DNA of 64,000 bases from Gemmatimonadota bacterium (GCA_022826005.1 JAJDVT010000015.1:62001-126000); one strand, 5' to 3'. Positions 1-64,000 are shown, counted from the first letter of the stretch. The notes: a model not told the origin generated them from the sequence alone. Numbers and translations: made by a program.

Positions 1-1
1 G

Positions 2-115
2 CGGGACGGCGTACGCCTTCTCAAGCTGCTCGACCTGCTGGACGGCCACGACGACGTGCAGCAGGTGCACTCCAACGCCGATCTGGACGACTCTGTGCTC
101 GAGCAGGCATCGTGA
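2..115 (+). CDS. YebC/PmpR family regulator, C-terminal end (partial)
   Basis: This is the last 37 residues of a protein whose start lies left of the window. It reads through LLKLLDLLDGHDDVQQVHSN and ends SVLEQAS before TGA at 113-115. That tail matches the end of YebC/PmpR (TACO1-like) proteins, where a 'lleaLed.dDVqnVysN' segment closes the fold. Members of the family act in translation or as transcriptional regulators. The position just before ruvC is the usual yebC-ruvC order in many bacteria. The stop codon overlaps the GTG proposed for ruvC. The identification rests on a short fragment plus context. Confidence 0.8.
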   Translation, partial: RDGVRLLKLLDLLDGHDDVQQVHSNADLDDSVLEQAS

Positions 116-723
116 AAGAGGACAGTGGCGGCGTCCGTGGCGCGCTGGACGAGGATGTGGGAAGCGCGAGCGGCGTGAACGAGGGACCGGAGGGCGGCCG
201 GCGGGTGTTGCTGGGCGTCGATCCCGGCACGGCGGTTACGGGCTTCGGCGTGATAACGATGGACGAGCGGCGCCGCGCGGAGCTCCTGCAGTGCGGGGTG
301 ATCCGCACTTCTCCCGGGGCGGCGCTGGCGACCCGCCTGATGGAGATTCACGAGGGGGTGGCCGCGCTGATCGACGAGTTCTCTCCGGCGACGGTCTGCG
401 TGGAGAGCGCCTTCTACGGCAAGAACGTGCGCAGCGCGCTCACCCTGGGACAGGCCCGCGGGGCGATCATCGTGGCGGCGGCGCTCCGCGCGGCGGAGGT
501 CGTGGAGTATGCGCCCCGCGACGTGAAGAAGGCCGTGGTGGGGACGGGGGCCGCGACCAAGGAGCAGGTCGCCTACATGGTGCGCCGGCACCTCCGCCTT
601 CGCACCGACCCGAAACCGAACGACGCGGCGGACGGCATCGCGGTCGCGCTCTGTCACGCCTTCACTGGGCCGCTGCCGGGCCGCTCCCCCGTCGCGCGCT
701 CGGGGGCGCTGGCGGCGCCGTGA
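112..723 (+). CDS. ruvC: Holliday junction resolvase RuvC
   Basis: Endonuclease of the RuvABC complex that cleaves Holliday junctions in recombinational repair. The core opens with VLLGVDPGTAVTGFGV, which carries the first catalytic Asp. It continues with CVESAFYGKNVRSALTLGQARG, which carries the catalytic Glu. The C-terminal DPKPNDAADGIAVALCHAF carries the acidic pair. The GTG at 112 overlaps the yebC stop and gives 203 residues with about 30 residues before the core. An in-frame GTG at 175 would give about 183 residues, closer to the usual 160-180. Its TGA overlaps the ruvA start codon, so the two are translationally coupled. Confidence 0.95.
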   Translation: MKEDSGGVRGALDEDVGSASGVNEGPEGGRRVLLGVDPGTAVTGFGVITMDERRRAELLQCGVIRTSPGAALATRLMEIHEGVAALIDEFSPATVCVESAFYGKNVRSALTLGQARGAIIVAAALRAAEVVEYAPRDVKKAVVGTGAATKEQVAYMVRRHLRLRTDPKPNDAADGIAVALCHAFTGPLPGRSPVARSGALAAP

Positions 724-1313
724 TCAGCCGCGTGAGGGGCACGGTCGTCAGCCGGGAAACGGACCGTGTCGAGCTGCTTGCGACCAGCGGCGTCGTCTAC
801 GAGATCCACGTTCCCCTTACGGTCTTCCAGCGGCTCCCCGACGAGGGCGCCGAGCTGGAGCTGCGTACCGCCTACGTCGTCCGCGACGAGATTCCGAGCC
901 TCTACGGCTTCCTCGAGCGGGGCGAACAGGACCTCTTCCACCGGCTCATGAAGGTCCAGAAGGTCGGCCCGCGGCTGGCGATGGCGCTGATGAGCAGCTA
1001 CCACGCCGGGCGGCTGGCCAGGGGGATCGCGGAAAAGGACGCCAAGCTGCTCTCGCGGGTGAGCGGGGTGGGGAAGAAGACGGCGGAGCGAATCGTGCTG
1101 GAGCTCTCCGACAAGGTCTCGGACCTGGCGGTGGCGAGCGCGGATTCCGGGCCCGAGGCGAAGCGGTCTGCCCGGGCCGTGGAGGCGCTCGTCGCCCTGG
1201 GCTACAGCTTCACCGAGGCCGATGCGGCGGTGCGGGAGGCGGCCTCCACCGACGGCTCCGCGAGCACCGAGTCACTGGTCCGCCAGGTCCTCGCACAGCG
1301 TGGACAGGGATGA
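720..1313 (+). CDS. ruvA: Holliday junction branch migration protein RuvA
   Basis: Tetrameric DNA-binding subunit that loads the RuvB motor on Holliday junctions. The GTG start at 720 sits in a GTGA overlap with the ruvC stop and gives 197 residues, the usual size. The N-terminal OB-fold begins [12 protein letters not shown], matching the family's 'MIgrlrG' opening. Helix-hairpin-helix motifs follow ([16 protein letters not shown] and [17 protein letters not shown]). The C-terminal domain III, around [11 protein letters not shown], is the part that contacts RuvB. It lies between ruvC and ruvB. Confidence 0.96.
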
Positions 1314-1320
1314 GGCCGCG

Positions 1321-2382
1321 ATGACCCGCCGCACCGAGATCACGACCCCGGAGGTCCTCCCGCAGGAAAAGCTGTCCGAAATCTCGCTGAGGCCGCGCCA
1401 CCTGTCCGGCTTCGTCGGGCAGAAGAAGCTGAAGGAAGCCCTCGAAATCTCGATTCAGGCCTCCCTCGAACGGGGAGAGCCGCTGGATCACATCCTCTTC
1501 CACGGTCCTCCGGGGCTTGGCAAGACCACGCTCGGCCTGCTGCTGGCGCGCGAGATGTCGGTGAACATCATCACCACCTCGGGTCCGGTCCTCGAAAAGG
1601 CGGCGGACCTGGTCGGCGCGCTCACCAACCTGCGGCCGGGCGACATCCTCTTCATCGACGAGATCCACCGCCTGCGTCCGGTGATCGAGGAGTTCCTCTA
1701 CCCGGCTATGGAGGACTACAAGGTCGAGGTCCGCCTCTCGGAGGGGCCGCGCGCGCACACCATGACGATGGGGGTCGAACCCTTCACCCTCGTCGGCGCG
1801 ACCACGCGCTTCGGCCTCCTCACGGCTCCCATGCGGGCGCGCTTCGGGATCACCGAGCGGCTCGACTTCTACCCGGCCACCGACCTCGCGCAGATCATCG
1901 AGCGCAGCGCGCGCATCATGGGGGTCGCGGCCACCGAACGGGGCGCGCGGGAGCTGGCCGAGCGGGCGCGCGGCACCCCGCGCGTGGCCAACCGGTTGCT
2001 GCGGCGCGTGCGCGATTTCGCGCAGGTGCGCGCCGACGGCGTCCTGAAGGTCAGGGTGGTGCGCGAGGCGCTGGAGCTCCTCAACGTCGACGAATACGGA
2101 CTCGACGCGATGGACACCCGCATCCTGGAGACGATCGTCGACAAGTTCGAAGGAGGCCCGGTGGGACTCAACTCGCTGGCCGTGGCGCTGGGCGAGGACG
2201 CGGGCACCATCGAGGAGGTGTACGAGCCATTCCTCATCCAGGAGGGGTTCATCATGCGGGGCCCCCGGGGGCGCGTGGCGACGGGCAAGGCCTTCGCCCG
2301 GCTGGGGCGGCCGTTCCCGGCGAAGGGATCCGGCGGCGCGGGCGGCGATCCGGGCGACTCCCATCCGAGCCTCTTCAACTGA
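1321..2382 (+). CDS. ruvB: Holliday junction branch migration helicase RuvB
   Basis: AAA+ motor of the RuvAB complex. It shows Walker A ([14 protein letters not shown]), Walker B ([11 protein letters not shown]), sensor 1 ([19 protein letters not shown]) and the arginine-finger region. A C-terminal winged helix contains the family's [15 protein letters not shown] and [18 protein letters not shown]. The ATG at 1321 gives 353 residues and follows AGGGATGAGG. An in-frame GTG at 1300 would overlap ruvA by 14 nt and is a possible alternative. The C-terminal 35 residues are Gly/Pro-rich and variable. Confidence 0.97.
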
Positions 2383-2383
2383 G

Positions 2384-4704
<2,321 letters not shown>

Positions 4705-4750
4705 CCCACGCGGGACGACAACACACACCGCCTCAGCGTAAGGAAGAACC

Positions 4751-5089
4751 TTGTCTCTTCATGGCACCCTGACCGCCCTGCTCGTGGCCGACCCGCCCCC
4801 GCCCGCCGTTCCTTCGGAGGGAGGGAGCGGCATGACCGTGATGCTGATCAACATCATCCTGATCGGGGCCATCTTCTACTTCCTGCTCATCCGCCCGCAG
4901 AAGAAGGAGCGGCAGCGCCACCAGGAGATGCTGCAGAAGCTCACCAAAGGGGACAGGGTCGTGACCAACGGCGGGATCGTGGGCCAGATCGTGCATGCCA
5001 CCGACGCCGAGCTGACGATCAGGACGGGAGAGAACACGCGGGTCGTCATCGACCGCGGCTACGTGGCCCGCAAGATCACGGACGGCTGA
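4751..5089 (+). CDS. yajC: preprotein translocase accessory subunit YajC
   Basis: Small single-pass inner-membrane partner of SecDF. It has one hydrophobic helix (MTVMLINIILIGAIFYFLLI) followed by the family hallmark RPQKKERQRHQEM. The cytosolic domain reads KLTKGDRVVTNGGIVGQI. The TTG at 4751 is supported by AAGGAAG a few bases upstream and gives 112 residues, while the nearby ATG is out of frame. It follows tgt as in many bacteria, although the usual next genes secD/secF are replaced by def and fmt. Confidence 0.93.
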   Translation: MSLHGTLTALLVADPPPPAVPSEGGSGMTVMLINIILIGAIFYFLLIRPQKKERQRHQEMLQKLTKGDRVVTNGGIVGQIVHATDAELTIRTGENTRVVIDRGYVARKITDG

Positions 5090-5102
5090 GCGGCCCGACG
5101 CA

Positions 5103-5612
5103 ATGGCGCTGCTGGACATCCGGCTGCTCGGGGCCAGGGTGCTGCGTGAGCGGGCCGCTCCGGTGACGGAGATCACGGAGGAGACCAGGCGGCTGGTGCG
5201 GGACATGTTCGACACCATGTACGACGCCGAGGGGATCGGGCTGGCCGCCCCGCAGGTGGGCATCCCGGAGCGCATCCTGGTGGTGGACGTCACGGAGGAG
5301 GACGAGAGCCGGCACGCCCACGCCCTGGTCAACCCGGTGATCACCTCTTTCAGCCGGGACACCGAAAAGAGCGCGGAGGGGTGCCTCAGCATTCCGGGGA
5401 TCGAGGAGACCGTCTCGCGTCCGGCGCGGGTCACCGTCGAAGCGCTGTCGCCGGATGGCGAGCCGGTGCACATCGAGGCGGCGGGGTTGCTGGCGCGCGC
5501 GCTGCAGCACGAGGTCGATCACCTCGACGGCGTGCTCTTCATCGACCGGGTGTCGCCGCTGAAACGGGGAATCCTCCTCAGGAAGTGGCGGAAGCTCCGG
5601 GCGGACCGGTGA
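5103..5612 (+). CDS. def: peptide deformylase
   Basis: Metalloenzyme that removes the N-formyl group from nascent proteins. All three family motifs are intact: GIGLAAPQVG, EGCLSIPG with the metal-ligand Cys, and QHEVDHLDG with the two His ligands and catalytic Glu. It has 169 residues, the usual size. It lies just upstream of fmt, the formylating enzyme of the same cycle, and its TGA overlaps the fmt GTG. Confidence 0.96.
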   Translation: MALLDIRLLGARVLRERAAPVTEITEETRRLVRDMFDTMYDAEGIGLAAPQVGIPERILVVDVTEEDESRHAHALVNPVITSFSRDTEKSAEGCLSIPGIEETVSRPARVTVEALSPDGEPVHIEAAGLLARALQHEVDHLDGVLFIDRVSPLKRGILLRKWRKLRADR

Positions 5613-6568
5613 GGGTACTCTTCTGGGGCACCCCGGAGTTCGCGCTGCCGGCGCTCGGCGCGGTGGCTGAGGCGGGTCACGAGGTTGTGGGCGTCGTCAC
5701 GCGCCCCGACCGCCCGCGCGGAAGGGGACGGAGGAGACGTCGATCCCCCATGCGGCGCCTTGCCGAGGCCAGGGGGTATCCGGTGCTGACTCCCGAGGTG
5801 CCGCACGGGGAGGCGTTCGAGGGCGCGATCCGGGGGCTGGCGCCCGATGTCTCGGTGGTGGTGGCCTACGGCTGCATCCTGCGGCGGCGGATCCTGGACA
5901 TCCCGCCGCGCGGGTCGCTCAACCTGCACGCGTCGCTCCTGCCCGCGCTCAGGGGGGCCGCGCCGGTCAACTGGGCGATCGCGCGGGGGCACGCCGAGAC
6001 CGGGGTCAGCGTGATGCGGATGGTGGAGGCGATGGACGCGGGCCCGGTGCTGGCGCAGGAGGCGGTCCGGATCGGGGCGCGCGATACGGCGGCGGGGCTC
6101 TCCCGCGAGCTTGCCGGGCTGGGGGCCCGCCTGATGGCCGGGACGCTGGGCCGGATGGAGGCCGGGCTGGTGTTGGAGACGGAGCAGGACCATGCCGCGG
6201 CCACCTTCGCGCCCAAGGTGGACCGCGAGGCCGCGCGGGTGGGGTGGGGCCGGGGGGGGCGGGAGGTGGCCAACCTGATCCGCGGCATGGACGACGTGCC
6301 GGGCGCCTGGACGCTCCTGCACGGCACTCCGGTGAAGGTATTTTCGCCGGGATTCGTAGAAGAGAGATGGGGTGTGACGAACGTTGCCGAGGCGGCCGGC
6401 CACCCGCCCGGCAGGATCGTGGCTGCCGACCCGAAGCGGGGAATCCTGGTGGCGGCCGGCGATGGGCCGCTTCGCATCGGCGAGGTGCAGCCCCCCGGCG
6501 GGCGGCGGATGGAATCGGCGGCGTGGGTGCGGGGGTCCGGGCCGCGGACCGGGGATCGCTTCGAGTAG
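5609..6568 (+). CDS. fmt: methionyl-tRNA formyltransferase
   Basis: Formylates initiator Met-tRNA. The N-terminal Rossmann domain starts VRVLFWGTPEFALPAL. The catalytic region includes SLNLHASLLPALRGAAPVNW with the conserved Asn-His. TGVSVMRMVEAMDAGPVL completes the transferase domain. A C-terminal OB-like domain follows (VKVFSPGF region to GDRFE). The start is GTG at 5609, in a GTGA overlap with def, giving 319 residues. In many genomes rsmB follows fmt directly, but here three thiamine genes lie between them. Confidence 0.95.
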   Translation: MRVLFWGTPEFALPALGAVAEAGHEVVGVVTRPDRPRGRGRRRRRSPMRRLAEARGYPVLTPEVPHGEAFEGAIRGLAPDVSVVVAYGCILRRRILDIPPRGSLNLHASLLPALRGAAPVNWAIARGHAETGVSVMRMVEAMDAGPVLAQEAVRIGARDTAAGLSRELAGLGARLMAGTLGRMEAGLVLETEQDHAAATFAPKVDREAARVGWGRGGREVANLIRGMDDVPGAWTLLHGTPVKVFSPGFVEERWGVTNVAEAAGHPPGRIVAADPKRGILVAAGDGPLRIGEVQPPGGRRMESAAWVRGSGPRTGDRFE

Positions 6569-6569
6569 C

Positions 6570-7232
6570 GTGACTTCAGAGGGGCGGGAGCAGGCCGGTC
6601 GCTTGCCGCGACTGCATCTGATCGCGGGTGACGGGATCGCGGGCGGGCGAGATTGGCGGCAGCGGCTGCAGCCGGTCGTGGAGGCCGGGGGAGATGCGCT
6701 TGCCGTGCACCTGAGGGTGCGGCGAACCCCGGCCGTGCGACTCTTCGAGGTGGCCGAGTGGCTCGTGGAGGCGTCCCGTGCAGCGGGCAGCCTGGCGGTG
6801 GTGAACGACCGCGTGGATGTGGCGCTGGCTGCGGGTGCCGGGGGTGTCCACCTGCGCGAGGATTCGCTGCCGGCGGGCGAGGTGCGCGCGATCGCAGGGC
6901 CGGGGCTGCGCGTCGGCCGGTCGATTCATGCCGCGCTCCAGGCGGCGGAACTGAGGGGTGAGCAGCTCGACTACCTGTTCATGGGGACCGTGTACGCAAC
7001 CGCGTCCCACCCGGGGCGCGCGCCGGCGGGACCCGAGGCCGTGGCGGAGGCTGCCGCGCGGGCGGCGGCACCCGTACTCGCGATCGGCGGAGTCACCCCG
7101 GCGCGCGTGCGTGAACTGGCCCCGCTGGGCGTGCACGGCGTTGCGGTGATGAGCGGGGTATGGAGCCGGGGGCGCCCCGCCGGTGCCGTTGCACGCTACC
7201 TTCAAGTTCTCCGGGAGGAGGGTTTGCAATGA
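6570..7232 (+). CDS. thiE: thiamine phosphate synthase (ThiE/TenI family)
   Basis: TIM-barrel enzyme family that joins the thiazole and pyrimidine phosphates or, for TenI members, isomerises the thiazole product. Recognisable segments are AVVNDRVDVALAAGAGGVHL, LRVGRSIHA, DYLFMGTVYATASHPGRAP and VLAIGGVTPARVRELAPLG. The phosphate-binding glycines and the order of motifs fit. The HLRED replaces the usual HLGQ, which leaves ThiE versus TenI open. The start is GTG at 6570, just after fmt, with TTG at 6603 an alternative. Its stop overlaps thiS. Confidence 0.82.
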   Translation: MTSEGREQAGRLPRLHLIAGDGIAGGRDWRQRLQPVVEAGGDALAVHLRVRRTPAVRLFEVAEWLVEASRAAGSLAVVNDRVDVALAAGAGGVHLREDSLPAGEVRAIAGPGLRVGRSIHAALQAAELRGEQLDYLFMGTVYATASHPGRAPAGPEAVAEAAARAAAPVLAIGGVTPARVRELAPLGVHGVAVMSGVWSRGRPAGAVARYLQVLREEGLQ

Positions 7233-7465
7233 CAGTCTCACGAGAAGGCACAGCGGCCGCTGCCCCGTCGATCGTCGTCAACGGCGATCCGCGGGAGGTG
7301 GAGCCCGGGCTCAGCGTCGCGGAGCTGCTGTACGGTCTCGGGCTCGATGCCGCGATGGTGGTGGTCGAGCGCAACCGGCAGATCCTCGCACGCCAGGACC
7401 TCGCAGGGACTCCCGTGGAGGACGGGGACCGCTTCGAACTCGTTCACTTCGTAGGAGGAGGATAG
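7229..7465 (+). CDS. thiS: sulfur carrier protein ThiS
   Basis: Ubiquitin-like sulfur carrier for thiazole synthesis. It is 78 residues long. It begins the beta-grasp at IVVNGDPREVEPGLSVAELL, contains MVVVERNRQILAR, and ends HFVGGG, giving the C-terminal Gly-Gly needed for thiocarboxylation. The ATG at 7229 follows a strong GGAGGAGG and overlaps the thiE stop. thiG begins immediately after its stop codon. Confidence 0.93.
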   Translation: MTVSREGTAAAAPSIVVNGDPREVEPGLSVAELLYGLGLDAAMVVVERNRQILARQDLAGTPVEDGDRFELVHFVGGG

Positions 7466-8257
7466 ATGGGCAGCGCGACGCCCGCCGACGGACCCCTCGT
7501 GATTGCGGACAGGTCCTTCGCTTCGCGACTGATCGTGGGCACCGGGAAGTACCGCTCCAATGCGGAAATGGTAAGCGCCATACGGGCCAGCGGCTCGGAA
7601 ATGGTGACCGTTGCCGTGCGCAGGGTGGACCTGGATCGCAGCAGGGACGAGGGGATCCTCCACCACCTCGATCCGGCGGAGTTCTTCCTGCTCCCCAACA
7701 CGGCGGGCTGCTACACGGCACCGGACGCGGTGCGCTACGCCCGGCTGGGGCGCGCCGCGGGCCTCAACGACTGGGTGAAGCTGGAGGTGATCGGCGACGA
7801 CCGCACCCTGCTCCCCGACACCACGGCGACGCTGGACGCGGCCCGCGAACTCGTCGCCGACGGCTTCAGGGTGCTGGCCTATACGAACGACGACCTGATC
7901 ACGGCGCTGCGCCTGGAGGACGCGGGGTGCGCGGCGGTAATGCCGCTGGCCAGCCCGATCGGGAGTGGCCTGGGGCTGGTGAACCCCTACTACATCCGCG
8001 AGATCAAGCGCCGTCTGGAGGTGCCGGTCATCGTGGACGCCGGAGTCGGCACCGCCTCGGACGCGTGCCTGACGATGGAGCAGGGAGTGGACGGCGTGCT
8101 GATGAACACCGCGCTCGCCGCCGCCGAGAACCCGGTGGGGATGGCCGGCGCGATGAGGCTCGCGGTGCGGGCGGGACGCGAGGCCTACCTGGCCGGGCGG
8201 ATGGCTTCGCGCGAAATCGCGGTGCCGTCGTCGCCGGCCGCGGGGATGCTGGAATAG
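7466..8257 (+). CDS. thiG: thiazole synthase ThiG
   Basis: Forms the thiazole phosphate from DXP, dehydroglycine and ThiS thiocarboxylate. The protein has 263 residues. It carries RLIVGTGKYRSNAEM at the start, the segment VKLEVIGDDRTLLPD with the Schiff-base lysine, and PVIVDAGVGTASDACLTME with MNTALAAAENPV at the phosphate site. The ATG at 7466 directly abuts the thiS stop, with GGAGGAGG in front. The window does not contain thiH/thiO or thiF, so the pathway must be completed elsewhere. Confidence 0.95.
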   Translation: MGSATPADGPLVIADRSFASRLIVGTGKYRSNAEMVSAIRASGSEMVTVAVRRVDLDRSRDEGILHHLDPAEFFLLPNTAGCYTAPDAVRYARLGRAAGLNDWVKLEVIGDDRTLLPDTTATLDAARELVADGFRVLAYTNDDLITALRLEDAGCAAVMPLASPIGSGLGLVNPYYIREIKRRLEVPVIVDAGVGTASDACLTMEQGVDGVLMNTALAAAENPVGMAGAMRLAVRAGREAYLAGRMASREIAVPSSPAAGMLE

Positions 8258-8301
8258 GGGATGGGGACGCGGGGCCGCGCAGTGCCGCGCGCGGAAGGCG
8301 A

Positions 8302-9600
8302 TTGACGCGAAGGCTGGCTCAGTCCCTCCTGCTGGAGGTGGAGGCGGGACGGCGGCTCGATGTTGCGTGGGAGGCGTCCGGAGCCGCGAGCACGCGGGAG
8401 CGGGGATGGATCCGGAAACTCGTCTACGGGACGGTGCGGCTGCAGGGGCGGCTGGACCACGTCCTGGCGCGGTTCACCTCCCGCGCTCCCGGAGAACTCG
8501 ACCCGGGAGTGCGGGCCGTGCTCCGGATGGGCGCCTACCAGATCCTGGAGATGGATGCCGTTCCCGCCTACGCCGCCGTATCCGAGTCGGTTGCCCTGGT
8601 GAAGGCCGGGGAAGGCAGGGCCGCGGCGGGGCTGGTCAACGCCGTGCTGAGGCGGATCGCCCGCGAGGGCGCGCCGGAGTCGTCCTTCCCGTCCCCGGAC
8701 AACGACCTGGAAGGCTACCTGACTTCCTGGGGCTCGCATCCGGCCTGGCTGGTGCGGCGCTGGCTGGGGAACTTCGGCCCCTCGGAGGCGCGCGCGCTGG
8801 TCGAGGCCAACAACCGCGAGCCGGAGATCTGCCTCAGGCCCATAGGCGTTCCGGTTGCACGCGCGGCCAGGGTGCTGGCGGAGGCAGGGCTGTGTGATCC
8901 ACTCGAAGGCGCCGCGTCTGCCGGATCCGGCGAGGCGTCCTGGATCCGGCTGCTGCGTGGTGCCGACCCCGGTGCGGCACTCGCGGCGGTCCCCGCGGTG
9001 ATCCAGGATCCGGCGGCCTCGCTGGTGACGGACTACGTGTCGCCCCCGGCGGGATCCCTCGTCGCCGATCTGTGTGCAGCCCCTGGAGGCAAGGCCCTCG
9101 CCCTCAGCGCGCGCGCGGGCAGGGTCGTCGCAGCCGATCGGTCGGCGTTGCGGCTTGCCCGCGTAGTCGAGGGCGCGAGGCGGATTGGGGCCCCGGTCCG
9201 GGCCATCGCCGCCGATGCCCGCTTTCCGCCTCTACGCACCGCGGACGTGGTCCTGGTGGACGCACCCTGCAGTGGCACCGGCACCATCCGCCGGCACCCC
9301 GACGCGCGCTGGCGGCTGCGGGAGGGCGACATCGGGAAGCTTGCCGAGGTGCAGCGGGCCATTCTCCGAGGCGCCGCTTCGGTGGTTCCCCGCGGCGGCC
9401 TCCTTGTGTACGCTACATGTGCCCTCGAACCCGAGGAAAACCGGAGTCAGGTGAAGCAATTCCTGGCGCGTCATCCGGATTTCCGCATCGATCCGGCGGA
9501 CATTCCCGATCGCTTTCTGGACGCCCGGGGCTGCCTGTCGGTGCTTCCGCAGGAGAGCGGATTCGACGGCGCATACGCGGCCCGTCTGAGGAGGACCTGA
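8302..9600 (+). CDS. rsmB: 16S rRNA (cytosine(967)-C(5))-methyltransferase RsmB
   Basis: SAM-dependent methyltransferase for C967 of 16S rRNA. It has an N-terminal NusB-like RNA-binding domain (about residues 1-130, with AVLRMGAYQILEMDAVPAYA and GLVNAVLRRI). A Rossmann domain follows, containing VADLCAAPGGKALAL, VLVDAPCSGTGTIRRHPD and the catalytic-Cys motif YATCALEPEENRSQV. TTG at 8302 is the only plausible start before the NusB region and gives 432 residues. No initiation codon was found upstream in this frame between 8258 and 8302. Confidence 0.93.
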   Translation: MTRRLAQSLLLEVEAGRRLDVAWEASGAASTRERGWIRKLVYGTVRLQGRLDHVLARFTSRAPGELDPGVRAVLRMGAYQILEMDAVPAYAAVSESVALVKAGEGRAAAGLVNAVLRRIAREGAPESSFPSPDNDLEGYLTSWGSHPAWLVRRWLGNFGPSEARALVEANNREPEICLRPIGVPVARAARVLAEAGLCDPLEGAASAGSGEASWIRLLRGADPGAALAAVPAVIQDPAASLVTDYVSPPAGSLVADLCAAPGGKALALSARAGRVVAADRSALRLARVVEGARRIGAPVRAIAADARFPPLRTADVVLVDAPCSGTGTIRRHPDARWRLREGDIGKLAEVQRAILRGAASVVPRGGLLVYATCALEPEENRSQVKQFLARHPDFRIDPADIPDRFLDARGCLSVLPQESGFDGAYAARLRRT

Positions 9601-9604
9601 AAGG

Positions 9605-10882
9605 ATGGATCTGGGCAGCTCGATTCGCCGCCGCAGAAAGGCGCGGAAGGCGCGCGGGCAGAGTGCCGGGGGCAAGGCTCCGTCCGGCCCCGCGTCGCCG
9701 CCCGGCGACAAACGCCCGCCCGGGTTCGGGCAGGTCGCGAACCGGCGTGCGCCGGCGACGCAGTGGCGAACGCGGATCGCAGGTTGGCGCGGCCGCGTGG
9801 CGGACCGGCTGGCGCGGGCCCGAAACCGGCGCGGGGGGGCCGGCGGCTGGCGTGAGCGGGCTGAGCGCTGGCGTGAGCGGGCCGGTGACGGGGGTGCCAG
9901 GGCTGCGCGGTGGAGCAGGGATGCCGCGGAGAGGACCGGGGCGCAGATCAGGACCGCCGGGCGGCGTGTGGTGGAGGGCGATTGGCGCCGGTCGGGGGCA
10001 TGGCGTCGTCTTCGTCAGGCTGGCCGGGCCAGCGGCGCGGGCGCGCGGCGGACTTTCGAGGGGCTGGCTACGGCCGGAGCCGCCGTAACTCCCCGGATAC
10101 CGGTGCTCGGAAACCGTCCCTTCCTCTCCGCGCTGATCGTAGCTGGTGGCGGGCTGGCGTGCGGCTACCTGGTGGCGACGGTCTTCTTCTTTCGTCCTCC
10201 CCCGCCCCCGCCCGCGCTACAGGGGGTTCCCGACCTGCGGGGGTATCCGCTCGCGATGGCGATGTCGGTGCTCGGGGACTCGGGATTGGCGACGAGCCAG
10301 GTCGATTCGGTGCACCATCCCACGGTGGCGGGAGGACTGGTGATCGGGCAGAGTCCGCTGCCCGGCCGCACCGCCCTGCCCGAGGCCCCGGTGAGAGTGA
10401 CGGTGTCGATGGGTCCCGACGTGCGCCCGGTTCCGGACGTCACCCGTCTCCCTGGAAGCCGGGCCGCGGCGCTGTTGGCGGAGAGCGGCTTCGAGGTCTC
10501 CGTGGACACCATCGAATCGATGGCGCCGGCCGGGCGTGTCATCCACATTGAGCCGGGGCCCGGAACCCCGGTCGCGATTCCCGGCAGCGTGCGGATGGCC
10601 GTGAGTCTCGGTCCCCCGACCATCCCGATGCCGCCGCTGGCGGGGCTGAGCGAGCAGGCGGCCCTGAGCCTCCTCCGTGCCCTCGGCCTGGTGGTGTCCC
10701 AAATCGAGTATCGGTACAGTATTTTGAACGTCAATCGAGTTTTCGGTCAATATCCTGATCCTAATGCCGAAATCGAGCAGGGTGCGGAGGTTCAGTTGAT
10801 TATCGGTAGGCAGGTACGCCAACCGTTCGGGACGTTCTTCCGCAGGCCCCCTCAGTCCCCGGGCGAAGCGGAGACGGGATGA
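9605..10882 (+). CDS. membrane-anchored PASTA-domain protein
   Basis: Predicted bitopic protein with a cytosolic N-terminus and a periplasmic C-terminus, 425 residues. Residues 1-155 are very Arg-rich and low-complexity, with a tandem WRERA repeat. A hydrophobic segment follows (FLSALIVAGGGLACGYLVA), then a Pro run. Three PASTA repeats come next (starting near GVPDLRGYPL, PVPDVTRLPG and PMPPLAGLSE). PASTA domains bind muropeptides or beta-lactams in Ser/Thr kinases and PBPs, but no kinase or transpeptidase domain is present here. The third repeat is encoded by an unusually AT-rich stretch. The stop overlaps the next ATG. Confidence 0.85.
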   Translation: MDLGSSIRRRRKARKARGQSAGGKAPSGPASPPGDKRPPGFGQVANRRAPATQWRTRIAGWRGRVADRLARARNRRGGAGGWRERAERWRERAGDGGARAARWSRDAAERTGAQIRTAGRRVVEGDWRRSGAWRRLRQAGRASGAGARRTFEGLATAGAAVTPRIPVLGNRPFLSALIVAGGGLACGYLVATVFFFRPPPPPPALQGVPDLRGYPLAMAMSVLGDSGLATSQVDSVHHPTVAGGLVIGQSPLPGRTALPEAPVRVTVSMGPDVRPVPDVTRLPGSRAAALLAESGFEVSVDTIESMAPAGRVIHIEPGPGTPVAIPGSVRMAVSLGPPTIPMPPLAGLSEQAALSLLRALGLVVSQIEYRYSILNVNRVFGQYPDPNAEIEQGAEVQLIIGRQVRQPFGTFFRRPPQSPGEAETG

Positions 10883-11430
10883 AGGCGCGCTCTCTCTACC
10901 GGCCCGCGCTGGCGGTCGCGCTTGTGGTCGCGGCGGTCGCATGGTTCACGCGGGACCGGGAACGTCCGGTCGCCGCCGGATATCCCGCCCCCGGCTTCGA
11001 GGTTTTCGACGCGCAGGGGGGGACGGTGTCGCTCGCCGACTACAGGGGCAGGGTGGTGTTGCTGAACATATGGGCGACCTGGTGCGCCCCCTGCCTGGAG
11101 GAGATGCCGTCCATGCAGCGCTTGTACGAGACCTTTTCACCGGACGACTTCGTGATCGCCGCGGTGAGCATCGATGCCCCCGCCGGCACCTCCGACGCAT
11201 CGGGGAATCCGGGGGGCGATCCCTTCGCTTTCGCCAGCCGCCTGGGGCTGACCTTCCCCATCCTTCTGGATCCGTCGGGCGAGATTCAGCGCACCTACCA
11301 GGCAACGGCGGTGCCGGAGTCCTTCGTGATCGGCCCCGACGGCATGATATACAAGAAGGTTGCAGGGGCCACGGCCTGGGATTCCGAAGCCAACGCCGGC
11401 CTGGTGCGCCGGCTCATCGAGGGTGGATAG
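10879..11430 (+). CDS. TlpA-like thioredoxin-fold protein, membrane-anchored
   Basis: Predicted periplasmic thiol-disulfide reductase or cytochrome-maturation thioredoxin of 183 residues. An N-terminal signal anchor (ALAVALVVAAVAWFT) precedes an AhpC/TSA-Redoxin fold. The redox motif is WATWCAPC, followed by LEEMPSMQRLYE. The cis-Pro region reads AVPESFVIGPDG. The TlpA/ResA family is inferred from the WCAPC spacing and the inserted helical segment. ATGA overlap with the PASTA gene indicates coupling. The specific substrate cannot be told. Confidence 0.88.
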   Translation: MKARSLYRPALAVALVVAAVAWFTRDRERPVAAGYPAPGFEVFDAQGGTVSLADYRGRVVLLNIWATWCAPCLEEMPSMQRLYETFSPDDFVIAAVSIDAPAGTSDASGNPGGDPFAFASRLGLTFPILLDPSGEIQRTYQATAVPESFVIGPDGMIYKKVAGATAWDSEANAGLVRRLIEGG

Positions 11431-11434
11431 GGCG

Positions 11435-12397
11435 ATGTCACTGACCGGGATCGTCACCCGCAACTGGCGTCTCAAGATCGCGGCGCTCGTGCTGGCGGTG
11501 CTGATCTGGGTGACGATTCGCCTGAGCGACCCGAGGATCAGCGCGATCAGTATCCCGGACGTGCGGGTGAGGGTGGAGCAAGTCGACACGACGAACTGGG
11601 TTCTGAAGGGCCCGCCGTCGCCCGACCGCGTCGAGATGACCGTTACGGGGCCCTACGGCGAACTGTTGCGGGCTGCGATGGCCGAGCCGGAGGTCGTCGT
11701 CCCCGTGGATTCCGTCTGGCAGGAGGACGTGGTGCTCGGACTCGCTTCCGGCTGGGTCAGGAACATCGATCGGGGAAGCATAGGCATCGAGAGCTTCACG
11801 CCGAGTTCCGTCCGGCTCATCTTCGAGAGACACAGGGTCGTGGAGATTCCGGTTTCGCTCCGGCTCACGGGCCGGCTTCCCGATTCCCTGGCCCTCGTGA
11901 GCGAACCGCGGGCCAACCTGCTCTTCGTCCAGGTGGGCGGTCCGGCTGCGGCCGTCGATCCCCTGGAGACGGTGTTCCTGGAGCCGTTCGACCTCGGAGT
12001 GGTGACCGGGTCCGGCCGATTCGAGGTGGCGCTCGATACGACGGGGCTCGGCGGGTTGAAGGTGAGCCCCCTTACGGCGGCGTTGAGTGTGGACGTGGCT
12101 CCCAGGCAAAGCTGGGTGGTGGGACAGCTGCCGGTCGAGTTCCCGGAGGCGGATGCCGGCTGGGTCATCGATCCCGGCACACTGGAGGCGACGCTCTACG
12201 GCGCGGAGCTGCAGCTCAGCGCCATTAACGTGGACGCGATCCTGGTTTCCGTCACGGCGGACGCCGCATCGGTGCGCCTCGAGATCGAGCGGAACGGGGA
12301 GGCCCGGGTGCCCGTTGGGCTCAGCGGTTTGACGCGGTGGGTGGAGGGCTCGCTGGAGGCGGATTCCGTGACGGTCCGGAGATCCGGCCCGCCGTGA
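11435..12397 (+). CDS. YbbR/CdaR-like domain protein
   Basis: A 320-residue protein with one N-terminal membrane helix (LKIAALVLAVLIWVTI), typical of YbbR proteins with their NW-LK-A opening. Repeated extracytoplasmic YbbR-like beta domains follow. In Firmicutes the family member CdaR regulates the diadenylate cyclase CdaA. No cyclase gene lies in this window, so that role is not shown here. The ATG at 11435 was chosen as the first Met before the helix, with an in-frame GTG at 11423 possible. The TGA overlaps the tsaD GTG. Confidence 0.78.
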   Translation: MSLTGIVTRNWRLKIAALVLAVLIWVTIRLSDPRISAISIPDVRVRVEQVDTTNWVLKGPPSPDRVEMTVTGPYGELLRAAMAEPEVVVPVDSVWQEDVVLGLASGWVRNIDRGSIGIESFTPSSVRLIFERHRVVEIPVSLRLTGRLPDSLALVSEPRANLLFVQVGGPAAAVDPLETVFLEPFDLGVVTGSGRFEVALDTTGLGGLKVSPLTAALSVDVAPRQSWVVGQLPVEFPEADAGWVIDPGTLEATLYGAELQLSAINVDAILVSVTADAASVRLEIERNGEARVPVGLSGLTRWVEGSLEADSVTVRRSGPP

Positions 12398-13500
12398 CCG
12401 CTCCCATCCTCGGCATCGAGACCACCTGCGACGAGACGTCCGCCGCGGTGCTCGACGAGCGGGGGACGATCCTCAGCCTCGTGATCCACTCGCAGGACGT
12501 GCACCGGGTCTACGGCGGCGTGGTCCCCGAACTGGCCGCCCGGGACCACCTCAGGCGCATCGAGCCGGTCGTCGCGGCCGCCCTGCGCGAGGCGGGCGTC
12601 GAGCGGCGCGAGCTTCGCGCGATCGCCGCGGCCGCCGCGCCGGGGCTGATCGGCGCGCTCCTGGTCGGCGTCACCTGGTCGCGCACCGCCGCCTTCGCCC
12701 TCGGCGTTCCCTGGGTGCCGGTGCACCATATGGAGGGGCATCTCTTCGGCCCGCTGCTCGAGGACCCGGCGGCCGTGCCTCCCTTCGTCGGGCTGCTCGT
12801 CTCGGGGGGGCACACCATGCTGCTCTGGGTCCCGGAGTGGGGGCGCTACCACCTGCTCGGGCAGACGCGCGACGACGCGGCCGGCGAGGCCTTCGACAAG
12901 GTGGGCAAGCTGCTGGGGCTGCCGTACCCGGGTGGGCCCGCCATCGAGGCCGCGGCGCGCGGCGGGGATCCGGCGAGGTACGCCTTCCCGCGGCCGATGA
13001 TGAGAGGAAAGGGCGGACCGGCGGCTCCGGGCGCATTCGACTTCTCCTTTTCGGGGCTGAAGACGGCAGTGGCGCAGACGGTGGCCCGGCTCGCGGAGGC
13101 GGGAGCGGTGGTGGAGGAGCGGCCGCACCTGGCCGCGTCCTTTCAGGCCGCCGTGCTCGACGTGCTCGCCGGGAGGACGGTGGCCGCGGTGGAGGCGGTG
13201 GGGTGCGACCGCGTGCTCCTGGGCGGGGGGGTGTCCGCCAACCGGGCGCTCCGGTCGCGGATCCGGGCGGAGATCGGCCCGGACGGGCGGCTCTTCACCG
13301 GGTCTCCCCGGGTGTCGCTGGATAACGGCGCGATGATCGCCAGGGCCGGCCAGTTCCGAATCGAGGCCGGGACGTTCGGCGGCCTGGGCGAGGCCGCGGC
13401 CAGCGCGCCGATCCCCGGGATGCTTCCGTGGAAGCCGGAAATGCGCGACAGTACACTGGGGGATGGCCCCGGGAGCGCCGCCCGACCGTCATTCAACTGA
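12394..13500 (+). CDS. tsaD: tRNA N6-adenosine threonylcarbamoyltransferase TsaD
   Basis: Transfers threonylcarbamoyl to A37 of ANN-decoding tRNAs with TsaB/TsaE. ASKHA-fold motifs are ILGIETTCDETSAAV at the N-terminus, VVPELAARDHLRRI, the metal-binding HHMEGHLF, LLVSGGHTMLL, DDAAGEAFDKVGKLLGLPYP and LGGGVSANRALR. The GTG at 12394 overlaps the upstream stop and gives 368 residues. That is somewhat longer than the usual 335-345 because of a C-terminal tail after DNGAMIARAG. Confidence 0.96.
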   Translation: MTAPILGIETTCDETSAAVLDERGTILSLVIHSQDVHRVYGGVVPELAARDHLRRIEPVVAAALREAGVERRELRAIAAAAAPGLIGALLVGVTWSRTAAFALGVPWVPVHHMEGHLFGPLLEDPAAVPPFVGLLVSGGHTMLLWVPEWGRYHLLGQTRDDAAGEAFDKVGKLLGLPYPGGPAIEAAARGGDPARYAFPRPMMRGKGGPAAPGAFDFSFSGLKTAVAQTVARLAEAGAVVEERPHLAASFQAAVLDVLAGRTVAAVEAVGCDRVLLGGGVSANRALRSRIRAEIGPDGRLFTGSPRVSLDNGAMIARAGQFRIEAGTFGGLGEAAASAPIPGMLPWKPEMRDSTLGDGPGSAARPSFN

Positions 13501-13512
13501 CACTCGGAATCC

Positions 13513-14364
13513 ATGTATCCAAACCTGTTCAGCCTGCCGGAGTGGTTCCCGTTCCTTGGGGGGCAGCCGATCACCTCGTTCGGGGTGATGATGCTGCTGT
13601 CCTTCCTGGTGGGCGGCTACATCCTGAAGCTGGAATTCGTGCGCATCGGGGAGGATGCCGAGAAGGCCTGGGACATCGTTCTGATGGCGGTCATCGGGGG
13701 AATCGTGGGCGCGCGCCTGTACTACGTTTTCCTCAACTACGAGCGCTTCGCGGCCGATCCCTTCGGGATGCTCTTCGCGCGGGGCGGGATGGTCTGGTAC
13801 GGCGGCTTCCTCGGGGCCACGGCCCTGGTCCTCTGGCGGATCCGCAAGTCGGGACTGCCGCTGGGCCGGACCGTCGATGCCGCGGCTCCCGGGCTGGCGC
13901 TGGCCTACGCCGTGGGCAGAGTCGGGTGCTTCCTGGTGGGGGACGACTACGGCCGCCCCACCGATTCCTGGGTGGGGATCGCCTTTCCCAGGGGACTTCC
14001 TCCCACGCACGCCGACACCATGGCCGAACGGTTCGGCGTCACCATCGACCCCGCCATGGTCGAGAAGTACGGGGAGATCCTGCCGGTGCATCCCACGCAG
14101 CTCTACGAGACCGGGATGTGCACCCTGATCTTCCTGCTGCTGTGGTCGCTGCGCCGCGGGCGGCACCCGGCCGGATGGCTCTTCATGACCTGGCTGGCGC
14201 TGGCGGGCGTCGAGCGGTTCGTGGTCGAGATCTTCCGCGCCAAGGACGACCGCTTCTTCGGTCTGCTCACCCTTGCCCAGGTGATCTCCATCGGCCTGGT
14301 TGCCGTAGGGGCCTACGGGATGGTCCGCCTCCGCAGGCGTGGGAAGGGACGGGGTGCCGCCTAG
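13513..14364 (+). CDS. lgt: prolipoprotein diacylglyceryl transferase
   Basis: Seven-helix inner-membrane enzyme that adds diacylglyceryl to the lipobox Cys. The signature reads AVGRVGCFLVGDDYGRPTD, with the essential Arg and Asn/Asp region. The catalytic-His loop is GGMVWYGGFLGA and HPTQLYE is present near the C-terminal half. Multiple hydrophobic helices fit. The 283-residue length is typical. Many lipoproteins predicted in this window would be its substrates. It overlaps the start of the next gene. Confidence 0.96.
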   Translation: MYPNLFSLPEWFPFLGGQPITSFGVMMLLSFLVGGYILKLEFVRIGEDAEKAWDIVLMAVIGGIVGARLYYVFLNYERFAADPFGMLFARGGMVWYGGFLGATALVLWRIRKSGLPLGRTVDAAAPGLALAYAVGRVGCFLVGDDYGRPTDSWVGIAFPRGLPPTHADTMAERFGVTIDPAMVEKYGEILPVHPTQLYETGMCTLIFLLLWSLRRGRHPAGWLFMTWLALAGVERFVVEIFRAKDDRFFGLLTLAQVISIGLVAVGAYGMVRLRRRGKGRGAA

Positions 14365-15187
14365 CATCCTCCATGCGTCGGATCTGCACTTCGGGGAGCC
14401 GCACCGACCCGCCGCTGCCGAGGCACTGCTCCGCTTCGTGGAAGAGGCGTCGCCGGCGGCGATCGTGATCTCCGGCGACCTGACGCAGCGGGCGAAGGTT
14501 CGCGAGTACCGCGCCGCGCGGGATTTCCTGGCCGGACTGCCCCGGGTTCCCCTCGTCGTGACCGCCGGCAACCATGACGTGCCGCTGTACCGGGTCTGGG
14601 AGCGGATCTTCGCGCCCTACCGCAACTACCGCAGATACATCGCGAAGCAGCTCGACAGCGTTCTCGACGTCTCCTGCGGGGGACGCGGCCCCGGCCTGCG
14701 CTTCGTATCCCTCAACTCCTCGGCGCCCCTTCGGGCCATCGTCAACGGCCGCGTTGGCAACCGGCAGCTGGACTTCGCGGCCGCCGCCTTCGCCGATGCC
14801 CCGGACCGGGCGCGCCGCGTACTGGTCGTCCACCACAATCTGATTCGGCTCCGTGACGGGGAGCCCGTTCCCCCTCTGCCGCGGTCGCCGCGGATCCTGC
14901 GCCGGGCGCAGGAGTGGGGTGTGGACCTGGTGCTGGCCGGGCACATCCACCGCACGCACCTTGCGTGGAGCGCACAAAGGCGCGAGCGGGGTGGCGGCCG
15001 GGGCTTTCCGGTGGTTGTTGCGGGAACCACCACATCCAACCGGGGCCGGGGCGCCGAGGAGGGGCGGAACTCTCTCAACCTGGTCTCGGTCGATGGATCG
15101 GGAGTTGATGTTACCGTGTATCTTTACTGTCAAGAGGCGGGCCGGTTTCTTGCCCACGACAACCGCCGTTTCGACCGGCGGGCGTAA
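14354..15187 (+). CDS. calcineurin-like metallophosphoesterase
   Basis: Predicted dinuclear-metal phosphoesterase of about 277 residues. The five-block signature is clear: ILHASDLHFGE (D-x-H), IVISGDLTQ (GD), VVTAGNHDVPLYR (GNHD), VLVVHHNLIRL (H) and VLAGHIHRTHL (GH-x-H). The GTG at 14354 follows GGGAAGGGA and overlaps lgt by 11 nt, while GTG at 14339 is an alternative. Substrate is unknown. Homologous phosphoesterases include cAMP phosphodiesterases and UDP-diacylglucosamine hydrolases, and the sequence does not decide. It is followed by a 107-nt gap holding dyad site D. Confidence 0.88.
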   Translation: MPPSILHASDLHFGEPHRPAAAEALLRFVEEASPAAIVISGDLTQRAKVREYRAARDFLAGLPRVPLVVTAGNHDVPLYRVWERIFAPYRNYRRYIAKQLDSVLDVSCGGRGPGLRFVSLNSSAPLRAIVNGRVGNRQLDFAAAAFADAPDRARRVLVVHHNLIRLRDGEPVPPLPRSPRILRRAQEWGVDLVLAGHIHRTHLAWSAQRRERGGGRGFPVVVAGTTTSNRGRGAEEGRNSLNLVSVDGSGVDVTVYLYCQEAGRFLAHDNRRFDRRA

Positions 15188-15235
15188 CAGTCCATTCCCA
15201 CGCTCGACAGGTGCTCGGCAGGACGTGGACCGGGA

Positions 15236-15274
15236 AGTATGGAAAACACGACATCTTGTAAGGCCGACTTGACA
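15236..15274. promoter_or_regulatory. tandem dyad operator, site D, upstream of the Omp85 gene
   Basis: Two 18-bp dyads start 21 bp apart. A weak copy at 15236-15253 (AGTATGG-AAAA-CACGACA) matches 10 of 14 consensus positions. A strong copy at 15257-15274 (TGTAAGG-CCGA-CTTGACA) matches 13 of 14. The form TGTMAWG-N4-CWTKACA recurs at three other places in the window. It lies 20 bases before the Omp85 GTG. TTGACA within the second dyad could also serve as a -35 hexamer, but no good -10 follows. Confidence 0.6.
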
Positions 15275-15294
15275 TTTCTTGCAGGCTCACCGCG

Positions 15295-17574
15295 GTGATT
15301 CGGGGATTCGGCCGCTCGGAGCAGGGCTCGCCGCGGTGCCTCCTCCTGGCCTTCGCCGCGCTCCTGGCGGCGGGCTGGGGCGCCGGGGCGCAGGCCCAGA
15401 CCGGCCGCAGCGAAGTCGCGTCGGTGGACTTCGAGGGAAACGAGTTCTTCTCCGGCGCCGAGCTCCGGCGGCTGGTCCAGACGAGGGCGCCCAGCTGCCC
15501 GCCGATCCTGGCGATCACCTGCGCGATGGGCATCGGCTGGGGACGCAGCAGCACCCCGTTCAGCGCCCTGGTGCTCGCCGAAGACGCCCGGCGGCTGCAA
15601 TTCTACTACCAGGCCCACGGATTCCAGGGCGCCGAGGTGGTCCCGGATACGTCCCTTGCCGCCGACTCCGCGGTCGCGGTGACATTCCGAATCGTCGAGG
15701 GGTCGGTCTACCATGTGGGTTCGATCAGCTTCATCGGCGATCCGGTACCGCCGGACCTCGAGATCGCGAGCGATCTGCCCGTTGGTGCGGGCGACCCGCT
15801 TCAGTCCCTGCTCATCCAGGAAGCCGCGGACACGCTCGCGCTGCGGCTGAGAGACGCCGGCTACGCCTACGCCGACGTGTTCATCAACCTCGACCTCGCC
15901 GCCGTCAGCGATACCGCGAGCGTGGCCTACCGGGTGGAACTCGGTCCGATGTCGACCATCGGGCCGATTCAGGTGGACGGCAACCGTCTCCTGGAGGACG
16001 AGGTCATCCTGGCGCGCCTGCCGTTCCGCGAGGGGAAGCGCTTCAGCGAACGGGAGATCCTGGAGGGGCAGCGCAGCCTCTACGAGCTCGGGCTGGTAAC
16101 CCGGGCCCTGGTGGAGCGGGGCAACACCCTGACGCAGGCCGATCCGGTCATTCCAATCCGGGTGCGGATCGAAGAGGGGGATCTCCACGTCGTGGGTGCC
16201 GAGGGGGGCTTCGACAACTCGCAGTGCGTCAACGTGGAGGGGCGCTGGGCAAGCCGTAACTTCATCGGCGGAGGGCGCGCGCTCCGGCTCCGGACCCGGC
16301 TGTCCAACATCCTCGCGGGAACCCTGCAGGAGACGCCGCTCTGCCCGCAGGCGGGAAGGGGGGACTACGGCCGCCTGAACTGGCTGGTCAGCGCCGACTT
16401 CAACCAGCCCAGCTTCTTCACCCCGCGCATCACCTTCGCCGCGGGACTCTATTCCGAGCGCCTGTCGCGCAAGAACATCTTCGTGCGGGAGACCTTCGGC
16501 CTCGATTTCGCCCTGCGCAGGAACATCGCCGGAGGGTCGCTGGCCAACCTGCGATACAGGCCGCAGCTCAACCGTCTGAGGGCGGCCGAAGTGACGCTTT
16601 GCGCCACCTTCCTGGCCTGCACGCCGGCGGATATCGACGTCCTGTCGAGCTACACCTGGCTTGCGCCCGTGGGGCTGTCCTTCAGCCGGGACCGCACGGA
16701 CGACATCTTCAATCCCGCACGGGGCTCGCGGCTCCTCCTGGACCTCGAATACGCGAGCGGCTTCACGGCCTCGGACTACGCGTACTTCCGGGCATTCGCG
16801 GACGCGAGCGTCTACCGGCGGACGGGCGCGGACGCGGTGCTCGCGCTGCGGGTCCGGGCCGGGCGGATCGCCGCGGGCGGCTTTGTGGGCGGCCCTTCGG
16901 GGGAGGGACGCTTCGCGGACATCGTGCCGTCGCAGAAGCGGTTCTACGGCGGGGGCGCCAACAGCGTGCGCGGGTTCGCGCAGAACTCGCTGGGGCCGCG
17001 AACCCTGTCGATCGGAGTCGAGGAACTGCTGCGAAGAGGCTCCGGCGGACAGCCCGCGTGTTCGCCCGAGGCCGTGCAGGATCTGAGTTGCGACGGTGCG
17101 GCGCTGGCGGGATCGGAGCGATACCAGTTGCGTCCGATCGGCGGACTGGCCACCCTGGAGGCAAGCGCCGAACTGCGGTTCCGACTCCTCGGGAATGCCC
17201 TGGGGGGCGTCGTCTTCGTCGATGCCGGACAGGTGTGGCCCCGTGATCTGAGCCTGGACGACCTGGAGGTGAGTCCGGGCCTTGGTGTTCGCTACAACAC
17301 GCTGTTCGGTCCCATCCGCCTCGACATCGCCTACTCGTTCCGCCAGCAGGAGCCGCTCCAGGTGGTCACTTCGCAGATACGGCCCTTCGCGCCCGCCCGG
17401 GACCGTGCGGACGACCGAATCGACATCGGCGCCCGCGGCGGTCCCCGCGAACCGATCGACTGGGTGGTATCGGAGGATCTGGCCGTCCTCCGGCCGCCCG
17501 TGCTCTTCGGCGACATTCCGGGGTTCAGCTGGCGGCGCTTCCAGCTCCACTTCTCGATCGGCCAGGCGTTCTGA
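15295..17574 (+). CDS. Omp85-family outer-membrane assembly protein (TamA/BamA-like)
   Basis: Predicted outer-membrane beta-barrel insertase of 759 residues. It has a signal peptide (CLLLAFAALLAAGWGAGAQA). Several POTRA-like units lie between about residues 35 and 300 (for example VASVDFEGNEFFSGAELRR and IGPIQVDGNRLLEDEVILA). A C-terminal 16-strand-type barrel carries KRFYGGGANSVRGFAQ, the (V/I)RG(F/Y) motif of the barrel's loop 6. The last residue is Phe, the usual outer-membrane targeting end. It is followed two bases later by tamB, so a TamA role is likelier than BamA. The GTG at 15295 was chosen from the signal peptide. Confidence 0.9.
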   Translation: MIRGFGRSEQGSPRCLLLAFAALLAAGWGAGAQAQTGRSEVASVDFEGNEFFSGAELRRLVQTRAPSCPPILAITCAMGIGWGRSSTPFSALVLAEDARRLQFYYQAHGFQGAEVVPDTSLAADSAVAVTFRIVEGSVYHVGSISFIGDPVPPDLEIASDLPVGAGDPLQSLLIQEAADTLALRLRDAGYAYADVFINLDLAAVSDTASVAYRVELGPMSTIGPIQVDGNRLLEDEVILARLPFREGKRFSEREILEGQRSLYELGLVTRALVERGNTLTQADPVIPIRVRIEEGDLHVVGAEGGFDNSQCVNVEGRWASRNFIGGGRALRLRTRLSNILAGTLQETPLCPQAGRGDYGRLNWLVSADFNQPSFFTPRITFAAGLYSERLSRKNIFVRETFGLDFALRRNIAGGSLANLRYRPQLNRLRAAEVTLCATFLACTPADIDVLSSYTWLAPVGLSFSRDRTDDIFNPARGSRLLLDLEYASGFTASDYAYFRAFADASVYRRTGADAVLALRVRAGRIAAGGFVGGPSGEGRFADIVPSQKRFYGGGANSVRGFAQNSLGPRTLSIGVEELLRRGSGGQPACSPEAVQDLSCDGAALAGSERYQLRPIGGLATLEASAELRFRLLGNALGGVVFVDAGQVWPRDLSLDDLEVSPGLGVRYNTLFGPIRLDIAYSFRQQEPLQVVTSQIRPFAPARDRADDRIDIGARGGPREPIDWVVSEDLAVLRPPVLFGDIPGFSWRRFQLHFSIGQAF

Positions 17575-17576
17575 CA

Positions 17577-20500
17577 ATGAGCGGCGGGACGAAGAAGGCC
17601 GGGCGGCGAAGCCCCGGTGCACGGCTCTTCATCTGGGCGGTGCTGACTGCCGCGGGGCTGTGCGTGGCCGGGGTCGCCGGCGGCGTGGTCATCAGCCACA
17701 CGGCGGCGGGCCGCGGCCTCGCCCTCGACTGGGTCCTGGGCCGCCTGCGACCCGAAATCAACGGCTCGCTCACCGTCGGCTCGGTCTCGCCGGGAGGACT
17801 GCTCGGCGGAGCCACCCTCCACGACGTGCGGATCAGGGACCGGGAGGGGCACACCGTCCTGGCCGTGGATTCGGTCCGCGCCAGCTATTCGCTGGCGTCG
17901 TTCCTGGGTGGCCCCCCGGGGCTTGAGGACCTGGAGCTCTGGTCGCCCACCGTCGACGTCGCGCCCCCGGACGGAAGGCAACTCCGGCTGGACAGCCTCC
18001 TGGTGTCCGGCGGCGGCCTGCCCGCCGATTCCGCCGCGGCCGGAGATGCACCCGGCCAGGAGGACGCCGCGTTCGTGATCCGGGGGGCGCGAATCCATGG
18101 GGGCACGGTGGTGGCGCGCGACGTCGAGGGTGCCGTGCTGCACATCCGGGGGATCGAGGCGCGGCTGGGGCGGATGGAGATGGGCACGGGCCCGGAGCCG
18201 ACGCTCGTGGCCGCGGTGGACGAACTGGATCTTTCCTATCCGCTGGGCATCGGGGTGCTGGAGCTGCGCGACATCCGGGGCACCGTCCGCGCCCGCGAGC
18301 CCACGGTCGACATGGAGGTGGAGCACTTCGAGCTGCCCGCTTCGGCGGGACGCGGCACCATTCACACGCAGTGGAACGTCGACGGCTGGTCGGCCGTCTT
18401 CGATCTCGATGTCGACCGCATGGCGCTGACGGACCTGGCCTGGATCGACGGGAGGTTCGACCGCGGCACCGCCCGCGGAGGCGTGCGCATCGCGACCGAT
18501 CCCTCCGGGAGCCGGATCGAATTCTTCGGCGGGCGGGCCGAACTGGGGTCCGCGCGCCTGGGGTTTTCCGGCGCGTTCCAGGTGGCCGAGTCCGTGCGCT
18601 TCGAGGGCCTCGGCGTCCAGCCGGAGCGATTGCCTGCCGCGGAGCTGAACCGGTGGCTGGCCGAACCCTTGGAGGTCGCAGGACTCCTGTCGGGCGATGT
18701 CCGGCTCGATGGCGAGCCGGGGCGGCTGGCCGCCGCGGGACAGCTCGTGATCCGGTCGGAGGACGGTAGCGGAACACTTGCGCGGGTGTCCGGCCGGGGC
18801 ACCGTGCTTGCGCGGGGTGCGGTCGAAGATGTTTCGCTGACCGCCGCGGAGCTCGACTACAGGCTGCTGGCGACCCTCCTTCCGCAGGTCCCCTGGAGTG
18901 GGCGCGGGGACATGGCGGTGCGCCTGGACGGAGACCTCAGGACCGGAATGGACGTGGAGATCGCCGCGAACCGGTCAGCGTCGCAAGGAGAGGCCAGCTC
19001 CGTGGCAGTGCAGGGAAGGGTGTACGGCGACACGGCGATCTCGCTGGTCGACCTGCAGGCGCGCCTGGACCCGCTGTCGCTGACGATGCTGGCCGGGATG
19101 TACCCCGACTTCCCCCTGTCCGGCGCAGTGAGCGGCACGGTGTCGCTGTCGGGGAGCCTCGAAGAGCTCGAGTTCGCCTCCGATCTGCAGACCGCGGCAG
19201 GCCCTCTGGCTGCCGAAGGCCGGATCAACGCGAGGGATCCGGCGGCGGGCTACCACGTCGATGCCTCGGTGGACGACTTCCGGCTCTCGGAGTTCGTCGC
19301 CGGGCTCCCGGACTCCGTCATCCTCAGCGCCCGCGCGACGCTCAACGGGCGGGGACTCGATCTGGAGACGGTGCGGGGGGGGCTCGTTCTGAAGGTGGAG
19401 CCCTCGACGATCGGCCTTCTCAAGGTCGACTCGGCCGGTCTGGAGGCCTGGGTGGACGAGGACGGGCTCCTGCGGGTCGAGTCGGTCTACGCGGACGCGG
19501 GCGGAGTCGGGGTTCGGGGCGCCGGAACGCTGGGGACGGTCTCGCCTGCGGGCGACGGCGTGACGCTCGGCGTCTCGTCACCTTCCATCCACCCGCTGCG
19601 CGACGTCTTCATGGGCGCGAACCTGGTGGCCTGGGACGAACTCCTGCCGATCGAGCAGATCAACATGATCGAATTCGACGGGGTCGATCCCGATACCTTC
19701 CCCCGGGCCCGCGACATCCGCTTCGGCGGGAGGGCGGACGGGCGGATCCGGGTCGAGGGGGCGGTGCGCGACCTCGTCGCGCATGCTGAGATCACCTTCG
19801 AGGAGCTGGAGTACGGCCAGTTCCAGGCGCACTCGGCCCACGCCGATCTGGCCGTTCGCGGACTGGGCCTGCCGGAATCGCGGCCGGCCGCCGAGGCGAA
19901 CGACTCGGTGCCCCCGGTGTCTGCGTCCCCGGCCCCGGGCCCGGTCGTGATATCCGGAACGGTCACGGGCGACTCGGTCTCCTTCCGCGACCGCCAATAC
20001 CGGTCATCCCTTCTCGAGGGCAGCTTTGGCCTCGGCACCGGCGGACGGCTGCGCGCCCTCATCTCGCGCTCGGCCACCGAATCGTACGACGTACAGGGCG
20101 TGGTCGGCCTTGGCGCAGAGGGTGGGCGCATCGACCTCGACCGCTTCACCGTGGTGAGGGACGACCGCCGGTGGAACCTGAGGGGCCCCGCCCGCTTCGA
20201 GTGGGACGCCGAGGCGGTGCGCGTCCGCAACTTCGGGCTGATCCGGCCGGGGACGTCGGGGCTGCGGGTGCGCGCGGCCGGCCTGCTGGCGCGGCGAGAC
20301 GGCGAATCCGACTTCGAACTGGAGATTGCCGAACTCGATCTCGGTGTCGTGGGCAGCCTGCTGCAGATGGAGGCGCCTCCGACCGGGGTGGTGTCAGCGA
20401 ACCTGCGAGCCGGCGGATCCGGACGCGATCCGCGGTGGACCGGGACACTGGAGGCATCGGACATCGAGTTGGGCACCTTCAGCTTCGACCGCGTGTCGGC

Positions 20501-22079
20501 GAACGGGAGCTACTCCGGCCGGGCGCTCGCTACGCAGCTGGAGGCCTGGAGCGGGGGACGCCGCAACCTGCGCGCCGAGGGTACGGTCCCGCTCGACCTG
20601 CGGCTGGTGTCGGTCACCGAGCGCATCCCGGACGACCCGGTCGATCTGCGGATCGAGGCCGATTCCTTCCCGGCGGCGATGGTTCTGGGCGCACTGGATG
20701 GCCTCGAGGGAGTGACGGGCACGGTGAGCGGCGATGTGCAGCTCGGAGGGCGCCCGTCGGCGCTGGAGCCCGAAGGCTCCCTTCACCTGCGAGACGGCCA
20801 GGCGACAGTAGCGGCCTTCGGCACCCGGCTGTCCTCCGCGGCGATCGACCTGGACCTGGACCCGAGCGGCGTGGTGACGGTGAACGGCTCCGCGGTTTCG
20901 GGGGGCACCCTGGATGTCCGCGGCACCGTGGACCTGGCCGGGATCCAGAACGACATCGGCCTGGAGCTGGCCTTCTGGCCCAGGGAGTTCCAGATCGTGG
21001 ACCGGATCGACATCGAAGCGGCGGTCACGGGTGACTCGGTCGTCCTCACCAACACCTTCAACTATCCCCTCATCATGGGCGAGGTCGAGGTCGTCGACGG
21101 CACGGTCTACATCGAGGAGTTCCAGCGGAGCGCGGAGATTGTGGACCTGTACGACCCGGCACTCCTGAGCGCCGCCACCGCGCAGCTCGGTCTCGGCGTG
21201 GAGGAGGATGAGGAGGACGCTCTGGGCCAGCGCATCCCCTTCCTGCAGAACCTGCGTGTCATCGTGGACCTGGATCTGGGACGGGGGAACCGGCTCTGGT
21301 CCCCCCGGATGAACGTGGAGACCTCCGGGGACCTCTCGCTCACCTTCGACCGGGCGGGCAACCGGTTCATCATCTTCGGCGACGCGAACGTCGTCCGGGG
21401 GACCTTCAGCCTCGGATCGCGCACCCTGCGGATGACTGAGGGAGTCTTCCGCTTCCCCGGCACGCCGGGATTCGACCCGGGGATTTCCGTGACGGCGGTC
21501 ACGCGGTTGCCCGCCTGCGAGGGTGAGCCGCAGGAGGTCACCACCAACCTGTCCGGCACGCTGCTGCAACCCCGGATCAGCATCCAGAGCGACGCGGAGC
21601 GCGCGACCTCGGAGTCGCAACTGTTCAATCTGCTCCTTCTGGGGCGCTGTTCGTCCACGATCGGATCGGCCGCCACCGCGTCGGTCCTGCCGGGCTGGGA
21701 CCTTCTGGCGGGCCAGGTCGGCAACGTGCTCGGCAACGAGTTCGCACGGGAACTCGTGGACTACCTGTCGGTATCCCGGGCGGACTTCGGCATGGCCCCC
21801 ACGGCTCTCGGCGCCTCGTCGCTGGAGGTGGAGGTGGGCCGCTACCTCCGGGACAACGTCTTCGCGATCGGCGTGTATCGCCGCGGATACTGCGCCGATC
21901 CCACCATCCCCGTGAGCAGCGGCGGCCTGAGGCTCGAGGTCGCGCTGCCCCGGGACGTGACCATGGAGAGCTTCCTCGAGGGCCGCTGCACCCGCGAGCA
22001 GTACCGCGGACTCGACGACGTCTCGCTGCAGCTGGCCCGCATCTGGGGATTCTCCTTCTTCCGCGAATGGGGATATTGA
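17577..22079 (+). CDS. tamB: translocation/assembly module protein TamB
   Basis: A 1500-residue AsmA-like bridge protein, thought to span the periplasm and move phospholipids or assist barrel assembly with TamA. A single N-terminal signal-anchor helix ([20 protein letters not shown]) is followed by long repetitive beta-rich sequence. The C-terminal DUF490/TamB domain (about residues 1150-1500) includes [37 protein letters not shown] and [20 protein letters not shown]. The ATG at 17577 directly follows the Omp85 stop. The 3' end overlaps uvrA by 13 nt. Confidence 0.92.
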
Positions 22080-24943
22080 AGCTCGTCATCCGCGGGGCCC
22101 GGGAGCACAACCTGCGGGACATCTCGCTGGATATCCCGCGGGAGCGCTTCGTGGTCGTGACCGGACTGTCGGGGTCGGGGAAGTCGTCGCTGGCCTTCGA
22201 CACCATATACGCCGAGGGCCAGCGGCGCTACATCGAGTCGCTGTCGGCGTATGCGCGCCAGTTCCTGGGGATGATGGAGAAGCCCGACGTGGACACCATC
22301 GAAGGACTGTCGCCGGCCATCTCGATCGAGCAGAAGTCCGTGTCGCGCAACCCGCGTTCAACAGTCGGTACCGTAACAGAGATTTATGACTATTTGAGAC
22401 TACTTTACGCCCGCGTGGGCACGCCCCACTGCCCGGATTGCGACCTTCCCATCAGGCGCCAGCCCGCCACCCACATCGTCAGCCGGGTGCTGGGGATGGA
22501 GGAGGGGACGCGCATCCAGGTGGTGGCGCCGCTGGTGCGCGGCCGCAAGGGCGAGTTCCGCGACCTCTTCGACCGGGCGCGGCGCGACGGATTCGTGAGG
22601 GCGCTGGTCGACGGCAGGGTGCACGACCTGCGCGAGGTGCCCCGCCTCAACCGCTACGAGAACCACGACATCGGGATCATCGTGGACCGGCTGGCGGTGA
22701 AGGAGGAGGACCGCACGCGGCTGTCCGACTCGGTCGAGACCGCGCTCCGCGCCGCGGAGGGGGTGGTGCAGATCATCGAACGGCGTGGCCGCAACGACGT
22801 TTCCCACCTCTTCAGCGAGCACTATGCCTGCGCGAACTGCGGGACCAGCTTTCCCGAACTGGAGCCGCGGGTGTTCTCCTTCAACTCGCCGCACGGGGCC
22901 TGCTCCGGCTGCGGCGGCCTGGGCACCACCCGCGAGGTCAACGGCGCGCTCCTCCTCGCCAGTCCGTCGCTCTCGCTGCTGGAGGGCGTGATCATCCCCT
23001 GGGGAGAGCCCGGCGGCCACCTGCGCGGCTCGGTGATCCCGGGGCTGGCCCAGGCCTACGAGTTCGACCCGCGCGTCCCCTGGCGGGACCTGCCCCACGC
23101 GGCGCGCGACGCTCTGCTGCACGGCTCCGGGGGGATGAAGATACGCTTCCCCTACAACGCCGGGAAGATGAAGGGCCACTACGAGGACTACTGGGAAGGC
23201 GTGGTTGCCAACGTGGAGCGCCGGTACCGGGAAACCACCTCGGAGCATGTGCGCACGCAACTTGAGCAGTACATGTCCCGGCGCACCTGCGCGGACTGTG
23301 GCGGCTCGCGCCTCGGGCCGTTTGGGCGGGCGGTGCGGATCGGCGGGGCCCCCATCAGCGATCTGGTGGAAAGGCCCATCGGCGAGGTGCTCGAGTTCAT
23401 GCGCGCCCTCCCTGTAACGGGCGAGTACGGGAGCGCGGGCGACGGGGCCCACACCCTTCCCGGCGAGATCGCGGGCCCCATCCTCAAGGAGGTCTCCGAG
23501 CGACTGGGCTTCCTGCGGAACGTGGGCCTCGACTACCTCACGCTGAGCCGCTCGGCGGACACCCTGTCGGGCGGGGAGTCCCAGCGCATCCGGCTCGCGA
23601 CCCAGATCGGCAGCCGCCTGGTGGGCGTGCTGTACATCCTGGACGAGCCGTCGATCGGGCTGCACCAGCGCGACAACCACCGCCTGCTCGACACGCTCAA
23701 GGAGCTGCGCGACCTGGGCAACTCGGTGATCGTGGTGGAGCACGACGAGGACACGATCCTGGCCGCGGACCACGTGATCGACCTGGGCCCGGGGGCGGGC
23801 CGCGCGGGCGGTCGGGTGGTGGCGGCCGGGACGGTCGACGAGATCCGCGCCGCGCCCGAATCGATCACGGGCGCGTACCTGCGCGGCGACCGCGAGATAC
23901 CGGTTCCCGCGAAACGGCGTCCCCCCGATCCGGACAGGCGCCTCACCGTGCGGGGCGCAGCGGAGCACAACCTCAAGGCCATCGACGCGGCCTTTCCGCT
24001 CGGCTGCTTCATCTGCGTCACCGGCGTCAGCGGTTCCGGCAAGTCGACGCTCGTCAACGCGACCCTCTACCGGGCTCTGTCGCGCCACTTCCACCGCAGC
24101 CGCGCGGTCGCGGGCGCGCACGACCGCATCGACGGCCTCTCCGGCGTGGACAAGGTCATCGAGGTCGACCAGTCCCCGATCGGGCGCACCCCGCGCTCCA
24201 ACCCGGCTACCTACACCGGCCTCTTCACCCCGGTCCGCCAGCTCTTCGCGGGTGTTCCCGAGGCGCAGATCCGCGGCTACCTGGCCGGACGCTTCTCCTT
24301 CAACGTGAAGGGCGGAAGGTGCGAGTCCTGCAAGGGCGACGGGCTGGTCAAGATCGAGATGCACTTCCTCCCGGACGTGTACGTGCGCTGCGACGTCTGC
24401 CGGGGGCGACGCTACAACCGCGAGACGCTCGACATCTACTACAAGGGCAGGAACATCGCCGACGTGCTGGAGATGACCGTCGCCGACGCGCTCGACTTCT
24501 TCGAGGCGGTCCCGCAGATCCGGCGGCGGCTGAAGACGCTGTCCGACGTGGGGCTGGGCTACATTCACCTCGGCCAGGCCGCGACGACGCTGTCGGGCGG
24601 CGAGGCGCAGCGGATCAAGCTGTCGTCCGAGCTCTCGAAGAAGGCCACCGGGAGGACCGTCTACATCCTGGACGAGCCCACCACCGGCCTTCACATGGAG
24701 GATGTGCGCATCCTGCTCCGGGTGCTTCACCGCCTGGTGGAGCGCGGCAACACCGTCGTCGTCATCGAGCACAACCTGCACGTGGTGAAGACGGCCGACT
24801 GGGTGATCGACCTCGGCCCGGAAGGGGGCGACGCGGGGGGGCGGATCGTCGTGGAGGGAACGCCGGAGCAGGTCGCGATGGAGTCGATATCATACACGGG
24901 ACAGTACCTGAACGAGCTGTTGGGGCGGAATCATATACTATAG
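22067..24943 (+). CDS. uvrA: excinuclease ABC subunit A
   Basis: DNA damage recognition ATPase of nucleotide excision repair, 958 residues. It has two ABC modules, with Walker A at [14 protein letters not shown] and [14 protein letters not shown], and signature motifs [15 protein letters not shown] and [15 protein letters not shown]. Walker B reads [14 protein letters not shown] and [14 protein letters not shown]. Zinc-binding cysteines include [15 protein letters not shown] with CSGCGG, and CESCKGDG with CDVCRG. The ATG at 22067 overlaps tamB. The stretch around 22356-22410 uses codons very unlike the rest of the gene. Confidence 0.98.
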
Positions 24944-24980
24944 TATAAATCCGTCACCCGAAATTATATGTTAGTACATA
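24934..24980. repeat. AT-rich palindromes at the uvrA 3' end
   Basis: A perfect 14-bp palindrome, TATACTATAGTATA, spans 24934-24947 and includes the uvrA stop codon. A second dyad, TATGT-TAGT-ACATA, lies at 24967-24980. The sequence is far more AT-rich than its surroundings. No T-tract follows, so a simple intrinsic terminator is not supported. The remaining 24981-25204 is GC-rich and shows no gene or RNA I recognise, apart from AAGGAGG before the next ATG. Confidence 0.5.
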
Positions 24981-25204
24981 ATCTCCCGGACCACTTCGGA
25001 CCCGTGGCGCTGGTCGTGCCTGCGCGAACGCGACGACGACCCGCGTTGCGCTGCCAGCCACGGTCGGCTCCGGGAGCCGTACCGCGAGCAGGTGCCGCGG
25101 CGTATCCTGCCCCGGATCTGCCGAGCGAACGGCGAGCCGCGGGCTAACGGATCCGGGGCGCGAGCAGTCGAAATTGCAGAGGATTTCCGACGCAAGGAGG
25201 ACCG

Positions 25205-25996
25205 ATGGACCATCACGACTACGGCGGACTGCACGAGGACCTTGAACGCACGGGCGCCGCGATGAGGCGCCGCGACGTGCTGAGGCTGGCCATGGGAGGG
25301 GTGGGGATGGGCGCGCTGTACCTCTTCGGACGCGCCGGCGAGGTCCGCGGCGCGGTGGGCGGCGGCGCGAACTGCGAGAGAATCCCGGAGGAGACCGCCG
25401 GTCCCTTCCCCGCCGACGGGTCGAACGGGCCCGATGTGCTCAGCAAGGCGGGCGTGGTCCGCACGGACATCCGGCCGAGCTTCGCGGGCCTCTCGGGGAT
25501 GGCGTCCGGAGTGCCCCTGACGGTGAATCTGCAGCTCGTCGAACTGCAGAACGGCTGCGCGCCCGCGGCCGGGCTCGCGGTGTACGTCTGGCACTGCGAC
25601 GCCGCCGGGCTCTATTCGCTCTACAACCGCGGCGCCACCGGCCAGAACTACCTGCGCGGGGTCCAGGCGAGCGACGCGGCCGGAGAGCTGTCCTTCACGA
25701 CGATCTTCCCGGGCTGCTACCGGGGCCGCTGGCCGCACATCCACTTCGAGATCTTCCGCGACCTGGCCGCGGCGGCCGCTGCGGGGGACAAGATCGCGAC
25801 CTCGCAGCTCGCGTTCCCGGAAGATTCCTGCGCGGAGGTGTACGGTCTGGAAGGGTACGATGCGAGCGCGCGCACCTTCCAGCGCGTCTCCCTCACCAGG
25901 GACAGCGTCTTCCGCGACGGGGTGGACCGGCAGATGGCCACGATGGGCGGCGACGCGGCCTCGGGGTTCACCGCGGAGCTGACGGTGGCGGTGTAG
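25205..25996 (+). CDS. exported intradiol ring-cleavage dioxygenase-like protein
   Basis: A 263-residue protein of the protocatechuate/catechol 1,2-dioxygenase superfamily. A twin-arginine-like segment (MRRRDVLRLAMGGVGMGALY, residues 20-39) precedes the domain, which opens CERIPEETAGPFPADGSNGP. Candidate iron ligands are the Tyr in AGLYSLYNRG and the Tyr and two His in PGCYRGRWPHIHFEIF. These match the two-Tyr, two-His site of the family. The start ATG has AAGGAGG upstream. Extracytoplasmic members of this type are common in environmental bacteria, and the substrate is unknown. Confidence 0.82.
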   Translation: MDHHDYGGLHEDLERTGAAMRRRDVLRLAMGGVGMGALYLFGRAGEVRGAVGGGANCERIPEETAGPFPADGSNGPDVLSKAGVVRTDIRPSFAGLSGMASGVPLTVNLQLVELQNGCAPAAGLAVYVWHCDAAGLYSLYNRGATGQNYLRGVQASDAAGELSFTTIFPGCYRGRWPHIHFEIFRDLAAAAAAGDKIATSQLAFPEDSCAEVYGLEGYDASARTFQRVSLTRDSVFRDGVDRQMATMGGDAASGFTAELTVAV

Positions 25997-26022
25997 ACGC
26001 CTGTCCGACGGAAGGAGGCACG

Positions 26023-26469
26023 GTGTTCAGGCACCTGATCCGCTCGGACGCGGTCGAGATCGCGGCACCCGTCGAACAGGTGTGGGAGGTGCTCGCGGAC
26101 TTCGGTCGCTACGGCGAGTGGAATCCCTTCACGACCCGGGTCGACACCGATTTCGAAGTCGGCTCGCCGGTCTACCTGCACGTCACGCTGGGACCGCTGA
26201 AGCTGAAGCAGCGCGAGCGCATCGAGACGGTCGATCCGCCCCGCCTGCTGGTCTGGAGCAACACGATCGGCCACTCCTCCCTGCTCTCGGCCCGGCGGGA
26301 GCAGCGTCTGGAACCCCTGGGCGCCACGCGCTGCCGCTACCTGACGGCCGACGCCTTCACCGGGCTGCTCACGCCGCTGGTCGTGCTGCTCTTCGGCGGG
26401 CTCGTGCGCGGCGGCTTCAACGCGATGGCGGTGGCGCTCAAGGAGCGCGCGGAGGCGTCGCACCGGTGA
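26023..26469 (+). CDS. SRPBCC (START-like) domain protein
   Basis: A 148-residue single-domain helix-grip protein. It opens with RSDAVEIAAPVEQVWEVLADFGRYGEWNPF, the usual SRPBCC N-terminal strand and helix. YLHVTLGPLKLKQRERIETVDPPRLLVW follows, and the protein ends in a long amphipathic helix. Such proteins bind hydrophobic ligands or act as polyketide cyclase-like enzymes, and no catalytic role can be assigned. GTG at 26023 follows GGAAGGAGG. It lies 26 nt behind the dioxygenase-like gene on the same strand. Confidence 0.8.
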   Translation: MFRHLIRSDAVEIAAPVEQVWEVLADFGRYGEWNPFTTRVDTDFEVGSPVYLHVTLGPLKLKQRERIETVDPPRLLVWSNTIGHSSLLSARREQRLEPLGATRCRYLTADAFTGLLTPLVVLLFGGLVRGGFNAMAVALKERAEASHR

Positions 26470-26596
26470 GCCGGGCATCCCGCGGCCCGACACTCCGGGG
26501 GTCCGTCAGCCGTTAGTATCTCCGGGCTTGGTCCCGATGGCCTGCGGATGTTACGTTCCGCCTGCTACCTTTCAGCCACACAGGCAAGGAGAATTC

Positions 26597-26998
26597 ATGG
26601 TTACCCAGGACGACCTTGAGAGCTATCTGATCCGCATGGATGCGGATTTCGAGGAGGTGAACGAAGGAATGTTCCTCGTCCGCACGGAAAACGGCGGGGC
26701 ACCGATCGTCGTCCATCATTCGGAACCGGTTCTGCTGATCCGGATGAAAGTCATGGACCTGTCGGCGAACGCGGACGCCCTGTGCGGTCTCTACGAGACC
26801 CTCCTCAAGCTCAATGCGACGGATATGGTCCACGGTGCCTACGGGATCGAGGAGGGCGAACTGATCATCAGCGACACGCTGCAGCTCGCGAACCTCGACT
26901 ACCAGGAGTTGCAGGCGTCGCTGGAGAGCGTTCAGCTCGCGGCGTCGTCTCACCTGTCCCGCATCCGGGCGCTCGCCGGCACAGGAGAGGACAAGTAG
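26597..26998 (+). CDS. YjfI/DUF2170-like (YbjN-type) protein
   Basis: A 133-residue acidic cytosolic protein. It has a YbjN/CesT-like alpha-beta fold pattern, with VVHHSEPVLLIRMKVMDL. It also contains LNATDMVHGAYGIEEGEL and ISDTLQLANLDYQELQASL, which resemble DUF2170 (E. coli YjfI). In E. coli yjfI precedes the PspA paralogue yjfJ, and here the next gene, three bases later, is a PspA homologue. That conserved pairing supports the call and suggests a role in PspA-linked membrane maintenance. The ATG at 26597 has AAGGAG upstream. Confidence 0.72.
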   Translation: MVTQDDLESYLIRMDADFEEVNEGMFLVRTENGGAPIVVHHSEPVLLIRMKVMDLSANADALCGLYETLLKLNATDMVHGAYGIEEGELIISDTLQLANLDYQELQASLESVQLAASSHLSRIRALAGTGEDK

Positions 26999-27001
26999 CA
27001 A

Positions 27002-27868
27002 ATGAACATTTTCAGCAGGTTTTCGACGATGATCAAGTCCAACATCAACGACTTGATCTCCCGGGCGGAAAACCCGGAGAAGATGCTGAACCAGATCATC
27101 ATCGACATGCGGGACCAGCTGGCGAAGGCCAAGCGGGAGGTCGCCGGCGCGATCGCCGACGAGCGGAAGCTGCAGCGCCAGCTGGCCGATTCGAAGAAGG
27201 AGAAGCAGGCCTGGGAGAAGCGCGCGATGCTCGCGGTCCAGCAGGGCCGGGACGACCTCGCCAAGCAGGCGCTGCTGCGGCAGCAGGAGCACGCCGAGCA
27301 GGCCGCGGCGCTCGAGCAGACCTGGCAGGCCCAGGCGGCCGAGACCGAGAAGCTCAAGGGGTCGCTCCGCCAGCTGAACGACAAGATCGAGGAGGCGAAG
27401 CGGAAGCGGAACCTGCTGATCGCCAAGCAGAAGCGCGCCCAGGCCCAGCGGCGGATCCACGAGACCATGTCCGGCCTGTCGGACACCTCCGCCTTCGAGG
27501 CCTTCAACCGCATGGCGGAGAAGATCGACGAGGAGGAGCGGCGCAACCTGGCCCAGGCCGAAGTCAACGAGGCGCTCACCGGCGACACCCTGGAGACCGA
27601 GTTCGTGAGGCTCGAGGCGGGATCGGACGCCTCGGACGTCGACGACAAGCTGCTGGCGCTGAAGGCGAAGATGGGCCTCATCGCGGCGCCGGAGGCGGAG
27701 GCGCCGAAGCAGCTGGGGGCGGGGAGCGGGACAAGCGACGCGGGCGACGCGGACGACGCGGGCAAGGCGGACGGCAAGGACGGCGGCTCGTCCGAACCGC
27801 CCCCGATCCGCGACGCGGAGCTGATCGAGGAGTTCGAGAAGCTGGAGCAGGGCGGAGGCGGCTCCTGA
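27002..27868 (+). CDS. pspA: PspA/IM30 (Vipp1-like) membrane-stress protein
   Basis: ESCRT-III-like coiled-coil protein that assembles on stressed membranes. It starts MNIFSRFSTMIKSNINDLIS, the amphipathic membrane-binding helix of the family. EDPEK-type AENPEKMLNQIIIDMRDQL follows, then a long coiled coil (about residues 30-190). The C-terminal third (from about residue 225) is a low-complexity Ala/Gly/Asp segment and then a short acidic helix (RDAELIEEFEKLE). It has 288 residues, longer than E. coli PspA (222). No pspF or pspBC lies nearby. Confidence 0.92.
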   Translation: MNIFSRFSTMIKSNINDLISRAENPEKMLNQIIIDMRDQLAKAKREVAGAIADERKLQRQLADSKKEKQAWEKRAMLAVQQGRDDLAKQALLRQQEHAEQAAALEQTWQAQAAETEKLKGSLRQLNDKIEEAKRKRNLLIAKQKRAQAQRRIHETMSGLSDTSAFEAFNRMAEKIDEEERRNLAQAEVNEALTGDTLETEFVRLEAGSDASDVDDKLLALKAKMGLIAAPEAEAPKQLGAGSGTSDAGDADDAGKADGKDGGSSEPPPIRDAELIEEFEKLEQGGGGS

Positions 27869-27869
27869 A

Positions 27870-28730
27870 GTGAGCTTCGTCTACCTGAACGGGGACTTTC
27901 TCCCCGTCGGCGAGGCGCAGGTTTCCGTCAACGACCGGGGGTTCCTGTTCGGGGACGGCGTCTACGAGGTGACGCCGGCGTACGGGGGCCGGCTGTTTCG
28001 CTGGGAGCAGCACCTCGCGCGTCTGACGGCGGGGCTGGCCGCGATCGGGATCGACTTCGACGCCACGGTGCTTAAGCGGGTGAAGGAGAAGTTGCTCGCG
28101 CGCAACGGGCTGGACGGGGCGTCGGGCGCGTACGTTTACGTGCAGGTGACCCGGGGGGCCGCGCCCAGGACGCACTGGTTCCCGGATCCGCCGGTGGCTC
28201 CCACCGTGTACGCCTTCGCGAACCGGTTCGCGCGGCCGTCCATGGAGGAGTGGGCGCGGGGGATCAGTGCGGTGACCGTGCCGGACCAGCGCTGGGCCCG
28301 CGCCGACATCAAGGCGATCGCGCTGCTGGCCAACGTGCTCGCCGCGCAGACGGCTGTGGGGGCGGGGGCGGGGAACGCCGTCTTCGTCCGGGACGGCATC
28401 GCGCTGGAGGGCTCCCACAACAACCTCTTCGCGGTCTTCGGCGGCGTCCTCGCCACCGCGCCGAAGTCCAACTACATCCTCCACGGGATCACCCGCGACT
28501 TCCTGATCGAACTGGCCGCCGGGCTGGACATCCCGGTGGAGGAGCGCGCCATCCCGCTCCCGGAGCTGTACCGGGCCGACGAGGTGTTCTTCAGCGGCAC
28601 CACCACAGAGGTGCGGCCCGTGGTGGAGATCGACGGGCGGAAGGTCGGCGACGGGGTCGTGGGACCGGTCGCGCGGCGGCTCTACGAGGGGTTTCTGGGG
28701 GTGGTGGAGGGGGAGCGGCCGGCCGGCTGA
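27870..28730 (+). CDS. D-amino-acid aminotransferase (class IV, PLP)
   Basis: Fold-type IV PLP transaminase of 286 residues, probably making D-alanine or D-glutamate for peptidoglycan. Motifs are SVNDRGFLFGDGVYEVTPAY, the PLP lysine in RADIKAIALLANVLA, and the phosphate-binding ALEGSHNNLFAVF and FFSGTTTEVRPVVEIDG. The TEVRPV segment is typical of D-amino-acid aminotransferases rather than IlvE. An aminodeoxychorismate-lyase-like role is a less likely alternative. The GTG at 27870 lies one base after the pspA stop. Confidence 0.85.
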   Translation: MSFVYLNGDFLPVGEAQVSVNDRGFLFGDGVYEVTPAYGGRLFRWEQHLARLTAGLAAIGIDFDATVLKRVKEKLLARNGLDGASGAYVYVQVTRGAAPRTHWFPDPPVAPTVYAFANRFARPSMEEWARGISAVTVPDQRWARADIKAIALLANVLAAQTAVGAGAGNAVFVRDGIALEGSHNNLFAVFGGVLATAPKSNYILHGITRDFLIELAAGLDIPVEERAIPLPELYRADEVFFSGTTTEVRPVVEIDGRKVGDGVVGPVARRLYEGFLGVVEGERPAG

Positions 28731-28920
28731 GGTCCCGGCAGGGGAGTTGCGGCAGCGTCTCAGGCTCCCAGTTGGGTCGTTCAACCAGGGAAACAGGGGT
28801 TCTTGCCCGCGCCCACGAAACGTAACCCTTGCGAAAATGTCGCCCTACGCCTATTTTGCGTCTTTTTCCGCGTCCATGTTCCGTTCAGTCACGCACTTAA
28901 GGAAGAGGGTGCCGTTCGGC

Positions 28921-29589
28921 GTGAGCCAGATGACTACAGTAGTGCTGGCCGGTCGGCAGACGATGTTGCTTGCAGGCATCAAGCGCATTCTGGAGGAGAC
29001 GGGGCGGTTCAGGGTGCGTGGTCGTGCGCCTGCGTGCGAGAAGGCGCTGCCGCTGGCTCGCAGGGTGAGTCCGGATATCGTCGTTCTGGAGATCGGGCAA
29101 GGCGGGAAGAGGTTGTCTTCCGTCATCAGGGACCTCAACAGCCTGTCGCCGGCCCCGGGGGTCCTTGTGCTGGCTGCCGAGGAGAGGCCGGAGCTGTTGG
29201 ACCGGATCCTCCATGCCGGGGGCATGGGCTGCATCACCACCTCCCGGTCCCCGGAAAGGATGGTTGCAGCCGTTGACATCCTCGCTGCAGGCCGGATGTA
29301 CGTGCCTCGGTGGGGTACGGAAACCGTTCGGGGACGCCTCGGTGGGCGCGGGCCGGGCAACCACCGCGACGCGCTGAACGGGCTCAGCGCGAGCGAGCGC
29401 AGGATTCTTCCGCTGGTGGCGCTGGGCCTGACATCACGGGAGATCGGAACTCGTGTGTTCCTCGCCCCGAAGACCGTCGAGAACTACCGGTCGAGCATCA
29501 GACGCAAGCTCGGGCTTCGAACGCGCGCGGAAATCGTCGCCTTCGCATTGGAGACCGGGGTCGTTTCCCGGGACGGCAAAGAGCTGTAG
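28921..29589 (+). CDS. LuxR/NarL-type regulator with degenerate receiver
   Basis: A transcription factor of about 222 residues. The C-terminal GerE/LuxR helix-turn-helix is clear (LSASERRILPLVALGLTSRE, then KTVENYRSSIRRKLGLRTRA). The N-terminal domain has the receiver fold order but lacks phosphorylation chemistry. The usual acidic pair is replaced by AGRQTM, and the phospho-acceptor Asp position reads Glu (PDIVVLEIG). It may respond to a ligand or partner instead. The start is GTG 28921 or ATG 28930. The open frame extends upstream to 28747 but that part looks non-coding. It sits at the left edge of the less GC-rich island. Confidence 0.85.
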   Translation: MSQMTTVVLAGRQTMLLAGIKRILEETGRFRVRGRAPACEKALPLARRVSPDIVVLEIGQGGKRLSSVIRDLNSLSPAPGVLVLAAEERPELLDRILHAGGMGCITTSRSPERMVAAVDILAAGRMYVPRWGTETVRGRLGGRGPGNHRDALNGLSASERRILPLVALGLTSREIGTRVFLAPKTVENYRSSIRRKLGLRTRAEIVAFALETGVVSRDGKEL

Positions 29590-29592
29590 CAG

Positions 29593-29609
29593 GCCGGAAA
29601 GACTCCGGC
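29593..29609 (+). terminator. hairpin after the LuxR-type gene
   Basis: GCCGGA-AAGAC-TCCGGC forms a perfect 6-bp stem with a 5-nt loop, starting four bases after the regulator's stop codon. No T-tract follows, so it may be a weak terminator or a transcript 3'-end stabiliser. Confidence 0.4.
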
Positions 29610-29650
29610 GCACGTGGGAATTCGGGTAGGAACTTCATGGGGTTTTCGCA

Positions 29651-29784
29651 CATCGGCGTCAGATGTTGTCCACGAGGATTGAGGGGTCTTGTCCGCTCTC
29701 GGTTGATCACGGTGCGCGGCATCTTGGGGCACGGGACCCGTCATGGGGGCGGGTCCCGCCCTACTGATCACCTGGAGGTCGACA
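29651..29784 (+). promoter_or_regulatory. conserved 5' leader of small secreted gene 1
   Basis: This 134-nt stretch upstream of the ATG aligns with the 135 nt upstream of the paralogue at 32965. Shared blocks include CATCGGCGTCAGATGTTGTCC (17 of 21 identical), the CGCTCTC run and GGCATCTT-GGGGCAC-GGGACCCG. It contains a perfect 8-bp hairpin, GGGACCCG at 29733-29740 with CGGGTCCC at 29750-29757, placed 27 nt before the start codon. CTGGAGG serves as ribosome-binding site. The region is probably a transcribed regulatory leader. Confidence 0.6.
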
Positions 29785-30219
29785 ATGAGAACCAGACAGT
29801 CTTCCGCTCCCAACGCGGTGTTCGGGATTGTCGCCGTCACGGGGAGCCTGGCGCTCCTGACCGGGACGGCAATTGAGATTTCAGCCGATGACTCAACCAC
29901 CAACGAGCGAGCCGTCAAGGAGCATGTGACTGATCCTGCCGCGCTCGCTGTCTTTCCCTGTGTGTCCGCGGAGGCGCGCGCGGGTCTTCAACAGGAGCCG
30001 CCCGACGGGGAGCCGCAGTGCGTGGACGACGAAGGCAACGAGAAGCCTTGCGGACCTGAGGACTACTACGAGATGTGCGTACAGGAAGCAACTGAGGAAC
30101 TACGCTCTTGCCGGGAGGGCGCCGGCTTTTGGAAACGATTGCGTTGCCGGCTGGACTACGGACGGGCTGTCGCTTCATGCGCGGCGGAGTTCCTCGAGGA
30201 CACCCTGTTTCCCGGATAA
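29785..30219 (+). CDS. small secreted seven-cysteine protein 1
   Basis: A 144-residue protein I do not recognise. It has an N-terminal secretion leader (AVFGIVAVTGSLALLTGTA, residues 11-29), then a variable acidic stretch. The Cys-rich region has Cys at 59, 79, 89, 98, 109, 121 and 132. The gene at 32965 has the same seven Cys with nearly identical spacing. The last four Cys form a C-x10-C, x11, C-x10-C pattern in sequence predicted helical, compatible with a disulfide-linked helical hairpin. The start ATG is supported by GGAGG. The propeller lipoprotein and an ABC transporter follow on the same strand. A toxin, bacteriocin-like or signalling role is a guess. Confidence 0.8.
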   Translation: MRTRQSSAPNAVFGIVAVTGSLALLTGTAIEISADDSTTNERAVKEHVTDPAALAVFPCVSAEARAGLQQEPPDGEPQCVDDEGNEKPCGPEDYYEMCVQEATEELRSCREGAGFWKRLRCRLDYGRAVASCAAEFLEDTLFPG

Positions 30220-30245
30220 AGCCCTGTTGGACCAGGAGAGATTTC

Positions 30246-31364
30246 GTGAGAGACAAGTTGAGAAGGGTTGCCATACGGTTCGAAGAGATCATCCGTGCGG
30301 GTACACCGCTCCTTGTTGCCGTGGCTGTCCCGGGATGTCTCGCCGAGACGGACACGGACGGCCCCGGTTCCCCGCCGGAAGCAGACTCTGCAGACCAGAC
30401 ATTGGAACTGGCGGGTGCCCCGTCAGGAGCACCGCTGTTTCCCGAGGTGTTTTCGGTCACTGATGCCGCGATGCATCAGGGATTGTGGTTCGTTCTGGAC
30501 GGACGCGGGAACCAGGTTCATCGCATTGACCCGGATGGCGCGACGCTGCACAGCTTCGGCCGGGAGGGTAGCGGTCCTGGTGAGTTTCGGCGTCCCAGCG
30601 CCATCGTGGCCCACGGCGACTCGATCATCGTGGTGGATCACGGCATCGTGCACGTATTCAGCCCGGAGGGGAGGCACATTGCGGACCGCGGCTTCAGGCC
30701 CGGCCCGGGTCTCGACTGCGTGGCAGCGACGGTGGGAGTCAGCGACGCTGTGTCCACGCCGGCCGGGTTGCTGATGCTGGGCGAGTGCCTGAGGCCCGAC
30801 GGGGGCACCACTGTCCACGCCGCGGTCGAGACGGTGGACGGAACAATCCGTTCTCTCGCGCGCCGGTACGCGCAAGCAGGAAGGATCGACCTGGATGGCA
30901 TGGCAGCTGTAGTCGCACGTCATCCCCAGGGGTTCCTCTTCGGTTCGGGGTGGGAGCGTTGCCTGGATCTGATCAGCCTTTCCGGCGAAGGGCTGGATAC
31001 GATCTGCCACGATTGGCTGGAGCGTCTGGACATTCCGCCGGAAGCATTCCGTGAACTGGAGGGCGCAATCGCCGAGGCTCGGAGGCTGGGGATCCGCGTA
31101 GAGCTTCCGGAATCCATGCCGGCGCTCGTCGGAGTGACTGCGATGCCCGGGGGGCGGCTCGTCTACCGGGTGTTCGCACCCGGCGACCCGGATATGGAGA
31201 CCCTGCAGTTGGTGACCAGGGGGGAGGCGGGCCGGGCAGTGCCGCTGCCCCTGCCCAGCGCTCCGCTTCTCTTCCTGGATGGGGAATCGAGCCTCGCGGC
31301 CTGGAACGAGATGGAGGGCACCCGGATCGACATTCGTACTGTGGACAGCCTGGATGCCAACTGA
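30246..31364 (+). CDS. six-bladed beta-propeller lipoprotein
   Basis: A 372-residue predicted lipoprotein. The signal segment LLVAVAVPGC supplies a lipobox-like VPGC. The mature part shows propeller repeats such as LWFVLDGRGNQVHRIDPDG, LHSFGREGSGPGEFRRPSAI and IIVVDHGIVHVFSPEG, typical of NHL-like six-bladed propellers. The GTG at 30246 follows CAGGAGAG and lies 26 nt behind the first small secreted gene. Its 3' end overlaps the ABC ATPase by 11 nt. Ligand binding or immunity to the small proteins is possible but not shown. Confidence 0.82.
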   Translation: MRDKLRRVAIRFEEIIRAGTPLLVAVAVPGCLAETDTDGPGSPPEADSADQTLELAGAPSGAPLFPEVFSVTDAAMHQGLWFVLDGRGNQVHRIDPDGATLHSFGREGSGPGEFRRPSAIVAHGDSIIVVDHGIVHVFSPEGRHIADRGFRPGPGLDCVAATVGVSDAVSTPAGLLMLGECLRPDGGTTVHAAVETVDGTIRSLARRYAQAGRIDLDGMAAVVARHPQGFLFGSGWERCLDLISLSGEGLDTICHDWLERLDIPPEAFRELEGAIAEARRLGIRVELPESMPALVGVTAMPGGRLVYRVFAPGDPDMETLQLVTRGEAGRAVPLPLPSAPLLFLDGESSLAAWNEMEGTRIDIRTVDSLDAN

Positions 31365-32076
31365 CACGGCCGTGGAGGTCCGGGCGTCGGATCTGGCCGT
31401 TTCGTACAAGGGTACATTCAGGCGCGTCCACGCGCTCCGCGGCCTGACGCTGGAGGCCAGGCCAGGCGAGATTACGGCACTGGTCGGACCGAACGGGGCA
31501 GGCAAGACAACGTTTTTCGCGGTTCTGCTGGGATTGCTTCGCCCCGACCGGGGACGTTGCATAGTGGGTGGAATGCGTCCCGACGAGTACCGTCGGCGCT
31601 ACGGGATGGGCTACCTGCCGCAAGTCAGCGCCTTTCCCAGAGGATGGACGGCCCGGGACGTTCTGGCCCGGGCCGTCGATCTGTCGGCACCGCCGGACCG
31701 GGCCGCTGCCCTGGACACCGCCGTGGAACGCGCGGACATCGACTCCGCTACGCTCTCCCGTCCTGCGAGGAGGTGCTCCGGCGGTGTGAAACGGAGGCTC
31801 GGCCTCGCGTGGGCGCTAGCTGGTGACCCGTCGCTGATCTTGTTGGACGAGCCCTTCACGGGGCTTGATCCGCGTGCTCGCGCCGGTTTGCGGCGTGAGA
31901 TGATTTCGGCTCGCCAGAGGGATGCGACCGTCCTGTTTGCCAGTCATGAGCTGGCGGAAGTCGAACAGCTCGCCGATCGCGTGTTCATTATGGAGAATGG
32001 TCTGACTCGGCCGTTTGCAGGCGCGGCGAATGCGACCGCGCTCAACAGAGAGCTGCTTGGAGGTGCGCCACCATGA
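31354..32076 (+). CDS. ABC transporter ATP-binding protein (ABC-2 type)
   Basis: A 240-residue ATPase. Walker A is LVGPNGAGKTTFFAVLLGLL, the Q-loop is GYLPQVSAFPRGW, the signature is the slightly divergent CSGGVKRRLGLAWALA, Walker B is LILLDEPFTGLDP, and the switch His is in FASHELAEVE. This type works with ABC-2 exporters or immunity pumps such as those for peptides. It starts inside the end of the propeller gene and its last bases overlap the permease ATG, so the three are coupled. Confidence 0.92.
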   Translation: MPTDTAVEVRASDLAVSYKGTFRRVHALRGLTLEARPGEITALVGPNGAGKTTFFAVLLGLLRPDRGRCIVGGMRPDEYRRRYGMGYLPQVSAFPRGWTARDVLARAVDLSAPPDRAAALDTAVERADIDSATLSRPARRCSGGVKRRLGLAWALAGDPSLILLDEPFTGLDPRARAGLRREMISARQRDATVLFASHELAEVEQLADRVFIMENGLTRPFAGAANATALNRELLGGAPP

Positions 32077-32813
32077 AATCACGCCTGCTCCCGTGGCCGC
32101 GCCGAGCCGTTCTGCATCTGCGGGAGAGCGGGGGCGCCCTGGCCGTTGTGGTTGCGACCGCTCTGCTCTTCCTTTTGCTCGATGCCGCATCGGGAGGCCT
32201 GTCCGGAGAGGGTGCGGCGCTCGTGGTTGGCCTGGGGATACCTCTGGCTCTCGCCTCCAGAGGCCCAGGCGTACGGGCGGGCATCGCGACGCTGTGGGTG
32301 CAGAAGCCGGTGGACCCCGTTCGTTACTACCTCGCGGGAGCTGCATGGGACGTGGTGGTGGCGGTCGGAGCAACTTTGTTCCTGTTGTCCATTCTGGGCA
32401 TTGTGGCCCTCCGGGTTGGGTTGGACCCGCTGGCGAACCCGATCTGGACGATCGGTGCTCTCGCGGCGGTCACGCTCGTCGTGGCGTCAATGGCAAGTGG
32501 CGCTTCGATGTGGTTCCCGCGCGCGGGCCGGCTCCTGATCCTCGCGGTGCTGATCTTCACACTCTACCTGCGAGCAAGCACGGCCCTGAACCCGTCGCTG
32601 GGAGACCAGCCGTGGATTCGATGGGTTAGCCCGGTACTGCCGCCGTGGGAGTCCTTCGTGTCGCTGCTTGACCCGGAAGCACTGGATGCGTCGGCAGCGG
32701 CCCGGGCGCTTATGTGGATCCTCCTGTACGCGGCGGCCTGGGTCGGCGTTGGCGTCCTCGGCCTTCGCCGACTTCTTGCCAACGGCGCTCTGTGCCGGAT
32801 GCGTTCTCCCTGA
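32073..32813 (+). CDS. ABC-2 type permease subunit
   Basis: A 246-residue integral membrane protein with six hydrophobic segments, including GALAVVVATALLFLLLDAA, VVVAVGATLFLLSILGIVAL, IGALAAVTLVVASMA and MWILLYAAAWVGVGVLGL. Its ATGA overlap with the ATPase gene shows they form one transporter. No specific family beyond ABC-2-like could be assigned. Its context between the two small secreted genes suggests it exports, or protects against, their products. Confidence 0.8.
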   Translation: MKSRLLPWPRRAVLHLRESGGALAVVVATALLFLLLDAASGGLSGEGAALVVGLGIPLALASRGPGVRAGIATLWVQKPVDPVRYYLAGAAWDVVVAVGATLFLLSILGIVALRVGLDPLANPIWTIGALAAVTLVVASMASGASMWFPRAGRLLILAVLIFTLYLRASTALNPSLGDQPWIRWVSPVLPPWESFVSLLDPEALDASAAARALMWILLYAAAWVGVGVLGLRRLLANGALCRMRSP

Positions 32814-32829
32814 CCGGGGGATTGTCACC

Positions 32830-32964
32830 CATCAGCGCCAGGTGTTGCCCCCTGTGATCGGGGGTTTTTCGCGCTCTCCTCCGGCGTCGCCCATCGGTAT
32901 CGTTTGGCACATGGACCCGCCACCAGGGCGAGTCCGAATGCGAAGACACCATTTGGAGGACACA
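32830..32964 (+). promoter_or_regulatory. conserved 5' leader of small secreted gene 2
   Basis: Homologous to the leader before 29785 and of nearly the same length (135 versus 134 nt). The hairpin is kept with different bases: GGACCCGCC at 32913-32921 pairs with GGGCGAGTCC at 32926-32935, with one C-A mismatch. It ends 29 nt before the ATG. A ribosome-binding site, TGGAGGA, follows. Conservation of pairing despite base changes supports a function for the hairpin at the RNA level. Confidence 0.6.
32848..32869 (+). terminator. intrinsic terminator or attenuator ahead of small gene 2
   Basis: CCCCC at 32848-32852 pairs with GGGGG at 32860-32864 around a 7-nt loop and is followed by TTTTT at 32865-32869. 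It sits 35 nt after the permease stop. It is also inside the leader region shared with small gene 1, whose copy lacks this strong stem and T-run. It may simply end the ABC transcript or may attenuate transcription into the second small gene. Confidence 0.65.
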
Positions 32965-33417
32965 ATGAGAGACAGGTCATCACACGCAATGCATTCCTTG
33001 TTCGGGATCGTCGCTGTCAACGGCATCCTGTTGCTCCTGCCCGGCACCGCGTATGGCGCGTCCGCACCTTCGCCGCCGAGCGACGGCGCAGCCTTCATGC
33101 CGGACATGGTTGCGGCCATTGCCGCGAACCTGGATTGCGCTCTGGTCGAGACCGCAGCCATCGCACAGCAGCCGCCGGAGGAGCAGGGGGGTTCCGGGTG
33201 TACGAACCAGGACGGCACCCCGCGTGAGTGCACGGCTTCCGAAAAAGTTGGACAGTGCGCAGAAAACGCGAGAGACGCTTATGAACAGTGCAAGAAGGAA
33301 GCCAGGGACTTCGCGGGCAGGCTTGCCTGTCGGGTGGGTCTTGGAATCGACGCTCTTGCATGCATTGCGGAGGGAGCGTTGGAAACCATCCTGCCGTTCA
33401 AGAAGGTGTTCGGGTAG
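32965..33417 (+). CDS. small secreted seven-cysteine protein 2
   Basis: A 150-residue paralogue of the protein encoded at 29785. The leader is SLFGIVAVNGILLLLPGTAYG, sharing FGIVAV and PGTA/TGTA with its partner. Cys are at 58, 79, 89, 98, 109, 122 and 133, giving spacings of 20, 9, 8, 10, 12 and 10, against 19, 9, 8, 10, 11 and 10 in protein 1. Outside the leader and the Cys frame the two share little beyond QQPPEE/QQEPPD and the C-terminal helix, which suggests diversifying sequence on a fixed scaffold. The function is unknown. Confidence 0.8.
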   Translation: MRDRSSHAMHSLFGIVAVNGILLLLPGTAYGASAPSPPSDGAAFMPDMVAAIAANLDCALVETAAIAQQPPEEQGGSGCTNQDGTPRECTASEKVGQCAENARDAYEQCKKEARDFAGRLACRVGLGIDALACIAEGALETILPFKKVFG

Positions 33418-33461
33418 CTCCTCCTGATCTGTGCCCGGGCCATCAGTTGCAGCTTTTCGTT

Positions 33462-34745
33462 TCAGGCGGCCAGGATTCCGAGTACCCCTTCGGCCGTTCG
33501 CGCCGAAACGCCGCCATGAGCGGATAGGGCGCGCCTTCCGGCCCGCACCACGGCCCTCCGTGCCGCCGCGTTGTCGATCCACCCTGCGAGGACGCGCATG
33601 GGTTCGGCACTCACGGCGAGCGCACCGTCGGCGCCAAGAGTGGCGACGATGTCCTGGAAGTGCTCGTGGTGCGGGCCGATCACGGTGGGCTTGCCTGCCG
33701 CGACGGGCTCCAGGGGGTTGGAGCCGCCCATCGGCGCGAGGCTCCGCCCCACGAAGACGGCGTCGGCCAGGAGGTAGGCCGTGGCGAGTTCACCGATGGT
33801 GTCGAGAAGGAAGACGGAGGGGACGGGGGTGGATTGGGGTCCATCGGCGGCCGGGGCGGGAACGGGGACCTTGCTGCGCCGTCTCATTCCGGGGACCAGC
33901 GCCGCGACCTCGTCCCACCGCTCGGGGCTGCGGGGCGCGAGCAGGAGCTGGCATCCGCCGGGAAGGTCGCGGATCAGGGCCGCTTCCTCCCCCGGGCCTG
34001 TCGATCCGGCGACGATGAGCGGCCTCCCGGGATCGATCCCCAGCGCGGAGGCCAGTGCATCCGCGGCCACGGGATCGGGCTCCTGGCGGGCGGCGTCCCA
34101 CTTGAGGCTGCCCCCGACCACGGCCCTCGGCGCGGGAACCCCGAGTTCGACGAAGCGCTCGCGATAGACATCGGTCTGGGCCACGACGAGCGCCAGTCGG
34201 GTGAACATCGGGCGCACGAGCGGGCGCCACGCGCGGTAGCCCCGGAAGCTGCGCGCGGAGATCCGTCCGTTGACCACGCACACAGGGACGTTGCGGCGCG
34301 CGCAGGCCGCCATGAAGGTGGGCCAGAGCTCGAGCTCCGCGAGGACCACCGCGTCGGGACGCACCGCGTCCAGGAACCGCTTGACCATCCAGGTAAGGTC
34401 GAGAGGGAAGCGGACGACCTCTCTGGAGTCCCGGTGGAGGTGCCGCGCGCGCTCGAACCCGGTCGTGGTACTCGCGCTGACCACCACATCGGGCACGGCG
34501 CCGGAGTCGGCCAGCGCCTCGACCAGCGGCACGAGCGCGTTGGTCTCGCCCACGCTCACGCCGTGCACCAGAATCCTCGGTCCGGGCGCCCTGCGCCTTA
34601 ACTCGCCCACCTTCCCGTTGCGGGTGCGCGCGTCGGAGCGCCACCGCCCCGTTCGCAGGCGCTGCCTGGCCGCGAAGGCGAGGAATCCCGCACCGACAAC
34701 GAGGTCTCGGAGCTTCCCCGTCACGGCACCCACGCCGGACCGCAC
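33462..34745 (-). CDS. kdtA: 3-deoxy-D-manno-octulosonic acid (Kdo) transferase
   Basis: Inner-membrane-associated GT30 enzyme that adds Kdo to lipid A precursor. It has an N-terminal helix (VVGAGFLAFAARQRLRTG), then HGVSVGETNALVPLVEAL, SASTTTGFERA, the DAVVLAELELWPTFMAACAR motif, and the nucleotide-binding DTIGELATAYLLADAVFVG with GGSNPLEPVAAGKPTVIGPH. All are standard for WaaA. It has 427 residues with a GTG start. It diverges from the LPS glycosyltransferase run across dyad site A, and is convergent with small secreted gene 2. Confidence 0.95.
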   Translation of the reverse strand: MRSGVGAVTGKLRDLVVGAGFLAFAARQRLRTGRWRSDARTRNGKVGELRRRAPGPRILVHGVSVGETNALVPLVEALADSGAVPDVVVSASTTTGFERARHLHRDSREVVRFPLDLTWMVKRFLDAVRPDAVVLAELELWPTFMAACARRNVPVCVVNGRISARSFRGYRAWRPLVRPMFTRLALVVAQTDVYRERFVELGVPAPRAVVGGSLKWDAARQEPDPVAADALASALGIDPGRPLIVAGSTGPGEEAALIRDLPGGCQLLLAPRSPERWDEVAALVPGMRRRSKVPVPAPAADGPQSTPVPSVFLLDTIGELATAYLLADAVFVGRSLAPMGGSNPLEPVAAGKPTVIGPHHEHFQDIVATLGADGALAVSAEPMRVLAGWIDNAAARRAVVRAGRRALSAHGGVSARTAEGVLGILAA

Positions 34746-34762
34746 TGTTCGCTCCCGACTAC

Positions 34763-34801
34763 TGTAAAGTCTGCTTTACATAATGTCATGTTGGCTTTAC
34801 T
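34763..34801. promoter_or_regulatory. tandem dyad operator, site A, in the kdtA/heptosyltransferase divergent region
   Basis: Two dyads start 21 bp apart. TGTAAAG-TCTG-CTTTACA is at 34763-34780, a perfect 7-bp inverted repeat. TGTCATG-TTGG-CTTTACT is at 34784-34801. The first equals the E. coli TyrR-box form TGTAAA-N6-TTTACA, although a TyrR-like regulator is not thereby proven. On the minus strand ATGACA, 17 nt and TACAGT give a plausible kdtA promoter overlapping both dyads, so a bound regulator would block or restructure it. Confidence 0.7.
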
Positions 34802-34804
34802 CCT

Positions 34805-36034
34805 GTGATCCCTGCGGCACTGCGTCGGGTGAGGGACGGCACCATCGCGCTCCCCGCCCGCTTTGCCGCGGACCCGGCCAATCATAACCTTCCTGTCATG
34901 ATTCCTCACGATGTCGGGAGAATCCTCGTGGTGCGGCTGTCCGCCAGGGGAGACGTGGCCTTCGCATCCCCGCTGGCCGGGGCACTGCGCCGCAGGTATC
35001 CGCGCGCGCACATCGCCTGGGTGGCCGAGGACGGCGCCGCCGACGTGATTCGCCACAATCCGCACCTCGACGAGGTGATCGTCCTGGAGCGCGGCGCATG
35101 GGGGCGCATGTTGCGCGGCGGGCGGTGGGGCGCGCTGGCGGGCGCAGTGGCCGACTTCTTCGGGGCACTGCGGCAGCGTCGCTTCGACGTGGCGATCGAC
35201 GCGCAGGGACTGCTGCGGAGCGGACTGGTGACGTTCCTGTCGGGCGCTCCCGTGAGGATCGGGCTGGGCTCGCGCGAGGGGTCGCGTTGCCTGATGACCA
35301 GGGTGGTGGCACGTGGCGGCGATCCGCGCGCCGTCTCGTCGGAGTACCGGTACCTCGCGGGGGTGCTGGGACTGGGGGCGGGATCGTTCCCGATGGAGAT
35401 ACCGCGCAGCCGCGCCGAGGTGGCGGTGGTGGGGCGGGTGATCGGGGAGGAGGGGCTGGGTGGCGGGTTCGTGGTCGTCTGTCCCTTCACCACCCGGTTC
35501 TACAAGCACTGGCCGGAGGAACGGTGGTCGTCGCTCATTCGGGAGATCCGGGGGCGCACGGGATTGGGCGTGGTGATGCTCGGCGGGCCGGCGGACCGCT
35601 CGGCGGCGGACCGCATCGTGCAGGCGCTTGTCCCATCCGGATCCGGAGGACCCGACGCTGCCACCGCACCCCTGGTCGACCTCGTCGGGCGCACCACGCT
35701 CGGAGAAGCGTCGGCGGTGGTGGCGCGGTGCAGCGCGCTGGTCGGCGTCGACACGGGCCTCAGCCACATGGCACACGCCTACGGCCGCCCGGCGGTACTC
35801 CTCTTCGGGTCCAACACACCGTACCTGGATCCGCCGGGACCGTCCGCCACTATCCTGCACTCGGGGCGCGCGTGCTCCCCCTGCCGGGGGAAGCTGACCT
35901 GCGGCGGCCGCATCGACTGCATGACCGACATCTCAGTGGAGCATGCGCTGATGGCCGTGGTGGGCGGCCTGGCGGGTGAGCCGGCTTCTGCCGCCCCGGC
36001 GGCGGAGCCCGGGAGCTTGGCGGCCGCCCGGTGA
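34805..36034 (+). CDS. glycosyltransferase family 9 (heptosyltransferase-like)
   Basis: ADP-heptose:LPS heptosyltransferase-type enzyme. The N-terminal motif ILVVRLSARGDVAFASPLAG is typical of GT9. AIDAQGLLRSGLVTFLSGAP follows in the acceptor domain, and LVGVDTGLSHMAHAYGRPAVLLFG with CMTDIS in the donor domain. GTG at 34805 gives 409 residues, with about 35 residues before the core. ATG at 34898 gives 378 residues, starts nearer the conserved core and may be the true start, leaving a 5' leader behind site A. It overlaps the next glycosyltransferase. Confidence 0.88.
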   Translation: MIPAALRRVRDGTIALPARFAADPANHNLPVMIPHDVGRILVVRLSARGDVAFASPLAGALRRRYPRAHIAWVAEDGAADVIRHNPHLDEVIVLERGAWGRMLRGGRWGALAGAVADFFGALRQRRFDVAIDAQGLLRSGLVTFLSGAPVRIGLGSREGSRCLMTRVVARGGDPRAVSSEYRYLAGVLGLGAGSFPMEIPRSRAEVAVVGRVIGEEGLGGGFVVVCPFTTRFYKHWPEERWSSLIREIRGRTGLGVVMLGGPADRSAADRIVQALVPSGSGGPDAATAPLVDLVGRTTLGEASAVVARCSALVGVDTGLSHMAHAYGRPAVLLFGSNTPYLDPPGPSATILHSGRACSPCRGKLTCGGRIDCMTDISVEHALMAVVGGLAGEPASAAPAAEPGSLAAAR

Positions 36035-37128
36035 GCGTCATTCACCTGGAGACCGGCCGTTACCTTTACGGGGGGGCGTTGCAGGTTCTCTACCTGGCTC
36101 AGGGGCTCGAGGAGCGGGGGATCAAGTCGGTGCTGATGGTGCCGCGGGGGTCGGAGATCGCGGCGGCGGCCCACAAGCGCTGGCTGCGTGTCGAGGAATT
36201 CCCCTACCGGGGTGAGGGAGACCTTGCGGCCGCCACCAGGATGCTCTGGAGATTCAGCCGGCGCGACGTGGAGATCGTACACCTTCACTCGCGCCGCGGC
36301 GCGGATACCCTGGGAGGCCTCGCGGGGACGCTGGTGCGAGCCCCCGTGGTGCTGACGCGCCGGGTGGACAACCGGGAGGTCGACTGGCTTGTGGGCGCCA
36401 AGTACGCACTGTACCGGCGCGTAGTGGCCATTTCCGGAGCCATTCGTGATGTGCTGACGGAGCAGGGGGTGCCGCCCGGCAAGATCTCGCTGGTGCCTTC
36501 TGCGGTGGACGCGTCGAATTGGCTGAGTCCCGAGAACACCGCCCTGCGCGACCGCGAGTTCGAGCTGCCGCCCGGGCAACCCGCGGCCGCGATGGTCGCC
36601 CAGTTCGTGCCGCGCAAGGGGCACTGGGTGCTGGTGCATGCGCTGGGGATCCTGAAGGTGCACGGTCACACGCCGAACGTCGTGCTCTTCGGGCGCGGCC
36701 CGACGCGCGACAGGGTCGCCGCGCTGGCCGAGGCGGCCGGCGTGCGGGATCAGATCCGCTTCGCGGGGTTCCGGGACGACCTCCACCGGTGGCTGGGCTC
36801 CTTTGACTTCTGCGTCCATCCGGCACTCAGGGAGGGGCTCGGGGTCGCGGCGCTCCAGGCGGGTGCGGCCGGGATTCCGGTGGTCGGCGCGCGGGCGGGT
36901 GGAATCCCCGAAGTGGTGGTCGACGGGGAGACCGGACTGCTCTGCCCGCCGAGCGACGCCGGCGCGCTGGCCGCGGCGATCGAGCGGCTCCTGAAGGACC
37001 GGGAGGCGGCCCGGGAGATGGGTGCGCGAGCCCGGGCGCGAATCGAGTCCCGCTTCTCCGTGGACGCCATGGTCGAGGGGAACCTGAAAGTCTACCGGGA
37101 GATGATCGCGGCGCGGAGGCGCAGCTGA
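36031..37128 (+). CDS. glycosyltransferase family 4
   Basis: A 365-residue GT-B enzyme, probably for the LPS core or O-antigen. The N-terminal domain starts VIHLETGRYLYGGALQVLYLAQGL. The donor domain carries FVPRKGHWVLVHALGIL, VVLFGRGPTRDRV, and the EX7E-type segment HPALREGLGVAALQAGAAGIPVVG with GGIPEVVVDGETGLLCPP. It starts with GTG in a GTGA overlap with the GT9 gene. The sugar and linkage cannot be told. Confidence 0.9.
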   Translation: MSVIHLETGRYLYGGALQVLYLAQGLEERGIKSVLMVPRGSEIAAAAHKRWLRVEEFPYRGEGDLAAATRMLWRFSRRDVEIVHLHSRRGADTLGGLAGTLVRAPVVLTRRVDNREVDWLVGAKYALYRRVVAISGAIRDVLTEQGVPPGKISLVPSAVDASNWLSPENTALRDREFELPPGQPAAAMVAQFVPRKGHWVLVHALGILKVHGHTPNVVLFGRGPTRDRVAALAEAAGVRDQIRFAGFRDDLHRWLGSFDFCVHPALREGLGVAALQAGAAGIPVVGARAGGIPEVVVDGETGLLCPPSDAGALAAAIERLLKDREAAREMGARARARIESRFSVDAMVEGNLKVYREMIAARRRS

Positions 37129-37142
37129 GCGGCCGGCCGCCG

Positions 37143-38003
37143 ATGACCCTGTCCGTCATCCTGAGCACCTACCGCTCGCCCGAGTGGCTGGAGAAGGTGT
37201 TGTGGGGCTACCTGTGCCAGTCCCGCCGTGACTTCGAGCTGGTGATCGCCGACGACGGGTCGGGGGAGGAGACGGCCCGCGTGGTTCGGGCGTGCTCGGC
37301 TGCGGGAGAGAACGCGGGCATCCCGGTGCGCCACGTGTGGCAGCCCGACGATGGGTTCCGCAAGTCGCGCATCCTCAACCGGGCGATCGTGGCGGCGCGG
37401 GGCGACTACCTGGTGTTTTCGGATGGGGACTGCATTCCCAGGGGGGACTTCGTGGCCGTGCACCGGGCGCGTGCCGCGAAGGGGCGCTTCCTGTCGGGTG
37501 GCTACGTGAAATTGCCGATGGGGGTGAGCCGGGCGATCACGAGGGCAGACATCGAGTCCGGGGAGGCGTTCTCGGTGCGGTGGATCCGGTCGCGGGGCGG
37601 GCGGGGATACCGGCGCATGGCCAAGCTCGCCGTGCCGGGATGGGCCGTCGCCGCCGCCGACCGGATCACCACGACCCGGGCGACCTGGAACGGGCACAAC
37701 GCTTCGGGCTGGCGCGCGGACCTGATCGCCGCCAACGGCTTCGACGAGCGCATGGGATACGGCGGCCAGGACCGCGAACTCGGCGAACGCCTCGAGAACG
37801 CGGGCGTCCGCGGACTCGGCATCCGCTACCGCGCCCTCTGCGTGCATCTGGACCACGCCCGCGGATACGCCGACCTTGACACGATCAGGCACAACAAGGC
37901 GATCCGGCGCGAAACCCGCGCCCGTCGCATCACACGCACCCCCTTCGGGATGGAGCAGTCGGGCGAACCCGCCCGGGGCACCCCATCCCCCACCGCCCCA
38001 TGA
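37143..38003 (+). CDS. glycosyltransferase family 2
   Basis: A 286-residue GT-A enzyme. It opens TLSVILSTYRSPEWLEKVL. The nucleotide-binding FELVIADDGSGEET comes next, then the DXD-like VFSDGDCIPRGDF and the C-terminal GFDERMGYGGQDRELGERLENAG segment. That last segment is of the galactosyltransferase C-terminal type, which helps define acceptor specificity. It is the third glycosyltransferase in the run that starts behind site A. The last bases overlap the next ATG. Confidence 0.9.
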   Translation: MTLSVILSTYRSPEWLEKVLWGYLCQSRRDFELVIADDGSGEETARVVRACSAAGENAGIPVRHVWQPDDGFRKSRILNRAIVAARGDYLVFSDGDCIPRGDFVAVHRARAAKGRFLSGGYVKLPMGVSRAITRADIESGEAFSVRWIRSRGGRGYRRMAKLAVPGWAVAAADRITTTRATWNGHNASGWRADLIAANGFDERMGYGGQDRELGERLENAGVRGLGIRYRALCVHLDHARGYADLDTIRHNKAIRRETRARRITRTPFGMEQSGEPARGTPSPTAP

Positions 38004-39148
38004 AACCCCTCTCCGGCTACCGCGACGAATTCCCCGTCTCCCGCAACCACATCTTCCTCAACCACGCCGGCGTCGCGCCCACCTCGACCCGCGCGGCCGA
38101 CGCCGTCCAGCGCTTCATGGACTCCCTGGTGCGGGTCGGGAGGCCCAGCTTCGACGACTGGGAGTCGCTGGCCAGCGAGTGCCGCGAGCGCTTCGCCCGC
38201 CTGGTCGGGTGCGGGCCCGCCGAGGTCGCGTTCGTGCGCAACACCTCACACGGCCTGTCCCTCCTCGCGTCCGGCCTCGACTGGCGCCCCGGCGACCGCG
38301 TCGCGGCGGCGGTCTCCGTCGAGTACCCTTCCAACGCCTACCCCTGGATGGACCTCGACCGGAGGGGCATCGCGTCGCTGGACGTGATCCCGGCCGGCCC
38401 GGACGGAACGGTCACCGTGGAGGCGGCCTCGCGCGCGGTCGGGCCCCGCACCCGGGTGCTGGCGGTGAGTTCGGCGCAGTACGCCTCGGGCGCCGTGACG
38501 GATCTGCCCGCCCTGGGCCGCCTTTGCCGGGACCGCGGCGTGCTCCTCTGCGTCGACGGGATCCAGACCGTGGGCGCCCTGCCGATCGATGTGAAGGAGG
38601 CGGGGATCCACTTCCTGTCGGCCGACAGCCACAAGTGGATGCTCGGGATCATGGGGATCGGCGCGGTCTTCGCGGACCGCTCGGTGGTGGACCGGATTCA
38701 TCCCCCACTGCTCGGCTGGCGGAGCACCACCGACGCCTTCAACTTCGACCGCGTCCACTTCGAGCTGCTCGGCGACGCGGGCCGCTACGAAGAGGGCAGT
38801 CTCGCCTACCCGCTGATCGCGGGGTTTTCGGCGGCGCTGGAGCTGCTGGAGGAAGCGGGGATCGGGCGGATCGAGGCGCACGCCTGCGCTCTGGTGGCGG
38901 ATCTGGCCGAACGGCTGGAGGCGCTGGGATGCGTGACGGCGCCAGACGCGGCATGCCGGAGGCACATCCTGACCTTCCGCCATCCCGGCCTGGAGGACGA
39001 GGTGCTCCTCGAGGGACTCGAAACCGCGGGTGTGGTGGCGTCGCTGCGGCGCGGCAGCGTCAGGGTTTCGCCGCACCTCTACAACACGCACGATGAGATG
39101 GAGCAGGTGGCGGAAGCAGTGCGAACGCTGCTTGCAGGGGACCAGTGA
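38000..39148 (+). CDS. class V PLP-dependent aminotransferase
   Basis: A 382-residue fold-type I PLP enzyme. It shows IFLNHAGVAPTS, EVAFVRNTSHGLSLLA, VLAVSSAQYASGAV, LCVDGIQTVGALPIDV and the PLP lysine in FLSADSHKWMLGIMG. The catalytic Cys loop of cysteine desulfurases (SufS/IscS) is absent from the C-terminal part, which reads ASLRRGSVRVSPHLYNT. A desulfurase role is therefore unlikely. Isopenicillin-N-epimerase-like or other transaminase activity is possible. It overlaps the GT2 gene by 4 nt. Confidence 0.85.
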   Translation: MKPLSGYRDEFPVSRNHIFLNHAGVAPTSTRAADAVQRFMDSLVRVGRPSFDDWESLASECRERFARLVGCGPAEVAFVRNTSHGLSLLASGLDWRPGDRVAAAVSVEYPSNAYPWMDLDRRGIASLDVIPAGPDGTVTVEAASRAVGPRTRVLAVSSAQYASGAVTDLPALGRLCRDRGVLLCVDGIQTVGALPIDVKEAGIHFLSADSHKWMLGIMGIGAVFADRSVVDRIHPPLLGWRSTTDAFNFDRVHFELLGDAGRYEEGSLAYPLIAGFSAALELLEEAGIGRIEAHACALVADLAERLEALGCVTAPDAACRRHILTFRHPGLEDEVLLEGLETAGVVASLRRGSVRVSPHLYNTHDEMEQVAEAVRTLLAGDQ

Positions 39149-39240
39149 GAGTCCCGGAACCACATGACGGCGCGGCAGCCGGAATCGCCTTCCCGCGAGC
39201 CCGGCCCCGCGACCCGTCCACCCGAAGAAAGGACCACAAG

Positions 39241-41988
39241 ATGAAGAACGCTGACCTCGAAGGAACTGCGCGGAGCCGTGGTGGACACCTGCGTAAGCGC
39301 GCCCGGGTGACGCGGGTGACCGGGTCGACACTGGTGCCCCGGGCGGCCCCCGGGACCCTGAAGCTCACCCTGGCGGCCCTCGCCGTTGCCCTCACCGCCG
39401 GCCCTGCCACCACTCAGGCGAGGCAGGGAGGCGGAGGCGACCCGCCGAGCATCGAGGACCGAACCGCTTCGATGGATCCGATGGACGGGTTCCTGCCGAT
39501 CTACTGGGACGAGGCTGCGGGCAGGATTTGGCTCGAGATCGGCATCTGGGACACCGACATCCTGCACGCGGCCGGAGTCGGGGCCGGGCTCGGCTCGAAC
39601 GACATCGGGATCGACCGGGGCCAGCAGTCGGGATCGCGGGTGGTGCGGTTCCACCGGGTGGGGCCGAAGGTGCTGATGATCCAGCCGAACTACCGCTTCC
39701 GCGCCAGCAGCGACAACCCCGCCGAGCGCAAGGCGGTGGAGGACGCCTTCGCGCCGTCGACGCTGTGGGGCTTCACGGTCGAGGCCGCGACGGGCGACCG
39801 GGTGCTGGTCGACTTCACGCCCTTCCTCATGAACGACATCGCCGGGCTGGCGGGGCGGATGCGCCCGGGCTCGTACCGGCTGGACCAGAGCCGCAGCTGG
39901 GTCTACATGCCAATGGTGATGAACTTCCCCGAGAACACGGAGATGGAGGCCGCGCTCACCTTCGTCAGCCAGCCCGGGGGAGGTGGCGGCGGGTTCGGCG
40001 GTGGCGGGGGCGCCTTCGAGGGCGTCGGCAGCGTCGCGGCGACCGGCAGCGCGGCCACGGTCCGAATGCATCACTCGTTCGTCAAGCTTCCGGAGCTCGG
40101 CGAGTACACCCCGCGCGCCTACGATTCCCGCGCGGGATATGGCGGCATGACCTTCCAGGACTACTCGGTCGCGATCGACGAGCCGATGACGCAACGGTTC
40201 ATCCGGCGCCACCGGCTTGAGAAGAGGGACCCGAGCGCGGCGATGAGCGAACCGGTCGAGCCCATCGTCTACTACCTCGACCCCGGCACCCCGGAGCCGA
40301 TCCGTTCGGCCCTCCTCGACGGGGCCCGGTGGTGGAACCAGGCCTTCGAGGCCGCGGGATTCATCGACGCCTTCCGGGTGGAGATGCGCCCCGAGGACGT
40401 CAGCAGCCACGACATCCGCTACAACGTCATCAACTGGGTCCACCGGTCCACGCGGGGGTGGAGCACCGGCGGGTCGATCACCGATCCCCGCACGGGGGAG
40501 ATCCTCAAGGGCACCGTGACGCTGGGGTCGCTGCGCGTGCGCCAGGACTTTCTCATCGCCGAGGGGCTGCTCGCGCCCTACGAGAACGGCGACGAGGACG
40601 CGGGCGACCTCGCCGAGTGGGCGCTGGCCCGCATCCGGCAGCTCTCCGCGCACGAGGTCGGACACACCATCGGGCTGGGCCACAACTACTACGACAGCGA
40701 CCTGGGGCGGATCTCGGTGCTGGACTACCCTCACCCGCTCATCACCTGGGACGGCAGCGACTTCGACTACTCCGAGGTCTACGACACCGACATCGGGGAA
40801 TGGGACAAGGTTGCGGTCCGCTACGGCTACACGCAGTTCCCGCCCGGCACCGACGAGGCAGCCGAGCTGGACCGCATCCTCGACGAGGCCTGGGAGCAGG
40901 ACATCCGCTTCTTCAGCAACCAGGACGTCGCAACGCACGCGCGGGCGGACCAATGGTCGAACGGTACGGATGCAGGGGCCGAGCTCGACCGCATGCTGAA
41001 CGTGCGCCGCGCCGCCCTGGAGCGCTTCGGCGAGAACGCGATCCGCACAGGAAGGCCAATGGCGCAGATGGAGGAGGTGCTCGTACCCCTGTACCTGCAC
41101 CACCGCTACCAGGTCACGGCGGCCGCCTCAGTGCTCGGGGGCCTCCACTACACCTACGCCATGCGCGGCGACGGGCTCGACCCCGTCCGGCCGGCCTCTG
41201 CCGCCGAACAGCAGCGCGCTCTCGACGCCCTGCTGCGCGCCATCCGGCCCGGCGAACTCACGATCCCCGCCACGGTGCTCGACGACCTGCCTCCCCGTCC
41301 GGCGGGCTACGGACGCTCGCGCGAACTCTTCCCCCGCTACACCGGTTCCGCCTTCGACGCCATCTCGCCCGCGGTGGTCGCGGCCGCCCACGTGGTCGGC
41401 CAGGTCTTCAACGGGAGCAGGGCAGCGCGCCTTCTGGAGCAGAGTACCTTCGATCCCTCGCTGCCCGGTCTGCCCGGTGTGATCGACGCCTTCGTCCAGG
41501 TGGGTGAGCCGAACGCGGCTGACAGCCCCTACGAGGCGGAGGTGCGGCGCGCGGTCGGCAGGGTAGTCGCCGAGGGTCTGATGGGGCTGGCGGGAAGCGC
41601 CCAGATGCCGCAGGTGCGGGCCATCGCATCGCAACATCTGGAAAGGCTGAAGCTCATGGCGGCGGAACGTGGCCAGGTGCATGACGCCGACGGCGCCCAC
41701 TTCGCGCTGCTCGCCGGCGACATCCACCGCTTCCAGGACCGTCCCTACGGCGCGCTGACCGCGCCCGGGACCCCTTCCGCGCCGCCCGGAGCCCCCATCG
41801 GCTCGCCGGCACTCGATTGGATCGGCGGCAACGGGGGGCCGGCGGGCTTCCTGCTCGGAGCCTCCGGCCTCGGCGGCTACGGCCGTCCGGCCCCCGGGCC
41901 TGGCGCCTACGGCTCCGTCCCCTCGGTCCTCGGTGCCTACGCGTGGCTGGCTGAGCTGGAGCACTGGTGCAGCTTCGAATCGTGGTGA
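39241..41988 (+). CDS. exported zinc metalloprotease, DUF5117/DUF5118-like
   Basis: A 915-residue secreted metzincin. A signal segment (LKLTLAALAVALTAGPATTQA) lies about 40 residues from the ATG. DUF5118/5117-like N-terminal sequence includes DGFLPIYWDEAAGRIWLEI. The catalytic motif HEVGHTIGLGHN is a full HExxHxxGxxH and is followed by SVLDYPHPLI, close to a Met-turn position. A Gly-rich run lies near residue 245. The ATG at 39241 follows GAAAGGACC. A longer frame from 39145 overlaps the upstream stop but adds no recognisable signal. Such proteins are typical of Bacteroidota and Gemmatimonadota. Confidence 0.87.
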   Translation: MKNADLEGTARSRGGHLRKRARVTRVTGSTLVPRAAPGTLKLTLAALAVALTAGPATTQARQGGGGDPPSIEDRTASMDPMDGFLPIYWDEAAGRIWLEIGIWDTDILHAAGVGAGLGSNDIGIDRGQQSGSRVVRFHRVGPKVLMIQPNYRFRASSDNPAERKAVEDAFAPSTLWGFTVEAATGDRVLVDFTPFLMNDIAGLAGRMRPGSYRLDQSRSWVYMPMVMNFPENTEMEAALTFVSQPGGGGGGFGGGGGAFEGVGSVAATGSAATVRMHHSFVKLPELGEYTPRAYDSRAGYGGMTFQDYSVAIDEPMTQRFIRRHRLEKRDPSAAMSEPVEPIVYYLDPGTPEPIRSALLDGARWWNQAFEAAGFIDAFRVEMRPEDVSSHDIRYNVINWVHRSTRGWSTGGSITDPRTGEILKGTVTLGSLRVRQDFLIAEGLLAPYENGDEDAGDLAEWALARIRQLSAHEVGHTIGLGHNYYDSDLGRISVLDYPHPLITWDGSDFDYSEVYDTDIGEWDKVAVRYGYTQFPPGTDEAAELDRILDEAWEQDIRFFSNQDVATHARADQWSNGTDAGAELDRMLNVRRAALERFGENAIRTGRPMAQMEEVLVPLYLHHRYQVTAAASVLGGLHYTYAMRGDGLDPVRPASAAEQQRALDALLRAIRPGELTIPATVLDDLPPRPAGYGRSRELFPRYTGSAFDAISPAVVAAAHVVGQVFNGSRAARLLEQSTFDPSLPGLPGVIDAFVQVGEPNAADSPYEAEVRRAVGRVVAEGLMGLAGSAQMPQVRAIASQHLERLKLMAAERGQVHDADGAHFALLAGDIHRFQDRPYGALTAPGTPSAPPGAPIGSPALDWIGGNGGPAGFLLGASGLGGYGRPAPGPGAYGSVPSVLGAYAWLAELEHWCSFESW

Positions 41989-41989
41989 A

Positions 41990-42028
41990 TGTAATGTATG
42001 CTTGACGAAATGTAAAGCAAACATGACT
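41990..42028. promoter_or_regulatory. tandem dyad operator, site B, between convergent genes
   Basis: TGTAATG-TATG-CTTGACG at 41990-42007 and TGTAAAG-CAAA-CATGACT at 42011-42028, again 21 bp apart. Each matches 13 of 14 consensus positions. It begins two bases after the protease stop codon and ends just before a strong hairpin. Unlike the other three sites it does not precede a gene start on either strand. TTTACA, 17 nt and TACATT on the minus strand would direct transcription antisense to the protease. Confidence 0.6.
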
Positions 42029-42033
42029 TCAGC

Positions 42034-42071
42034 GACTGCGGGGGCTCCAGAGGCCCGGGGTCCCCGCAGTC
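42034..42071. terminator. bidirectional terminator hairpin
   Basis: GACTGCGGGG at 42034-42043 pairs perfectly with CCCCGCAGTC at 42062-42071 around an 18-nt loop. It lies between the convergent protease and dehydrogenase genes, with GGTTTCTC after the plus-strand side. It is a likely transcription end for both. Confidence 0.7.
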
Positions 42072-42077
42072 GGTTTC

Positions 42078-43118
42078 TCAGAACCGGTCGATCACCGCCA
42101 CCCCGAGCACAGTGTAGTCGTCCATCCCCTTCAGGATGTCCACCCCCTCCCCCAGCGACACCGTCTGCGTGACCAGGCGGCCCGGATCCACGAACCCGGA
42201 CTCGACCATGCGGAGCATCCGGTCGTATTCCCACGCCTGCAGACCGTGGCTGCCCACCATCTCCAGCTCCCAGGCGATGACCCGGTCCATGGGCACCGGC
42301 GCGCTCCGGTGGTCGCCGGTCATGAGGCCGACCTGAACATGGCGCCCCCGCTTGCGCAGGCAGGCGACGGAGTTGAAGCAGGTGTCCGGATGGCCCAGGG
42401 CGTCGAGGGAGGCGTGCGCGCCGCCACCGGTGACTTCACGCACTTCGTCCGCCACGTCCGCGGACTCCGACGCGTTCACGGTGGCCACGGCGCCCAACTC
42501 CAGCGCCATCGCCAGCGCCTCGGCGCGGATATCGACCGCGACGACGTTGGCGCCCAGGGCGCGGGCGATCATCACGGCCGCGAGACCGACGCCGCCGCAG
42601 CCGTGAACGGCCACCCAATCGCCTGCGGTGACCCTCCCCTGCGCCTGAACCGCCCGGAACGAGGTCGCGAAGCGGCACCCGAGGCTCGCGGCGGTGACGA
42701 AGTCGACGTGGTCGGGGAGCGCCGCCAGGGTGAGGTCCGCCTGGCGGAGCGCGACCCGTTCCGCGAAGCCTCCCCAGCCGTGAAAGCCGGGCTGGAACTG
42801 GCGATCACACACCTGCTGGGCACCGGCCCGGCAGGGCATGCACCGGCCGCACCCCGCAATGAAGGGGACCGAAACGCGGTCGCCGGGGCGCCAGCGGGTC
42901 ACGTCACGTCCGACCTCTTCGACCACGCCCGCGATCTCGTGTCCTGGAACGTGGGGGAGGACGATATCGGGATCGTGGCCCACCCAGCCATGCCAGTCGC
43001 TCCGGCAGATCCCGTTTGCCTTGACGCCCAGAACGACTCCATCATGCGACAATTGCGGATCCGCAAGCGTCTCTATCATGATGGGGCCGCGGTACTCCCG
43101 GTATATCGCGGCCTTCAT
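42078..43118 (-). CDS. zinc-dependent alcohol dehydrogenase (MDR family)
   Basis: A 346-residue medium-chain dehydrogenase. Catalytic-zinc Cys/His appear in ANGICRSDWHGW and PHVPGHEIAGVVEEVG. The structural zinc cysteines are in CGRCMPCRAGAQQVC. The Rossmann motif is VHGCGGVGLAAVMIARALGA with VVAVDIR, which fits NAD preference. The start MKAAIYREYRG at 43118 matches the family N-terminus. The frame stays open upstream to 43538 but that part is antisense to HU. The substrate is unknown. Confidence 0.92.
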   Translation of the reverse strand: MKAAIYREYRGPIMIETLADPQLSHDGVVLGVKANGICRSDWHGWVGHDPDIVLPHVPGHEIAGVVEEVGRDVTRWRPGDRVSVPFIAGCGRCMPCRAGAQQVCDRQFQPGFHGWGGFAERVALRQADLTLAALPDHVDFVTAASLGCRFATSFRAVQAQGRVTAGDWVAVHGCGGVGLAAVMIARALGANVVAVDIRAEALAMALELGAVATVNASESADVADEVREVTGGGAHASLDALGHPDTCFNSVACLRKRGRHVQVGLMTGDHRSAPVPMDRVIAWELEMVGSHGLQAWEYDRMLRMVESGFVDPGRLVTQTVSLGEGVDILKGMDDYTVLGVAVIDRF

Positions 43119-43202
43119 GAAGCGGCAGCGTCCCGAGCGGGGCATCCGGACGTGCCGGGGTGCCGGGGGCTTCCATTTGCCGACATATTGGTTAACAGTT
43201 CC

Positions 43203-43242
43203 AAGTTGCTGTGAATTCACATGGAATCGACACAGCAAACTT
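43203..43242. promoter_or_regulatory. nested inverted repeats between adh and HU genes
   Basis: The outer arms AAGTTGCTGTG (43203-43213) and CACAGCAAACTT (43231-43242) are complementary except for one extra A. Nested in them is the perfect palindrome TGTGAATTCACA at 43210-43221. The region is the AT-rich part of a 217-nt divergent gap, so it probably contains promoters and an operator for the dehydrogenase, HU or both. It does not match the TGTMAWG dyad family. Confidence 0.45.
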
Positions 43243-43335
43243 ACACCACCATTCGACCACGCGCCCGGGGGGGCGCCACCACACCACCACCGGCTCACCG
43301 AATGAGCGGGTGGGCGACTCCAAAGGAGCACCTGC

Positions 43336-43617
43336 ATGAACAAGTCCGAGATGGCCAAGAAGCTCGCGCAGCGGACCGGTCTCACCCAGGCCGCCGCTGC
43401 CGATGTGCTTGACAACGTCTTCGGCTCCGGTGGCATCATCGCAGACCATCTGGGCGACGGCGGCCGGGTTGCGATCGGCGGATTCGGATCCTTCGAGGTC
43501 CGTCGCCGCGAGGCCAGGACCGGCCGCAATCCCCGCACCGGCGAGACGATCTCGGTACCTGCCCGGAACTACCCCGCCTTCAAGCCGGCCAGCGCCCTCA
43601 AGGACAGGTTGGCCTAG
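43336..43617 (+). CDS. hup: HU-family DNA-binding protein
   Basis: A 93-residue nucleoid protein. It starts MNKSEMAKKLAQRTGLTQAA and has the hinge GGRVAIGGFGSFEVRRREAR. The DNA-binding arm TGRNPRTGETISVPARNYPA contains the conserved RNP-type segment. It ends FKPASALKDRLA, as HU proteins do. GGAGC precedes the ATG. It is followed by a hairpin with arms GCTCCCGG at 43642-43649 and CCGGGAGC at 43664-43671, without a T-tract. Confidence 0.95.
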   Translation: MNKSEMAKKLAQRTGLTQAAAADVLDNVFGSGGIIADHLGDGGRVAIGGFGSFEVRRREARTGRNPRTGETISVPARNYPAFKPASALKDRLA

Positions 43618-43641
43618 CACCGGCGGACTACAACGCCCGTT

Positions 43642-43671
43642 GCTCCCGGGATGGCCTGGTGTACCGGGAGC
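43642..43671 (+). terminator. hairpin downstream of HU
   Basis: GCTCCCGG and CCGGGAGC form a perfect 8-bp stem with a 14-nt loop, 24 nt after the HU stop. No T-run follows. The remainder of the gap to 43758 contains TATAGT at 43718-43723, a possible -10 for the next gene, without a convincing -35. Confidence 0.4.
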
Positions 43672-43758
43672 GCGGCGGGCGGCTGCAACTTCGGAACGGC
43701 CAGGCGGCGTTACTGTTTATAGTGCGGTCCGGCTTTCCCTCTCCGGCGGAGGTCTGCG

Positions 43759-44022
43759 ATGAGCGGTCTGGATCCGGCGCTTGTCGGCGAACTCGTGGTA
43801 CTCCTGCTGCTGCTTGGCATCGTGTGGATGGTGTTCAGGGAGTTCCTGCGGGTCGTGCTCAAGGTGGTCGTGCCGCTGGCGATTCTGACCGCGGTCGCGG
43901 TCTGGCTGGGATACCTCGACGAGACCCTGGTCGGTAACGCCCTCACCGCGGTGGGCGAGGGGCTGCTGACCGCGATCCGCTTCGTTGCCGAGTGGATCAC
44001 CTCGGTGGCGCTGTCGGAATGA
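43759..44022 (+). CDS. small membrane protein, unknown function
   Basis: An 87-residue protein with two hydrophobic stretches (LVGELVVLLLLLGIVWMVF and VLKVVVPLAILTAVAVWLGYL) and an amphipathic C-terminal helix. No family was recognised. The ATG is preceded by GGCGGAGG. Its stop codon overlaps the ATG of the following lipoprotein gene, so the two are coupled. Confidence 0.65.
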   Translation: MSGLDPALVGELVVLLLLLGIVWMVFREFLRVVLKVVVPLAILTAVAVWLGYLDETLVGNALTAVGEGLLTAIRFVAEWITSVALSE

Positions 44023-44642
44023 GCCGGAGGCGGGGTACCCGCCGACGTTTCTGCGAAGCCAGGCCGGTGCCGCGGCCGGGTGGTGCGCGGACGCCGGCCC
44101 CGGCGCCTGCACTCGTGGCTTCGGTGACGGCGCTGGCGGTTCTAGCTACGCCCGGATGCGCTACCCGCTCCCCCGACCGCACCCCCGAACCCGTTTCCGC
44201 AGCCCAGGGGGAGCCGATGGATCCGGTGGGGGTCTACGACCTGACCATGTCGTCGGAGACCATGGTGTCCGAGGGCACGATGGAGATCAACGGAGAACCC
44301 GGCGCGTATCTGGGCAGGGTTTCGGTCGGAGGCGTCAGCGGGCGCATCGTGCTCGTAGAGCCGGGGGAGGGCCACATGATCGTTCAGGTGGTCGTCGAAG
44401 CGGGCCGTCTGGTCCTTCGCCTTGCGGGCGATGGTGCCTTCCTCTCGGGGAACTGGCTCATGGGCGAGCGGCGGGGGGCGGTGGTGGCGGAACGGCGGCC
44501 GGGGTCAGCAGTCCGGCGGCCCCGTGTCCACCGGCAAGTCGCAGCGTCCGCCCCACTCCGACCACGACCCGTCGTAGATCGCGACATCGCCGTATCCGGC
44601 GCACGCCATCCGCCAGGCAAAGGCGCAGGCGCTGGTTCCTGA
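44019..44642 (+). CDS. putative lipoprotein, unknown function
   Basis: A predicted lipoprotein of 207 residues. A signal segment (LVASVTALAVLATPGC) gives a TPGC lipobox-like site. The mature domain (about residues 55-155: DPVGVYDLTMSSETMVSEGT, GRIVLVEPGEGHMIVQVVVE, FLSGNWLMGERRGAVV) has a regular beta-strand pattern and no known name to me. The final 45 residues are encoded antisense to the sulfurtransferase 3' end and look Arg/Pro-rich and non-conserved. The natural stop may have been lost. Confidence 0.6.
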   Translation: MSRRRGTRRRFCEARPVPRPGGARTPAPAPALVASVTALAVLATPGCATRSPDRTPEPVSAAQGEPMDPVGVYDLTMSSETMVSEGTMEINGEPGAYLGRVSVGGVSGRIVLVEPGEGHMIVQVVVEAGRLVLRLAGDGAFLSGNWLMGERRGAVVAERRPGSAVRRPRVHRQVAASAPLRPRPVVDRDIAVSGARHPPGKGAGAGS

Positions 44643-45404
44643 TCCGCAGGTACCGACCAGCTCCTTCGCGGGGTCCACGCCGGCCTCCTCCAGGAGCCGG
44701 TCGAATGCCTCCCGCCCGACCGCGAGGCCGCTCGCAGGGTCGACGAGTTCCGTGTAGGGGACGTTCCTGCTCCCGGGCACGTGCCCGCCCCGCAGGCCCG
44801 CCCTGGGCTCGGGCAGGGTCCCCGCGAAGCGCCCGCGCGGCCGCATGTCGACGATCTGTGTGCCTGCCGCTCCGATCGCCCGGAGCACGTCCTCCGCGCT
44901 GCGGATCAGGTGCGGGCGCGGGGCCGGCGTAAACGGCGCGGGAGCTTCCAGCGTCCGAACCGGCGTCCCCGATTCGGTGGGATGCCCGCCGGCCACCCAG
45001 CGCTTGAGGCCGCCATCGAGCACGGCCACCGTGTCCAGCCCGAAGTAGCGGAACGTCCACCAGACCCGCGCGGCGCTGAGGTTCACCCCCGACCCGTCGT
45101 AGACGACTACCACTGAGGAGTCCGACACCCCGGCCTCCTCCGCGCAGGCGCGGAAGTGTTCCGGCGGGGGAATCGTGTGCGGAAGCGGCGCGACGGGGTC
45201 GCTGCAGACATCGATGTCGAAGAAGCGGGCGCCGGGGATCCGCCGCTGCACGAACTCCCGTCCGGGATCGTGGCCTGATCCGGGCAGGTACCAGGACCCG
45301 TCGAGGACGACGAGGCCGGACGCGCCCAGGCGGGAGGCGAGCCACGTCGCGGTGACCGCCGGTCCGGGGAGCGAAACGCGGCCCTGCCCAGGGGTGCTGT
45401 CCAT
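44505..45404 (-). CDS. sseA: 3-mercaptopyruvate/thiosulfate sulfurtransferase
   Basis: A 299-residue tandem-rhodanese enzyme. The inactive N-terminal rhodanese domain includes VVLDGSWYLPG, RRIPGARFFDIDVCSDP and VVVYDGSGVNLSAARVWW. The catalytic C-terminal domain has QIVDMRPRGRFAG, GHVPGSRNVPYTELVD and the active-site loop VGTCGSGTSACA. CGSG followed by a small residue fits mercaptopyruvate sulfurtransferase better than classic rhodanese. Its 3' end overlaps the convergent lipoprotein gene by 138 nt. Confidence 0.92.
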   Translation of the reverse strand: MDSTPGQGRVSLPGPAVTATWLASRLGASGLVVLDGSWYLPGSGHDPGREFVQRRIPGARFFDIDVCSDPVAPLPHTIPPPEHFRACAEEAGVSDSSVVVVYDGSGVNLSAARVWWTFRYFGLDTVAVLDGGLKRWVAGGHPTESGTPVRTLEAPAPFTPAPRPHLIRSAEDVLRAIGAAGTQIVDMRPRGRFAGTLPEPRAGLRGGHVPGSRNVPYTELVDPASGLAVGREAFDRLLEEAGVDPAKELVGTCGSGTSACAFAWRMACAGYGDVAIYDGSWSEWGGRCDLPVDTGPPDC

Positions 45405-45454
45405 GGGTCGAGTCTAACCCGGTCCGGGCGTCCGCGCACGTGAGCGATTAGAGT

Positions 45455-46633
45455 ATGGGGATGACGACGTACCCGACTCCAGGAGCATCGCAGGGCGCCT
45501 TGCCGACTTGGCGCCTCGCCGCTTTCGGAGGTGGGTGGCTGGTGCTTTGCGTGTTGCCGGCCGGCTGTGGACTGCCCGGGTACCGGGCGGGCGCGCCGGG
45601 CGGGGACGACCCCGGGGACTGCAATGGGGCCGCACCGGACGCCGCGGCCGCGCACGCCCTCCTCCGCGTGGGTTGTGAAGGCGAACTTCGGCCCGGCCGG
45701 GCGACGTGGTCGGTCGACGGAGGTGTGGTCACGCTCGATTTCGCAACGGGGGCGGGGCGACCGGGGCAGGCCGATGGGCCGGTTGGAGCCGAGCTGGTGA
45801 GGACATGGCCGCCGCTGGATGCTGCCCCCTGGCTGGGCCACCGGGTGGTGGATATCGCCGTCGAAGGAGAGCGGGTGCATGTGGAGTTTGCCGGGGATTC
45901 CGACGAGCCCGAGCGGCTCTTTGCGGATCTGCGGCTCTCCGGCGTCCGGCTGCCGGCGATTCCGGGCGATGCTCGCGACGCGATCGACGGGGGCGGCGCG
46001 GAGGTCGTCACCCACCACGACGCTTCGATCGAGTACGCGAGGGCGCTCGGGCGGGCCGTGCAGCGGATCGCCTGGGACCGGCTCTACCTGGCGGTCTTTG
46101 CGGGCGACACCGATGCCGGGCGCTCCCGGTTGCTGGCCGGGCGGGTTGCCGGCGACTGGGTCGGATGGGGTGCGCCGGGCGCGCGCAGGGCTCCGGCGCT
46201 GCGGTGGACGTCGGTCCGGGAGCGGTGCGGCGGGAACCGCCCTGGCGCGGGCGCGCCCGGAGACGTGCGGTCAAACCCGCCGGCGCGGCCCACCGTGAGC
46301 TACCCGGCCGGGGATCAGGCAGCCCGCCAGGCCGCGGAGCGGCTCGTATCGGCGGGGATGCGCGGGGGGAACGAGGCGGGTGCGATGGCCGAACTGACCG
46401 GTTCGGCGGAGCGTCTGGCCGTGCGGGCGGAGAGCGCAGAGCCTCCGGTGCGCGCGGCCTCGGACGTCGCCGCGGTCGTCGTCGTCCACGCCGGGCCCGG
46501 GCATCCGTGTACGCTTCACGCGGAGGTGCTGCGCGCAGCGGCCGCCTGGAGCAACGCGGACGGTGTGCCGAACGCCCACATCCTTCTGCTCGGTGAGGCG
46601 GCGACGTTCCTGGTGGGCAGGGAGGTCCCATGA
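45455..46633 (+). CDS. putative lipoprotein coupled to a histidine kinase
   Basis: A 392-residue protein with a signal segment ending VLPAGC, a lipobox. The mature part contains VDGGVVTLDFATG and EYARALGRAVQRIAWDRLYLAVFA. These loosely resemble peptide-binding proteins of ABC transporters, a weak likeness. The C-terminal part (VSYPAGDQAARQAAERLVSAG, then AAAWSNADGVPNAHILLL) is also unassigned. Starts at 45455 or 45461 are both possible. Its stop overlaps the ATG of the kinase gene, so it may be a sensory partner. Confidence 0.65.
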   Translation: MGMTTYPTPGASQGALPTWRLAAFGGGWLVLCVLPAGCGLPGYRAGAPGGDDPGDCNGAAPDAAAAHALLRVGCEGELRPGRATWSVDGGVVTLDFATGAGRPGQADGPVGAELVRTWPPLDAAPWLGHRVVDIAVEGERVHVEFAGDSDEPERLFADLRLSGVRLPAIPGDARDAIDGGGAEVVTHHDASIEYARALGRAVQRIAWDRLYLAVFAGDTDAGRSRLLAGRVAGDWVGWGAPGARRAPALRWTSVRERCGGNRPGAGAPGDVRSNPPARPTVSYPAGDQAARQAAERLVSAGMRGGNEAGAMAELTGSAERLAVRAESAEPPVRAASDVAAVVVVHAGPGHPCTLHAEVLRAAAAWSNADGVPNAHILLLGEAATFLVGREVP

Positions 46634-48336
46634 GCTTCCGCAGCCGCCTTGTCATCGGCGGCCTGATCGTCGCGCTGATCCCGGTGCTCCTCCTGGGCCT
46701 CGTGGTGCGCGGCGTGGGCGTCCGGCGCCTGTCGGAGGCGAACGACCGGCGAATGGAGGAGCGGAGCGGGCGGCTGGCAGCGACGTGGGGGTCCGCCGGG
46801 GAGATGCTCGGGGAGCGCCTCGCAACGCTCGGCACCGTGCTGGCGGAGGACAACGAGGTCAGAGCCGCCCTGCGCAGCGCACGGGGAGCCGCGCTGCAGG
46901 AGGCCGTGGCGCGTTTCGCGAGCTCGAGCGGACTGAGCGTGGCCGGCGTGCTCGACCGGACAGGCACCATCCTGGCTGCCAGTCACTTTCCCGGAGATGC
47001 GGGTCGTCGCGATCCGGTCCTGGCCTCCCTCGCCGACCACGCGGGCGCGCCGGTGGTCACCACCCTGTCGCTGCCGGCCGCCGACGCGACCGTCCTGGCC
47101 CGCGGCGCACGGCTGAGCGTGGCCGGGATCGAGGTGATCGCGATCGTGGCGGAGGAACTTCCCGCGCTGGGCCTGGTCCCCGAAGGCGAAGGGGTCGCGC
47201 TGCTGGCGGGGGCGGAGGGGGGCGTGGGGCGGGCGGAGCGGGTGGTCGGAGAGGCTGCCGGCGCCCCCGGAGGCGACTACCACGGACGCCAATACATCGG
47301 GCGGGTGCTCTGGCAGGGGTGGGAAGAGGCTGCCGGGAGCGTTCCCGTGGATCTGTGGCTGGCGTGGCGGGATCCGCTGCTCGCCGGCCTCGTCCGGTCC
47401 TACGACCGGGCGCTGCTGTTCTCCCTGGGGATGGCCATCGTGCTGGCCCTCTTCCTGGGCCGGGTCCTTTCCCGCCGCCTGTCCAATCCCGTGGAGCGCC
47501 TGGCGGCCACGGCCCGGCGCGTCCATCTGGGACGGCTGGACGAGACCTTCGGCCGGAGCGGGGGCAGGGAGCTGGACCGGCTGGGGTTCTTCCTCAACGG
47601 CATGCTGCAGCGGATCCGCAAAGGCATCGCGCAGGTGAAGGATGCGGAGAAGCGGGCGACCCTCGGCGAGCTGGCCCGCCAGGTCAATCACGACGTGCGC
47701 AACGGCCTCGTGCCGATCCGCAATGTGATGGACCACCTGGGCGAGGCGCACCGGAGCGGTCCGGCCGAGCTGGCCGGGGCCTTCGAAGCCCGTTCCGGGA
47801 CCCTGTCGGCGAGCCTGGACTACCTGGGTGACCTGGCCGACCAGTACCGGGCCGTGGCCGCGCACGGCGCGCGGGAAAGGACAGACCTGCGCGAGGTGGC
47901 TCGGTCGGTGGTGGAGGCCAACCAGGCCGCGCCGACGGGAGTGCGCGTGGTGGGGGAGCCGGGCCGGGAGCCCGCCTGGGTGCAGATGGACGCCGTGTCT
48001 CTCCGCCGCGTGGTGGACAACCTGGTCGGCAACGGGGTGGAAGCCGTGCGGGGGGGCGGGGTGGTGCGGGTGGGGGTGGGGTGGTGCGGGGACGGGGATC
48101 GTCCCGGGTACCGTCTCACGGTGGCGGACGACGGGCCGGGGATCCCCGCCGGCGTGCGCGACCGCGTCTTCGAGCCCTTCTTCACCACCCGCGCGAAGGG
48201 AACCGGCCTGGGCCTCGCGATCGCGCGCAGGCTGGTGCGCGACGTGGGCGGCGACATCAATCTGGAGAGCGAAGAGGGGGAGGGAACCCGGGTTTCCGTG
48301 CATCTGAACGCCGCAGCGGAAGGAGACGGCCGATGA
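46630..48336 (+). CDS. membrane sensor histidine kinase (NtrY-like)
   Basis: A 568-residue kinase. Two membrane helices (LVIGGLIVALIPVLLLGLVV near the N-terminus; LLFSLGMAIVLALFLGRVLS near residue 265) enclose a periplasmic sensor domain of about 220 residues. A HAMP-like linker follows. The phospho-acceptor is in GELARQVNHDVRNGL. The ATPase boxes are VVDNLVGNGVEAV, VADDGPGIPAGVRDRVFEPF and GTGLGLAIARRLV. It is followed by a sigma54 activator gene, making a two-component pair of the NtrY/NtrX or ZraS/ZraR sort. The signal is unknown. Confidence 0.9.
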   Translation: MSFRSRLVIGGLIVALIPVLLLGLVVRGVGVRRLSEANDRRMEERSGRLAATWGSAGEMLGERLATLGTVLAEDNEVRAALRSARGAALQEAVARFASSSGLSVAGVLDRTGTILAASHFPGDAGRRDPVLASLADHAGAPVVTTLSLPAADATVLARGARLSVAGIEVIAIVAEELPALGLVPEGEGVALLAGAEGGVGRAERVVGEAAGAPGGDYHGRQYIGRVLWQGWEEAAGSVPVDLWLAWRDPLLAGLVRSYDRALLFSLGMAIVLALFLGRVLSRRLSNPVERLAATARRVHLGRLDETFGRSGGRELDRLGFFLNGMLQRIRKGIAQVKDAEKRATLGELARQVNHDVRNGLVPIRNVMDHLGEAHRSGPAELAGAFEARSGTLSASLDYLGDLADQYRAVAAHGARERTDLREVARSVVEANQAAPTGVRVVGEPGREPAWVQMDAVSLRRVVDNLVGNGVEAVRGGGVVRVGVGWCGDGDRPGYRLTVADDGPGIPAGVRDRVFEPFFTTRAKGTGLGLAIARRLVRDVGGDINLESEEGEGTRVSVHLNAAAEGDGR

Positions 48337-48402
48337 GAGCCATGGGGGGCGGCCGGTGACGGCCGGCGTGAGCGGGCCGGCGATGGACCGGGAGGGTGGC
48401 GG

Positions 48403-49884
48403 ATGACGGCCAGGAGGCGCAGGACTCCCGCCGCGGGCGGGCTGGTGCTGATCATCGACGACGTGCGTCCGCTGGCGGAGCAGTACGCCTACGACATCGA
48501 ACGGCTCGGCGGCTTCCGGACACGGGTGGCACCGGGCGGGGCGGAGGGCCTCGACTTCCTGACGAGCGAGGTGGTGGACTGCGTGATCCTGGACCTGGAG
48601 ATGCCGGGTCTGGACGGCTTCGACGTCCTGCGCGCGATGGACCACCGCGAGATCGACGTTCCGGTGATCGTGTACACGGGGACTGGCAACTTCGACCGGT
48701 GCGTGGAGGCGGTCCGGCTGGGGGCGTTCAGCTTCATCGACAAGGCCGAACCGATGGAGCGGGTCGTCCAGGAGGTGCGCCTCGCGCTGCGCCAGACGGA
48801 TCTGCGCGAACGGCTGGACGACCTGGAGAAGCGGTCCCCGGGGGCCTCGCCGCTGATCGGGGATAGCCGTGCGATGGTCCGTTTGCGCGAAGAGATCGGG
48901 CGGCTGGCGGACATCCCCAGTCCGGTGCTGGTGCTGGGCGAGAGCGGCACGGGCAAGGAGCTGGTTGCGCGCGAGCTGCACCGCCAGAGCCGGCGCCGGG
49001 ACGAGTCCTTCGTGGCCGTCAACTGCGGCGGCATCTCGGAGGGGCTGGTCGACAGCGACCTCTTCGGACACGACCGGGGCGCGTTCACGGGGGCCGTCAA
49101 GGCGCGGCGGGGCGCCTTCGAGCGGGCCAATGCCGGCACCCTCTTCCTGGACGAGATCGGTGAGCTTCCCGGTCCCGTTCAGGCACGCCTCCTGCGGGTC
49201 CTCGAAGGCGGTGAGATGGTGCGGGTCGGCGGCGAGCAGCCGATCACCGTCGGGACGCGGATCGTCGCGGCCACGCATCGCGATCTGGACGCCGAAGCCG
49301 GGAAGGGCTCCTTCCGGGAGGATCTTCTCTTCCGCCTCAACGTCCACGTCATCCACGTCCCCCCGCTCCGGGAACGGGGCGGCGACATCGACCTCCTCGC
49401 CCGGCACTTCGCCACATCGCTGGCCACGCACCTGGGGCGTTCCCCGCGACCCGTCACCGAGTCCGCGCTGGCTGAGCTGCGGGCCAGGCGCTGGCAGCGC
49501 AACAACGTGCGCGAGCTCAGAAACACGGTCGAGCGCATGATCATTGCCTCCGATGGGCCGGTGCTGGGAGTCGAACATGTTCCGGCGGACCTGGGGAGCA
49601 CGCGTGCGGGCCTGCGGGGCGCTCCCGGGGGCCCGGCGGTGCCCACCAGTCCGCCCGGGTCCACCGGCACCTCGTCCGCCGACCCACTCCCCGCGGACAC
49701 CCCCGGCGCCAGCTTCCAGGAGCAGAAGCGGGCCGCGGAGCGCGCGATCGTCCTGCGTGCCCTGGAGGCGAATGACTGGAAGGTCGGGCTGACCGCGCGC
49801 GCGCTGGGACTCGCCGACCACTCCAGCCTCATCAAGATCATGAACCGCCTCGGGATCCGGCGGGGCCGGCCGCCCGCGCAGTAG
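48403..49884 (+). CDS. sigma54-dependent response regulator (NtrC family)
   Basis: A 493-residue activator. Its receiver domain has the acidic pair in LIIDDVRP, the phospho-acceptor Asp in CVILDLEMPGLDGF, and a Lys in SFIDKAEP. The AAA+ domain has Walker A GESGTGKELVARELH, the sigma54-contacting RGAFTGA, Walker B TLFLDEIGEL and the R-finger region FREDLLFRLN. A Fis-type HTH ends the protein (GLTARALGLADHSSLIKIMN). GAFTGA intact means it should activate sigma54 RNA polymerase. The start ATG at 48403 follows GGGAGGGTGG. Dyad site C lies 63 nt downstream. Confidence 0.94.
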   Translation: MTARRRRTPAAGGLVLIIDDVRPLAEQYAYDIERLGGFRTRVAPGGAEGLDFLTSEVVDCVILDLEMPGLDGFDVLRAMDHREIDVPVIVYTGTGNFDRCVEAVRLGAFSFIDKAEPMERVVQEVRLALRQTDLRERLDDLEKRSPGASPLIGDSRAMVRLREEIGRLADIPSPVLVLGESGTGKELVARELHRQSRRRDESFVAVNCGGISEGLVDSDLFGHDRGAFTGAVKARRGAFERANAGTLFLDEIGELPGPVQARLLRVLEGGEMVRVGGEQPITVGTRIVAATHRDLDAEAGKGSFREDLLFRLNVHVIHVPPLRERGGDIDLLARHFATSLATHLGRSPRPVTESALAELRARRWQRNNVRELRNTVERMIIASDGPVLGVEHVPADLGSTRAGLRGAPGGPAVPTSPPGSTGTSSADPLPADTPGASFQEQKRAAERAIVLRALEANDWKVGLTARALGLADHSSLIKIMNRLGIRRGRPPAQ

Positions 49885-49946
49885 GTCCACGCTGCATTCG
49901 GCACGGCGATGCAACCGTGCCGACCGAGGCGGTCATACGCTCGCTC

Positions 49947-49985
49947 TGTCATGAGAACATTACATCATGTAATGTGTTCTTTACA
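49947..49985. promoter_or_regulatory. tandem dyad operator, site C, enhancer-like
   Basis: TGTCATG-AGAA-CATTACA at 49947-49964 and TGTAATG-TGTT-CTTTACA at 49968-49985, 21 bp apart, each matching 14 of 14 positions of the shared consensus. It lies between the sigma54 activator and the TPR lipoprotein gene, about 190-230 bp upstream of a sigma54-like promoter. That is where enhancers of NtrC-type proteins normally sit. An overlapping palindrome, ACATTACAT-C-ATGTAATGT, spans 49957-49975. Confidence 0.7.
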
Positions 49986-50174
49986 GTCATGACGCCTGGA
50001 TTGCCGTTCTGCGCGGCTCCCTGGACGTGGCCAAGGCCCCACCCTCCCCTCTGCCGTTCCGTGTCCGGGCGGACACAACACCGGGCCAGGACCCGGTCTG
50101 ACTGGATCGCTCTCCAAGTCTGAAGTCCTTCCCTGACAAGGCCTTATCCCCTTTCTGCACCCACGGACGCATTC

Positions 50175-50190
50175 TGGCCCGGCCGTTGCC
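50175..50190 (+). promoter_or_regulatory. sigma54-type promoter (-24/-12)
   Basis: TGGCCCG-GCCG-TTGCC matches the consensus TGGCACG-N4-TTGCW except at two positions. The invariant GG (50176-50177) and GC (50188-50189) are separated by the required 10 bp. Transcription would start near 50200, about 80 nt before the TPR lipoprotein ATG. The rest of the 398-nt gap shows no gene. Confidence 0.6.
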
Positions 50191-50282
50191 ACTGCAAGAC
50201 GGCAGAATCGACGGCCCCACGCAGGTGGAACGGGACTGGCCCCGCTCCCCCGCCGGGGCCCCCTGGCCCGGGGAGGCCAACA

Positions 50283-51344
50283 ATGAAGAAGAAGACGGCT
50301 GACAGAGGAACTGTGGGAGTGGACCGCTCGGAGAGGGTGCTGCGCTGGCTCGCCATGGGGCTGGCAATGGCGTGCTTCGTGGCGGCCGCCGCGTGCGGGG
50401 GTGACGGCGGCGGCGCCGAGTCGGCGGATGCCCGCACCATCGACACCTGGGTGGCGGCACAGGACGAGGGCTGGCGGGAGGCGAGTGTGATCGAAGAACC
50501 CTCGGTCACCCCTGAAGCTCCGCCGGATCCGCCGAGCGTCCCGGAGGAGACTCGCGCCGTATCCTGGGAAGACGCCGAGGGCGCATACCAGGCGGGCAGC
50601 TACGGAGAGGCCATCGACCTCTTCAGCGTCTACGTCGAGGAGCACCCCGAACACCCCTGGGCACACTACATGCTCGGACTCTCGGGCTGGAGGGCCGGCC
50701 ACCTGGACATCGCCGAGAGCCACCTGCTGAAGTCGATCGAACTGGACCCGCACGACGTGAAGTCGAAGGTGAACCTGGCGCGCGTGCTCATCGAAGCCGG
50801 GCGCCCCGGAGAGGCGATCGAGCAGGCCGCGCTCGCGGAGGAACTCGACCCGGCCTCGATCCAGGCGAAGCGGGTGCATGCGCGTGCCCTGGCCGAGAGC
50901 GGCGACCACGACGGCGCGCTCGCCAGGTACGAGGACGTTCTCTGGATCGATCCCGACGACGGCTGGTCGCTGAACAACATGGGATACCTGCTGGTCCAGA
51001 AGGGGCGCTACGACGAGGCCATCGGTCCCCTCGCGCTCGCGGCCCAGGTCGACAGCACCAACGTCACGTTCCTCAACAATTTCGGCAGCGCCCTGGAGGG
51101 TGCGGGGTTCCCCGTCGCGGCCCTCGGCGCCTTCCGTTCGGCCGCGGCAATCGACGCCGGCAGCAGGGCTGCGGAGAGCGCCACGCGGCTGGAGGCGCGG
51201 GTCGGCGCGGAGGCGGTCCCGGAGGTGACCCGCTCCGAACTCGCGCAGGCCTACCGCGAGGAGCTGATCGTCGGATCCTCCGCCCGCAGCGACAGTGCGG
51301 GACGCTGGTTTCCGAGCGAACGTGAAGCATGGCGCGAGAACTGA
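50283..51344 (+). CDS. TPR-repeat lipoprotein
   Basis: A 353-residue predicted lipoprotein. The signal segment AMGLAMACFVAAAAC supplies a lipobox-like AAAC. A Pro/Glu-rich linker runs to about residue 90. At least four TPR units follow, for example AEGAYQAGSYGEAIDLFSVY, AHYMLGLSGWRAGHLDIAES, VNLARVLIEAGRPGEAIEQA and NNMGYLLVQKGRYDEAIGPL. TPRs mediate protein contacts, so it may scaffold envelope assembly. The ATG has GGGGAGG upstream. It lies behind the sigma54-like promoter and site C, and before an MsbA-like exporter. Confidence 0.88.
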   Translation: MKKKTADRGTVGVDRSERVLRWLAMGLAMACFVAAAACGGDGGGAESADARTIDTWVAAQDEGWREASVIEEPSVTPEAPPDPPSVPEETRAVSWEDAEGAYQAGSYGEAIDLFSVYVEEHPEHPWAHYMLGLSGWRAGHLDIAESHLLKSIELDPHDVKSKVNLARVLIEAGRPGEAIEQAALAEELDPASIQAKRVHARALAESGDHDGALARYEDVLWIDPDDGWSLNNMGYLLVQKGRYDEAIGPLALAAQVDSTNVTFLNNFGSALEGAGFPVAALGAFRSAAAIDAGSRAAESATRLEARVGAEAVPEVTRSELAQAYREELIVGSSARSDSAGRWFPSEREAWREN

Positions 51345-51437
51345 GGCCCGGCGCGCATCTGGTGAGGGACGCCTGCCGGGCTTGGCCTCCCGCTCCCGCC
51401 CTCGCTACCCTTCGGGTCGGACGAATCGATCACGGGG

Positions 51438-53267
51438 GTGACGGGGGCGGGACCGGTGACCAACAGGAAGAAGCTCCAGCCGGCCAGGGTCTGGCGCGAG
51501 GCCAGGGCGATCATCTGGCGGTACCGCCGGAGGGTTGCCCTCGGCCTCGTCGTCATGACCATCGGACGGATCGCCGGGATGGCCGTTCCGGCGTCCTCCA
51601 AGTTCCTCATCGATGATGTTCTGAACGGCGGCCGCAGCGACCTCCTCCTCCCCCTCGCGCTCGTCGTCGCGGCGGCCACCCTCATTCAGGGCGGGACCTC
51701 CTTCGCACTCTCCCAGATCCTCGGCGTCACCGCCCAGCGCGCGATCACCGAGATGCGCAAGACCGTCCAGGCCCACGTCGCGCGCCTCCCGGTCAACTAC
51801 TTCGACTCCACGAAGTCAGGCGTCCTCATCTCCCGCATCATGACCGACGCCGAGGGGATCCGGAACCTGGTCGGCACTGGACTGGTGCAGCTCACCGGCG
51901 GCCTGATGACGGCCATCCTCTCGCTCTGCGTCCTGCTCTACCTCAACTGGTCGCTCACCCTCTACACGCTCGCCGTGCTTCTCGTCTTCGGGGGCTCGAT
52001 GGCCGCGGCCTTCCGGCGCCTGCGGCCCCTCTTCCGCGAGCGTGGCAAGATCAACGCGGAGGTCACCGGGCGGCTGGGCGAGAGCCTGTCCGGGGTGCGG
52101 ATCGTCAAGGCCTACACTTCGGAGCGCAAGGAGGACCGGGTCTTCGCGAAGGGGGCGCACCGCCTCTTCCGCAACGTGGCGAAGGCGGTGACCGGGGTTT
52201 CGGCGGTGTCGGCGTTTTCCTCGGTCGTCATGGGGGCGGTCGGCACCATCCTGGTCGTCGTCGGCGGCAGCGCGGTCGCGGACGGCGCCATGACCCTGGG
52301 CGACCTCATCATGTACATCTTCTTCACCGGCTGGATGATCAATCCGCTGGTGCAGATGGCGAACATCGGCACGCAGATCACGGAGGCCTTCGCGGGCCTC
52401 GACCGCATCCGCGAGATACGGTCGATGGCCACCGAGCTGGACGGGGACGAGGACAGGCGCCCGCTCGCCGGCACCCGCGGGCACATCGCCTTCCACGACG
52501 TGTGGTTCTCCTACAGCGAGGATCTGCCCGTGCTGAAGGGGGTCTCCCTGGACGCCCCGCCGGGCTCGACCACCGCGCTGGTGGGCTCCTCCGGCTCCGG
52601 CAAGAGCACGCTGGCGAGCCTGGTCCTCTCCTTCAACACGCCCGACTCCGGCCGCATTCTGGTAGACGGCCGCGACCTGGCGGACGTCCGCCTCGCCGAC
52701 TACCGGCGCCACGTCGGGGTGGTGCTCCAGGACAACTTCCTCTTCGACGACACGGTCGAGTACAACATCCGCTACGCGCGTTCCCTCGCCACCCGGGAGG
52801 AGGTCGTGCGGGCCGCGAAGCTCGCCCACTGCCACGAGTTCGTCACCGCCTTCCCCGACGGGTACGACACCGTCATCGGCGAACGCGGGGTGAAGGTGTC
52901 GGGCGGCCAGCGCCAGCGCCTGGCGATCGCGCGCGCCATCCTCGCCGATCCCCGCATCCTTGTCCTCGACGAGGCCACCTCCAGCCTCGATTCCGAGAGC
53001 GAAGCCCAGATTCAGGAGGGGCTGAGGACGCTGCGCAGCGGCCGCACCACGTTCGTGATCGCGCACCGCCTGTCCACCATCCGCAGCGCCGACCAGATCC
53101 TCGTCATCGAGGACGGGCGCATCGCCGAGCGGGGCCGCCACGCCGAGCTCATGGCGCTCAACGGCCGATACCGCGAACTTCACGACCGCCAGCACAGGAT
53201 CGAATTGAACCGCTTCGTCAACCCGGGGGAGGAGCTGGCCCCGGCCGCGGTGGGGCGCAGGCCGTGA
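51438..53267 (+). CDS. MsbA-like ABC exporter (fused permease-ATPase)
   Basis: A 609-residue half-transporter with six membrane helices in the first 320 residues. The nucleotide-binding domain has Walker [21 protein letters not shown]-loop VGVVLQDNFLFDDTVEYNI, signature KVSGGQRQRLAIARAIL, Walker B ILVLDEATSSLDSESE and switch His VIAHRLSTI. The subfamily holds MsbA lipid A flippases and peptide or lipid exporters, and the nearby LPS-related genes make lipid A export plausible. Starts at GTG 51438 or 51456. Confidence 0.92.
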   Translation: MTGAGPVTNRKKLQPARVWREARAIIWRYRRRVALGLVVMTIGRIAGMAVPASSKFLIDDVLNGGRSDLLLPLALVVAAATLIQGGTSFALSQILGVTAQRAITEMRKTVQAHVARLPVNYFDSTKSGVLISRIMTDAEGIRNLVGTGLVQLTGGLMTAILSLCVLLYLNWSLTLYTLAVLLVFGGSMAAAFRRLRPLFRERGKINAEVTGRLGESLSGVRIVKAYTSERKEDRVFAKGAHRLFRNVAKAVTGVSAVSAFSSVVMGAVGTILVVVGGSAVADGAMTLGDLIMYIFFTGWMINPLVQMANIGTQITEAFAGLDRIREIRSMATELDGDEDRRPLAGTRGHIAFHDVWFSYSEDLPVLKGVSLDAPPGSTTALVGSSGSGKSTLASLVLSFNTPDSGRILVDGRDLADVRLADYRRHVGVVLQDNFLFDDTVEYNIRYARSLATREEVVRAAKLAHCHEFVTAFPDGYDTVIGERGVKVSGGQRQRLAIARAILADPRILVLDEATSSLDSESEAQIQEGLRTLRSGRTTFVIAHRLSTIRSADQILVIEDGRIAERGRHAELMALNGRYRELHDRQHRIELNRFVNPGEELAPAAVGRRP

Positions 53268-53277
53268 GGAGTCGCCA

Positions 53278-54471
53278 GTGAAGCCGCGCCCCGGGGATCC
53301 CGCCGCCGCCTCCGACCGCGAGGCCGGCTTCGAGGTCGGGGACGACTTCCGCCGCTTCTCGCAGAAGGACGACATCTTCTGCCGGTCGTTCTGGGATCCG
53401 GAGGTGCGTTCGGACCGTTCCGACATGTTCTACGAGACGTACCGCACGCCCCGGATGACGTGGCGGACCGCCGACGGGTTCACCCAGCGCGACTACGCGC
53501 TCCGCAACGCTTCCTGGCACGTGACGGACATTTTCGCCGAGCTGCGCGGGGATGCCGACCGGCGCGAGGGCTTCCTGGACCCCTACACCGCGGTCCGCGA
53601 GGGGCCGGGGAGCGCTGTGGAGGTGGCTTCCCCGGAGGAGATGGCGCGGGAGGTGAAGCGCGCCGCCAGGACCCTGGGCGCCGATCTCGTAGGCATCACC
53701 GGATACGACGAGCGCTGGACCTACACGCACGCGTACAGCCACGAGACCGAGACGGAAAAGCCGCAGGAGGTCACGGCGGAACTCGGCAACGTGATCGTGA
53801 TCGCCCAGTCGATGGACCGGGATCTGCTCCGCACCGCCCCCTCCGCGCTCAGCGGCGCGGCCACCGGCGCGACCTATTCGCGCGACACCATCGTGCTGCT
53901 CGCGATTGCCCAGTACATCACCAACCTCGGGTACCGCGCGGTCGCCAGCATGAACGACGCGGCGCTGGCCATCCCGCTGGCGATCAAGGCGGGGCTCGGC
54001 GAGTACGGCCGCCACGGCCTGCTGATCACCCGCGAATTCGGTCCCCGCGTACGCCTCGGCAAGGTCTTCACCGACCTGCCGCTGGCCCACGACCGGCCGG
54101 TCCGCTTCGGCGTGCGCGAGACATGCGAGGTCTGCCGCGCCTGTACCGACGCCTGCCCGGCGAAGGCGATTGCGGGCGGCGAACCGTCCACCGGTGTCCA
54201 CAACCGGTCGAACATCCAGGGCATCCGCAAGTGGACCACGGACGCCGAGAAGTGTTTCCGCTTCTGGGCCAACCAGAACACCGACTGCGCGATCTGCGTC
54301 CGCGTCTGTCCGTACAACCGCGACTACACCCGCTGGGCGAGCCGGGCGTGGCGATGGCTCGCCGGGACGAGGTTGCGGCGGCTGGCGCTCTGGCTCGACC
54401 GCACCAGCGGCCGGGGCGTGCGGCTGGCACCTGCCCGCTGGTGGAATGCCGCCGGGCAGCCCTATCTATAG
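53278..54471 (+). CDS. reductive-dehalogenase-like iron-sulfur protein
   Basis: A 397-residue protein similar to reductive dehalogenase catalytic subunits. Characteristic stretches are YSRDTIVLLAIAQYITNLGY, AIPLAIKAGLGEYGRHGLLI and FGPRVRLGKVFTDLPL. Two cysteine clusters follow: CEVCRACTDACP with KAIAGG, and a C-x11-CAICVRVCPYN set for a second 4Fe-4S cluster. No Tat signal or membrane segment is present at the N-terminus, so it should be cytosolic, and no RdhB anchor gene lies nearby. QueG-type epoxyqueuosine reductase is related but lacks these central motifs. Activity is unproven. Confidence 0.8.
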   Translation: MKPRPGDPAAASDREAGFEVGDDFRRFSQKDDIFCRSFWDPEVRSDRSDMFYETYRTPRMTWRTADGFTQRDYALRNASWHVTDIFAELRGDADRREGFLDPYTAVREGPGSAVEVASPEEMAREVKRAARTLGADLVGITGYDERWTYTHAYSHETETEKPQEVTAELGNVIVIAQSMDRDLLRTAPSALSGAATGATYSRDTIVLLAIAQYITNLGYRAVASMNDAALAIPLAIKAGLGEYGRHGLLITREFGPRVRLGKVFTDLPLAHDRPVRFGVRETCEVCRACTDACPAKAIAGGEPSTGVHNRSNIQGIRKWTTDAEKCFRFWANQNTDCAICVRVCPYNRDYTRWASRAWRWLAGTRLRRLALWLDRTSGRGVRLAPARWWNAAGQPYL

Positions 54472-54599
54472 AGGTTCAGCGAGTCACCGCGACCCATGCA
54501 TGGAGGCGCGACGATGGAGAGAGAACTTCCGGCCACAGCCATGGTCCCTGCTCCGGCGCCGCCCGCTTGCGCCGGCGTGACTCCACCCTGGTCGACGTG

Positions 54600-56258
54600 A
54601 TGGAAATGGTTGGTCAGCGAAAACGACTTCCGACTGCCGCCGCCGTAACGATCCTGGCCTGGGCGGCCTGTTCGCCCGGAGAGCCCCCGGGGGACCCCTC
54701 CGCGGGAAGCTACACGGACCTCGAGACACTCTTCGCCGATTGGCGAGCGTTCGAGGCTCCGGGCTTCGTGGGGGGCGTACCGGACTATTCGGAGGGCACG
54801 ATGGCCATCCGGCACGCCATGCTGCCCACGATGCGCGCACGGCTGGACGCCCTTGATCCGAGCGACTGGCCGGTTGCCAGGCAGATCGACTGGCACCTGG
54901 TGCGCGCCGAAATGAACGGGCTCGACTTCGACCACCGGGTCCGCAGGCCCTGGGAGCGCGACCCGGCCTTCTACGTGATGATCCACGCGGCACAGAGCGA
55001 CGTCCCCGCGCACGAGGGCGCCGTCATTCACGGCTGGATCGACCTTTGGACGTACGACTACCCCCTGTCGGCGGAGGACGCACAGGAGCTGGCGGACCGG
55101 ATCGGGGCCATTCCCGCGGTCCTGGAGCGGGCGCGCGTGAACCTGACGGGGGAGGCGCACGATCTCTGGGTCGCCGGACTGCGCACCTTCCGCGCGCAGG
55201 CCGCCGATCTCGACGCATTCGCCGAACGCGTGGCGGGCACGAGCCAGGCCCTCGACGCGGCGATCGCGGCCGCGCGGAGGGCCACGGTGGAGTTCCACGA
55301 CTGGATCGAGAGGGAAGCCCCCATGCGCAACCGTCCGTCGGGGATCGGGAAGGAGCACTACACCTGGTACATGCGCAACGTGCACCTCGTCCCCTTCTCC
55401 TGGGAGGAGCAGGTGATGCTGATGCGCCGCGAGCTGGCGCGCGCGCATTCCTCCCTGCGCCTGGAGGAACACCGCAACCGGGGCCTCCCGGAACTCGGCC
55501 GCATCCAGACCACGGAGGAGTACGACGAGCGGCTCAACGCGTCCGTGACCGAATACATGACCTTCCTGGAGGCGAACGAGATCCAGAGGGTGGAGGCGTG
55601 GATGGATCCGGCCCTGCGGGCGAAGAACGGCTCCTTCACTCCGGCCGCACCGGGGGAGATCCGCAACTTCTTCCAGGAGGTGAACTACCGCGATCCGGTG
55701 GTGTTGAGGGCGCACCTGCACCACTGGATCGAGTTGGCGGCGATGGTCGAGGAGCCGCACCCGAGCCGGGTCCGCAGCGTCCCTCTCCTCTACAACATCT
55801 GGGACGCCCGCTCCGAGGGGCTGGCGACCGGGATGGAGGAGATGATGATGCACGCGGGGCTTCTGGACGACAAGCCCAGATCCCGCGAACTGGTGTGGAT
55901 CATGCTGGCGCAGCGCGCCGCCCGGGCCCTGAGCGGCCTCTACCTGCACGGCAACGTCTTCGACATGGAGGAGGCGGTCGCCCACGCCACGGAATGGACG
56001 CCGCGCGGATGGCTCCCCGACGCGGCCCTCGTACGCAACGAGCAGCACCTCTACCTGCGCCAGCCCGGCTACGGAACCAGCTACCTGACCGGCAAGATCC
56101 AGATCGAGGAGCTGATGGGGGAGTGGGCGCTCCAGCAGGGCGACGCCTTCACCGTGCAGCGCTTCTTCGACGGCTTTTTCGCGTCGGGCGTCATTCCCGT
56201 GGTATTGACCCGGTGGGAGATGACAGGGAACATTGATGAACTGCTGCTGCACCGATGA
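54600..56258 (+). CDS. DUF885-like exported protein
   Basis: A 552-residue protein with an N-terminal hydrophobic segment ending LAWAACSPGEPP, probably a lipoprotein although the lipobox is imperfect. The body is largely helical and shows DUF885-like features (long repeated helices, NEQHLYLRQPGYGTSYLTGK, and late KIQIEELMGEWALQQGDAF). An HxxxE-type metal site is not clear: GMEEMMMHAGLLDD replaces the usual EGWA-HY segment. It may have lost peptidase activity. The ATG at 54600 was chosen because the frame upstream overlaps the dehalogenase-like gene. Confidence 0.75.
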   Translation: MEMVGQRKRLPTAAAVTILAWAACSPGEPPGDPSAGSYTDLETLFADWRAFEAPGFVGGVPDYSEGTMAIRHAMLPTMRARLDALDPSDWPVARQIDWHLVRAEMNGLDFDHRVRRPWERDPAFYVMIHAAQSDVPAHEGAVIHGWIDLWTYDYPLSAEDAQELADRIGAIPAVLERARVNLTGEAHDLWVAGLRTFRAQAADLDAFAERVAGTSQALDAAIAAARRATVEFHDWIEREAPMRNRPSGIGKEHYTWYMRNVHLVPFSWEEQVMLMRRELARAHSSLRLEEHRNRGLPELGRIQTTEEYDERLNASVTEYMTFLEANEIQRVEAWMDPALRAKNGSFTPAAPGEIRNFFQEVNYRDPVVLRAHLHHWIELAAMVEEPHPSRVRSVPLLYNIWDARSEGLATGMEEMMMHAGLLDDKPRSRELVWIMLAQRAARALSGLYLHGNVFDMEEAVAHATEWTPRGWLPDAALVRNEQHLYLRQPGYGTSYLTGKIQIEELMGEWALQQGDAFTVQRFFDGFFASGVIPVVLTRWEMTGNIDELLLHR

Positions 56259-56325
56259 CGGCCGTGCTGAATAGAAACAACACTAGGCCCCGGTGCCGGT
56301 GTTAGTCTTGAGAGGAGACCGAAAC

Positions 56326-57462
56326 ATGCAACGCCGCGACTTCATCAGGACGGGAACCATCTCGGGGGTTCTTGCGGGAACGGGGGCCTTCGCCGCGTCG
56401 GCCCATCCCCTGGCGGCGCTCGCCGCACCCGGGCGCCGCACCGCCGACGGAGACGTGCGGCTCAACTCGAACGAGAACCCGCTCGGTATCTCACCGCGCG
56501 CCCGCGACGCGCTGGTCGAGGCGATCACGCTCTCCAACCGGTATCCGTCGGCTCAGCATGGTGCGCTGGTCTACAAGCTGGCTGTCGCGCACGAGGTGGC
56601 GGAGAACCAGGTGGTGCTGGGCACCGGCTCGGCGGAGGTGCTGCAAATGGTGGTGCAGGCCTACGCGGCGCCCCGCGCGAAACTGGTGATGGCCGATCCG
56701 ACGTACGAGGCCGTAACCAACTATCAGCGCACGGAGGCATACGAACTGATCAAGGTGCCGCTCACCGCCACGCACGAGCACGACCTGGACCGGATGCGGG
56801 AGGAAGCCGAGGGCTCGGGGCGCCCCGCGCTGGTCTACCTGTGCAACCCCAACAACCCGACCGCGACGGTCACCCCCAGCGCTGCCATCGACGCCTGGAT
56901 CGCCGACGCCCCCGAGCACGTCTTCTTCCTTTCGGATGAAGCGTACATCGAGTATGTCGACGACGACCGCATGTGGAGCTCGCTCCCATGGATCGAGGAG
57001 AAGCGCAACCTGGTGGTCGTCCGGACCTTCTCGAAGATCTACGGTCTGGCCGGGCTCCGGCTGGGCTACGGGATCGGGCACCCGGACACCATCGCCCGCC
57101 TCTCGGACTTCGCGTCCAGGAACAACGTGAACCAGCTGGCCATCGCGGCCGCGGACGCCTCGTTCCGCGACGAGGGCCTGATCACGAAGAGCCGGGAGGT
57201 GAACCGGCAGTCCCGGGAACTCGTAGAAGCCACCCTCGATGAGTTGGGACTGGACAGGATGCCCACCCAGGCTAACTTTCTCATGCACCGGATCACCGGG
57301 GATCTCGCCACCTATCGGAACAGAATGGCCGATGCGGGGTTCCTTGTAGGACGGGACTTTCCGCCCAAGCTGGACTGGAACCGGCTTTCCTTCGGGCTCC
57401 CGGAGGACATGGGGCGGTTTTGTGACACCCTGCGGGACTTCCGCAAGAAAGGATGGATCTGA
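56326..57462 (+). CDS. Tat-exported HisC-like aminotransferase
   Basis: A 378-residue class I/II PLP aminotransferase of the histidinol-phosphate aminotransferase type. It starts MQRRDFIRTGTISGVLAGTG, a twin-arginine signal ending near AALAAPG. The domain shows LNSNENPLGISPRA, VLGTGSAEVLQMV, YLCNPNNPTATV, FLSDEAYIEY and the PLP lysine in VRTFSKIYGLAGLRLGYGIG. Export of a cofactor-loaded PLP enzyme explains the Tat route. GAGAGGAG precedes the ATG. Its stop overlaps the TonB receptor gene, so it may process an imported or periplasmic amine. Confidence 0.88.
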   Translation: MQRRDFIRTGTISGVLAGTGAFAASAHPLAALAAPGRRTADGDVRLNSNENPLGISPRARDALVEAITLSNRYPSAQHGALVYKLAVAHEVAENQVVLGTGSAEVLQMVVQAYAAPRAKLVMADPTYEAVTNYQRTEAYELIKVPLTATHEHDLDRMREEAEGSGRPALVYLCNPNNPTATVTPSAAIDAWIADAPEHVFFLSDEAYIEYVDDDRMWSSLPWIEEKRNLVVVRTFSKIYGLAGLRLGYGIGHPDTIARLSDFASRNNVNQLAIAAADASFRDEGLITKSREVNRQSRELVEATLDELGLDRMPTQANFLMHRITGDLATYRNRMADAGFLVGRDFPPKLDWNRLSFGLPEDMGRFCDTLRDFRKKGWI

Positions 57463-60350
57463 TGTTGAAACGCACACCGATGGTCTTCGCCGCGCTGCTC
57501 GCTCTCGCGCTGCCCGCGGCGTTGTCGGCCCAGGGAACCCTCGAAGGGCGGATTACGGTCTCCGGACAGACCACGCCGCTTCCCGCGGCCCAGATCAGCA
57601 TTCCCAGCCTGAACATGGGCGGGAGCAGCGGGCCCAGCGGCCTGTACTCGATCGGCGACATCCCGGCCGGTACCCACGAGGTCGTGTTCACCCGGATCGG
57701 CTTCCTGGAGGAGCGCCGCCAGGTCACGATCTCGGACAACCAGACCACAAGCCTCAACGTGTCGCTTGCCGAGACCGCGCTCGACATCGGGTCGCTGGTG
57801 GTGGTTGGCACCCGGGCGCAACCCAGAACGGTGACCGAGTCACCGGTGCCGGTAGTCGTGATCCCCAGCGGGGAAATCGTGAACCAGGGGGCGACCGACT
57901 TTGCCGATCTGCTGCGCAACGTCAACCCGTCGTTCAACGTGAACATCCAGCCGATCAGTGACGCGGCCACCTTCGCGCGGCCCGCCAACCTGCGCGGCCT
58001 CGCGCCCGACCACACCCTGGTGCTGGTGAACGGGAAGCGGCGGCACCGTACGGCGGTGATCACGTGGTACGGCAACGGCCTCGCCGACGGCTCCCAGGGC
58101 CCGGACATCGCGCTCATCCCCGGCATGGCGCTCCGGCAGGCCGAGATGCTGCGCGACGGCGCCTCCGCCCAGTACGGCTCCGACGCGATAGCCGGCGTGA
58201 TGAACTTCGCGCTGAAGAACGACCGCTCCGGCGGCATGATCGAGTACAAGACCGGCGGGAACCTCTTTGGCGACACCAGCGAACGGCTCGAGCGAGGCTT
58301 CTTGCCCGGGGACGGGGAGACGCACACGATTTCGGGTAATATCGGCCTGCCGCTCGGCGAGACCGGCTTCCTGAACCTGACCGGCGAGTACGGCAACACC
58401 CTGCCGACCGACCGCAGCGTCCAGCGCAACGACGCGCTCGCTCTGATCAACACCCAGCGCAACACGCATGTGCGGGAGCCCGCGCAGATCTGGGGTTCGC
58501 CGGAAGTCTCCGACGAGATCAAGCTGTGGGCCAACGCGGGGTACAACTTCGACGACTACACGCAGCTCTATGGGCACGGCAACTACGTCACCAAGCAGGT
58601 CGAGGGCGGCTTCTACTTCCGGAACCCGAACACGCGCAGCGGCGTTTTCGGCACCAGCAACGCAGACGGCCAGTCGATCCTGCTCGTCGGCGACATGCTT
58701 GATGCGCAAGACGCCGTGCTCGACGGGACAGCCGGCTGCCCCGAGGTCCGCGTCGATGGCGGCGTAATCGCGTCCGACCCGGAGAACCAGGCGAACTGGC
58801 AACAGGTCCTCGACGATCCCAACTGCTTCACCTTCCAGAAGATCTTCCCCGGCGGCTTCACTCCGCAGTTCGGAGCCTACGTTCTCGACGCGTCGGCGGT
58901 TACGGGCGTCAAGGGGACCAGCGGCGACCTGTCCTGGGACGCCAGTGCCGCCTGGGGCCAGTCCAACATGGACTTCTACATGTACAACACGGTGAACGCC
59001 TCGCTCGGGCCGAATCAGCCCTGCAGCAACGAGGGCACCTCACCCGCCGTTCCCGACCAGCCCTGCACCCCGTACTTCAAGCCGGGGATCTACGACCAGC
59101 AGGAGATCAACCTGAACGTCGACCTGTCCTACGCGATGAGCGAGACGATGAACATCGCGGGCGGCGCCGAGTTCCGGAGAGAGGCCTTCATAATCGAGCG
59201 AGGCGACGAGCCGTCCTGGACCGAGGGTCCGCTGGCGACCCAGGGCTTCACCCCGGGCTCCAACGGCTTTACCGGATTCGGACCGCTGACCGAGGGGGAC
59301 TGGGCCCGGACCAACTTCGCCGCCTACGGCGATGTCGAGTTCAAGGAAGCGGACAACAAGTGGCTGGTGGATGTGGCCGGCCGAGTGGAGAACTTCTCGG
59401 ACTTCGGGCTGACCATCAACGGCAAGGTGGCCGCGCGCGTGAGCCTCTCCGACGCTTTCGCGCTCCGCGGCGCCGCGAGCACCGGCTTCCGGGCACCCAC
59501 GCCCGGGCAGCAGAACGCCTTCAACATCTCGACCATCTACGATCCCGACATCATGGATCTGACCAACAACGGCACGATTCCCTCGACCTCGGATCTGGCG
59601 GACCTGTACGGAGGCAAGGCGCTGGAGCCGGAGACGTCGGTCAACATCTCGCTCGGCGCGGTACATCAACAGGGCAACCTCCACCTCTCGATGGACTACT
59701 TCTTCATCGACGTGTCCAACCGCCTTACCACCAGCAGGAACTTCGAGCTGAGCACGGCGGACATCGACCGGCTGCTCGACGAGGGGATAATCCGCCCAGG
59801 CGGCGTTCTCAAGCGCTTCCGCTTCTTCATCAATGACTTCGCGACGCAGACGCAGGGCATCGATGTCGAGGCCGCCTACGCGATGGAGAGTGAGCGCGGC
59901 AAAACCAACCTGTCCTCGGCGTGGAACTGGACCACGACCAAGGTCACGCAGCACAACGCCGAGACGCTGAGCGACCTGCGCATCCGGATCCTGCAGGAAG
60001 GGCTGCCCAACCTGCGCGGGAACATTGCCGTGAATCACGAGTTCCCGGCGGGGACCCGCGCGCTGGTGCGCGGCAGCTATTGGGGCGGCTACTTCGACGG
60101 CGAGACGCCGTACTACGAGAGCAGCCCGAGCAACACGATCGACTACCCGGGCCGCATGCTCGTGGACGTCGAGGCGGCTCATACCTTCATGGGCAGCTAC
60201 ACCCTTACCCTCGGCGCCCAGAACGTGCTGAACACCACCCCGGCGGAGTATCCCGGGGCGGCGGACGGTGTCGGGAACCGCTACGGCCAGTTCACGCCGT
60301 TCGGCTTCAACGGCACCTACCTCTACACGCGGTTGAGCTACAGCTGGTAG
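57462..60350 (+). CDS. TonB-dependent outer-membrane receptor
   Basis: A 962-residue receptor. A signal peptide (MVFAALLALALPAALSAQ) is followed by a carboxypeptidase-like regulatory domain (GTLEGRITVSGQTTPLPAAQ to SLNVSLAETALD). The plug domain has LVVVGTRAQPRTVTESPVPV, ARPANLRGLAPDHTLVLVNG and MLRDGASAQYGSDAIAGVMN. A 22-strand-type barrel ends YTRLSYSW with the usual aromatic C-terminus. ATG 57462 follows AAAGGA and abuts the upstream stop, while ATG 57453 is in frame too. The ligand is unknown. Confidence 0.93.
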   Translation: MLKRTPMVFAALLALALPAALSAQGTLEGRITVSGQTTPLPAAQISIPSLNMGGSSGPSGLYSIGDIPAGTHEVVFTRIGFLEERRQVTISDNQTTSLNVSLAETALDIGSLVVVGTRAQPRTVTESPVPVVVIPSGEIVNQGATDFADLLRNVNPSFNVNIQPISDAATFARPANLRGLAPDHTLVLVNGKRRHRTAVITWYGNGLADGSQGPDIALIPGMALRQAEMLRDGASAQYGSDAIAGVMNFALKNDRSGGMIEYKTGGNLFGDTSERLERGFLPGDGETHTISGNIGLPLGETGFLNLTGEYGNTLPTDRSVQRNDALALINTQRNTHVREPAQIWGSPEVSDEIKLWANAGYNFDDYTQLYGHGNYVTKQVEGGFYFRNPNTRSGVFGTSNADGQSILLVGDMLDAQDAVLDGTAGCPEVRVDGGVIASDPENQANWQQVLDDPNCFTFQKIFPGGFTPQFGAYVLDASAVTGVKGTSGDLSWDASAAWGQSNMDFYMYNTVNASLGPNQPCSNEGTSPAVPDQPCTPYFKPGIYDQQEINLNVDLSYAMSETMNIAGGAEFRREAFIIERGDEPSWTEGPLATQGFTPGSNGFTGFGPLTEGDWARTNFAAYGDVEFKEADNKWLVDVAGRVENFSDFGLTINGKVAARVSLSDAFALRGAASTGFRAPTPGQQNAFNISTIYDPDIMDLTNNGTIPSTSDLADLYGGKALEPETSVNISLGAVHQQGNLHLSMDYFFIDVSNRLTTSRNFELSTADIDRLLDEGIIRPGGVLKRFRFFINDFATQTQGIDVEAAYAMESERGKTNLSSAWNWTTTKVTQHNAETLSDLRIRILQEGLPNLRGNIAVNHEFPAGTRALVRGSYWGGYFDGETPYYESSPSNTIDYPGRMLVDVEAAHTFMGSYTLTLGAQNVLNTTPAEYPGAADGVGNRYGQFTPFGFNGTYLYTRLSYSW

Positions 60351-60444
60351 ACTGATGCCCGAGTGATCCGTCCGGGGGGTGCGGAAAGCGTTCCCCCGGG
60401 CGGGTCGCTGCCGGGGACGGCAGCGTGTCAGGGACAGGAGGACG

Positions 60445-60476
60445 GGCCCCGGTCCGGCGCGAGCCGGGCCGGGGTC
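60445..60476. terminator. strong GNRA-capped hairpin between convergent genes
   Basis: A 14-bp stem (60445-60458 with 60463-60476, two G-T wobbles) is closed by the tetraloop GCGA. It lies between the TonB receptor and the convergent Sel1 gene. No T-tract is present on either strand, so it is a plausible shared transcript end or RNA stabiliser. The rest of 60351-60546 shows nothing else. Confidence 0.6.
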
Positions 60477-60546
60477 TCGGCTTGTCAGAAGGGACGGACC
60501 TCCGCCGCAATTGGCGTACCGTCCTCGTGCCGACACCGTGGCGGTA

Positions 60547-61281
60547 TCAGGGTGGGTCAGCTGAGACCAGCCGGCCCAGCGCCTCCTGCGCTTGTGCGTT
60601 GCCGGCCGCCGCCGCCTTCCCATACCACTCGCGGGCCACGTCAAGGTCGCGCGGGACCCCACGCCCGGCCTCGTAGGCTTCGCCGAGGCGCAGCTGGGTG
60701 ATCGCGTCGCCGCGCTCGGCCGCCCGGGTCCACCACTCGACCGCGCGCGCCGGGTCTGCTTCGACGCCGCGGCCCTCCGAGTACTGATTGCCCAGGACGT
60801 GCGCGCCAAGGACGTGGCCGCGCTCCGCGGCCCTGCGGTGCCAGAGTGCCGCCCGCGTGGGATCGACCGGCTTGCCGAGCCCTTCGTCGTAGGCGGTCCC
60901 CATCAGGAAGACCGCCTCCAGGACCCCCGATTCCGCTGCGCGCTGCACCTTCCGGATCACCCCGGCCGCGATCTCGCGCGCCCGCTCCGCGTCGCGGGGG
61001 AACCCCATCCGCCCGGTGGAGTGGACGCGCGCCATCCACATCACCGCGAGGGGATCGCCCGTGGCCGCCGCCTCATCGAGCATCTCGCGGGCGCGCACAT
61101 CGTCCACCGCGCCCGCCACGCCGGTGTAGTGCTCGATGGCCTCGACGAGCGCGGGGTCGGGCTCGGCGGGGGCGGGGACGCAGGTGGCGGTGAGGAGGAG
61201 GGGGAGGGTGAAGAGGGCGATGATGAGGATGGACGGGGATTGGCGAATTACCGGGAGGCTCTGCCGGGGGTGCGGTCTCAT
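60547..61281 (-). CDS. Sel1-repeat lipoprotein
   Basis: A 244-residue exported protein. The signal segment ILIIALFTLPLLLTATC ends at a Cys that may be lipidated. Sel1-like repeats fill the mature part, for example AVFLMGTAYDEGLGKPVDPT, GAHVLGNQYSEGRGVEADPA and QLRLGEAYEAGRGVPRDLDV. These solenoid repeats mediate protein contacts in envelope or signalling complexes. Immediately upstream lies the AT-rich junction and the truncated Fic gene. Confidence 0.88.
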   Translation of the reverse strand: MRPHPRQSLPVIRQSPSILIIALFTLPLLLTATCVPAPAEPDPALVEAIEHYTGVAGAVDDVRAREMLDEAAATGDPLAVMWMARVHSTGRMGFPRDAERAREIAAGVIRKVQRAAESGVLEAVFLMGTAYDEGLGKPVDPTRAALWHRRAAERGHVLGAHVLGNQYSEGRGVEADPARAVEWWTRAAERGDAITQLRLGEAYEAGRGVPRDLDVAREWYGKAAAAGNAQAQEALGRLVSADPP

Positions 61282-61406
61282 GTGGTTATTCCGAGTTTAT
61301 CGCCAAAACAGAATAGCTATCGCGGTTATTGCGGAGAGCATAATAACGGTGATCCCTGATCTTCGGCCAACCATGAGTGGACTGTTGGAGGAGACCTCCG
61401 ACTAGC

Positions 61407-61619
61407 GTATATGCCGCGCTCCGGGAGCGTCCGGTTCTGTCCATCACGACCGCGGCCGAGCGCGCGCATCTGTCGTTTTCCGGCGCGTCGTCGGCGATGC
61501 GACTTCTGGTCGACCACGGAATAGCCCGCGAAACAACCGGTCGCCAGCGTGACCGCCTGTTCGTCTACGATGAATATGTCGCGGTTCTGAACGAGGGCAC
61601 GGAGATCGAGGAGGGGTGA
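61407..61619 (+). pseudogene. C-terminal remnant of a Fic-family protein
   Basis: About 70 residues match the winged-helix C-terminus of Fic/DUF4172 AMPylase-like proteins: VYAALRERPVLSITTAAERA, LVDHGIARETTGRQRDRLFV and YDEYVAVLNEGTE. The catalytic Fic domain with HPFxxGNGR is absent and no upstream frame supplies it. The fragment follows an AT-rich stretch (about 61280-61370) with GTTATT and AATAAC inverted repeats, unlike the GC-rich surroundings. It looks like a decayed or truncated gene, possibly left by a past insertion or deletion. Confidence 0.75.
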
Positions 61620-61631
61620 ATTCGAGCACGC

Positions 61632-61649
61632 GGGCGAACGTGGTCGCCC
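61632..61649. terminator. hairpin between Fic remnant and gluconate dehydrogenase gene
   Basis: GGGCGA-ACGTGG-TCGCCC is a perfect 6-bp stem with a 6-nt loop, ending next to the stop codon of the minus-strand gene. No T-run follows. Confidence 0.4.
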
Positions 61650-62561
61650 TCAGACCAGATCCTCCCCCGCCAACCCCAGCTGCTCCAGCACCTCCGGCGG
61701 CGGCCCGTCGAAGCTCGGGAGGGGCACGTTGCCCATGTAGCCCAGGTCGCGCATTCCCTCCTCGGTGGTCCAGAAGCCGGTCGAGCACATGTCGCGGAAT
61801 GCGTCGAAGAAGCGGGCCTGGGGCTTGAGTGCCTCGGAGGCGTCGGGCTCGAAGCGGATCTCGTCGCAGATCTCGTGCTTCTGGACGGAGGTGAGGGCTG
61901 GGAAGTCGTCTGCGCCGAAGCGCTCCCGGGCGGTGCGGTTCAGCCACGCGAGGCCGCCGCGCAGCTGGGTCAGCTGTTCCGTGTGGGCGGGCGCCGAGAC
62001 GAATTCGTTGATGTAGTCCGGGACGCCGACGGCGCTCGCCGCCGGGGACCGGTCATCCGCCGGGATGATCACGTCGGCGAGTGCCGCCACGTAGCGCATC
62101 TCCTCGTCAGTGAGGACCATCTCCCAGGGGACGATGGGCGCCAGCATGTCGGGATCGGTCGGCGTGCCGGCCGCGAGGGGGTTGCTGGGGGGCAGGGGGT
62201 TGAACCCCGACAGCTCGGTGTGGGCGGCGTCGGTGCCCGCGCCGGATGCGCCGCTTCCGCCGTCGCCCGGCGCGCAGGCTGGCATGGTGGCGCCCAGGGC
62301 CGCGCCCGCAGCGATCACCTTGAGGGCGCCGCGGCGGGTGATGGTTTCGCCCGGCTCGGCGGGCGCCGACGCGGAGTTCGGCACCGGACGCGGCCCGGTG
62401 GCCGCCCGGCGAGCTTCGCCGGCCCCACCTTCCATACGGCCTGCGCCGTCCGTGCGGCCCGCGCCATCATTCGCGCGGCCCGCGGCCTCCGCGCGTTCCA
62501 CCCGGACCGGGTTGGCCCCGGGCCCCACCGCCTCGCCTCGCCACCCTCGCTCCTCGCTCAT
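61650..62561 (-). CDS. gluconate 2-dehydrogenase subunit 3-like protein, Tat-exported
   Basis: A 303-residue partner subunit of GMC oxidoreductases. A long polar N-terminus (about residues 1-70, Ala/Gly/Arg-rich) precedes ITRRGALKVIAAGAALGATM, a Tat-type signal. The mature domain has LTDEEMRYVAALADVIIPAD, VPDYINEFVSAPAHTEQL and FFDAFRDMCSTGFWTTEEGM, typical of the gluconate 2-dehydrogenase gamma-like family. The ATG at 62561 overlaps the stop of the GMC gene, so the pair is coupled. The long leader before the RR motif is unusual. Confidence 0.88.
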   Translation of the reverse strand: MSEERGWRGEAVGPGANPVRVERAEAAGRANDGAGRTDGAGRMEGGAGEARRAATGPRPVPNSASAPAEPGETITRRGALKVIAAGAALGATMPACAPGDGGSGASGAGTDAAHTELSGFNPLPPSNPLAAGTPTDPDMLAPIVPWEMVLTDEEMRYVAALADVIIPADDRSPAASAVGVPDYINEFVSAPAHTEQLTQLRGGLAWLNRTARERFGADDFPALTSVQKHEICDEIRFEPDASEALKPQARFFDAFRDMCSTGFWTTEEGMRDLGYMGNVPLPSFDGPPPEVLEQLGLAGEDLV

Positions 62562-64000
62562 CCGATGCTCCTCTGCCTGAGCTGCTCGACGATGTAGTCG
62601 CTGGCCCGCCACGCGATCGCCATGATCGACAGCGTCGGGTTCTTGTCCGCGTTCGACACGAAGGGCGCGCCGTCGGTCACGAAGAGGTTCGGCACGTCCC
62701 ACGACTGGCAGTACTGGTTCAGCACGGAGGTGCGCGGGTCGTCGCCCATCATCGCGCCGCCCACCTCGTGGATGATCTGCCCGCCCTTCGAGATCGCCCG
62801 GGCCCCGTCGGTCTGCACGGTGCTCAGCAGCTGTCCCCCCATCTCGTCGACGATCTCGGCGAAGGTGCGCTGCATGTGGAGCGCCTGGTTGAGCTCGTGG
62901 TCGGCCCACTTCCAGTGGAACCTGAGCACGGGAATGCCGTAGCGGTCGACCTTGTCCGGGTCGATCTCGCAGTAGCAGTCCTCGTTGGGGATCATCTCGC
63001 CCCGTCCGTCGAAGAAGAGGAAGCTGCCGTAGTAGCGGCGGCAGTCGTCCTTGAACTGCTGGCCGTAGGTGCCGCCGGTGAGGGGCTCGAGGCCGCCGAA
63101 GGCGCCGAAGCCGGGCATGCGCCGTCCGCCGCCGAACTCGATGTGGTAGCCGCGGGGGAAGTCGAGCCGGCCGGCGAGCTGCTCGCCGTAGAGCCACCAC
63201 GGCATGTACATGTGCATCGCCGACGAGCCGTCCTCGTTGTGGGGCGGCAGCGCCTGGAGCGCCGGGATGTGTGAATACACGCCCGCGCCGACCGTGTCCA
63301 TGATGTACCTGCCCACGAGGCCGGACGAGTTGGCCAGCCCGTCGGGGAAGTCGCCGCTGGTCGAGTTGAGCAGGATGCGCGCGCTCTCGCAGGCACTCGC
63401 GGCGAGCACCACGACGCGCGCCCCGGCAAACTCGTCGAGCAGCGTGGTCCGGTCGATGTAGTGCACGCCCGTGGCGCGTCCCTGCGCGTCGACCGTGACC
63501 TCGCGCACCATCGCGTCCGTGCGGATGTCCAGGTTGCCGGTCGCGAGCGCGGGCGGCAGCAGCACGGTGGTGGACTGGAAGTTGGCGCGGATCGAGCAGC
63601 CGCGCCCGCACGGCGTCGCCCAGTAGCAGGCCGCGCGGCCGCTCATCGAGTCGGCGGTAACGCGCCTGGCCAGCTCGTTGTCCGGGAAGAGCTCGGCGGG
63701 GAGCCGCTCCGGGTCCTGGGTCTGCGTCATGATCGCGAGGTGCGCCGGAATCACCGGGATTCCCATCCGCCGGCACGCCTTGCGGGTGAGCAGCTCGTAG
63801 CCTCGCGGCCTCGGGGGCGGCTGCAGGACCCCCGGAGACGAGTTCGGCGTGTTCTCCAACCCCTCGTTCGACCCGTAGACCCCGATCAGTAGCTCGGTTT
63901 TGTCGTAATAGGGTGCGAGATCGTCGTAGGACATGGGCCAGTCGAAGCCCAGCCCATCCCGGCTTCGCGGCTTGAAGTCGTACTCGCCCATCCTGAGCGA
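62558..64000 (-). CDS. GMC-family flavin oxidoreductase (partial)
   Basis: The C-terminal 480 or so residues of an FAD-dependent glucose-methanol-choline oxidoreductase. The N-terminal FAD-binding GxGxxG lies beyond the right edge. Seen are GFDWPMSYDDLAPYYDKTE, ATPCGRGCSIRANFQSTTVL, VVVLAASACESARILLNSTS and the C-terminal HEVGGAMMGDDPRTSVLNQY with FVTDGAPFVSNADKNPTLSI. In the last segments the active-site His/Asn pair is kept. With the subunit-3 partner it should form a periplasmic sugar or alcohol dehydrogenase. The substrate is unknown. Confidence 0.92.
   Translation of the reverse strand, partial: SLRMGEYDFKPRSRDGLGFDWPMSYDDLAPYYDKTELLIGVYGSNEGLENTPNSSPGVLQPPPRPRGYELLTRKACRRMGIPVIPAHLAIMTQTQDPERLPAELFPDNELARRVTADSMSGRAACYWATPCGRGCSIRANFQSTTVLLPPALATGNLDIRTDAMVREVTVDAQGRATGVHYIDRTTLLDEFAGARVVVLAASACESARILLNSTSGDFPDGLANSSGLVGRYIMDTVGAGVYSHIPALQALPPHNEDGSSAMHMYMPWWLYGEQLAGRLDFPRGYHIEFGGGRRMPGFGAFGGLEPLTGGTYGQQFKDDCRRYYGSFLFFDGRGEMIPNEDCYCEIDPDKVDRYGIPVLRFHWKWADHELNQALHMQRTFAEIVDEMGGQLLSTVQTDGARAISKGGQIIHEVGGAMMGDDPRTSVLNQYCQSWDVPNLFVTDGAPFVSNADKNPTLSIMAIAWRASDYIVEQLRQRSIG

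What the first reader, a model, noticed from the sequence alone, without database searches (positions are those of the whole stretch)
28921..33417. Unrecognised secreted seven-cysteine peptide / propeller lipoprotein / ABC transporter island
Seen: a LuxR-type regulator, small Cys-rich secreted protein 1, a six-bladed-propeller lipoprotein, an ABC-2 ATPase, its permease and small Cys-rich secreted protein 2, all on one strand. The middle genes overlap. The block is less GC-rich than its flanks and separates envelope and LPS housekeeping genes. Known: paired small secreted peptides with a dedicated ABC transporter and a surface lipoprotein are the layout of bacteriocin, toxin-immunity or peptide-signalling systems. 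Inference: this is such a system with an unfamiliar peptide scaffold. No modifying enzymes are seen, so the products may be disulfide-stabilised rather than RiPP-modified.
Basis: partly seen in the sequence, partly recalled or inferred. Interest (0 to 1): 0.85.

Follow-up and report, generated by a model that had tools for sequence, protein, structure and literature searches.

The report
Polymorphic secreted-peptide and propeller–ABC cassette
A conserved but fast-diversifying gene cassette in one group of Gemmatimonadota bacteria encodes small secreted proteins pinned by cysteine bridges, a membrane-anchored six-bladed propeller and an ABC transporter; it looks like a toxin-and-immunity or self-recognition system with a previously undescribed peptide family, but no activity has been shown.

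Summary
Window 28921-33417 encodes a LuxR-type regulator, two paralogous Sec-secreted seven-Cys proteins, an NHL-type six-bladed propeller, and an ABC-2 ATPase and permease, all on one strand. It is the most GC-poor stretch of its length in the window.

A profile of the Cys proteins alone finds 39 loci in 38 genomes, all in one class of Gemmatimonadota. In 29 of 30 loci of the window's own family the propeller is adjacent or inferred across contig ends; most also carry the ABC pair. The reverse search agrees: the 17 closest permeases all belong to these cassettes. Neither Cys protein matches Pfam, NCBIfam, PHROGs or PADLOC. The shared core is a twin CX10C helical hairpin, often preceded by a third Cys pair.

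Two findings favour a diversifying recognition or toxin-immunity role. A close relative has an empty site between the same neighbours. In another genus, divergent alleles sit at one fixed locus: flanks 90-98% identical with dS 0.1-0.2, propeller about 50% with dS about 2, Cys proteins 33-59%.

Against a universal toxin role: loci without the ABC pair keep a conserved Cys protein. I favour a bacteriocin-like secreted peptide with propeller/ABC self-protection (0.42). No activity has been tested.

The parts
28921..29589 (+). LuxR/NarL-type regulator with degenerate receiver domain (Glu in place of phospho-Asp)
   Evidence: GerE E=1e-12, Response_reg below cutoff; VVLE in all four orthologues
29658..29671 (+). 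conserved promoter box upstream of Cys protein A (GTCAGATGTTGTCC), candidate regulator site
   Evidence: shared by 7 Cys-gene promoters in the four genomes that carry the LuxR gene
29734..29756 (+). 5'-leader hairpin GGACCCG...CGGGTCC of Cys gene A
   Evidence: one compensatory pair change among 7 sequences
29785..30219 (+). Cys protein A (144 aa, predicted Sec signal, 7 Cys, twin CX10C core)
30246..31364 (+). six-bladed NHL-type beta-propeller, membrane-anchored or lipoprotein, four conserved Cys
   Evidence: AlphaFold pTM 0.71; VIA-align Z 19.1 to 1q7f; conserved Cys
31354..32076 (+). ABC-2-type ATPase
   Evidence: ABC_tran E=1e-23
32073..32813 (+). ABC-2-type permease
   Evidence: weak ABC2_membrane_3 match E=0.0025; own family profile
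32837..32850 (+). conserved promoter box upstream of Cys protein B (GCCAGGTGTTGCCC)
   Evidence: only site in the genome with 1 mismatch or fewer to CGCCAGGTGTTGTCCCC
32913..32935 (+). 5'-leader hairpin of Cys gene B
32965..33417 (+). Cys protein B (150 aa, predicted Sec signal, 7 Cys, twin CX10C helical hairpin)

Best explanation
The cassette is a bacteriocin-like or kin-discrimination system. Shown by sequence: the Cys proteins carry Sec-type signal peptides, have an invariant Cys core, and sit beside a propeller and usually an ABC-2 pair. Inferred: they leave the cytoplasm by Sec, fold in the periplasm as a helical hairpin closed by disulfides, and act on the envelope of neighbouring cells. 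The periplasm-facing propeller binds the matching peptide and gives specificity. The ABC pair uses ATP to clear or expel it, as in lantibiotic LanI plus LanFEG. In the window's lineage a LuxR-type regulator probably drives both peptide genes through a shared promoter box. Cassette alleles are exchanged at a fixed chromosomal site.
For: Co-occurrence from both directions. Sec-type signal and no double-glycine leader or modifying enzymes among the neighbours examined. Cys proteins are the fastest-diverging genes of the region with the core Cys invariant: 25-61% identity against 79-91% for flanks. Divergent alleles at one locus in genus g12: flank dS 0.13-0.21, propeller dS about 2.0-2.2, and 4-Cys peptides with dN/dS 0.72-1.14 in comparisons of close alleles. 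Empty site BCAT-148 bp-KdtA in G022. One to three Cys paralogues per locus. Propeller-ABC units without a detectable Cys gene in 5 of 8 second-clade loci, as orphan immunity would predict. Dedicated regulator box.
Against: No antimicrobial activity is known or computable. At least eight loci keep Cys gene plus propeller with no ABC pair, and there the Cys protein evolves slowly (dN/dS 0.05 and 0.17 within genus g29). Six loci of family f7 have Cys gene plus ABC but no recognisable propeller. Cassettes stay at conserved sites without mobile-element marks. Compared genomes are different species, and NG86 dS is saturated at these values. A receptor-ligand system would diversify in the same way.
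Confidence: 0.42

Rival explanations
1. Peptide signalling (pherotype-like): the Cys proteins are secreted signals, the propeller is the receptor, the ABC pair imports or clears them, and the LuxR-type regulator reads the outcome.
For: LuxR-type regulator and dedicated promoter box in the window lineage; paired divergence of peptide and propeller, as known for pherotype systems; six-bladed propellers in general bind secreted Cys-rich ligands, and LRP6-Dkk1 is among the structural matches.
Against: The regulator is next to the cassette in only four close genomes plus one related fragment; no sensor kinase is adjacent; ABC-2 transporters are normally exporters.
Confidence: 0.2
2. Envelope factor: the Cys protein is a periplasmic client or subunit, and propeller plus ABC assemble, metallate or stabilise it, in the manner of NosDFY with its periplasmic partners.
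For: Long-term retention at syntenic sites in many genera; strong purifying selection in ABC-less loci; Cys-rich chains and four conserved Cys in the propeller.
Against: Presence/absence even within one genus, an empty site, allele-like divergence with near-neutral dN/dS for some Cys proteins, and tandem paralogues fit a fixed housekeeping role poorly.
Confidence: 0.25
3. Host-directed secreted factor: MAGs of the group look like sponge-associated bacteria, and the peptide might act on host cells, with propeller and ABC as accessories.
For: Record titles of the matching MAGs fit sponge-associated metagenomes, by recollection of the isolate naming; disulfide-pinned helical hairpins are common among animal- and plant-active peptides (general knowledge).
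Against: A membrane-anchored propeller plus ABC kept beside the gene suggests a target in the producer's own envelope; relatives in other families are not shown to be host-associated.
Confidence: 0.08

Closest known systems
Lactococcin 972-like bacteriocin loci (PF09683)
   Same: unmodified bacteriocin thought to be secreted by Sec, followed by two genes for presumed immunity/transport proteins or a putative ABC transporter (PMC11796350, PMC4055356)
   Different: beta-sandwich peptide, Gram-positive hosts, no propeller; our proteins do not match the family
LanI + LanFEG lantibiotic immunity
   Same: membrane-anchored protein plus ABC-2 transporter protecting the producer (general knowledge; nisI/nisFEG are cited in PMC4055356)
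   Different: lantibiotics are modified RiPPs; LanI is not a propeller; the ATPase is far below the cutoff of the lantibiotic-protection model TIGR03740 (102 against 310 bits)
CHCH / twin CX9C proteins of mitochondria
   Same: helical hairpin with two Cys pairs; weak, non-significant matches to Pet191, NDUFA8 and CHCHD5
   Different: spacing is CX10C, bacterial and Sec-exported; similarity is probably convergent
NVEALA family of Bacteroidales (PF14055)
   Same: small exported Cys-containing proteins, by recollection near six-bladed propellers (not tested here)
   Different: no match of our proteins or of this genome to PF14055
DUF5128 (PF17170) six-bladed propellers
   Same: the window propeller resembles this group weakly (E=0.0032, below cutoff)
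   Different: a distinct subfamily with four conserved Cys, tied to the cassette; 115 propeller matches exist in the genome

Membership tests
Lactococcin 972 family | peptide matches PF09683 | tested here: not met
   no Pfam match for either Cys protein at E<=10 other than Pet191_N at 0.049
Lactococcin 972 family | Sec signal peptide on the peptide and two adjacent membrane/ABC genes | tested here: met
   signal-type N termini read by eye, no dedicated predictor; ATPase and permease adjacent. This is an analogy of layout only
Lactococcin 972 family | growth inhibition and lipid II binding | not testable with these tools
   needs bench work
RiPP / lantibiotic with LanFEG | modifying enzyme (LanB/C, LanM, rSAM) in the cluster | tested here: not met
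   none among the ten flanking genes scanned with Pfam nor among the cassette genes
RiPP / lantibiotic with LanFEG | ATPase reaches the curated lantibiotic-protection cutoff (TIGR03740) | tested here: not met
   102.5 bits against a cutoff of 309.75
NVEALA | match to PF14055 | tested here: not met
CHCH / twin CX9C | two CX9C pairs in an antiparallel helical hairpin | tested here: not met
   the pairs are CX10C; a hairpin is predicted (core pLDDT about 78), but disulfide distances could not be read
NHL-type six-bladed propeller (fold) | six-bladed beta-propeller fold | tested here: met
   pTM 0.71; the top structural matches are NHL propellers, Z 17-19
ABC-2 (type V) transporter | ABC ATPase plus a multi-spanning ABC-2 permease | tested here: inconclusive
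   ABC_tran E=1e-23 is clear for the ATPase; the permease matches ABC2_membrane_3 only weakly, below cutoff
Known anti-phage defence systems | match to a PADLOC system | tested here: not met
   only generic ATPase and HTH matches

The most novel reading that the evidence does not exclude
A new class of allelically exchanged self/non-self recognition locus: disulfide-pinned twin-CX10C helical-hairpin proteins recognised by a cognate six-bladed propeller coupled to an ABC exporter, confined to Gemmatimonadota as far as searched, with domesticated ABC-less descendants.
Probability: 0.35. Interest if true: 0.8.

Novelty: new variant of a known kind. Interest (0 to 1): 0.6.

Why it matters
If right, it adds a peptide family and an immunity/recognition architecture (propeller plus ABC) from a phylum with few cultured members and no such system found in the papers searched. 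The paired hypervariability of peptide and propeller at a fixed locus gives a direct test: whether the propeller determines which peptide allele a cell tolerates or hears. It would also give a role to one of the more than one hundred propeller genes in this genome.

Tried and rejected
Chance ORFs: rejected by dN/dS and conservation. Known families: none in Pfam, NCBIfam, PHROGs or PADLOC. Mobile element: no tRNA and no flanking direct repeats. Genome-wide regulon: only the two promoter sites stand out, and weaker sites are no more frequent than in the reversed control. Specific fold for the Cys core: no structural match above what simple helical hairpins give. ABC as the peptide's exporter: disfavoured by Sec signals and ABC-less loci. 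Propeller homology of the lipoprotein in the f7 locus L104: not supported. The literature searches gave no description of this system.

Full report
1. Observation. The block is the GC minimum of the window for its length (65.1% against 70.0%), with lower GC3 than the neighbours listed. The two Cys proteins are paralogues (34% identity), and the similarity extends into their promoters.

2. The Cys protein family. Homologues in relatives gave a profile whose core is C-x(8-10)-C-T-x-[ST]-E-x5-C-x10-C-x(10-13)-C-x(9-10)-C, with the core Cys invariant in the aligned set. Shorter paralogues and the relatives in families f2 and f7 keep only the last four Cys, a twin CX10C pair. An N-terminal Sec-type signal is present throughout by inspection. 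AlphaFold with 16 sequences gives a helical hairpin (residues 91-112 and 116-149, pLDDT about 78) carrying these four Cys; the first 76 residues are unreliable. Structural searches give only generic hairpins. Weak hits to mitochondrial CHCH proteins probably reflect the shared geometry.

3. Distribution. The profile matched 33 of 295 relatives and 31 of 395 genomes of a phylum sample, 38 genomes in all, in three families of one class. A pattern scan of 84,980 species genomes returned seven confirmed loci, all on contigs that also occur in the f1 genomes of the phylum search, although three carry the label Gammaproteobacteria. That scan used one narrow pattern, so divergent relatives elsewhere are not excluded.

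4. Neighbourhood. Of 30 loci in the window's family, 29 have the propeller next to the Cys gene (some cut by, or inferred across, contig ends) and about 18 have the ATPase, one of them decayed. All three f2 loci have the propeller and two reach an ATPase. All six f7 loci have ATPase and permease and no recognisable propeller. The gene families were clustered from these loci, but the Cys profile that found them knew nothing of the neighbours. In the reverse direction, the 17 best permease relatives (E<=8e-78) all belong to genomes with the cassette at that place, two across contig ends. A second clade of eight propeller-ATPase-permease units includes three with a very divergent twin-CX10C protein just upstream (L190, L197; L196 frameshifted) and five in which none was found. 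The genome holds 115 propeller matches, but the next best after this one scores E=8e-11 against 2.5e-250, so adjacency of this subfamily is not expected by chance.

5. Dispensability. The ABC pair is missing in at least eight Cys-plus-propeller loci (L038, L042, L049, L050, L052, L097, L100, L102) and broken in G005. With the Sec signals this argues that the ABC pair does not export the peptide.

6. Evolution. Between the window genome and three relatives, flanking proteins are 79-91% identical, the ATPase 72-84%, the propeller 60-66%, CysB 43-61% and CysA 25-42% (the G008 CysA value compares with its only Cys protein, a B type). G022, the next relative, lacks the cassette: its class-IV aminotransferase gene is followed 148 bp later by KdtA. 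In genus g12 the cassette lies at one fixed site. Flanks of G033 and G083 are 90-98% identical (dS 0.14-0.21) while the propeller is 50% (dS 2.2) and the Cys proteins 33-46%; ATPase and permease are intermediate (86 and 81%). G033 against G171 shows the same with a more divergent ABC pair. Synonymous divergence about ten times that of the flanks points to exchange of old alleles rather than rapid substitution alone. Where alleles are close (G033 against G175, G171 or G066), 4-Cys proteins have dN/dS 0.59-1.14. A second set in genus g1 shows the same trend more weakly. In ABC-less loci of genus g29 the Cys protein is strongly conserved (dN/dS 0.05 and 0.17), so the family may have more than one role.

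7. Regulation. Seven Cys-gene promoters in the four genomes with the LuxR gene share a box (GCCAGGTGTTGTCC), a TATCGT-like -10 region and a leader hairpin GGACC...GGTCC. The box was not found upstream of Cys genes in loci without the LuxR gene. These genomes are close relatives, so this is suggestive only. The regulator has Glu at the phospho-acceptor position in all four.

8. Propeller. AlphaFold (pTM 0.71, 7 sequences) and VIA-align (Z 19.1, 3.6 A over 248 residues to the Brat NHL domain) support a six-bladed NHL-type propeller. Four Cys are conserved in the seven sequences aligned. Most relatives have an uncleaved N-terminal membrane segment, the window copy a lipobox-like VPGC.

9. Interpretation. 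Layout and evolution resemble bacteriocin-immunity or pherotype loci more than a housekeeping complex. The closest layout analogue is lactococcin 972, thought to be Sec-secreted and followed by presumed immunity/transport genes whose function is itself unproven (PMC11796350, PMC4055356). Membership in that family is not met. Activity, disulfide pairing, peptide-propeller binding and ABC function are all inferred.

10. Limits. The Cys search outside the phylum was shallow; gene calls in relatives are from a home-made caller; signal peptides were judged by eye; contigs are often broken; NG86 dS is saturated for the most divergent genes; comparisons are between species.

Noticed in passing
G000, whole genome: 115 matches to the window propeller (E<=0.001), most in open frames of 380-600 aa: a very large expansion of six-bladed propellers.
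   Followed up: no
L114, L116, L117 (VXNP01000104.1, JAPPJO010000117.1, VYDD01000135.1): Contigs labelled Gammaproteobacteria in the public records belong to genomes placed in the window's own Gemmatimonadota family: probably mislabelled MAGs.
   Followed up: partly
L196:9385-9865: In the single-contig genome G021 the divergent Cys gene of a second propeller-ABC unit is split by a frameshift.
   Followed up: partly
L104:8786-9937: In the f7 locus of G392 a 383-aa putative lipoprotein (P0007) takes the place of the propeller between Cys gene and ATPase, with no detectable similarity to it.
   Followed up: partly
window:26597-27868: A CesT_Tir_1-fold protein (PF22550) directly upstream of PspA, conserved in position in the relatives.
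   Followed up: no
L189:4064-4552: A LuxR-like fragment with the same degenerate receiver style next to an ATPase-permease-propeller unit without a detected Cys gene in G022.
   Followed up: no
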